A stretch of 32,893 bases of DNA from assembly GCA_035620555.1 (NCBI GenBank), contig DASPGQ010000243.1, positions 1 through 32,893 on the forward strand. Direction: 5' to 3'. Shown here one piece after another: positions 1-32,893 of this stretch (its first letter is position 1; each line of letters opens with the position of its first letter). The position numbers were made by a program, and so were the translations under genes. The stretch is from Vicinamibacteria bacterium. GTDB lineage: Bacteria; Acidobacteriota; Vicinamibacteria; Marinacidobacterales; SMYC01. The notes beneath the pieces are model-generated. The model did no database searches, was not told the origin of the DNA, and was given only the letters and a program-made list of their open reading frames with translations.

Positions 1-253
1 AGAGGTTCTCGTCATCGTAGAGGATCCGGACCTCGGTCTCGAACGTCGCTGGCTCACCTTCTCGGGGATCGTTCTGAACGAACTCGCTCGCGATAGGTGC
101 CTCGCCCCACTCCGCCTCGTCGAGCACGCCGTCGACGAAGATGACACCTGGGTCCACTCGGTTCGGGACGAGATGTCGCGTCGCCGCCATCAGTCTCGCC
201 GAAGGGAGCGCGCATACTCCGAGAACAAGACTGGAAAGGAAGCCCGAGCGCAT
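1..253 (-). CDS. Secreted CBM9/DUF5916-like protein, N-terminal fragment
   Basis: The reverse strand is open from an ATG at 253 to the left edge (84 codons seen; the C-terminus is outside the window). The first 20 or so residues form a signal peptide: Arg2, then a hydrophobic stretch containing SSLVLGVCALPSA. After it come VFVDG-like residues (VIFVDGVLDEAEW), a FVQNDPREGEPA segment and TEVRILYDDENL. This order (IDG.LDE..W, then F.Q..P.EG.PA, then TEVR.LYDD..L) is the typical start of the carbohydrate-binding family 9-like domain that heads DUF5916 outer-membrane-type proteins, usually 700-900 residues long and common in Acidobacteriota and Bacteroidota. An ATG at 190 is possible but would remove the signal peptide. 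No clear Shine-Dalgarno sequence is visible. The family call rests on the N-terminus alone. The gene is divergent from the TetR-RND operon. Confidence 0.72.
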   Translation of the reverse strand, partial: MRSGFLSSLVLGVCALPSARLMAATRHLVPNRVDPGVIFVDGVLDEAEWGEAPIASEFVQNDPREGEPATFETEVRILYDDENL

Positions 254-560
254 CGGGCCGCGATTCTAACGTACCGCCCGCGGCTCCTGCCAGAGTTGGC
301 AATTGTCCGATCGAGCGCAAAGGGAACGGGTACCGGAGCTCTCCCGTATACCGGGATGACCCGGTCCACGCGGTGGGTCTTACATTCGTCTTCCGGCTTC
401 GGGTGAACGTTTGGTTACACTGGTGCTATCTCAGAGAAACCTCACTGTGAGTGAAGCTTACAACCTACCTCTTAGTAGGTTGGTTCGATCGACGTAAATA
501 ATTGCTTGAAAAAGCCGATACCATTTGTGGCCAGAGCTACCCCGAGGTAGGCTGGAGGAC
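254..560. other. Divergent intergenic region between DUF5916-like gene and TetR operon
   Basis: No gene is supported here. It holds small inverted repeats: CCGGG-atga-CCCGG at 351-364, the overlapping palindromes CTCAC-t-GTGAG (441-451) and TCACT-gtg-AGTGA (442-454), and the longer operator-like repeat at 461-482, annotated separately. An AT-rich patch (TAAATAATT, 495-503) is a candidate -10 region for the rightward operon, with TTAGTA (472-477) as a weak -35 at 17 bp spacing. The promoter assignment is by eye only. Confidence 0.5.
461..482. promoter_or_regulatory. Inverted-repeat operator candidate of the TetR regulator
   Basis: The repeat is CAACCTAC-(6 nt)-GTAGGTTG with perfect 8-bp arms. 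It sits 80-100 bp before the regulator start and overlaps the candidate -35 of the TetR-adaptor-pump operon. TetR-family regulators commonly bind such palindromes and repress their own operon, so autorepression of the efflux operon is the simplest reading. The assignment to this regulator is inferred from position. Confidence 0.6.
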
Positions 561-1142
561 GTGCACGACCGAAAGGCTCAGATTCTGCGGGTGGCGTCGG
601 AGCTCCTCCTGACTCGGAGCTTCACCTCGTTCAGCTACCAGGATCTGTCCGATCGGCTGGGCATTCGAAAGGCGAGCATTCATCATCATTTCCCCACGAA
701 AGACGATCTCCTGGTGGCGCTCACCGAGCGCTATCGTCTCGGGCAAAAGAAGCGACTCGACGAAATCGACGCCAACCAGCACACGCCTTGGGAAAAACTG
801 GAAGCCTATCTGGATTCCATCACCGCCATAATGGAATCAGGCAACAAGATTTGTCCGCTGGGCTCGCTTCAGGCCGAATTGAACCTGCTTCCCGAGGCGG
901 CGCGAGACGTTCTCCGCCAGTTGTACGAGACGCCTAAACGCTGGCTGGCTCGCGTGCTCGCCGAGGGAAGGTCGACCGGATCGATGGATTTCGAGGGCTC
1001 GCCCGAAGAGCGGGCCGTGGTGCTGCTCGCCGCACTACAGGGGGGCTTGCAGATCGCTCGCTCCCAGGGTCCTCGCGAGTTCACCACGATCATCAAGCAA
1101 ATCAAACTGGGTCTGATGGCCCCTGTTGGAAAGTCGAGGTAG
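561..1142 (+). CDS. TetR/AcrR-family transcriptional regulator
   Basis: This is a 193-residue protein when read from GTG 561; TTG 525 would add 12 residues with no family resemblance. The N-terminal helix-turn-helix is typical of TetR: ILRVASELLLTRSFTSFSYQDLSDRLGIRKASIHHHFPTK-type order, with the recognition helix around residues 33-45 (RKASIHHHF). The C-terminal ligand-binding part contains KICPLGSLQAE and matches the C-terminal domain style of LmrA/YxaF-like regulators, including a Cys-Pro pair. The stop lies 8 bp before the RND adaptor, so regulator, adaptor and pump form one operon. It probably represses the operon through the repeat at 461-482, with a small hydrophobic compound releasing it. 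The ligand is unknown. Confidence 0.88.
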   Translation: MHDRKAQILRVASELLLTRSFTSFSYQDLSDRLGIRKASIHHHFPTKDDLLVALTERYRLGQKKRLDEIDANQHTPWEKLEAYLDSITAIMESGNKICPLGSLQAELNLLPEAARDVLRQLYETPKRWLARVLAEGRSTGSMDFEGSPEERAVVLLAALQGGLQIARSQGPREFTTIIKQIKLGLMAPVGKSR

Positions 1143-1150
1143 TTGACACG

Positions 1151-2218
1151 ATGTGGAGATTCTTCGCGAGCCTGCCGCTTCTTGCCGCAGGCCAGGTCCT
1201 CGCAAGCGACGACGGGCCGCTGAGCCGCGTGAGTTACACCGAAGTACGCTCGCAAGCGGTCGCACGCGCCATCGATCTGCCGGGGACGGTCGAGGCTCCG
1301 AAATCGAGCCAAGTGGCCAGCGAAGTCGAGGGGGTCGTTGATGAGCTCTTCGTGCGAGAAGGTCAGCACGTCAAGAAGGACGCGCCCCTGGCCAAACTAC
1401 GAAGCGCCGAGCTCGAGCTCGTGCTCGTGCGGGCGCGTGCCGACAAGCGTGAGGCCGAAGCGCGCCTGGCGCTCGCTGAACGCCAGCTCGAAAGAGCCCA
1501 GGAGCTCCACGACCAGGAGGTCCTCTCCCGGGAGCAGCTCGACGATGCCCGCTTCGAGCACGAGGCCTGGCGCGGTCGTGCCGACCGTCTGCAAGCCGAG
1601 ATCCAACGTACCGAGCTCGACATCGAACGATCCACCATTCGGGCCCCTTTCTCGGGCGTCGTCACCCGTGAAGCCACCGAGGTGGGGGAGTGGATTGCGA
1701 AAGGTGCGACCGTGGTCGAGCTGATATCGCCCTATGTACTCGAGATTCGCATCGACGTTCCCGAGCGCCACTACGCGCAGATTCGATCGGGAGCAACGGC
1801 GGCGATCCGTTTCGAGACGCTTCCCGAGTTGGAGCTCGAAGGACGGGTCGTGAGCCTGGTGCCCAAGGCCAACGACGCGTCGCGAACGTTCCCGATGCGC
1901 ATCCGGGTCGAGAACCCGGACGGAGTCATTGGCGTGGGCATGTTGGCCCAGGTCCAGCTCGAAGCCGGCAAGCATCGACCCGAGCAGCTCGTTCCGAAAG
2001 ACGCGGTCATCTCCCGTGGCGGAGACCGTTTCGTCTACGTTCTCGGCGAAGATCAGACGGTGAGCCAGGTGCCGGTCTCGACCGGGATCGGCGTCGGGCA
2101 GTGGGTGGTCGTGGACGGTCAGCTCCCCGAGGGCGCGAAGGTCATCACCCGAGGTAACGAGCGCATCCGACCCGGCCAGAAGGTTGTTGCCGAGGCCCTC
2201 CGATACCCTGAGCCATGA
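1151..2218 (+). CDS. RND efflux periplasmic adaptor (membrane fusion protein)
   Basis: A 355-residue protein of the HlyD/AcrA adaptor family, which bridges an inner-membrane RND pump and an outer-membrane channel. A signal peptide (WRFFASLPLLAAG) leads to an export site near residue 20. The lipoyl domain is split as usual: first half around residues 45-80 (VEAPKSSQVASEVEG, VREGQHVKK), second half around 165-195 (IRAPFSGVVT, VGEWIAKG). Between them lies a long charged alpha-helical hairpin (about 80-160) rich in Ala, Glu, Arg and Leu, the coiled coil. The beta-barrel and membrane-proximal parts follow (RIDVPERHY, VPKDAVI). There is no lipobox Cys, so it is probably anchored only by its partners. 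GAGGT at 1136-1140 is a plausible ribosome site. The stop overlaps the pump start by 4 bp (ATGA). Confidence 0.92.
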   Translation: MWRFFASLPLLAAGQVLASDDGPLSRVSYTEVRSQAVARAIDLPGTVEAPKSSQVASEVEGVVDELFVREGQHVKKDAPLAKLRSAELELVLVRARADKREAEARLALAERQLERAQELHDQEVLSREQLDDARFEHEAWRGRADRLQAEIQRTELDIERSTIRAPFSGVVTREATEVGEWIAKGATVVELISPYVLEIRIDVPERHYAQIRSGATAAIRFETLPELELEGRVVSLVPKANDASRTFPMRIRVENPDGVIGVGMLAQVQLEAGKHRPEQLVPKDAVISRGGDRFVYVLGEDQTVSQVPVSTGIGVGQWVVVDGQLPEGAKVITRGNERIRPGQKVVAEALRYPEP

Positions 2219-5200
2219 AGGTAATCGACAGCGCCATCAAGTTTCCGACTTCGACCGCGGTCGGAGTGTTGCTGCTCGTGCTGTTCGGGACGCTCGCGCT
2301 CTTCCAGATTCCCGTGCAGCTGACGCCCGAGGTCCAGGATCCGAACATCACCGTCACGACCATTTGGCCCGGCGCCAGCCCTCAAGAGATCGAGCGCGAG
2401 ATCGTGGACGAGCAGGAGGAACAGCTCAAGTCGCTGGAAGGGCTCCTGGAGATGGAGAGCACGAGCTCCGATAGCCAGGGGACCATCACGCTCACATTTC
2501 CCGTGGGAACGGACATCGATGCCGCTCTCCTGAGGGTCTCCAACCGATTGCAGCAAGTCCCGTCCTATCCGAGCGATGCAGAGAAGCCCATCATCACGAG
2601 CGTCGGCTTCGCCGAGAACGCCGTCGCCTGGTTCATGCTCGTCCCGACGGAAGAGAATGGCTACGACGGAGACATCTCGACCCTCTACGACTTCATGGAC
2701 GAGACCGTCAAGCCTGCCCTCGAACGGGTTCCGGGCATCGGCCTCGCGAACATCTTTGGCGGCAGAGAGCGTGAGCTTCAGGTCATCGTCGACCCGGCGA
2801 AGCTCGCCGCGCGCCGCATTGGCTGGACGGAGCTCGGCAGCGCGCTCGAGCGCGAGAACCGCAATTACAGCGGGGGCGACTTCGACGAGGGAAAGAGACG
2901 TTACGTCGTCCGCACCATCGGTGAGTACGCCTCGCCTAGCGAGGTCGAGAACATCGTCGTGGCCGTTCGCGACGGAGTACCCGTATACGTCCGCGACGTG
3001 GCCCGGGCGGAAATTGGATTTCGCAAACCCGCGGCCAAGGTCTTTACTCGTGGCCAGCAAGTCATTGCCATCAACGCGATCCGCGAGACGGGCTCGAACG
3101 TGCTCGAGGTCATGGAGGGACTCAGAGACGCCGTCGACCGTCTGAACAACGATCTCCTTGGGGCTCGAGGGCTTCGGCTCGTTCAAGTGTACGACGAGAC
3201 CGAGTACGTGGAGAGTGCCATCACGCTCGTGCAGCAGAGTCTGGTCGTGGGCGGCATCCTGGCGATCGTGGTTTTGCTGCTCTATCTGAGAAGCGGCTCG
3301 AGCACGCTCGTGATCGCGGTCGCCATTCCGATCAGCGTTATTGGCACCTTCCTCATGATGTACGCCTTTGGCCGCACGGTGAACGTGATCAGCCTGGCGG
3401 GAATGGCCTTCGCCGTGGGTATGGTGGTGGACAACTCCATCGTGGTGCTGGAGAACATCTACCGCCACCGACAAATGGGCAAACCGCTCTTCAGCGCGGC
3501 CTACGACGGCGCCCGGGAGGTGTGGGGCGCCGTTCTCGCGAGCACTTTGACGACCATCGCGGTGTTCGTTCCGGTGATCTTCATCCAGGAAGAGGTAGGG
3601 CAGCTCTTCGGTGACATCGCCCTCGCCATAAGCTGTGCCGTCGCTCTGAGCCTGGTCGTCTCGATCACGGTTATTCCCAGCCTTTCCGCGAGAATCCTGC
3701 GGACGGCGACGAGCAACCGCCGCGCGCCGGGGCGCTTCGGCCGGCTGCTCTCCAAGGCGGGCCGATTCGCCGATCTCGTGAGTGGCATGGTCGCCTGGAT
3801 CAACGCGTCGATCCCGAGGCGACTCGCGATCGTCTCGGGGTTCCTCATCGTCGCCGTCGGCGGAAGCTTGCTCCTCATGCCGAAGACGGAATATCTCCCG
3901 GTGGGTAACAACAACTTTCTGTTCGGCATCATGCTGCCTCCCCCGGGCTACAACCTGGACGAGGTGTCGGCCCTCCGATCCTTGTACGAGCAGGACCTCA
4001 AGGCGCTGTGGGAGTCGGAGCCCGGCTCACCCGAAGCCCGCCAGCAGCCGGGCGGCGGAATCGGGGGTTTCTTCTTCGTCACACTCCACAACCAGGCGTT
4101 CATCGGCGTCAGAGCGCGGGATCCTCTGCGCACCCGCGAGCTCATCCCACTGATGATGAGCCTTAACCAGAAGCTTCCCGGGGCGATCGTCGTGGTGAAT
4201 CAGAGAAGCATCTTCGAACGGGGCTTCGACGAGGGGCGGAACATCGACATCGATGTGACCGGCCCGGATCTCCAGAAGCTGATGGCGCTCGGAGGCAGTA
4301 TCTTCATGAAGACGATGCAGGTGCTTCCCGGCGCTCAAGGGCGGCCGATCCCGGGGCTCGATCTCGATAACCCCGAGATTCGCGTCGTCACGCACCGCCG
4401 CCGTGCCGCGGAGCTCGGCCTCTCCAATCGAGAGCTCGGCTTCGCGGTAAGCGCCCTCGTGGACGGCGCCAAGGCCAGCGACTACCAGCTCGACGGGCGG
4501 GAGATCGATCTCAAGGTCGTTGGCGAAGGCCATGGCGAGCGCCGCACCCATCGGCTCGCGGAGCTACCCATCGCCACACCCGCGGGCGAGCTCGTGACTC
4601 TCGGCTCGGTCGCCGAGGTCGAAGAAGTCAACGGTCCGGTCCAGATCAACCACCGGGAGCGCGAGCGCGCGGTTACGCTTCGAATCACGCCGGCGGAAAC
4701 GATGCCGCTCGAGCAAGCCATGGAGATTCTGGACGCGGAGGTCTTCGAGCCCTTGCGCCGGGACGGTGAGCTCGGGGGGCTCTACCGGGTGAGGCTGAGT
4801 GGTACCGCGGACAAGCTTTCACAGGCCGCCACCACCTTGAAGTGGGACTTCCTCCTGGCGATCGTGATTACGTACCTGTTGATGTCGGCTCTGTTCGAGA
4901 GCTTTCTCTACCCGCTGGTCATCATGGTCAGCGTGCCGCTCGCGGCCTTCGGCGGCATCCTGGGGTTAGCCGCGGTGAACCTCTTCACTCTGCAGGCGCT
5001 CGACGTCCTCACGATGCTTGGCTTCATCATCCTGGTGGGAACGGTCGTCAACAATGCGATCCTCATCGTCCACCAGTCGTTGAACCATATGCGGGAGGAG
5101 AGCATGTCTCCCGAGGATGCGATCCGCGAGGCGGTGCGAAACCGCATCCGGCCGATCTTCATGAGCGTGAGCACCTCGGTCTTCGGCATGTTGCCCCTCG

Positions 5201-5385
5201 TGCTCTTCCCCGGTGCGGGATCCGAGCTCTATCGTGGTCTCGGAAGCGTGGTGGTCGGAGGGCTCGTGGTCTCCACGTTGTTCACTTTGATTCTGGTCCC
5301 GGCCCTGTTCAGCCTGGCGCTCGACGCCCGCTCCTTTCTCGCGTCTCGTTTCTCAGGATGGCTCCGCCCCGCGGAGAGCCGCTGA
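2215..5385 (+). CDS. RND-family efflux pump (HAE1-like), inner-membrane transporter
   Basis: A 1056-residue proton-driven RND pump, the normal length for AcrB/MexB relatives. The first transmembrane helix is at about 13-32 (TAVGVLLLVLFGTLALF), followed by the porter-domain signature LTPEVQDPNITVTTIWPGASP with the ..E.E.. helix. Helices 2-6 lie around 340-490 and the second set around 860-1040 (ITYLLMSALFESF, GTVVNNAILIV). In helix 4 the sequence reads VGMVVDNSIVVLENI: the first Asp of the AcrB proton-relay pair is kept (D406) and the second is Asn (N407), a variant common in non-AcrB HAE pumps. Translation is coupled to the adaptor by a 4-bp overlap. No TolC-type outer-membrane factor is found nearby, so a channel encoded elsewhere must be used. 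Substrates cannot be predicted. Confidence 0.93.
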   Translation: MKVIDSAIKFPTSTAVGVLLLVLFGTLALFQIPVQLTPEVQDPNITVTTIWPGASPQEIEREIVDEQEEQLKSLEGLLEMESTSSDSQGTITLTFPVGTDIDAALLRVSNRLQQVPSYPSDAEKPIITSVGFAENAVAWFMLVPTEENGYDGDISTLYDFMDETVKPALERVPGIGLANIFGGRERELQVIVDPAKLAARRIGWTELGSALERENRNYSGGDFDEGKRRYVVRTIGEYASPSEVENIVVAVRDGVPVYVRDVARAEIGFRKPAAKVFTRGQQVIAINAIRETGSNVLEVMEGLRDAVDRLNNDLLGARGLRLVQVYDETEYVESAITLVQQSLVVGGILAIVVLLLYLRSGSSTLVIAVAIPISVIGTFLMMYAFGRTVNVISLAGMAFAVGMVVDNSIVVLENIYRHRQMGKPLFSAAYDGAREVWGAVLASTLTTIAVFVPVIFIQEEVGQLFGDIALAISCAVALSLVVSITVIPSLSARILRTATSNRRAPGRFGRLLSKAGRFADLVSGMVAWINASIPRRLAIVSGFLIVAVGGSLLLMPKTEYLPVGNNNFLFGIMLPPPGYNLDEVSALRSLYEQDLKALWESEPGSPEARQQPGGGIGGFFFVTLHNQAFIGVRARDPLRTRELIPLMMSLNQKLPGAIVVVNQRSIFERGFDEGRNIDIDVTGPDLQKLMALGGSIFMKTMQVLPGAQGRPIPGLDLDNPEIRVVTHRRRAAELGLSNRELGFAVSALVDGAKASDYQLDGREIDLKVVGEGHGERRTHRLAELPIATPAGELVTLGSVAEVEEVNGPVQINHRERERAVTLRITPAETMPLEQAMEILDAEVFEPLRRDGELGGLYRVRLSGTADKLSQAATTLKWDFLLAIVITYLLMSALFESFLYPLVIMVSVPLAAFGGILGLAAVNLFTLQALDVLTMLGFIILVGTVVNNAILIVHQSLNHMREESMSPEDAIREAVRNRIRPIFMSVSTSVFGMLPLVLFPGAGSELYRGLGSVVVGGLVVSTLFTLILVPALFSLALDARSFLASRFSGWLRPAESR

Positions 5386-5519
5386 TCATCTGGGACCCGT
5401 CGGCACGATTCCGCCGCACGCTCGAAGACTTGCAGACTCGGCAGCGGCGAGGATCATGAACCCACCGGCCAGCGCGCCGATACCTCTTTCGGGTCCTATG
5501 CGGGATCTTGCGAGTACAA
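5386..5519. other. Intergenic stretch after the RND pump
   Basis: No gene and no T-tract terminator are visible between the pump stop and the promoter of the PerR-like regulator. The sequence is GC-rich and has no coding character in any frame. Confidence 0.5.
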
Positions 5520-5549
5520 TTGGACTTTGTCTAATTTTAGATCTATTAT
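5520..5549 (+). promoter_or_regulatory. Promoter and Fur/PerR-type operator of the regulator-dps operon
   Basis: A -35-like TTGGAC (5520-5525) and a -10-like TATTAT (5544-5549) are 18 bp apart. Between them lies the inverted repeat TCTAA-tt-TTAGA (5530-5541), overlapped by the palindrome TAGATCTA (5538-5545). This AT-rich block stands out from the GC-rich surroundings. Its position inside the promoter fits autorepression by the downstream PerR-like protein. The expected transcription start is at or within a few bases of the ATG at 5556, so the mRNA may be leaderless. Confidence 0.6.
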
Positions 5550-5555
5550 AGCCAC

Positions 5556-5978
5556 ATGACCCATGACGACGCTCCCCTGTTGCGCGATCACGGCATCAAG
5601 CCGTCTGCCCAGCGGGTCGCGGTCGCCAGCTACGTCCTTCACACACACGATCACCCCTCGGCCGAAGAGGTCTTCGCACGAGTCCGCAAACGCTTTCCGA
5701 TGGTATCCCGGGGCACGATCTACAACACGCTCAACCTCTTCGTCGAGAAAGGTTTGCTCCGGGGCTTCTCGATGACCGGGGGACACGCGGTTTTCGATGC
5801 CAACGTCACGAGCCACCATCACTTCATCGATGAGAGGACCGGAAGGATCTACGACGTGCCGTGGAACGAGATCCGCGTATCCGACGTTTCGAAGCTTGGA
5901 GACTTCGAGGTTTCCGAGTATCAGGTCGTGCTACGAGGGCGAAAGCGAAATGGGAGGAAAAGGAGAAAGACAGAATGA
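5556..5978 (+). CDS. PerR-like Fur-family metalloregulator without cysteines
   Basis: A 140-residue Fur-superfamily repressor. The winged-helix part (residues 10-75) contains PSAQRVAV, HPSAEEVFARV and the recognition helix SRGTIYNTLNLFVEKGL. Counting residues, H33, D81, H87, H89 and D100 have exactly the spacing of the five regulatory-metal ligands of Bacillus PerR (H37, D85, H91, H93, D104), so iron- or manganese-dependent peroxide sensing by His oxidation is plausible. The structural zinc CxxC motifs are absent and there is no Cys in the whole protein (FIDERTGRI stands where FIC..CG is usual), as in Irr-like relatives. The C-terminus is a basic tail (RGRKRNGRKRRK). No Shine-Dalgarno sequence precedes ATG 5556; TTG 5580 is a less likely alternative. 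The stop overlaps the dps start (ATGA), so regulator and dps are co-translated. Confidence 0.88.
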   Translation: MTHDDAPLLRDHGIKPSAQRVAVASYVLHTHDHPSAEEVFARVRKRFPMVSRGTIYNTLNLFVEKGLLRGFSMTGGHAVFDANVTSHHHFIDERTGRIYDVPWNEIRVSDVSKLGDFEVSEYQVVLRGRKRNGRKRRKTE

Positions 5979-6466
5979 CCGTGAAGCACAGGACCAAGAA
6001 CGATCTCAACGAGGCCACCCGCGAGAAGATCATTGGCCTCCTCAATCAGAATCTTGCCGACGCGATTCACCTCGCCCTTCAGGCGAAGCAAGCCCACTGG
6101 AACGTCAAGGGACCTTCGTTCATCTCCCTTCACGAGCTTTTTGACAAGCTCTATGACGAGGCGTCGGAGTGGGTGGACCTCATGGCCGAGCGGGCGGTAG
6201 CCCTCGGCGGTATTGCCGACGGAACGTTGAAGGGCGTGTCCGGACGAACTCGCCTCGGAAGCTACGGCCTGGATCTGGTTCAAGGCAAAGAGCACCTCGA
6301 AGAGCTCTCTGGCTCGGTCGCGGCCTTTGGTCAGGCAGTCCGGAAAGCCATCGACGCCGCCGACGAGGCGGGCGACGCGGATACCGCGGACCTCTTCACC
6401 GAGGTTTCCCGGGGCGCGGACAAGATGCTCTGGTTCCTCGAGGCGCATCTGCAGGCCGACCGCTGA
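5975..6466 (+). CDS. dps: Dps-family ferritin (DNA-binding protein from starved cells)
   Basis: A 163-residue mini-ferritin that oxidises Fe(II) with hydrogen peroxide and stores iron in a 12-subunit shell, protecting DNA. The ferroxidase residues of E. coli Dps (H51, H63, D78, E82) are matched at identical spacing by H41 (AHWNVKG), H53 (LHELFD), D68 and E72 (AER). The N-terminal tail is basic (VKHRTK), which may help DNA contact. The start is ATG 5975, preceded by AGGAGA at 5961-5966 with 8 bp spacing. It overlaps the stop of the PerR-like regulator by 4 bp; pairing with a peroxide regulator fits the function. The gene ends 11 bp before the convergent sulfatase-family gene. Confidence 0.95.
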   Translation: MTVKHRTKNDLNEATREKIIGLLNQNLADAIHLALQAKQAHWNVKGPSFISLHELFDKLYDEASEWVDLMAERAVALGGIADGTLKGVSGRTRLGSYGLDLVQGKEHLEELSGSVAAFGQAVRKAIDAADEAGDADTADLFTEVSRGADKMLWFLEAHLQADR

Positions 6467-6477
6467 AGGAAGAGAAT

Positions 6478-8364
6478 CTACCGAACGTAGCCGAGGGCCT
6501 TCAACTGGTCCCGAAGCTCGTCGGTGAGCGGTATCGTATCCGGCGTCAAAGAGCCCCGCGCGGTCAGATCGATCATGTGCTCCCGGAGATACTGCTTCAA
6601 AAGCTCGACAGAAATCTGGTCGTGAGAGCTCCCCCTCTCGTCGAGCTCGCGCGGGTCGGCGACGAGATCGTAAATGGCAATGGCGTTGCCCGAAAAATTC
6701 CACAGAAGCTTCTGCCGCGGCGTCCGCACACCATGCAAATCGGGACTTCCGATGACCGCCGAGGCGAATACCGGTTGCGGTGGAACGTCGCCCTCGTTCC
6801 CCAAGAGCGGTGAAATGTCGCGACCAGCCGCGGCAGGAAACTCGTCGATTCGGGCGAGGCTCAAGAGCGACGGCATGAGATCGATCAGGCTTACCAGGGA
6901 ATCGACGCGCCGTCCGGCGTCCTCCGACAGAGGCTTCCGAATTAGAAGCGGGACGTGGAGCTGATGATCGAATAGATTCTCGCCATGATTCCAGCCTCCA
7001 TGCTCCATCAGCTCTTCTCCGTGATCGGAGGTGAACACGACGTAGGTACGATCGAGAATGCCCCGGTTCCGCAGGTCATCGAGAAACGGACCGACCTTCC
7101 GGTCGAAACCAATCACGCCGGCTCCGTACTTGGCGTGCCAGGATCTCAGTCGGAAACGTTCCTCGTCATCGGCCCAATCCGTGTCCCTCAAATAGGCCGG
7201 GATGTGAGCATATTCTTCCGTGGTCAGCCGAGCGTCGATGCCCGGGTCGACGAGATCGCGAATGGTCTCGAAGTCTCTTCGGGACGGGTCGTAGGGCCCG
7301 TGAACGTCCATGAAGTGCAGGTAGAGAAAAAACGGAGCTGAAGTGTCTCCTCGTTCGTCGATCCATTGCCTCGCTGCCTTCAAGATCGTGGTTGTTTTTA
7401 CCCGCCGTTCGAAGACATCGAAACCTTGCGAAAACCCGTACCGGGGGGAGACGAAAGGGTTGCTTACGAAGGCTGCGGTATCGTAGCCGGCCTCCTGGAG
7501 AAGCTCGGCAAGGGTCTCGGCTTCCTGGGGCAGAGCTTCCAGCTGCCCGGCGTCGCCATCCCATTCCCGCAATCCCATCTCCTTCACGGTATGGACCTCG
7601 GGATAGAGTGACGTGAAGAGCGTCGCGACCGAGGGTTTGGTCCATGGAGCGTTGGCGAAGCAGTTCTCGAAAACGACCGACTCCAGCGCCAACCGATCGA
7701 TCGCTGGAGAAATGGGTCCGGGGAAGCCGTAGGCGCCGGTGAAATCAGCACGCAGAGTATCCACGAGAAGAACGACGAAGGACGGACGCTCCGATTCGGC
7801 CAAGGGCTGTATCGCTCTTGGCTTGATGACGGGGTTTCCCCAGGCGGTGAGAATCCGATCCGCCCAGGGAGCTCGGGGAGTCGACACCATCGGCCGGGCC
7901 CTGAGAGTGAGTCGAACGGGCTTGCCCCCCCAGGCGCCGAGATCGACCCGCGCGGGGTGGAACCGGTTGTGGTCCATCTCTCGCACCTCGCGGCGGAAGA
8001 TCGAAATCGTTTCTTGACCGATTTCCAGGTCGGCCTCGAAGTCAACGCGGGCTCTGGGAATGCGTCGCTCGGTCAGCAAACCCACGGACATCTCGAGCTC
8101 GGCATGATCGGGGAGGACGACGTCGAAGGTGATCTCGGACGGAAACGGCGGCGTGATCGACGGAAGGGTTTGCCCTCCGAGCTCGATCTCCCCGGTCCAT
8201 TCGGAGTGGTCACGAAAGGCGGCAAAGACCGCTCCCGGCGACGTCTTGCCTGCGCCCGCCACGAGCTCCGTAAGGTCGATCGGACGTTCGCATCCCATCA
8301 CCGCAAGCGAGCTCGCCAACGCGACGACCCTTTTCAAGAAGGGTAGGCAGGTGCCCTTCCTCAT
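6478..8364 (-). CDS. Sulfatase-family (alkaline phosphatase superfamily) lipoprotein
   Basis: A 628-residue predicted lipoprotein. The N-terminus has a basic/hydrophobic signal ending in the lipobox AVMGC (Cys25). Residues about 45-185 form an unassigned beta-rich domain. The sulfatase fold begins at VVLLVDTLRAD (metal ligand D202), then the nucleophile loop APWTKPSVATLFTSLYP with Thr242 where sulfatases have Cys or Ser (C/S-x-P-S-R), then LYLHFMDVHGPY (about 347-358) and FTSDHGEE (D447, H448), and the C-terminal LKALGYV typical of the family. Because Thr cannot become formylglycine, a classical sulfatase reaction is doubtful; Thr nucleophiles occur in phosphoglycerol and phosphoethanolamine transferases of the same superfamily. 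The start at 8364 was chosen because it gives the lipobox; the open frame extends further upstream without family support. Divergent from the ADOP permease. Confidence 0.87.
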   Translation of the reverse strand: MRKGTCLPFLKRVVALASSLAVMGCERPIDLTELVAGAGKTSPGAVFAAFRDHSEWTGEIELGGQTLPSITPPFPSEITFDVVLPDHAELEMSVGLLTERRIPRARVDFEADLEIGQETISIFRREVREMDHNRFHPARVDLGAWGGKPVRLTLRARPMVSTPRAPWADRILTAWGNPVIKPRAIQPLAESERPSFVVLLVDTLRADFTGAYGFPGPISPAIDRLALESVVFENCFANAPWTKPSVATLFTSLYPEVHTVKEMGLREWDGDAGQLEALPQEAETLAELLQEAGYDTAAFVSNPFVSPRYGFSQGFDVFERRVKTTTILKAARQWIDERGDTSAPFFLYLHFMDVHGPYDPSRRDFETIRDLVDPGIDARLTTEEYAHIPAYLRDTDWADDEERFRLRSWHAKYGAGVIGFDRKVGPFLDDLRNRGILDRTYVVFTSDHGEELMEHGGWNHGENLFDHQLHVPLLIRKPLSEDAGRRVDSLVSLIDLMPSLLSLARIDEFPAAAGRDISPLLGNEGDVPPQPVFASAVIGSPDLHGVRTPRQKLLWNFSGNAIAIYDLVADPRELDERGSSHDQISVELLKQYLREHMIDLTARGSLTPDTIPLTDELRDQLKALGYVR

Positions 8365-8467
8365 CGATCCGTCATTATCGCGTGGGGCAGGCGCGACCTC
8401 AATGTCTCGGATCCTCCCGCGGTAAAGTTCCGGAAACCCGGGGCGAGCAATCTTCGTAATCGTTAGT

Positions 8468-10876
8468 ATGCGTGACTTTCTCCTCGATATGCGGTACGGC
8501 CTCCGAATGCTGACGAAAACCCCGGTCGTGGCCGCGGTGGCTGCAGCCTCCCTCGCCCTGGGAATCTCGGCCAATACCACGACGTTCGCGGTGGCCAATG
8601 GCTTTCTCTTCGCCCCGTTCCCGTTTCCGGACCAGGACGAGCTGGTCCTGATCTCTGAAATCCACGCGAAGAGCACGGACGATGAATGGGTCTCTCCCGG
8701 GAACTTTCTCGACTATCGGGCACGGGCCACCGTCTTCGATCGCCTGGTCGCCTACGACGTGCTGCCAGCGAATCTGACCGGCGGAGACGAGCCGGAGAGG
8801 GTGCGCCTGGTGAAGATGAGCCCCGAGACGTTCCGCGTCCTCGATCGAAGCCCTCTGCTCGGCCGAGACTTCGACGAGAAGGAGGGAGTCGCCGGCGCGG
8901 GAAATGTCGCCGTTCTCTCCTATCCATTCTGGCAACGCTACTTCGCCGCCTCTCGTTCGATTCTCGGCGAGGTGGTCACCATCGACGGTAAGGGCTTCGA
9001 GGTCGTCGGAGTGATGCCTCAGGACTTCGATTTCCTTCCCGCAAATGTGGACCTCTTCGTTCCCACGAGCTGGGAGGACCGGAGCTCGGATCGCGAGCGT
9101 GCGCTCCTGGTCTTGGGCCGCCTGAAGGAGGGTCGCACGCCCGAGGAAGCGGAAGCCGAGATTACCGCGATCTCGAGCCAGCTCGCGGGGGAGCTTCCGG
9201 AGCAAAACGAAGGCTATCGCGCCATCACCATGCCCCTCCGCGACTACTTCCCTGGCCGGACGGACACGCTCCTCATGTACATCCTGCTCACCGTGTCGGG
9301 ATTCGTTCTTCTGATCGCCTGCGCCAATATCGCGAATCTTCTCCTCGCGCGCGCCGAGGCCCGACAGAGGGAAGTGGCGGTTCGCAGCGCGCTCGGAGCC
9401 GGGCGGTCGCGTATCCTGCGGCAGCTCCTGACCGAGAGCTCGATTCTCGCCCTCCTGGGAGGGGCCCTGGGTGCGTTTCTCTCGGTTTACAGCGTGCGAT
9501 GGGTGAGGCAGTCCATGCCCGCCGAGCTTCCACTTTCGTTTCTTCCGGAAATGGACCGAACGGTGCTCCTCTATACGCTCGCGACGTCGATGATCGCGGG
9601 AATGATCTTCGGGATCGCGCCCGCCCTTCACACTTTCGCCGACGATCTCCGCGAAGCCCTGGGGGAGTCGAGCCGCGGCGGGACCGCTACCCGCAAACGG
9701 AATCGGCTCCGGAACGCCTTCGTCGTCGCCGAGATCGGGGCCGCTCTCGCGCTTCTCATCGGTTCCGGAGCTCTCATGAACATCTTCCGCGAGTACATCA
9801 TGCCCGACCCCGGATTCGAGGTGAATCGCCTTCTGACCGCGCAGCTCACCCTCTCGGAGGATCGGCATCCCGACGACGCCGACGTCCGGCGCTTCTACCA
9901 CGAGGTCTCCGTCCGGCTTTCGGAGATTCCCGGTGTCACCGGGGTCGCGGTGATGAACGAGCTTCCGCGAAGCCGAGCCTCGGGTGCGACGGAATTCACC
10001 ATCGAAGGACGCGCGCCGCTGCGGCACAACGAGGAACCGGTCAGCGGCTTCCAGGCGGTTAACGCGACCTACTTCACCACCCTTGGGGTGTCGATCCGCG
10101 CGGGTCGCGGAGTGACCCTGGCGGATCGAGAGGACTCGGAGCCGGTCGCGGTGGTCAACGAGAGCTTCGTCGAGAAGTTCTTTCCCGATGAGGATCCGCT
10201 GGGAAAGCGGCTGGTCGTGAAGGGCACACCGCGCCGCATCGTCGGCGTCTCGGAGACCATCTATCAGGCGAGGATGCCCGATGAAGGCGGAAAGCTCGGA
10301 CCGGTGATCTATCTTCCGATGGAGCAACAGCCGGTTCGGACGAAGAGCTTCGCCCTCCGGGTGCAAGGGGACCCCTCCGCTCTCGCGCCCGACCTGCGCT
10401 CGGCGATCTGGGCCGTCGATCCCGAGCAGCCGGTGAGCAAGGTCCAGACCCTGGCGGAGCACATCGAAACCGAGCTCTCCGGTCCCAGGATCATTGCCGT
10501 CGTTCTCACCATCTTCGCCTCGACCGCGTTGTTACTCTCGGCGATAGGTATCTACGGGGTCATGGCCCATGGCGTCGCCCAGAAGACGCGGGAGATCGGA
10601 ATCCGCATGGCGCTGGGCGCCGCGGGAAGAGACGTCGTAGGGCTCGTCACCCGGCAGGGAATGCGACTCGCCCTCTTCGGCCTCCTCCTGGGAACGCCCT
10701 TCGCCTTCGCCCTTACCCGGCTCGTGGGCTCGACGTTCGTGAGCACGACCGGCGTCACACTCCAGATGGTGCTGACCGTCGTCACCGTCCTCGCGGCCGT
10801 GGCGTTTGCCGCGACCTACCTTCCCGCGCGGAAAGCCTCCCGCATCCAGCCGGTCAGAGCGCTTACGACCGAGTAG
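8468..10876 (+). CDS. ADOP-type ABC transporter permease (MacB/FtsX-like)
   Basis: An 802-residue permease of the acidobacterial duplicated orphan permease type. It begins with the characteristic MRDFLLDMRYGLRML and a first membrane helix followed by ALGISANTTTFAVANG. A MacB-like periplasmic core domain comes next, then an FtsX domain around residues 270-400 (IACANIANLLLARAEARQREVAVRSALGAGR), a second periplasmic domain starting near 450, and a second FtsX domain around 670-795 (IGIYGVMAHGVAQKTREIGIRMALGA) ending in PARKASRIQPVRAL. No ATP-binding subunit is adjacent, as is usual for this family. The substrate is unknown; relatives of MacB act on peptides or lipoproteins by mechanotransmission. 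No Shine-Dalgarno sequence is seen before ATG 8468. Divergent from the sulfatase-family lipoprotein with 103 bp between them. Confidence 0.93.
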   Translation: MRDFLLDMRYGLRMLTKTPVVAAVAAASLALGISANTTTFAVANGFLFAPFPFPDQDELVLISEIHAKSTDDEWVSPGNFLDYRARATVFDRLVAYDVLPANLTGGDEPERVRLVKMSPETFRVLDRSPLLGRDFDEKEGVAGAGNVAVLSYPFWQRYFAASRSILGEVVTIDGKGFEVVGVMPQDFDFLPANVDLFVPTSWEDRSSDRERALLVLGRLKEGRTPEEAEAEITAISSQLAGELPEQNEGYRAITMPLRDYFPGRTDTLLMYILLTVSGFVLLIACANIANLLLARAEARQREVAVRSALGAGRSRILRQLLTESSILALLGGALGAFLSVYSVRWVRQSMPAELPLSFLPEMDRTVLLYTLATSMIAGMIFGIAPALHTFADDLREALGESSRGGTATRKRNRLRNAFVVAEIGAALALLIGSGALMNIFREYIMPDPGFEVNRLLTAQLTLSEDRHPDDADVRRFYHEVSVRLSEIPGVTGVAVMNELPRSRASGATEFTIEGRAPLRHNEEPVSGFQAVNATYFTTLGVSIRAGRGVTLADREDSEPVAVVNESFVEKFFPDEDPLGKRLVVKGTPRRIVGVSETIYQARMPDEGGKLGPVIYLPMEQQPVRTKSFALRVQGDPSALAPDLRSAIWAVDPEQPVSKVQTLAEHIETELSGPRIIAVVLTIFASTALLLSAIGIYGVMAHGVAQKTREIGIRMALGAAGRDVVGLVTRQGMRLALFGLLLGTPFAFALTRLVGSTFVSTTGVTLQMVLTVVTVLAAVAFAATYLPARKASRIQPVRALTTE

Positions 10877-10916
10877 CCGCAAAGCGCGAGGAGAAGCCCG
10901 TCGCGATTCGACTCGG

Positions 10917-12236
10917 CTACCGCGTCGGGCGCAAGACGACGATGGTGTCGATGGGATTCCGATCGTCTGGAGGTAGCTGCAAGACTATGTCAGGCTGACG
11001 CGTGAAACCGATCGCGCGGCCGGATCCAAAGAGGCGAGCGTCCTTCAGTGCGAGGTCCGCGGTTCCGGGAAGGACCAGGCGCTCGGGGGCATCCGCGGAA
11101 AGAACGTGAACGTAGACGACGCCGTCTCTCGACGTCGCCACTCCCCAGGACTGAGGGCGCATCGGACCGCCCCGAGTACCGTAGATCGTCTCGCCGAAGG
11201 TACGAGTCCAGACGCCGATCTCGCGAAGCCGATCCACCGCCTCGGAAGGAATCGTCCCCTCGGGTGTCGGCCCGACGTTCAAAAGCAGGTTCGCGTCGTG
11301 ACCCGCGGCGCGGACGAGATAGTGAACGAGATCCTTCGTGCTCTTGAAATCCCGGTCCGAGGCATTGAATCCCCAGGAGCCGTTGGTGGTGTCGCAGGTT
11401 TCGAGGGGCAGGGTACCCACCTCCGTCGTGTTGTAGCCGAAGGTGTTGGCGCCCGGAAGGTCGCGCTCGAACATCTGGAACCCCTCGCCCTCAAATGGGG
11501 CCACGTGGTGGTTGTTCCCGATGAGTGCTCCAGGCTGAAGCCGATGGATGAGGTCGTAGGTCTCCTCGAGCTTCCAGTCGACGTGAGTCGAACGGTCGTT
11601 CTTGTCGGCCTCGTTTACGTGCTGATCCCACCAGCCGTCGAACCAGAACCCTCCGAGCTCACCGTAGTCTCCCCCCGCGAGCTCGGCCACCTGGGCATTC
11701 ATGTACTCGAGATAGGCGTCGAAGCTTCCCGACTCCGGCCGCCCGGCATGGCGCCCCGTCTTTCCTCGAGGGTAGTAGTCGAAGTGATGCCAGTCGAGGT
11801 GCGAGTGATAGAGGAAGAGCTTCAAACCGGCTTTCCGGCATTCCTCGGCGAGCGTCTTCAAGACGTCCTTTCCGTAAGGCGTCCGCTCCACGATGTCGTA
11901 GTCGCTGACCTTCGAGTCCCACATCGCGAAGCCGTCGTGGTGCTTGGACGTGATGGTGATGTAGCGCATTCCCGCATCCTTCGCGATGCGTACCCATTCG
12001 GCCGGGTCGTAGTCCACCGGGTCGAATCGCGAGGGAAGCTTTTCGTATTCTTCGACCGTCATCCGGTCGTTCTCCATCACCCACTCCCCTTTTCCCAGAA
12101 GGCTGTAGACGCCCCAGTGGATGAACATTCCGAAGCGCGCCTCGCGGAACCACTCCTGGGCTTCGGTCTGTGGATCCTGGGCCACGGCGGCGGAAGCGTA
12201 GAGGGCCATCGCGGCGAAAGCAGCTCTGAGTCCCAT
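10917..12236 (-). CDS. Alpha-L-fucosidase, glycoside hydrolase family 29
   Basis: A 439-residue exported GH29 enzyme that releases terminal L-fucose from glycans. A signal peptide (RAAFAAMALYASAAVA) precedes the TIM-barrel. Family landmarks are WFREARFGMFIHWGVYS (about 29-45, H40), ITITSKHHDGFAMWDS (H99, H100), LFLYHSHLDWHH (about 140-151) and GGFWFDGWW with the predicted nucleophile D200. Residues 340-439 form the C-terminal beta-sandwich. The start ATG 12236 was chosen for the signal peptide; GTG 12251 would add five residues (TPRK basic n-region) and is also possible, with AGGGA upstream of it. The substrate could be plant, algal or animal fucosylated glycan. It is convergent with the ADOP gene with 40 bp between them. 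Confidence 0.93.
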   Translation of the reverse strand: MGLRAAFAAMALYASAAVAQDPQTEAQEWFREARFGMFIHWGVYSLLGKGEWVMENDRMTVEEYEKLPSRFDPVDYDPAEWVRIAKDAGMRYITITSKHHDGFAMWDSKVSDYDIVERTPYGKDVLKTLAEECRKAGLKLFLYHSHLDWHHFDYYPRGKTGRHAGRPESGSFDAYLEYMNAQVAELAGGDYGELGGFWFDGWWDQHVNEADKNDRSTHVDWKLEETYDLIHRLQPGALIGNNHHVAPFEGEGFQMFERDLPGANTFGYNTTEVGTLPLETCDTTNGSWGFNASDRDFKSTKDLVHYLVRAAGHDANLLLNVGPTPEGTIPSEAVDRLREIGVWTRTFGETIYGTRGGPMRPQSWGVATSRDGVVYVHVLSADAPERLVLPGTADLALKDARLFGSGRAIGFTRQPDIVLQLPPDDRNPIDTIVVLRPTR

Positions 12237-12613
12237 TTTTCTTGGCGTCACGTGCTGCGAATCCCTAAGCAACGAGTCCTGTTGTCTCCCGGCGACACGG
12301 CAAACCTCCGGGGACCTGGTTTCGCGAGTACTGGGACGCAATGAGATGGCGCAATTGGGTCACTCCAAAGCAACCGTACGATACAGGATTCGGGGTGGAC
12401 CATGGGATCGGGATCGGCGCGGTGAGGATTGCGTCTCGCATTCGCGATACTTTCGATTCCCGAGCGAGCCCCGCCGCTCCGAGCGGCGAATCGAGCCCGC
12501 CAAAGGGGATGTTGTGCTTGACCCAGGCAGTGTGCGGGAGTATGGTGCCCACCACATCTTAAGGATCTCTCCTCAGAAGCTGGTACTCCACTCAGTGAAG
12601 AAGGAGGCGTCCG
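12237..12613. other. Divergent intergenic region between fucosidase and beta-helix gene
   Basis: No intact gene is supported. Long open frames cross it on both strands but run into the flanking genes out of their frame. On the minus strand a short stretch resembles an aldehyde dehydrogenase C-terminus (separate entry). AAGGAGG at 12601-12607 is the ribosome site of the beta-helix gene. No convincing promoter was found. Confidence 0.4.
12440..12555 (-). pseudogene. Possible relic of an aldehyde dehydrogenase C-terminus
   Basis: Read on the minus strand from 12555, the frame gives VKHNIPFGG about 13 residues in. Aldehyde dehydrogenases of the coniferyl/class-3 type end with a similar HNLPFGGVG.SG.G.YHG segment. 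The following residues (LDSPLGAAG) keep the Gly spacing only loosely, and a stop lies directly upstream of the segment. No further dehydrogenase sequence is recognisable on either side. This could be a decayed fragment or a chance match. Confidence 0.18.
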
Positions 12614-14389
12614 ATGACGGCTCGCACGCGGCGGCGGAAGGGGCGCACGGCCCGCAGACCCGGGCATCTGGTGGTGGCTCTGCTCGTGGTGATGCAGCAG
12701 ACGGCGTTCCCGGCGGTGATCACGGTGGACGGTGGCTGCACCTTAGTGGATGCGATCGACGCCGCCAATACCGATATGGCCGTGGGCGGATGCACCGCGG
12801 GCTCGGGGGCGGACGAGATTCACCTGAGCGGCGACGTGACCCTTACGGAAGTGAACAACACCCTCGATGGACTGGGCAACGGGTTACCCAGCGTCTCGAC
12901 GGACATCACCATCAAGGGAAACAGCTTCACCGTAATGCGCGATGGGGGTGCAATGGTGCCGGAGTTCCGGATCTTCCACGTGGGACCAACCGGTACTCTG
13001 ACCCTCGACAACACGACTGTCAGCAACGGTGCGCTACACGACGCTGCGGGCATCTTGAACTATGGCGGGAGCCTGACGCTGAACAACTCCACGGTGACGG
13101 GCAACACGGCGACGGATTCCGGAGGGGGCGTCTTCAACAATGGCGGTATCGCGGGCTTAACGAACAGCACAGTGTCGGACAACACCGCGTCTTTCGGCGG
13201 TGGCGTAGTCAACGTCAATGGCACGTTGACCCTGACCAACACCACGGTGTCGGGCAACACGGTGGGCGTTGCCGGCGGGGGCATCGCCAACGCCGCCATC
13301 TTGACCCTGACGAGCAGCACGGTGTCGGGCAACACGGCCACCACCCGGGGTGGGGGCATTCTCAACGGCTACTTTGGATACTACGGGGCTGGTCTGTACG
13401 TGTACGACAGCCTTGTGTCGGACAACACGGCCACCTATGCCGGCGGAGGCATCTACAATATTGCCAGCAACCTTACCGTGACCCGAACTACAGTGTCGGA
13501 AAACGCGGCCCTCTATGCCGGCGGGGGCATCGGGACCTACGGCGGTACCGTGGTCGTCACCGACAGCACGATCTCGGGCAACAGCGTCACACCCAACCCG
13601 ATCGACGTCGCGCTCGGGGGCGGTCTGTCCGCCCGCGGTTCGGCGGGCACCGCCACCCTGACCAACACCACGGTGTCAGGCAACACGGCCGTCGACCCCT
13701 TGGACTACAGCCTCCGAGGCTTTGGCGGGGGCATCTTCAACGGAATCTCCATGACCCTGACCAACACCACGGTGTCAGGCAACACGGCGAGCCCAAGTTC
13801 GGCGGGTCCCGATGGTGGGGGCATCTTCAATGGCTACTCAGCGCCCCTGAGCCTCATCAACAGCCTGTTCGCCAACACGATGGGCGGGAACTGCGGCGGC
13901 GACCCCGTCACTGACGGAGGGAACAACTTCGCGACGGACATGACCTGCGGCACGATCCCGGACACGCTCACCGGCTTGGACCCGGTGCTCAAGGACAATG
14001 GCGGTCCCACGATGACCCACGAGATTTTGGCGGGCAGCAATGCCATCGATGCCGCGGGGCCATGCGGCCTGCCCGAGGATCAGCGCGGCGCCGGCCGAGT
14101 GGGAGATTGCGACAGTGGCGCCTTCGAGTTCATCGGCTGTAGCCCTCTGGTCCTGGCCAATGACGTGATCACCTCTCCGGTGACCTGGTATACGTGCCAC
14201 ACCGCACAGTTGGGTCCCGACTTTTCGGTGGAGATGCCTGGAAGTTTCACGTTGTTCGCTGGGGCAATGGTCGGTCTCGACAACGGCGTCCATTTCGGGC
14301 TGGATGCTCCCGTGACACTCGGCATCGACCCCAACCTGCAGATCTTGAGTCCCGAATCTCTGACGCTTCAGGGCCGCTCGAGCCCTTAG
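12614..14389 (+). CDS. Secreted right-handed beta-helix repeat protein with choice-of-anchor Q-like region
   Basis: A 591-residue exported protein. A very basic n-region (TARTRRRKGRTARR) precedes a hydrophobic signal segment (about 17-35). Residues 38-90 resemble the start of CSLREA-type beta-helix proteins (CTLVDAIDAANTD). From about 125 to 420 the protein consists of some ten imperfect repeats of the form LTNTTVSGNTA...GGGI.N, typical of pectate-lyase-like parallel beta-helices. After the helix comes DNGGPTMTHEILAGSNAIDAA..DQRGAGRVGDCDSGAFE, the choice-of-anchor Q pattern. The last 80 residues (ITSPVTWYTCHTAQLGPDF...SFTLFAGAMV) look like a three-coathanger-stack type domain. There are no catalytic residues, so a surface or adhesive structural role is likely. 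AAGGAGG with 6 bp spacing supports ATG 12614. Confidence 0.85.
   Translation: MTARTRRRKGRTARRPGHLVVALLVVMQQTAFPAVITVDGGCTLVDAIDAANTDMAVGGCTAGSGADEIHLSGDVTLTEVNNTLDGLGNGLPSVSTDITIKGNSFTVMRDGGAMVPEFRIFHVGPTGTLTLDNTTVSNGALHDAAGILNYGGSLTLNNSTVTGNTATDSGGGVFNNGGIAGLTNSTVSDNTASFGGGVVNVNGTLTLTNTTVSGNTVGVAGGGIANAAILTLTSSTVSGNTATTRGGGILNGYFGYYGAGLYVYDSLVSDNTATYAGGGIYNIASNLTVTRTTVSENAALYAGGGIGTYGGTVVVTDSTISGNSVTPNPIDVALGGGLSARGSAGTATLTNTTVSGNTAVDPLDYSLRGFGGGIFNGISMTLTNTTVSGNTASPSSAGPDGGGIFNGYSAPLSLINSLFANTMGGNCGGDPVTDGGNNFATDMTCGTIPDTLTGLDPVLKDNGGPTMTHEILAGSNAIDAAGPCGLPEDQRGAGRVGDCDSGAFEFIGCSPLVLANDVITSPVTWYTCHTAQLGPDFSVEMPGSFTLFAGAMVGLDNGVHFGLDAPVTLGIDPNLQILSPESLTLQGRSSP
13229..13788 (+). repeat. Near-identical DNA repeats inside the beta-helix gene
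   Basis: A unit of about 34 bp encoding TLTNTTVSGNT starts at 13229, 13655 and 13754, with the copies almost identical at DNA level; a diverged copy lies at 13303-13339. The near-identity of codons, not only of amino acids, points to recent duplication or gene conversion between repeat units. The spacers are coding and of unequal length, so this is not a CRISPR array. Confidence 0.8.
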
Positions 14390-14413
14390 GAGGCAGGTTT
14401 CCTCGACGCTGGC

Positions 14414-14431
14414 CCGCGCTCCAAAGCGCGG
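14414..14431. terminator. Hairpin between convergent genes, terminator-like
   Basis: CCGCGCT-ccaa-AGCGCGG forms a 7-bp GC stem with a 4-nt loop between the stop of the beta-helix gene (14389) and the stop of the convergent glycosyltransferase gene (14461). No T-tract follows on either strand, so it may need a protein factor or may only stabilise 3' ends. Confidence 0.35.
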
Positions 14432-14460
14432 TCAGAGGGCGCAAGCGCTCCGGCGGACCC

Positions 14461-15624
14461 TCAACGCGCAATGCGCTTCGCCCCTCGCGGGCGCCCAATC
14501 TTGAATACGTAGGAAGCCAGGAACACCAGCAGGGCGGCGATGGGATGGGACCGATCGAGACCGAGCGTGCGCACGGCGTCCGCGTAGGTGCTCATGCCGG
14601 GCAGCATGCCGATGTTCGCCGGCGAGGCCGCAAGGAAGAGCGTGCTGAGCGACACGTACCACCACATCGTAAGCCTTCGCCAGAATACGCAGCAGGCCGC
14701 CAGGGGAATGGCGAGGTACTGGTCGGCGTTGGCGCTCGCGAACACGACCATGGCAACGAGATATACGAGGAGCTGCGCCGTGTAGCTCTCGAATCGGACA
14801 GCCAACCCGGCCAGCAACATCGCCAGCAGAAACACGAGCTTGAATCCGGAGAAGACCGGCACCCAGGAAAAGAGCGCTTCGATCGTCTTCACCGGAATCA
14901 CGGTGTCGACCAGCCGGGGGAAGAACCCGTCGAGATGGAACGAGTCGTACAGGAAGACGTGCTCGATGACGCCCTCGAGACCGCGCTCGTCCCGAATGAA
15001 CGGAAGAAAGCTCGCGCCAAAGATCAGGAGCGGGGTCAGGGTTGCGAGCCGTCTCGGCCGTGACGATTGGGGGCGAATGAAGAACCAGAAGGGCAAGAAA
15101 ATGAGAACGTGCTTCACCGCGAGAGACAGCCCGAGCAACGACAGGGCAAGAGCCGTTCTCGCGATGGACGCATCTCGGTCGCGGTCGAGAAGGATGCAGG
15201 CGGCAAGCGCGAAAAGAACCGCGAGATTGTCGAATTGCGAATGGAAACCGCTGACCAGCAAAGAGACCGGGTTGAGGAGAAACAGAGCTCCGACGACCAT
15301 CGAAAAGCGACGGACCAGCAAGAAAGCGATGCCGACGTCCACGAGCGAGAGCCACAGCGCAATCAGACGGTGGAAATCTTCTAGTGAGTGGCTTTTGAGC
15401 AACAGAACTTGAAGGGTGCTGGTGACCGCGCAGACGTAGCCCCAAACGGGCCCGTAGGGGTTTCGGTAGGTCTCCGCGTACACGTTCTTCCCGTCCTGGA
15501 TGAGCTGAGCGAACAGGGCCCAGGATTCCAGATCGAAGTTGTGACCGAGACCCGCCAGGTAGACTTTGGCGAGGACCGAGAGTACCGCGAGAAGCGCGAA
15601 GACGACCGCTCTCGGCGCGCTCAC
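14461..15624 (-). CDS. GT-C fold membrane glycosyltransferase (polyprenyl-phosphate sugar dependent)
   Basis: A 387-residue integral membrane protein with about ten hydrophobic helices. It starts at GTG 15624, supported by GGGAG 5 bp upstream (CTCCC at 15630-15634). The first loop has HNFDLESWALF, where acidic residues follow the first helix as in GT-C enzymes (the catalytic Asp region). A later luminal/periplasmic-type loop carries NPVSLLVSGFHSQFDNLA; the H.Q.D pattern is shared with ALG6/ALG8-like (GT57) and related GT87 mannosyl- or glucosyltransferases. The last residues are basic (RPRGAKR), consistent with a cytoplasmic tail. It probably moves a hexose from a lipid-phosphate donor onto a lipid-linked acceptor in the inner membrane. 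Donor and acceptor are unknown, and no glycan cluster surrounds it. Confidence 0.75.
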   Translation of the reverse strand: MSAPRAVVFALLAVLSVLAKVYLAGLGHNFDLESWALFAQLIQDGKNVYAETYRNPYGPVWGYVCAVTSTLQVLLLKSHSLEDFHRLIALWLSLVDVGIAFLLVRRFSMVVGALFLLNPVSLLVSGFHSQFDNLAVLFALAACILLDRDRDASIARTALALSLLGLSLAVKHVLIFLPFWFFIRPQSSRPRRLATLTPLLIFGASFLPFIRDERGLEGVIEHVFLYDSFHLDGFFPRLVDTVIPVKTIEALFSWVPVFSGFKLVFLLAMLLAGLAVRFESYTAQLLVYLVAMVVFASANADQYLAIPLAACCVFWRRLTMWWYVSLSTLFLAASPANIGMLPGMSTYADAVRTLGLDRSHPIAALLVFLASYVFKIGRPRGAKRIAR

Positions 15625-15670
15625 AGCGACTCCCGGCTATGGCGTCTTCAGGTGTGGCGCACTCCGCAAC

Positions 15671-15685
15671 GCCGCGAAACGCGGC
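15671..15685. other. Small GC hairpin upstream of the glycosyltransferase
   Basis: GCCGCG-aaa-CGCGGC makes a compact 6-bp stem between the DUF3500 stop (15710) and the glycosyltransferase start (15624). It might terminate the DUF3500 transcript, but there is no T-tract on the minus strand after it. Confidence 0.3.
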
Positions 15686-15709
15686 TAGTAAGCGCCGCCG
15701 GTTTCGATC

Positions 15710-16882
15710 TCAAGGCACGTGCCCGTGAGTGGGATCGTGCTTGTGCGTCTCATAGTGTTGCCGGAGAAGATCCTTGCCGTAATCGTTGCCGTTGGGCGTG
15801 CGGACCACGGAGTGAACGTGCCGTCGGGTTGGCACGTCTCTTTGACCGTCGAGGGCGATGGGCCCCTGATGGTCGAACTCGACGAGGATCACGGGACTGT
15901 GAACTCGATAGTAGAAGACCGCGTCCGGACCGGCGTCTCCAATCCAGGCGAAGTAGGTCTCGTCGAGATGGGTCCTCACTTCTTCCATCCGGATCTTCGC
16001 GTGCCCGTCGCGCAGGTTGCCGACGTACTCCTCGATCACGCCGAGAAGCAGCGTCTGCTGAGCCTGAGTGAGCTTGCTCGCCGGGATCCCGGCGTAGTCG
16101 AGAACCAGGTTGTCGTTGTACGCCTGGGCGAGAGCGTTTCCTCGCGTCTTCTCGATATCGAGGATGGCGAGAGCCCGTTGCGCGGGGTCGAGTGACTGCA
16201 CGAGCTCGAGCCCCTTGTTCTGTTCGTCTTGAAGAACCGACGTGCCCGCGTACTTTCCCGACAGAGCCTCCACCGGCTCCGAGCCCATGAACGTAGGTGT
16301 CATGACCACCTGATCGCCGAGGATCGCGTAATTGATCACGAGATGATGGCCGTCGAGCTGCCAACCCCAGGGCTCGGTCATCGAGGGCTCGCCCATCACG
16401 GTGATGAAGTAGAGACCTTCACCGTACTCCTCGTGGTTCGACACAAGCTCCGCAAGGTGCTCGTTCAGTCGCATGACGTTGCGGGTCTTCTCCAGTCCCT
16501 TGGCGCTCAAGCTCGCGCGCAGCAACCCGTAAGCGGACTCCCGTTGAGGCGCGTCCATCTCGCCGAAGGGAACTCCCTCACGCGGCGCTCGGTGCACGTT
16601 GTCCCACTTCCGCCATTCGATATCGTCGACGGGAAACCGCGTCTTCTCTCGCTGCTCCCGAGTGAGAGATGAGAGAAACGTTTCTGCAGCGGTTTTTACC
16701 GGCTCGGTCGAAACGCCCGTCGCGCGGATGGGGAACAGTCCCGGGCGAATCGTGCCGCTGGTCGTGACTCCCTTGAAGGGCTCCGCGAGCGCCTTCTGGC
16801 GCAGCGCCGAGAGGCCCTGGCCGAGGGCGTAAACGGCGATTCCCGTACCGAGGAGTGAAAGCGCGGCTTTCTTGATCATCAT
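15710..16882 (-). CDS. DUF3500 family protein, exported
   Basis: A 390-residue protein. The N-terminus (IKK followed by [18 protein letters not shown]) is a signal peptide or membrane anchor. The body matches the DUF3500 pattern: [15 protein letters not shown], then W....W.....PREGVPF, then [21 protein letters not shown], then [11 protein letters not shown], then [16 protein letters not shown], then PTFMGSEPV. The GHHL and surrounding His residues, and the His-rich C-terminus ([13 protein letters not shown]), could bind metal. The function of DUF3500 is not established. Two adjacent ATG codons (16882, 16879) are possible starts; GGAGG upstream gives better spacing for the second. The His-rich tail is conspicuous and may be taxon-specific. 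No partner genes are evident; the neighbours are a GT-C enzyme and the dodecin. Confidence 0.85.
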
Positions 16883-17096
16883 CGCCTCCGTCGCCGGGAT
16901 CGTAACAGTTTGTCGGTAAAGCTGCAGGACCCGTCGTTATCCGCCCGGAGTGCCTTGGTGGGAACGACCCGAAGAGCGCGGCGGCCGGCACGCACCGGCC
17001 AGATTACCCCGCCCATCCGGCTCGACGCATCGCACGCGTCCGGCCGAGATTGGTGCAATCAGCCCCGAACGGCCGACCCGGGGAATCGCGACGCCG
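16883..17096. other. Intergenic stretch between dodecin and DUF3500 gene
   Basis: No gene is seen. A perfect inverted repeat GGCCGG-cacgca-CCGGCC (16983-17000) lies about 100 bp downstream of the dodecin stop on the minus strand. It has no T-tract, so a role as terminator is uncertain. Confidence 0.35.
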
Positions 17097-17297
17097 TCAA
17101 TCGACCTTGAACGCGATCTTGCAGGTCGCGTGGTACTCGGAAACGGCGCCGTTTTTGATTTTGGCAGTCTGCGAGACGAGCTCGAGCCCGGTGATGTTCC
17201 GAACGCTCTTCTTCGCCTCCTTGAGAGCTTCTTCCGCAGCGTCTTCCCAGGACTTTTCCGACGTACCTAGCACCTCGATGATCTTGATGGCCGCCAT
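17097..17297 (-). CDS. Dodecin, flavin-binding protein
   Basis: A 66-residue protein matching dodecins, small dodecameric proteins that sequester FMN, riboflavin or lumichrome. The sequence follows the family order: A.IKIIEVLGTSEKSWEDAAEEALKEA, then a central KKSVRNITGLELVSQTAKI, then VSEYHATCKIAFKV. W18 (in KSWEDA) corresponds to the stacking Trp that sandwiches flavins in bacterial dodecins, and length and strand-helix-strand-strand pattern fit. ATG 17297 is preceded by GGGAGGAG with short spacing; the frame continues upstream without family resemblance. It lies 66 bp downstream of the FAM20-like kinase and may be co-transcribed with it, but a candidate promoter sits in the gap. Dodecins are often linked to oxidative or envelope stress. 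Confidence 0.93.
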   Translation of the reverse strand: MAAIKIIEVLGTSEKSWEDAAEEALKEAKKSVRNITGLELVSQTAKIKNGAVSEYHATCKIAFKVD

Positions 17298-17331
17298 AGT
17301 CTCCTCCCTGAGCGGTTTTCGTTCGGGCCCA

Positions 17332-17360
17332 ACGTTGTCCGCTCGCACCGACAAAGTCAA
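17332..17360 (-). promoter_or_regulatory. Candidate promoter of the dodecin gene
   Basis: On the minus strand TTGACT (17360-17355) is a good -35 element. The hexamer 17 bp downstream (CAACGT) is a poor -10. The site is immediately downstream of the kinase stop codon and would give dodecin expression independent of the operon. Confidence 0.3.
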
Positions 17361-17363
17361 GTC

Positions 17364-18113
17364 TCAGAAGAGAACCTCGGACTCCGCTCGTTTGGACAAG
17401 AGCTCGTCGACTCGCTCGAGGACGCGCTTTCGTCTCTCGAGAAGAGCCTCGAGCTCTTCTCGTGTCAGATACTCTCCGAGAGCCGATCGAAAGTCGTCCG
17501 CTCCCAGAATCCGAAGTGCATCGATGACCCTTTTCGGGAAGCGAACGAGCGGGCGCATCGGCACGACGAATCGCTGAAAAGCGCGCGAGTGATCGATCAA
17601 GCGGACCTCGAATCCTTCGGTGATCAGGAGATTGTCGGGTGTCCGATCGATGTTGTACGCAAGGTAGTCGAACACCCAGATGGTGGCGACCTCGTCTTCC
17701 CACTCGTCGAGGCGGAATCCCTCGGGGGATGTTTCGAACGCGGGCAGCACACCGTCCACCCAGTCGATGACCGCTCCCTGGTGATCGTCAATCGATCTCA
17801 CGACCGTTACCGGAACCATCCCGACCCCGAGCAGCTTGTCCAGCTCGTACGCCGCGACCTCGAATTTCCAGGAATCTCTCAGGCCATGCTGCTGCTCACG
17901 TCCCACGGTGACGAGTTGATTTGGGATCTCGATGTCGCGAGTCTTGAAGGCGGCGCGTCGACGGACTCCGTTTCTCTCGAGCTCCAGCATCTCGGGAAGC
18001 GTGATGCCCGTCTCGATCACCTGTTGCCCGACGATCGCCGCCTCGAGCAGAAAGATTTCGCGCTCTGAAATCTGCGTCGCGGTGAGGATGGCAATCAAGG
18101 CGCACAGGGTCAT
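17364..18113 (-). CDS. FAM20/PI3K-like kinase-fold protein, probably exported
   Basis: A 249-residue protein starting at ATG 18113, which overlaps the stop of the TPR gene (ATGA). The first 15 residues (TLCALIAILTAT) look like a short signal peptide. Kinase landmarks: RRRAAFKTRD (K57, candidate ATP-binding Lys), WKFEVAAYELDKLLGVGMVPVTV (E85 or E90, candidate helix-C Glu), FDYLAYNIDRTPDNLLI (D156 catalytic, N161) and VRLIDHSRAF (D174, metal-binding, equivalent to the DNG/DFG Asp). The pattern D..L..N.DR...N..(x10)..ID..RAF is that of FAM20C-like secretory kinases and of related HipA and PI3/4K folds. The C-terminus ends in SEVLF. Partners by context are a TPR protein and an exported PPP phosphatase in the same operon. 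Whether the substrate is a protein, glycan or lipid is unknown. Confidence 0.72.
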   Translation of the reverse strand: MTLCALIAILTATQISEREIFLLEAAIVGQQVIETGITLPEMLELERNGVRRRAAFKTRDIEIPNQLVTVGREQQHGLRDSWKFEVAAYELDKLLGVGMVPVTVVRSIDDHQGAVIDWVDGVLPAFETSPEGFRLDEWEDEVATIWVFDYLAYNIDRTPDNLLITEGFEVRLIDHSRAFQRFVVPMRPLVRFPKRVIDALRILGADDFRSALGEYLTREELEALLERRKRVLERVDELLSKRAESEVLF

Positions 18114-19903
18114 CGCATCTCCTCCATCCACGCGGGCTCTCGCGTGATCATCAGGTGGCGCATCTCGAGATACCTTTCGAGAAAGGGAGCCTCCGCCCTC
18201 GTGGCGACGAGAGTCTTCAGCGTGTCGATGAAGCTCGAGCGAATGTCCTCCTTGAAGGGGTCGCCGAGCCGCTCCTCGACGTAACGCCCGAGAATGTTGA
18301 CGGCTTCCCGGTACTTCGCCCACGCGCCGTCGCCCTCTCCGAGCCCCGCGAGCAAACGGCTCTGGTCCGAGAGCGTGCGGATCTGACCGGGCAGGTCGCC
18401 CGTTTCGCGGCGCAGCAGGAGCACATCGTCGAGGAACAGGACTCCCCTCTCCGCGCTCGGCGCCATCTCGCCGAGAAGGTGGAGAGAATCGATCGCGATC
18501 TCGACGTAGCCGTTCTCCCGGGCGCTTTCGAGAGCGCGGCCGAGGTACTCCGCACCCTCCGCGGGCCGGAGAAGTTTTAGGGAAAACGCCCCCAGCAGTG
18601 CGAGTGCCGCGGCCTCACCCCTTCGGTCGCCGAGCCGGCGAGAGAGCTTGAGCGCGCGGACCGCGTCCAGTTCTCCCTCGTTCAACAGGGTCAAATCCGT
18701 CGTGTTGAACCGCACGTTCGCCAGAACGAAAGCGACGTCCCTATCGAGCCCGAGGTCGTTCGTCTGACGGGCCACCTCGCGAAGGCGCAAAAGCTCGCCG
18801 AGAGTCTCGGACCGGTCGCGCGCGTCCAGATGAGATTGAACCACGGCCATTGCGAGCTTGAGTCGAGCTTCAATTCGCGGGCTTCCCCGCTCGAGAAGAG
18901 CGAGAGCTTGCTCCTGCTGAGCTCTTGCGGCATCGAAGCGACCCCGAACCGCGGTGAGAGCAGCGATGTCCGCGAGCACTACCGATTCGGTCGCGATGTC
19001 GCCCTCGTTTCGACCCATGCGTCGTGCGACCTGGAGGATCTCGAGCGCGCGCGGGTAGTCGTAGCGTGTGGCCTCGCCAACGGCAAGCGTCACGAGAGCG
19101 CACAGCTCGGCCCGAGAATCGCTCGATTCTCTCGCAACCTTGACCGCTTGCTCCGCGTAGGAAAGCGCCGTCTCGACGGGCCGTCCGGTCGAGAGCATCG
19201 ACGCGGCGAGCCGCTCCCACGTCAGGCCCTCATCGTGCCGAAGGCCCGTCTGCTTGTAGAGCGCCTGGGCATCGGCCAGCAGTGTCAAGCCCGTCTCTTC
19301 GTACCCCCGTAACAAGGCTCCCGCCGCTTCTCGCCGGAGCACGTGCGCAAGCTCGGAAGGCCCGAGCGCACGTCGCTCTTCGTCCGACGGTCCAAACACC
19401 GGCGGCACGGCGTCAGGCGCTCGCTCGTCGAACCATCTCTCGGCCTCGTCCGTCGCGTCCGAGAGACTCGCGCGCAGCATGGGAGCCTGCAAGCGATCGC
19501 GCTCGGTCAACGGAAGACGACAGCGGACGCTCTTCTCCTGAATGACGCGGTCACCGACGATATCGACCAGCGTCCATTCGACGTTCGCCGAACTGCCCGA
19601 TGTCGGCGGCGCATCGACCTCTATCTCGGCGGGATCGAGACCATAGTTGCTAGGACGAGCTTCCTCGCCGACCGTAATATCGGCGCGGGTCGAGACGAGT
19701 CGTAGCCGGAGGAGCAGGTCGGCGTCCTCGAGCCGATCGGCCATCTCGACGCGTTTTCCGCTCACCATCTTGGCAACGGTGTCGGTGAAGACCTCGGTCT
19801 CGTTCGGGGAAAATCGAACCCCATCGACCCAGATCGAGGCCTTGCCGGGTTGCGCGATCGCGGTGACCGCCCAGATCATGGGGATCCACCACGGAGTCGG
19901 CAT
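18110..19903 (-). CDS. Exported TPR-repeat protein
   Basis: A 597-residue protein. A hydrophobic N-terminus (WWIPMIWAVTAIAQ) is a probable signal peptide without the usual positive charges. Residues about 20-150 form a separate domain (ASIWVDGVRF...ADLLLRLRLVSTRADI...VEWTLVDIVGDRVI) that resembles the small envelope domains in FlgO/DUF4136-like proteins only vaguely. From about 185 to 560 there are consecutive helix pairs with TPR character (GYEETGLTLLADAQALYKQTG, ALSYAEQAVKVA, ALEILQVARRMG, AARAQQEQALALLE, AAEYL-type units). TPR arrays bind partner proteins, here plausibly the phosphatase and kinase encoded next to it. A strong GAGGAGGT, 5 bp before ATG 19903, lies inside the 11-bp gap after the phosphatase stop. 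The stop overlaps the kinase start by 4 bp. Confidence 0.78.
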   Translation of the reverse strand: MPTPWWIPMIWAVTAIAQPGKASIWVDGVRFSPNETEVFTDTVAKMVSGKRVEMADRLEDADLLLRLRLVSTRADITVGEEARPSNYGLDPAEIEVDAPPTSGSSANVEWTLVDIVGDRVIQEKSVRCRLPLTERDRLQAPMLRASLSDATDEAERWFDERAPDAVPPVFGPSDEERRALGPSELAHVLRREAAGALLRGYEETGLTLLADAQALYKQTGLRHDEGLTWERLAASMLSTGRPVETALSYAEQAVKVARESSDSRAELCALVTLAVGEATRYDYPRALEILQVARRMGRNEGDIATESVVLADIAALTAVRGRFDAARAQQEQALALLERGSPRIEARLKLAMAVVQSHLDARDRSETLGELLRLREVARQTNDLGLDRDVAFVLANVRFNTTDLTLLNEGELDAVRALKLSRRLGDRRGEAAALALLGAFSLKLLRPAEGAEYLGRALESARENGYVEIAIDSLHLLGEMAPSAERGVLFLDDVLLLRRETGDLPGQIRTLSDQSRLLAGLGEGDGAWAKYREAVNILGRYVEERLGDPFKEDIRSSFIDTLKTLVATRAEAPFLERYLEMRHLMITREPAWMEEMR

Positions 19904-19914
19904 CGGTCACCTCC

Positions 19915-21513
19915 TCACTCTTTCTCGACCAGCTTCGCGATCGCCGCCTCGACCTCGGGGCGACCGGGCTCGACGCGCTCTGCGTCCCGAAAGCTCGCGA
20001 GCGCTTGCTCCTCGTTCCCCAGCAGCAGATGGGCGCGGCCCATCAGAAACAGACTCTCGAAACTCTCGCCGTCGCGGAGGCGTCGTGCCGCCGTCAGGAC
20101 CCGCTGAGCCCGCCGGGCGTCACCCTTCTCGAGATACGCCCAGGCGAGCGTCTCCTTGAAGGCGGCATTTTTTGGCGCTGCCGAGGCCGCGCGCGCGGCC
20201 GCATCGAACGCCTGATCGACGTCGTAGCCGAACCGCAGGCTTTCCCGGGCAAACCGATTCCAATAGTAGGGCCCGGGAACCTTGCCGAGCTCCTCGAGGT
20301 AGGCGATGCGGAGGTCCTTCGCCCTGGCCGCTTCGCCCGCTTTCTCGAAGCAATCCGCGGCGTCGCGTCGCCAGATGTAAGGAATGCGCACGTCCGATTC
20401 CAGAACGCCGACGGTCTCGTGCAGCGCCAACCCTTCGGCAAGACGCCCCTCACGGCATCGGACGACGCCGAGCCAATGACCGAGAGCGGCGTCGTCGGGC
20501 GACGCGGCGGCGACCGCTTCCAGGTAGAGCGCACCCTCCTCCCCTTCGAGGGTCCTTGACAAGGGGACCGATCCCTTATCGTACACGGCCGAGAAGCGAT
20601 CTCCCTCGATCACCAGGGCTGCCACGCGGCCGCCGAAATAGACGTCGAGCATGCCGGCATCGATGAGAACCGCGCGACCGTCGAAGCGCGGCTCGATGAG
20701 CCCGTACGTCACGGTGTGACCCATGATCATCGCTCGGGCGCCTAGGGATTGGAGCACGACCTCGAGCTCGGCTTCGCGGGCGGGAAGCTCCTCGGCAAGG
20801 AGGTCATCGCTCGAATAGAAACGCGTGAGGAGCGGGCCGTCGTCCTCGTTGGCGAAGCTCGTCGGCCAGCTTGTCTCATTCATTGCTTCTCGTACGAGGC
20901 GGTTGAGCTCTCCAAGACCGAGCTCCGCACTAGGGGACATAATCCCTCCGTGGACGAAGACGTAGTCTCCGATCTTCACCGCCGCGTTGTTCTTCCGGAT
21001 CCATCTCCCGTAGACTCCCTCTGGGCCATAGGCCTCGCGAAGGGCGAGCTCTCCCGGATGAGCGTCGAGTCCGGACTCTTTGCGAAGCTCCTCGTCTCGG
21101 TCAGTCGCGAAGGCTTCTAGCTCTCCCTCGGAAACGTAGGGGAGGTGTCCCACGGCGTTCCAGAGCTCGTGGTTTCCGATGAGGGCGTGGACTCTCCCAC
21201 CAGCCGCCTGCGCTTGACCTTCGAGGGACATCAAGAGGTCCATGACTTTGCGTGATTCCGCCCCCCGGTCGAGCACATCGCCCGTCTGCACCAGATGGGA
21301 GGCACCGCCGATCCATTGGTGCCCGTCATCGACGAGTCCCGTTCTCGTAAGCGCCCTGACGAAGTTGTCGTAAGCCCCATGGACATCACCCACGGCAACG
21401 ATGCGTGCCGGAGCTTCGAACTCGAAAGGAACTTCCTGCGCCCGACCGAGCGCGGGACCGACGAAGGCAAGGAACGCCGGGACCACGAGGAGGAAGGATC
21501 CTCGTTTCCACAT
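19915..21513 (-). CDS. Exported PPP-family (Shewanella-like) phosphatase with C-terminal TPR region
   Basis: A 532-residue protein. The signal peptide is clear: WKRG followed by a hydrophobic stretch SFLLVVPAFLAFVGPALG and a cleavage site near residue 26. The metallophosphatase core carries every PPP signature: GDVHG (42-46), GDVLDRG (78-84), GNHE (113-116), VFVHGG (186-190) and MGHT (264-267), so the metal ligands D43, H45, D79, N114, H188 and H266 are all present. This combination, with DRG and GNHE, matches the Shewanella-like Ser/Thr phosphatases. Residues about 310-532 consist of TPR-like helix pairs (ALGHWLGVVRCREGRLAEGLAL, AWAYLEKGDARRAQRVL, GRAHLLLGNEEQALASFRDAERVEPG). GGAG 7 bp before ATG 21513 is the ribosome site. 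It is the first gene of the phosphatase-TPR-kinase operon. Confidence 0.88.
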   Translation of the reverse strand: MWKRGSFLLVVPAFLAFVGPALGRAQEVPFEFEAPARIVAVGDVHGAYDNFVRALTRTGLVDDGHQWIGGASHLVQTGDVLDRGAESRKVMDLLMSLEGQAQAAGGRVHALIGNHELWNAVGHLPYVSEGELEAFATDRDEELRKESGLDAHPGELALREAYGPEGVYGRWIRKNNAAVKIGDYVFVHGGIMSPSAELGLGELNRLVREAMNETSWPTSFANEDDGPLLTRFYSSDDLLAEELPAREAELEVVLQSLGARAMIMGHTVTYGLIEPRFDGRAVLIDAGMLDVYFGGRVAALVIEGDRFSAVYDKGSVPLSRTLEGEEGALYLEAVAAASPDDAALGHWLGVVRCREGRLAEGLALHETVGVLESDVRIPYIWRRDAADCFEKAGEAARAKDLRIAYLEELGKVPGPYYWNRFARESLRFGYDVDQAFDAAARAASAAPKNAAFKETLAWAYLEKGDARRAQRVLTAARRLRDGESFESLFLMGRAHLLLGNEEQALASFRDAERVEPGRPEVEAAIAKLVEKE

Positions 21514-21692
21514 GACTCAGCTCCGTGCGGGAAAACGAAGGGGCCAACGCGGGGACGGTGCTGGGCCCGTCCCGTTTCGGGCACCTCGACCTGCGCCTCC
21601 AGGAGCAGGCACCCTTCTGGTACACCAATCCACACCCACACTCCACCCCGGAGTAACCCGGACGGAGCGGCGGCATCCGGGCCCCGGGAACG
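21514..21692. other. Intergenic stretch between UspA gene and phosphatase operon
   Basis: No gene is seen. The sequence is very GC-rich and contains short palindromes such as CCGGGCCCGG-like patches near 21678-21690. Any promoter for the phosphatase operon should lie here, but no convincing -35/-10 pair was found. Confidence 0.4.
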
Positions 21693-22595
21693 TTATTTCA
21701 CGACCCATACGGGCGCCTCGCAGAAGCGCGCGACGCGCTCGGCGACGCTTCCTATCAGCAGGTGCTTCAAGCCTGAGAGACCGCGCGAGCCCATCACGAC
21801 GATCTCGTCCGCGTGCTTCTCCCGCTCGTGAAGAATCTGTCCGGCGATGTTCCCGTCCGCCACCGTGACCTCTCCGGGCGTTTCGCCGAGCATGCCGCGT
21901 AGCGCATCCTGAAGCTTTCCCCGAAGCTCGGGCTCGGCCTCGAGAGGACTCGTCAAGCCGCCGGGCGCGAAGGGGGTGTGGAGGAGCTCGACCACGTGCA
22001 GCAGGTGGAGCCTCCCGCCGAAATCGGTCGCGAGCTCGCGAGCCACGCCCAGGGCGCGCTGCGAATGCTCGCTGAAATCCACGGGAACGAGAACCCGCAA
22101 CGAACCGCTTTCCCCCGCTATCGCCGTGCTGTCGCGAAGCATCAGCACCTGGCAGGAGAGATGCCGCAGCACCTTCTCCGCGACGCTTCCCATCAGAAGC
22201 TTCTCGATCCCCTCCCTTCCATGACTGCCCATACAGACGAGATCGGGCTTCCAATCCTCTGCCAACCGCGCGATCGCATTGTAGGGCTCGCGTGCGCCCT
22301 CCAGGGTAGAATCCGCCGCCAAGCCGCTCTCCCGGACTCTCTTCACGAGTCGCCCGAGATGCTCCTCCGCCTCACGTCGCGGATCCTCGAAATACTGACT
22401 CAAAATCCGATCGAGCGCTTCCGCCCGTTGCTTTCCGTCGATGTCGGGCGGTGGCAGCTCGGGAACGCGGTAAACCGGTCGATGCAGCAGGTGAATCTCG
22501 GCCTGGTATCGGCGCCCGAGCACCATCGCCTGCTCGAGGGCGCGCTCGGCCGCTCCGGAAAAGTCCGTCGGAACAAGGATGCGGCGCAGGTGCAT
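21693..22595 (-). CDS. Universal stress protein with two UspA domains
   Basis: A 300-residue cytoplasmic protein with two UspA domains in tandem (about 1-153 and 165-300). Each begins with a beta-strand plus (V)P.DFS (ILVPTDFSGAAERAL; VLVPVDFSEHSQRAL). Each ends with the ATP-binding G..G..(9)..GS motif: MGSHGREGIEKLLMGSVAEKV (about 122-142) and MGSRGLSGLKHLLIGSVAERV (268-288). Both nucleotide sites therefore look functional. Such tandem proteins respond to starvation, oxidants or envelope stress in the cytoplasm. GAGGAG 8 bp before ATG 22595 supports the start. It is upstream of the phosphatase operon on the same strand, separated by 179 bp, and divergent from the M16 peptidase. Confidence 0.95.
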   Translation of the reverse strand: MHLRRILVPTDFSGAAERALEQAMVLGRRYQAEIHLLHRPVYRVPELPPPDIDGKQRAEALDRILSQYFEDPRREAEEHLGRLVKRVRESGLAADSTLEGAREPYNAIARLAEDWKPDLVCMGSHGREGIEKLLMGSVAEKVLRHLSCQVLMLRDSTAIAGESGSLRVLVPVDFSEHSQRALGVARELATDFGGRLHLLHVVELLHTPFAPGGLTSPLEAEPELRGKLQDALRGMLGETPGEVTVADGNIAGQILHEREKHADEIVVMGSRGLSGLKHLLIGSVAERVARFCEAPVWVVK

Positions 22596-22664
22596 GGTTT
22601 CTCTCCTCTGAACAAGGCAAGGCTACACCATCCGGGCGTTCGGTGCGGCACTCTAGTATTCAAT

Positions 22665-22702
22665 GCCGTGGCGGGACCCGCGATTGATCGGGCCGCCACG
22701 GC
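22665..22702. repeat. Long perfect inverted repeat (hairpin)
   Basis: The arms GCCGTGGCGG (22665-22674) and CCGCCACGGC (22693-22702) pair perfectly over 10 bp, and an inner CCCG/CGGG pair (22677-22680 with 22689-22692) extends the stem past a 2-nt bulge around an 8-nt loop. It lies about 70 bp upstream of the UspA start. No T-tract follows, so it is not an intrinsic terminator. It could be a regulatory or RNA element. Confidence 0.6.
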
Positions 22703-22810
22703 TCGGACTGCCTACGGCGCGGCAATTATTCGCACTGCGTGCTCACATCTCATGCCCACGAAGCAGCCCGATGGCGGACGATTGCGCCGGGCTCCCGCCT
22801 GCGCCCTCCG

Positions 22811-22893
22811 GGCTTCGGCGCGGTTTCGACGAAGCCTTGGCGAAGTCGAACGCTCCGCTCGCGCAGGGTGGGCTGAGTTTTTCATCACCCTGC
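22811..22893. repeat. Two adjacent hairpins, REP-like
   Basis: Hairpin one pairs GGCTTCG (22811-22817) with CGAAGCC (22830-22836). Hairpin two pairs GCAGGGTG (22863-22870) with CACCCTGC (22886-22893) around a loop containing GAGTTTTTCAT. Two palindromes about 27 bp apart in a non-coding region resemble REP/BIME-type repeats. The copy number elsewhere in the genome cannot be seen. Confidence 0.4.
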
Positions 22894-22942
22894 TTGGGGC
22901 GACGAAGTAAGATGCGTGGAGTCGGACTGCTGGAGGAGGACG

Positions 22943-25702
22943 ATGCCGCATCTGAGTGCCTGGCTTTTTTTCTTGGGAGTCTTCCTGGTCTCTTCGCTCG
23001 CTCTTCCATCGAGCACTCAAGACGTCTCCTTACCCGAAGGAATCCAACGGGTCGCCTCGGTCGAAGGGATCACCGAGTACCGGCTCGACAACGGACTGCG
23101 CCTGCTGCTCTTTCCCGACCCATCCAAACTGACGATTACCGTGAACATCACCTATCTCGTGGGTTCCAAGCACGAAGGCTATGGCGAGACGGGGATGGCG
23201 CACCTGCTCGAGCACCTGGTCTTCAAAGGGACCCCCGCGCATCCGGACATTCCCCAGGAGCTGACGGAACACGGGGCGCGGCCGAACGGGACGACATGGT
23301 ACGACCGGACGAACTACTTCGAGACGTTCCCCGCCAACGACGAGAACCTCGAATGGGCCCTCGATCTCGAGGCCGACCGAATGGTGAACAGCTTCATCGC
23401 CCGGAGGGACTTGGACTCGGAAATGACGGTTGTCCGCAACGAGTTCGAGATGGGAGAAAACTACCCCCAGAACGTCCTCATGCAAAGGATGCTCTCGACG
23501 GCCTATCTCTGGCACAGCTACGGAAAATCCACCATTGGGTCCCGAGCCGATATCGAGAACGTTCCCATCGAGAACCTCCAGGCCTTCTACCGTACGTGGT
23601 ACCAGCCCGACAATAGCGTCCTGATCGTGGCGGGAAACTTCGACGAGTCTGCGGCGCTCGAGCTCGTGCGACGAAAGTTGGGTACCATTCCCCGTCCGGT
23701 TCGCACGCTCCCTTCGAGCTACACTGTGGAGCCTCCGCAGGACGGCGAACGCTCCGTGACCCTTCGGCGTGTGGGCGATGTTCAAGTTGTCGGCGCGGCT
23801 TTCCACGTCCCCGCCGGATCGCATCCCGACTTCGCCGCCATCGATCTTCTGTCGTTCGTTCTCGGCGACACCCCTTCGGGAAGACTCTATAAGGCGCTGG
23901 TGGAAACTCAGAAAGCCTCCCGGGCCTCATCTTTCGCATTCCAGCTCGCCGACCCCGGCATCCTCTTCGCTCTTGCCGAGGTCAGGAAAGACGGTTCGCT
24001 CGCCGAGGCCAGAGACATTCTTCTGCGCGAAATCGACCGTGTGATCGAAGAGCCACCGACGCAAGAAGAGATCGATCGAGCGCGAGCGAGCCGGCTGAAG
24101 GACTGGGACACCACGATGCGAGCCTCGGAGCGAGCGGCCATCCTGCTGTCCAACTGGGCAGCCATGGGCGATTGGCGCTTGATGTTCCTCCATCGCGATC
24201 GTCTGGAGAAAGTCACGCCGGAGGACGTTCACCGCGTCGCCGTCGCTTATCTCGCGAGCATCAATCGCACCGTAGGACTCTATATCCCGACGACGGAACC
24301 CCTGCGCGCTGAGGTCCCGGCAGCTCCCAACATCGACGCCCTGGTCGAAGATTATAAAGGCAGGGAGACGCTGGCGATGGGCGAGGCATTCGATCCCTCC
24401 CCCGAGGCGGTCGAATCGCGCACCGCACGCAGCGAGATCGAGCCTGGCTTGCGCATCGCGCTATTACCCAAGAAGACGCGGGGGAGTGTCATCCAGATCG
24501 CGCTCGACCTGCGCTTCGGCAATGCGGACGACTTGCGGGGCCGGGCAAGCGCCGGCGAGCTGACAGCGCCGATGTTGCTGCGCGGAACCGAGTCAAAGAG
24601 CCGCCAGGAAATCCAGGACGAGCTCGATCGCCTCCGAGCCAATCTTCGCCTTTTCGGTGAAGCGAGCCGGGCGGGTGTCCGGCTGGAAGTCCCTCGCGAG
24701 AACCTCCTCCCCGCGCTCGATCTCGTCGCCGAGATTCTTCGCCATCCGTCTTTTCCCTCCTCCGAGCTCGAGGTCTTGAGACAAGAGACCCTTGCCCGGC
24801 TGGAAGATTCGAGAAGCGATCCGTTGCAGATCGCCATGACGGCTTTTCGTCGTCATTCGATGGATTGGCCGAAAGAGGACCCTCGTTACGTGCCCACGCT
24901 CGAAGAGCGCATCGAACGCACCAAGTCCGTCACGCTGGACGAGATACGTGAGTTCCACACCCGGTTCTACGGCCTGTCGCACGCCGAGCTCGCCGCCGTC
25001 GGGGACTTCGACGCAACCGAATTGGAGTCGGCGTTACGTGATCTCTTCGGAGGTTGGACGAGCGGATCCACCTACGCGCGTCTCGAATCGCCCTACCGGG
25101 ACAAACCTCCCCTGATCGAGGAGCTCGAGGCCCCGGATAAGGAAAGTGCGGTGTTCCTCGCGGGGTTGCCGATGGAAATTCGTGATGAGGATCCCGATTA
25201 TCCGGCGCTCGTCCTGGGCAACTTCATGACCGGCGGCGGCTTCCTCAACTCCCGTGTCGCCACCCGGCTTCGGCAGAAGGAAGGCCTGAGCTACGGGGCC
25301 GGGTGCACTTTCGACGCGAGCGCATGGGAGAAGAGCGGCCGATTCTTCTGCTATGCAATCTACGCTCCCCAGCACGCCGAACGGCTGGAGTCGTCGTTCA
25401 AGGAGGAGATAGCCCGGATTCTCGATGATGGGTTCAGCGCCGAGGAGATCGCAGCTGCCAAACAAGGCTGGCTCGAGCAGCGGCGGCTTTCCCGAGCTCA
25501 AGAGCGAGAGCTCGCCGCTTCACTCAACGCGCTCGGCTACGAAGGTCGCACGCTGGAATGGGCGAGTCGATTGGAGGCCGAGGTTCGAGCGCTGAGCGCT
25601 TCGGACATCCTCGAAGCGATGCAACGCCACTTGAAGCTAGACAAGATGTCGTTCGTAAAGGCCGGCGACTTCGCGCGCGTTGGCACCCATCCGGAGAAGT
25701 GA
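22943..25702 (+). CDS. Exported M16-family zinc peptidase, full two-half form
   Basis: A 919-residue exported peptidase of the pitrilysin/insulinase family. The signal peptide is at residues 1-25 (PHLSAWLFFLGVFLVSSLALPSS). The N-terminal half has the inverted zinc motif HLLEH (H87, E90, H91) and the third ligand E167 in VVRNEFE, exactly 76 residues after H91. The C-terminal half lacks HxxEH but keeps the GGGFLNSRVATRLRQKEGLSYGAG segment, whose Arg/Tyr pair binds substrate. A single chain carrying active and inactive halves is usual for this subfamily. It probably degrades peptides in the periplasm or at the cell surface. ATG 22943 was chosen because GGAGGAGG precedes it; GTG 22916 would spoil the signal peptide. 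The stop is 16 bp from the convergent small gene. Confidence 0.93.
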   Translation: MPHLSAWLFFLGVFLVSSLALPSSTQDVSLPEGIQRVASVEGITEYRLDNGLRLLLFPDPSKLTITVNITYLVGSKHEGYGETGMAHLLEHLVFKGTPAHPDIPQELTEHGARPNGTTWYDRTNYFETFPANDENLEWALDLEADRMVNSFIARRDLDSEMTVVRNEFEMGENYPQNVLMQRMLSTAYLWHSYGKSTIGSRADIENVPIENLQAFYRTWYQPDNSVLIVAGNFDESAALELVRRKLGTIPRPVRTLPSSYTVEPPQDGERSVTLRRVGDVQVVGAAFHVPAGSHPDFAAIDLLSFVLGDTPSGRLYKALVETQKASRASSFAFQLADPGILFALAEVRKDGSLAEARDILLREIDRVIEEPPTQEEIDRARASRLKDWDTTMRASERAAILLSNWAAMGDWRLMFLHRDRLEKVTPEDVHRVAVAYLASINRTVGLYIPTTEPLRAEVPAAPNIDALVEDYKGRETLAMGEAFDPSPEAVESRTARSEIEPGLRIALLPKKTRGSVIQIALDLRFGNADDLRGRASAGELTAPMLLRGTESKSRQEIQDELDRLRANLRLFGEASRAGVRLEVPRENLLPALDLVAEILRHPSFPSSELEVLRQETLARLEDSRSDPLQIAMTAFRRHSMDWPKEDPRYVPTLEERIERTKSVTLDEIREFHTRFYGLSHAELAAVGDFDATELESALRDLFGGWTSGSTYARLESPYRDKPPLIEELEAPDKESAVFLAGLPMEIRDEDPDYPALVLGNFMTGGGFLNSRVATRLRQKEGLSYGAGCTFDASAWEKSGRFFCYAIYAPQHAERLESSFKEEIARILDDGFSAEEIAAAKQGWLEQRRLSRAQERELAASLNALGYEGRTLEWASRLEAEVRALSASDILEAMQRHLKLDKMSFVKAGDFARVGTHPEK

Positions 25703-25718
25703 ACGGGCTTGCCCATCC

Positions 25719-26042
25719 TCAGGGCTTGATCTGCCGGCGCGGACGATGGGGGGACGGTTTCTTGGCGTGCGATCTTCGGTACTCGTCGAGCTCGTCGTCG
25801 CTGACCTGAAGGAGCGACTGCTCCATTTCGCCTCCCTGGGCGATGAGCTCGCGCTCGAGCTTCAGAAAACAGATCTCGGGCGCATCCTGATACCGGACTC
25901 GGTTCGCGAGGAAAGCCCGATTCGCAATGGACACGGTGAACTCGCGGGATGCGCCATCGGGCTGTCGTACCCGTAGCCGGTACGTGCGGCAGCGTTCGTC
26001 GACCGTGAAGCCGAGATATTCGGATCTGGGTGTGGTTGCCAT
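25719..26042 (-). CDS. Small conserved-looking protein of unknown function
   Basis: A 107-residue protein that I do not recognise. The first 75 residues look like a compact beta-rich domain: YLGFTVDERCRTYRLRVRQPDG, then REFTVSIANRAFLANRVRYQDAPEICFLKLERELI. The rest is an acidic segment (DDELDEYRR) and a basic, proline-rich tail (KKPSPHRPRRQIK) that could bind nucleic acid. There is no signal peptide or membrane helix. ATG 26042 is preceded by AGGAG at about 8 bp spacing; the longer frame to 26093 is not supported. Neighbours are the M16 peptidase (convergent, 16 bp) and the RRM protein on the same strand, 136 bp upstream. The Shine-Dalgarno sequence and composition favour a real gene. Confidence 0.7.
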   Translation of the reverse strand: MATTPRSEYLGFTVDERCRTYRLRVRQPDGASREFTVSIANRAFLANRVRYQDAPEICFLKLERELIAQGGEMEQSLLQVSDDELDEYRRSHAKKPSPHRPRRQIKP

Positions 26043-26178
26043 GTGTCTCTCTCCTCGGCGAGTCGTGGAGGGACACCTCCCCGCGCGGCTCACGTTCTCG
26101 GCTCGAATCAGTCTCGAGCGCTCTTCATCGGCCCTCGGTCTCGCCCGCGAGAGCCTTCCATATTAGTTGGGGAACCTG

Positions 26179-26541
26179 TTAGAATCCCCGCTTGCGCGCG
26201 CGCACGTTGCGGCGACTGCCTTTGGGTTTATTCGCGCGCTTGCCGTATGGGCGGTCTGGGGAGCCACCGTCGGCAAAGCCAGTCGAGCGAGGCGGTCGCT
26301 CTTCGGCTTCACTGACGCGGAGGTTCCGTCCTCCCAGTTCGTATCCGTCGAAGCGGTTGATTGCCTCCTCGGCTTCTGCTTGCTCGGTGAACTTGACGAA
26401 GGCAAATCCCCTGGGCCGTCCTGTGTTTCGGTCGGTAGGCATGAAGACCTCGATGATCGAGCCTACCTGAGAAAAAAGGCTCTCGAGGTCGTTCTGGGTC
26501 GTGTCGAAGCTCATGTTTCCAACGAAGAGTTTAGTATTGAT
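26179..26541 (-). CDS. RRM-domain RNA-binding protein, apparently starting at ATC
   Basis: A 120-residue bacterial RNA-recognition-motif protein, similar to cyanobacterial Rbp proteins. RNP2 is LFVGNM (5-10) and RNP1 is RGFAFVKF (44-51), with the usual DLESLFSQVG helix and GRNLRVSEA strand. The tail (81-120) is rich in Arg, Lys, Gly and Pro. Homologues begin M-x-TKLFVGN; here the codon at that position is ATC (26541-26539), preceded by AAAAGGAGGG (26555-26546) with 5 nt spacing. An upstream ATG at 26676 is in frame but lies before a perfect TATAAT (26568-26563), which should place the transcript start near 26556. Downstream ATG 26512 would delete the first strand of the RRM. It is divergent from the Oar-like receptor. 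The likely role is RNA chaperone or cold/stress response. Confidence 0.85.
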   Translation of the reverse strand: MNTKLFVGNMSFDTTQNDLESLFSQVGSIIEVFMPTDRNTGRPRGFAFVKFTEQAEAEEAINRFDGYELGGRNLRVSEAEERPPRSTGFADGGSPDRPYGKRANKPKGSRRNVRARKRGF

Positions 26542-26562
26542 AAAGCCCTCCTTTTGCTTAAC

Positions 26563-26592
26563 ATTATACGCCAATAGGCCTTCATGTGCCGA
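26563..26592 (-). promoter_or_regulatory. Promoter of the RRM protein gene
   Basis: On the minus strand a perfect TATAAT (26568-26563) lies 18 bp after TCGGCA (26592-26587), a 4/6 match to TTGACA. The predicted start near 26556 leaves a leader of about 15 nt that consists almost only of the ribosome site AAAAGGAGGG. This makes the upstream in-frame ATG and TTG codons of the RRM gene unlikely starts. Confidence 0.6.
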
Positions 26593-26710
26593 CAGAAAAG
26601 CCCGGTAGAAGCCCTCGAGACGGTACGGTGCGGCTCGCCCGAGCGAAGCTGCCGGGTACCCATCGAGCAAACTCACGCGGGTTTCCGATTATCGAGAGAG
26701 GATTACCGAT

Positions 26711-29557
26711 ATGACGATATCGACTCGCATCGCCTTGATCGCCGCGATCGCCTTTCAAGCAGCCCCCTCGCATCTCCTGGCCCAGGCATCGGCGGTGAAT
26801 GCTTCCATCGAGGGGGTCATCAAAGACGCAACCGGAGGGGTTCTACCCGGCGTGAGCGTCACGGTTACGAACCTCGACACCGGGGCATCTCGCACCGTGG
26901 TGACGAACGAGACGGGTCTCTACCGTGCCCAGTTGCTGCCGCTCGGAACCTACCGCGTCATGGCGGAGCTCTCCGGTTTTTCTCGGTTCACCCAGGAGGG
27001 TGTCGAGTTGAGCGCCGGAATGACGGCGACGGTGAACGTCACACTGCAGGTGGGCGAGGTGACCGAGACCATCACGGTCGGAGCGGACTCCCCGGTCATC
27101 GAGCCGGCAAAAATGGATCTTGGGCGTCTCCTCGACGAGCGCGAGATCAGGAACATTCCCCTGGTCTCGAGGAATCCCTTCAACTTCGCTCTCCTCCAGG
27201 CCAACGTGACCGGCTACGAGAACGAGGAGTTCGGTGTACCCCGCGTCAACGCCAACGGAACCCAGATGCGCACCAACTACCAGATCGACGGGAACACGAA
27301 CACTCAGAAAGATCGGCCTGGACTCAGACTGCAACCCATATCGGAAATCTTCGTCAAAGAAGTCCAGGTGGTGACCAGCGGTTTGGCACCCGAGTTTGGC
27401 CAGACCACCGGCATGGTATTCAACGTCGTGACCCCCTCGGGCACGAACCAATACAGCGGGACGGGGAGCTATCGGTTCCGTCGACAGGGCATGTCGGCGC
27501 GACCCTTCACTCTGTCGGAGAGCGCTCCCAAACCGGATACGAAAGTCGATAACTTCACTGGAACTTTCGGAGGACCGATAAGGAGAGACGCCGCGCATTT
27601 CTACGTGGGCTACGAGTACATCAAGAGAGATCTCTCCGCCGATCGGGTCATTACCGTGGACCCGGCGGACGCGGCTCGGCTCGGAATCTCGGACACCCTC
27701 GGAGACGGAGTCATCCCCGCCCAAGCCGAGCCCCAGTTCTTCATCGTCAAAGGGGATTTCCAGCTAAATCCGTCTCACAGCTTGAGCGCCCGCTACACCT
27801 TGTTCGATCAACCGATCTCGAGCAACATCGGCGGTGGTCTGAACACACTCGAGCGGGCCGTCGACTTCGCCGATAGTGCGAACAGCGTGTCGGCCCAGCT
27901 CGTCTCCTCGTTCGGCGGCGACAAGCTCAACGAGCTCCGGGGACAGTGGAGCAATCGAAAGACCGACCGGGTGAGGAACGATTTCAGCGGGTCGATGCCG
28001 GCGATCACCATCAGTGGAGTGGCCAACTTCGGTGGCGTCGACGGCGACAACTTCGAGCAGAAGATCTTCCAAATCACCGATAGCTTCACCCTTTACCGAG
28101 GCAACCACGCCTTCAAATTCGGAGGAAGCATCGAGGCGGTGGACGATTTCCGGCGAAGCTCGGTCGACACCACCTATACCTTCGGCAGCATCGCAGCCTA
28201 CGAGGCCGCCCGTGACGGCATCGACCCGTTCGCTTACACGACATTCGCCCAGAACATCGGCGACCCAACCCTCAGCTTCGACTCCACCTTCTTCTCCGCC
28301 TACTTCCAGGATGATTGGTCGGTGAACGACCGGCTGAAGGTGCTGTACGGGGTCCGCTATGACTACTACCGAGTCCCCGATGCCGTTCCCGCGCCCAACA
28401 ATCCCGCGTCACAGGAGTTTCGCATCGACAAGAACAACTTCGCTCCGAGGGTGGGGGTTTCCTGGGACACGACCGGTGAAGGCAAGGCGGTCTTGACGTT
28501 TCAGACGGGTGTCATGACCGATGCACCGCACCTCCGGATTTATCTCGACGCGATCCAGCAGAACGGCGACCCGAAGTTCACCAATTTCGTCCTGAACCCC
28601 ACCAGCGCGGGCGCCCCGGCCTTTCCTGGCGCTCTGCCAGCGGGGGCGGGTTTCTTCTCTAGCCCATCGACCATCTACACGGTGTCTCCCGATTTCCGGA
28701 GCGAGTACTCCGTCCAGAACACCGTCCAGTACCGCCGGGCCCTTCAGGACGACCTTTCTTTCGAGCTCGCCTATGTGAATGCCTTCGGCCGGAACATCCC
28801 TTTGACACTCGACGTCAATCTGATCAACCCGACTGGGTCCCTGGATGACGGGCGACCGGTGTTCGCCACCGCGGTCAACGGCGACACCCGAGCCAACCCC
28901 GCCTTCAACCACATACGCCAGTACGAGTCGATCGGAGAATCCAGCTATAACGCCTTCACGGTTCGCTTGAGAAAACGGCTTTCCCGAGATCTATCGTTGA
29001 ACACGTTCTATACGCTCGCCAAGGCCGAGGACGACGCCATCCTTCAGGGGCTGATCATCGGGAGCCGCGATCCGTTCCACTCCGACCCCACCGATAACGG
29101 TCGCGACAAGGGGAGAACGCCTTTCGACGTCCGTCATACCTGGATCAGCAGCGGCGTATGGACTCTCCCGACCGAGACTCAACTCGGATTCGTGGTGAAT
29201 CTCAATAGCGGACTTCCCTTCAACATCCGCTCCAATCGGGACGTCAATGGAGACGGCCAGTCCACCAACGACCGCCCCGTCGGCGTGGACCGCATGGATC
29301 GAAACCTGGGGACGTTCTTCCAGGCGGACTTCCGCTTCTCCCAGTTCTTTCCCCTCAGCAGCGACCGCTATCGGCTGGAAGTCTTCGGAGACTTCCTCAA
29401 CCTGTTCAACCGGGACAACGTTCGGGAGCGCACCGAAACGGTGACGATCGACTCCGGCGGTAATGCGGTCGCACCGATCCCCGCCGACGACGAGTTCCGG
29501 ATCAGCCAGGGCTACCAGAACCTGCAGTTCCAGCTGGGGCTCAAGTTGCATTTTTAG
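26711..29557 (+). CDS. Oar-like TonB-dependent outer-membrane receptor with carboxypeptidase-regulatory domain
   Basis: A 948-residue outer-membrane protein. The signal peptide ends near LLAQA (residue 25). Residues about 30-115 form the carboxypeptidase-regulatory-like (CarboxypepD_reg) beta-sandwich: ASIEGVIKDATGGVLPGVSVTVTN, then GLYRAQLLPLGTYRVMAELSGF. A plug domain follows (LLDEREIRNIPLVSRNPFNF, YQIDGN, EVQVVTSG...EFGQTTG). The C-terminal two thirds are a beta-barrel with many aromatic strands (YFQDDWSVNDRLKVLYGVRYDYY), finishing in a terminal Phe as expected for Omp insertion. AGAGAGGA 8 bp upstream supports ATG 26711. Acidobacteriota carry many paralogues. They may import or bind oligosaccharides or other polymers; no ligand can be assigned here. 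A strong terminator follows the stop. Confidence 0.94.
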   Translation: MTISTRIALIAAIAFQAAPSHLLAQASAVNASIEGVIKDATGGVLPGVSVTVTNLDTGASRTVVTNETGLYRAQLLPLGTYRVMAELSGFSRFTQEGVELSAGMTATVNVTLQVGEVTETITVGADSPVIEPAKMDLGRLLDEREIRNIPLVSRNPFNFALLQANVTGYENEEFGVPRVNANGTQMRTNYQIDGNTNTQKDRPGLRLQPISEIFVKEVQVVTSGLAPEFGQTTGMVFNVVTPSGTNQYSGTGSYRFRRQGMSARPFTLSESAPKPDTKVDNFTGTFGGPIRRDAAHFYVGYEYIKRDLSADRVITVDPADAARLGISDTLGDGVIPAQAEPQFFIVKGDFQLNPSHSLSARYTLFDQPISSNIGGGLNTLERAVDFADSANSVSAQLVSSFGGDKLNELRGQWSNRKTDRVRNDFSGSMPAITISGVANFGGVDGDNFEQKIFQITDSFTLYRGNHAFKFGGSIEAVDDFRRSSVDTTYTFGSIAAYEAARDGIDPFAYTTFAQNIGDPTLSFDSTFFSAYFQDDWSVNDRLKVLYGVRYDYYRVPDAVPAPNNPASQEFRIDKNNFAPRVGVSWDTTGEGKAVLTFQTGVMTDAPHLRIYLDAIQQNGDPKFTNFVLNPTSAGAPAFPGALPAGAGFFSSPSTIYTVSPDFRSEYSVQNTVQYRRALQDDLSFELAYVNAFGRNIPLTLDVNLINPTGSLDDGRPVFATAVNGDTRANPAFNHIRQYESIGESSYNAFTVRLRKRLSRDLSLNTFYTLAKAEDDAILQGLIIGSRDPFHSDPTDNGRDKGRTPFDVRHTWISSGVWTLPTETQLGFVVNLNSGLPFNIRSNRDVNGDGQSTNDRPVGVDRMDRNLGTFFQADFRFSQFFPLSSDRYRLEVFGDFLNLFNRDNVRERTETVTIDSGGNAVAPIPADDEFRISQGYQNLQFQLGLKLHF

Positions 29558-29570
29558 ATCGTTCCGATGT

Positions 29571-29604
29571 GCCGGCGCCGGTTTCACGACCGCGCCGGCT
29601 TTTT
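29571..29604 (+). terminator. Intrinsic terminator after the Oar-like receptor gene
   Basis: GCCGGCGC pairs with GCGCCGGC, and an outlying GGT/ACC pair continues the stem past a bulged C, around a TTCACG loop; TTTTT (29600-29604) follows at once. It starts 14 bp after the receptor stop. It lies only 20 bp before the start of the lyase gene. Confidence 0.9.
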
Positions 29605-29624
29605 CCATCGCGTTTGACGCAACC

Positions 29625-30995
29625 ATGCCTACGACGGTTTTCGACTCGTTCTATTTCAAGGACCGCTTCGGTACCGAGCGGATGCGGGAGATCTGGGCAG
29701 ATCGGGCCACCCACCAGCGATGGCTCGATGTGGAAGCAGCCCTCGCGGAAGCCGAGGCGGAGGTGGGAGTCATTCCCAAGAACGTCGCCCGAGAAATCTC
29801 ACGCAGAGCCAAGATCGAGAATCTCGATCTCGCCGCCATGAAGGTGGAGTTCGATCGCTCCTGGAACCCCGTCGTTCCTCTGGTGAACGCTCTGCGTAAA
29901 GCCGTTTCTCCGCGAACGGCACGCTACGTCCACTGGGGCTGCACCAGCAAGAACATCTTCGACACCGGTATGATCCTCCAGATCAAGGAATCCTACGACC
30001 TGTTGACCGCGGAGGTCGGCAAAGTGGCCGACCAGCTCGCGGATCTGGCCGAACGCCATCGCGAGACGATCATGGCGGGTCGGACTCACGGCCAGCACGC
30101 CATTCCCATCACCTTCGGCTTCAAAGCGGCGACGTGGCTCGACGAGGTGAATCGGCAACGGGAGAGGCTCCTCGCAAGCCGGCCGCGAGTGCTCGTTGGA
30201 GAGTTCGGGGGCGCGGTTGGCACTCTTGCGTCGCTGGGACGCAAGGGACTTCGGGTGCAGAAACACCTCATGGCCAAACTCGGCCTCGGAGTTCCGGCGA
30301 TACCGGTCAAGACCGCAGGCGATCGGCTAGCCGAGTTCGTTCTGCTCTTGTGTCTCCTCTCCGCGACTCTCGGGAAGATTGCGCAGAACATCTATAACCT
30401 CCAGCAGACGGAGATCGACGAGGTCACGGAGTTCACCGAGGGCAAAATCGGCAGCTCGGCGATGCCCCACAAGCAGAATCCCGTCGCTTCGGGAGCGATC
30501 GTGTTTCTCGGACGCCTCCTCCGCTCCAACGCGGGAGCGGCTCTGGAGTACGTCCATGCCGAGTGGGAGGATGATCACCGCCAGGGAGAGACCGCGTGGA
30601 AGTTCGTCCCCGAAGTCTGTCTTCTCGCCTCGGCGCAGTTGTCCATCATGCAGCGCCTGCTCGAGGGACTGATCGTCAAGCCTGACAACATGCGGCGCAA
30701 CCTCGAGCGAGGCGGAGGCCTGCAGACGTCCGAAGCGCTGCTGATGGCCTTGTCGGAGCCCCTGGGAAGGGATCGGGCCCACGAGCTCGTCACCGAGCTG
30801 GCCACGGATGCCCGGTGCCGGGGAGTCAGCTTCAGCGAGATCGTCGCCGAGCATCCGGTGGTCCTCCGCCATCTCTCCAGGAAGGAGATCGCCAGATGTC
30901 TCGACTATCGGAGTTCCACGGGACTGTCGGCGCTGCTCGTCGACCGAGTCCTGATGGCTCACCGCAAGGCGGCTCGGAGGCAAGATAGTCCATGA
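29625..30995 (+). CDS. Adenylosuccinate lyase / PcaB-family lyase (fumarase-aspartase superfamily)
   Basis: A 456-residue enzyme of the aspartase/fumarase superfamily, which forms tetramers and eliminates or adds across a C-C bond. The three conserved regions are present: TSKNIFDTG (107-115), GRTHGQHAIPITFG (152-165, catalytic His155) and the signature loop GSSAMPHKQNP (276-286, catalytic Ser278). The shape of the middle region (PITFGFKAATWLDEVNRQRERL, GGAVGTLASLG) resembles 3-carboxymuconate cycloisomerase (PcaB) relatives as much as PurB. No purine-pathway or aromatic-degradation gene is adjacent, so the substrate cannot be fixed. ATG 29625 has no Shine-Dalgarno sequence; upstream in-frame codons would lie inside the terminator of the receptor gene. 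The stop overlaps the next small gene (ATGA). Confidence 0.88.
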   Translation: MPTTVFDSFYFKDRFGTERMREIWADRATHQRWLDVEAALAEAEAEVGVIPKNVAREISRRAKIENLDLAAMKVEFDRSWNPVVPLVNALRKAVSPRTARYVHWGCTSKNIFDTGMILQIKESYDLLTAEVGKVADQLADLAERHRETIMAGRTHGQHAIPITFGFKAATWLDEVNRQRERLLASRPRVLVGEFGGAVGTLASLGRKGLRVQKHLMAKLGLGVPAIPVKTAGDRLAEFVLLLCLLSATLGKIAQNIYNLQQTEIDEVTEFTEGKIGSSAMPHKQNPVASGAIVFLGRLLRSNAGAALEYVHAEWEDDHRQGETAWKFVPEVCLLASAQLSIMQRLLEGLIVKPDNMRRNLERGGGLQTSEALLMALSEPLGRDRAHELVTELATDARCRGVSFSEIVAEHPVVLRHLSRKEIARCLDYRSSTGLSALLVDRVLMAHRKAARRQDSP

Positions 30996-31222
30996 AATGG
31001 ATGGTGACCGTGGCTTTTCGCTGGCGTCCGGCCAATATGGAGTGGCAGTACAAGACCATCATCACCGGTTACGCCCCGGAGCGATGGCTCGCGGAAACGC
31101 TCGAATCGGCACGACGAGGGCGAGGCAAGCTCGAGGCCTCGATCCTCTACGCGCGCGAGATCCCGGATGAGATCGCGGAACCCCTGGAAAAAAAGCTTCT
31201 GGAGGCGGGTCCCGACTTCTGA
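30992..31222 (+). CDS. Small protein of unknown function, coupled to the lyase
   Basis: A 76-residue protein that I do not recognise. The N-terminal half is beta-like with many aromatics (KWMVTVAFRWRPANMEWQYKTIITGY), and the C-terminal half is helical and charged (PERWLAETLESARRGRGKLEASILYAREIPDEIAEPLEKKLLEAG). No signal peptide or Cys is present. ATG 30992 overlaps the lyase stop by 4 bp, so it is translationally coupled; GGAGG at 30976-30980 is an acceptable ribosome site, and a second ATG at 30998 is possible. Tight coupling suggests it works with the lyase, perhaps as a small partner or regulator. This is inference from position. Confidence 0.7.
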   Translation: MKWMVTVAFRWRPANMEWQYKTIITGYAPERWLAETLESARRGRGKLEASILYAREIPDEIAEPLEKKLLEAGPDF

Positions 31223-31262
31223 GCTCCGGGTCTTCCCGTCGAGCCGCAGGAGCCTCGGGAGC

Positions 31263-32681
31263 TCAGCGGTTTTGGGAGAAGCTATAGAGGGCGCTGTAGG
31301 TTCGGATGTACAGCTTGCCGTCCGCGATTGCCGGGGTCGCTTTGGTGCCGTCGTCCAGTCGGTTCACTGCGAGTAGCTCCCAGTCACCACCCGCTCGGAC
31401 CACCGCCACGTTACCTTCCTCGCTCACGGCGTATATCTTCCCGTCGGCGGCCACCGGAGAGGAAAAGTAGGCGCCCAGCGCCCCTCGAAGCCGTCCCCGC
31501 TCGAGAATCTCGCCGGTATCGGGGTCGAACGACGTCAGTATCCCGCCCTCCTTGAGCGTGTAGAGGACCCCGCGGTAGTAGAGCGGGGAGGGGACATTGG
31601 GCAGAGCGCTGGGGTTCTTCCACAGGAAATTACCTTCGGTCATGTCGCCTTCACCGCCGAGCCGATAGGCCCAGAGGGAATTCATTCCCTGCCTCCTAAA
31701 CCGGAACTGCGCCCAGTCGCGCTCCTCCAGAAATCCCGTATCGTCCAAGTCGAGGTACTCGTCGAAACGGCCGATCGCGCGGGAATCGACGAGCTCGCCT
31801 TTCGCGAGCTTGCCATCCTGGTTCTCGTCGAGCTGAGCGAGGGCCTCGGGAAAGCTCGGGACGATCTCCTGCTCGCCGGGATCGGATTCACCCGAGGACG
31901 TGACGAAGTAGACCGCGTGATCCGCCAAGACCGGCGTCGGTTTGATTTGCCAGGGAAGACCGGTGAGCCACCACACCGGCGTCCCGCTCGCGACGTCGTA
32001 AGCATTCAGCTGGTAGGAGCCGGCCACGAGCACCTGGAGCGCGTCTTCTTCTCCAGGCCGGTAGAGCACGGGGGTTGCATAGCCACGTTGCGCGTGCGGG
32101 CGCTCGGTCTTCCAACGGACTTCACCGGTCGCCTTGTGCACAGCAATCACGAAAGCGCCAGCATCTTGATCGCATACCTGCAGTACGAGATCACCGGCAA
32201 GGATGGGAGAGGAGCCATGGCCGAAGGGATTGTTGAATGGGCCGAGCGGAAGGCTCCAGAGCTCCTCGCCGTCTGGCCCGTAGGCGAGCAACCCGAAGTC
32301 GGCGAAGAAGACGTAGACGTTCCGGCCATCAGTCGCCGGGGTGGGAGATGCCGGGCTGTTGTTCGGTTGGAGCACTTGGCGTCGGGGCCGCGGGGCTTCG
32401 CGTCGCCACAGGATGCGTCCCGTGCGACGGTCGAGGGCAAAAGTGAAGAGCCTTTCGTTGTCGACGCCCGTCAGGAAGATTCTCTCTCCGGCGATCGACG
32501 GAGACGACGGGCCGGACGGAAGCTCGGTCCTCCACACGACGTTCGTCTCCGGGCCGAAATGGATCGGAAGCTCGGTGTCCTCGCTCACACCCGCGGCGTT
32601 CGACCCGCGAAACTGCGGCCAGTCCCAGCCGAGAGTCAACATCGAGAGAAGGAGCGGCCGCGCCAGAGAGCGTATCGGCAT
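31263..32681 (-). CDS. Exported PQQ-type beta-propeller protein with EF-hand insertion
   Basis: A 472-residue protein. A signal peptide (PIRSLARPLLLSMLTLG) leads directly to DWPQFRGSNAAGVSED, the usual start of PQQ-like propellers. WD-like blades follow, with W and G repeated (FALDRRTGRILWRREAP, GPDGEELWSLPLG, HKATGEVRWKTERP, FDPDTGEILERGRL). An insertion around 275-330 holds an EF-hand calcium loop DENQDGKLAKGE (285-296) and a second loop-like DLDDTGFLEERD (311-322). No dehydrogenase catalytic residues were identified, so a binding or scaffolding role is as likely as redox chemistry. The start ATG 32681 gives the best signal peptide, but no Shine-Dalgarno sequence is seen; ATG 32711 and 32738 lie upstream in frame. 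It is convergent with the lyase operon (40 bp) and divergent from the edge gene. Confidence 0.88.
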   Translation of the reverse strand: MPIRSLARPLLLSMLTLGWDWPQFRGSNAAGVSEDTELPIHFGPETNVVWRTELPSGPSSPSIAGERIFLTGVDNERLFTFALDRRTGRILWRREAPRPRRQVLQPNNSPASPTPATDGRNVYVFFADFGLLAYGPDGEELWSLPLGPFNNPFGHGSSPILAGDLVLQVCDQDAGAFVIAVHKATGEVRWKTERPHAQRGYATPVLYRPGEEDALQVLVAGSYQLNAYDVASGTPVWWLTGLPWQIKPTPVLADHAVYFVTSSGESDPGEQEIVPSFPEALAQLDENQDGKLAKGELVDSRAIGRFDEYLDLDDTGFLEERDWAQFRFRRQGMNSLWAYRLGGEGDMTEGNFLWKNPSALPNVPSPLYYRGVLYTLKEGGILTSFDPDTGEILERGRLRGALGAYFSSPVAADGKIYAVSEEGNVAVVRAGGDWELLAVNRLDDGTKATPAIADGKLYIRTYSALYSFSQNR

Positions 32682-32823
32682 TGCGGGAAGACTGTAACGC
32701 AGGTGCGACATGCTCGCCACCGAGGCGCCACACATCATCAGGTCGCGTGGTCCACGCTGCGGGTAATCGACTCAACGACTTCTCGCGGGATAGAATCGCA
32801 CGACGCCAAGCAGGGAGGGAGTC

Positions 32824-32893
32824 ATGATGAAACTCGGAATTCTCGTCGGACTGATCGTCTCTTGGCCTTTCGTCTCGGCCGCGGGAAGACCAA
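32824..32893 (+). CDS. Exported protein, N-terminal fragment at the window edge
   Basis: ATG 32824 (or ATG 32827) is preceded by GGGAGGGAG around 32813-32821, a good ribosome site. The 23 codons visible encode a typical signal peptide: Lys3, then LGILVGLIVSWPFVSAAG. The frame runs off the right edge, so the mature protein and its family are not visible. Divergent from the PQQ-propeller gene; the gap of 142 bp holds no other feature that I can support. Confidence 0.65.
   Translation, partial: MMKLGILVGLIVSWPFVSAAGRP

Follow-up and report, generated by a model that had tools for sequence, protein, structure and literature searches.

Do three tightly packed genes of a Vicinamibacteria bacterium encode a phosphorylation circuit that works outside the cytoplasm, and where would its ATP come from? 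The window, i.e., the whole stretch of 32,893 nucleotides that was analysed, carries three minus-strand ORFs in a tight operon, coding for a phosphatase (532 aa), a TPR protein (597 aa) and a kinase-like protein (249 aa). The original prediction read them as eraser, scaffold and writer, and left the supply of extracytoplasmic ATP as a puzzle. The sequence confirmed the packing it described, in which 11 bp separate the first two genes and the last two share an ATGA:

19915–21513, minus strand: Shewanella-like (Shelph) PPP phosphatase with C-terminal TPR repeats (Pfam, PDB matches, motifs)
19904–19914, minus strand: 11-bp gap between the phosphatase and TPR genes, containing part of a Shine–Dalgarno sequence (sequence)
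18110–19903, minus strand: TPR protein, 597 aa, lineage-specific (TPR_12, homologue search)
18110–18113, minus strand: ATGA overlap of the TPR stop and kinase start codons, coupling both genes (sequence)
17364–18113, minus strand: FAM20-like kinase, 249 aa (profile A1, AlphaFold, Foldseek, residue census)

The Shine–Dalgarno sequence preceding the TPR gene, AGGAGGTGA, is strong and starts inside the phosphatase stop codon. Upstream of the operon lies a tandem universal stress protein gene (21696–22595, minus strand) and downstream a dodecin gene (17100–17294, minus strand). The window also encodes a two-unit M16 peptidase (22916–25699, plus strand), a DUF3500 protein (15713–16882, minus strand) and a 387-residue membrane protein (14464–15624, minus strand). 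The latter has no Pfam match and by eye resembles a polytopic glycosyltransferase.

The phosphatase begins with a classical signal peptide (MWKRGSFLLVVPAFLAFVGPALGRAQ, residues ~1–25). The N-terminus of the window kinase, MTLCALIAILTATQ, contains an h-region and a cleavage-like site, MTLCALIAILTAT followed by Q, and that of the TPR protein is hydrophobic with an AIA-Q cleavage-like site. Both lack a positive n-region, so the case for their export rests partly on homologues. Nearly all kinase homologues begin like a signal peptide, and many of these segments end in AxA-Q. According to a crude measure of export signals, a strong hydrophobic stretch precedes the domain in 164 of the 173 non-fused kinases, as compared with 45% of neighbouring control genes. 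Export of the window kinase is likely on this basis. Of the predicted export of all three products, that of the phosphatase and of the kinase family is supported by their signals; those of the window kinase and the TPR protein proved atypical.

Homologues of the 249-residue kinase were found in 19 of 60 related genomes, with up to 14 matches per genome. Profile A1, built from 59 kinase homologues, was searched against all PDB sequences. The best matches were FAM20A (E = 7e-15), FAM20C (1e-11), the hydra Fam20 xylosylkinase (6e-11) and worm Fam20 (2e-8); zebrafish Fam20C was also among the top matches, and PI4K-II ranked after the FAM20 chains (1e-4). The AlphaFold model of the window kinase (mean pLDDT 93.6, pTM 0.90) retrieved FAM20 entries at Foldseek ranks 1–23 against the PDB, with PI4K-II and PI3K-type kinases lower. 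HipA was absent from the listed PDB profile matches and Foldseek matches, and the HipA-like kinase family (PF20613) was rejected at 12.2 bits against a gathering score of 27. A kinase fold with FAM20 affinity had been proposed from the letters, together with a comparison to the FAM20C, HipA and PI4K folds; the profile search and the Foldseek search with the AlphaFold model both led to FAM20 first, with PI4K-II behind it and HipA unlisted.

Against Pfam, the window kinase gave only a sub-threshold match to PI3_PI4_kinase (PF00454, E = 1.8e-4; 21.9 bits against a gathering score of 27.1); at least one kinase homologue passes this score (35.9 bits). The PI4K type II and PI3K–PI4K kinases share with it the DRxxxN...ID motif and the fold, but they fall behind FAM20 in the profile and Foldseek searches and the bacterial family is predicted to be exported, and we rejected this assignment. 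TIGR03843 (SCO1664) weakly resembles the greater part of the domain in 56/59 kinase homologues, but the window kinase reaches only 32.8 bits against a curated cut-off of 172. Pfam Fam20C (PF06702) did not match the window kinase, and 6 of the 59 homologues matched it weakly (best E = 1.4e-4). The FAM20 disulfides and N-terminal segments are absent, the single Cys of the window kinase lying in its signal region. We do not claim formal FAM20 membership, because the protein stays below the Pfam Fam20C model and lacks the disulfides of the animal kinases. The proposed FAM20 affinity is right in the sense of FAM20-like: both the profile and the Foldseek search placed FAM20 ahead of other PKL folds.

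The HMM alignment to human FAM20C placed K57, D80, E85, D156 and D174 opposite K285, E306, E311, D458 and D478; together with N161, these are the predicted catalytic residues of the window kinase. In FAM20C, K285 and E311 form an ion pair, D458 is the catalytic Asp and D478 the metal Asp, and E306 is a FAM20-specific Glu, at whose position the pseudokinase FAM20A has Gln instead (Cui et al. 2015, PMC4421793). Among 189 distinct homologues, K57 was conserved in 156, E85 in 160, D156 in 162, N161 in 144 and D174 in 188. Position 80, corresponding to Glu306, holds Asp or Glu in 183/189 homologues; the Asp of the window kinase is, judged from the alignment, a conservative change and not an identity. 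The four residues originally listed (K57, D156, N161, D174) are all present and conserved in most homologues, but D80 and E85, at the Glu306 and Glu311 positions, had been overlooked. A subfamily of about 20 of the 189 homologues carries Gln at K57 and Asn at E85 while retaining D156 and D174, so that a Gln–Asn combination replaces the FAM20 Lys–Glu ion pair.

The phosphatase matched Pfam Metallophos (E = 9.9e-13) and TPR_19. Its closest solved chains were the Shewanella tyrosine phosphatases 1v73, 2zbm and 2z72 (E ~1e-28), and the family profile matched the same three at E = 9e-59. We found the metal-ligand motifs GDVHG, GDVLDRG and GNHE, as well as H167 and H245 (domain numbering). D22, H24, D58, N93, H94, H167 and H245 were invariant among 43 homologues, so the description of a PPP phosphatase with all metal motifs and TPR repeats stands. 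The AlphaFold model of the catalytic domain had a pLDDT of 96.1. By sequence, the enzyme is of the Shewanella-like PPP type, with all the metal motifs of the solved and the Plasmodium and Toxoplasma members. Unlike these, it is fused to TPR repeats here and to kinase domains in other lineages, and is linked to a FAM20-like kinase. The Toxoplasma Shelph resides in the ER, which offers a parallel to a bacterial phosphatase that is predicted to be exported.

We surveyed the pairing in 297 genomes of the phylum by counting strong matches; the genome counts ignore relatedness, and most named records are MAGs. The kinase had a strong match in 59 genomes, the phosphatase in 51 and both in 49. The phosphatase was thus found in 49/59 kinase genomes as against 2/238 of the others, and ten kinase genomes had no strong phosphatase match. 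The two genes lay within 10 kb of each other in 37 of the 297 genomes, for which a rough binomial estimate gave a negligible probability by chance. Proteins in which phosphatase and kinase are fused occurred both in Acidobacteriota and in an independent order, labelled gammaproteobacterial in its MAGs; each of the six loci examined in that order encodes such a fusion. These results support the kinase and the phosphatase as an evolutionarily conserved writer–eraser pair. The TPR protein (TPR_12, E = 5.4e-9) had a full-length homologue only in its own genome and in one other (G001) among 60 relatives, and we rejected it as a conserved scaffold. Of the proposed co-occurring trio, the neighbourhood survey therefore retained the kinase–phosphatase pair but not the TPR protein.

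Clustering of the genes around the kinase loci revealed a further partner. The most frequent neighbour was a TLC ATP/ADP transporter (PF03219, over the cut-off), i.e., an NTT-type translocase. With relatedness ignored, TLC occurred in 59/59 strong-kinase genomes and in 36/238 kinase-negative genomes of the phylum (p = 1.7e-37); all 51 phosphatase genomes of the phylum had it. At the genus level, with a looser kinase set of 64 genomes, the ratio was 42/45 versus 24/122 (p = 8e-19). Kinase and NTT genes were within 10 kb in 25 genomes. NhaC, an unrelated control transporter, was present in 37/59 kinase and 85/238 other genomes; this association is weak (odds ratio 3), and generic genome content was rejected as the source of the kinase–NTT link. 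The NTT profile matches solved ADP,ATP carriers (9j3n, E = 1e-35), and the linked NTTs, which are of a divergent/HEAT type, score far below the cut-off of the NCBI/NCBIfam NTP/NDP-exchange model.

Gene order shows the same linkage. In Aminicenantes, the operon runs phosphatase, kinase-like, NTT, kinase, kinase, and an NTT–phosphatase–kinase set is almost gapless in genome G025 (locus L045). There was no NTT gene on the window's contig. Elsewhere in the same genome, contig C277 (L055) has consecutive genes for an NTT-HEAT protein, a cNMP-binding protein and a kinase paralogue with a signal peptide, and contig C614 (L096) encodes NTT-HEAT, a cNMP-binding protein and a phosphatase–TPR paralogue in overlapping genes. 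Because nearly every genome of the gammaproteobacterial order has an NTT (52/59), only adjacency and the subtype of NTT carry information in this group. The type most similar to the linked NTTs described above was found in 9/13 kinase genomes and 3/46 others (p = 1e-5), and six genomes had an NTT gene at a distance of 98–384 bp from the kinase domain, which was part of a gene as long as the fusions.

At L055 (4747–5178), L096 (10499–11374) and L105 (6224–7153), a gene for a cNMP-binding-domain protein separates the NTT-HEAT gene from that of the kinase or phosphatase, which suggests regulation by a cyclic nucleotide or a similar ligand. The architectures NTT-HEAT and NTT-HEAT-cNBD and the cNBD operon partner were described by Major et al. 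2017 (PMC5381601) in many free-living bacteria, with their function left open. The NTTs of the present survey share these features, exceed the PF03219 cut-off and are linked to kinases and phosphatases that are predicted to be exported. On the opposite strand of Aminicenantes kinase operons, we observed a lipoprotein with a Phytase-like/SdiA-regulated propeller (L127, 6072–6935; neighbour cluster 7, nine loci), a possible substrate or partner.

The translocase suggests a specific answer to the question of ATP supply that the original prediction raised. We favour, at a probability of about 0.62, the reading that the window operon is one copy of a module for phosphorylation outside the bacterial cytoplasm, comprising a kinase, a phosphatase and ATP fed by an NTT. 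Here we infer that the kinase is catalytically active on proteins, that the phosphatase reverses its action and that the NTT exports ATP. The FAM20-like kinase would act as the writer on substrates that are secreted or lie in the envelope, most probably at Ser, Thr or Tyr residues of proteins, and the Shewanella-like phosphatase would be the eraser, removing the phosphate and resetting the substrates. The NTT-type antiporter would carry cytoplasmic ATP out and bring in the ADP that the kinase releases in the periplasm; as ATP is swapped for ADP, no adenylate would be lost. The lineage-specific TPR protein may recruit a substrate. In the window genome, NTT genes are present in the sister operons on C277, with the kinase paralogue, and C614, with the phosphatase paralogue. 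A point against this reading is that ATP might leak through porins.

The substrate need not be a protein. FAM20B phosphorylates xylose and PI4K-II phosphorylates lipid, and the closest solved relatives of the window kinase include PI4K-II and the FAM20B-type hydra Fam20; moreover, 13 of the 59 kinase homologues weakly match Kdo kinase. The kinase could therefore modify an envelope glycan or lipid, with the phosphatase trimming that phosphate. We consider this unlikely, though with a real chance of being correct. Among the clusters examined, no glycan or lipid synthesis gene clearly recurred beside the kinase, and those Shewanella-like PPPs whose activity is known bear the names of protein (tyrosine) phosphatases in the PDB, in agreement with the literature on Plasmodium Slps (PMC9769683). 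Pairing and fusion with a PPP phosphomonoesterase point to phosphate esters in any case. They leave scarcely any room for other PKL chemistry, such as the AMPylation or glutamylation carried out by the PKL folds SelO and SidJ.

Doubts may also be raised about the activity of the kinase and the direction of transport. Aminicenantes copies beside or fused to the phosphatase mostly carry Cys at position 156 in place of the catalytic Asp (L127, L133, L161, L139, L150, L158 and similar loci), and several phosphatase–kinase fusions in other Acidobacteriota have lost D156. The Cys-156 domain may be a targeting pseudokinase. It is nevertheless very improbable that the kinase-like proteins are mostly pseudokinases regulating or targeting the phosphatase in the way that FAM20A regulates FAM20C: K57, the acidic residue 80, E85, D156 and D174 are retained in the window kinase and in the majority of the 189 homologues, and the separate Aminicenantes kinases encoded 3' of the NTT gene retain the catalytic residues and look active. 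As for transport, gradients drive an exchanger of this kind, and ATP is normally much more concentrated in the cytoplasm than outside, which argues against NTT-mediated import of extracellular nucleotides that would leave the kinase and phosphatase to nucleotide sensing or salvage on environmental ATP. Import does find a precedent in the characterised NTTs, which stem from parasites and plastids and in most cases serve the uptake of ATP or nucleotides (PMC5381601), and cNMP-binding proteins are encoded beside NTT-HEAT. We regard it as improbable, since the genomes are multi-megabase with no signs of an intracellular lifestyle, and the NTTs are linked to kinases that would use ATP beyond the membrane.

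The bacterial kinase comes close to the FAM20 kinases (FAM20C, FAM20B and the pseudokinase FAM20A) in predicted fold, in profile similarity and at five catalytic positions, including the acidic one at Glu306, as well as in a predicted site beyond the inner membrane and in predicted pseudokinase relatives. Unlike them, the bacterial kinase has a core of ~220 residues without the extra N-terminal segments and the Cys-rich disulfide pattern, shares an operon with a PPP phosphatase or is fused to one, is linked to NTTs, and in most members does not match Pfam Fam20C.

To our knowledge, ATP-dependent phosphorylation is generally thought to be absent from the bacterial periplasm, where ATP is lacking. 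With the kinase and the phosphatase so consistently accompanied by an ATP/ADP translocase, its occurrence there becomes directly testable. No description of bacterial FAM20, of periplasmic kinases or of a kinase–phosphatase–NTT set was found in the open-licence literature, which is weak evidence of absence; two FAM20 papers (PMC7948968, PMC5865150) describe no bacterial FAM20. We see about an even chance that at least two bacterial phyla possess dedicated extracytoplasmic phosphorylation, in which FAM20-like kinases and Shelph phosphatases work with NTT exchangers that energise the periplasm with ATP. If true, this would provide a function for the NTT and NTT-HEAT proteins of free-living bacteria, and would suggest that the FAM20 secretory kinases of animals have a relative, or their source, in bacteria. 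If confirmed, soil and sediment bacteria would have a counterpart of the phosphorylation in the animal secretory pathway.
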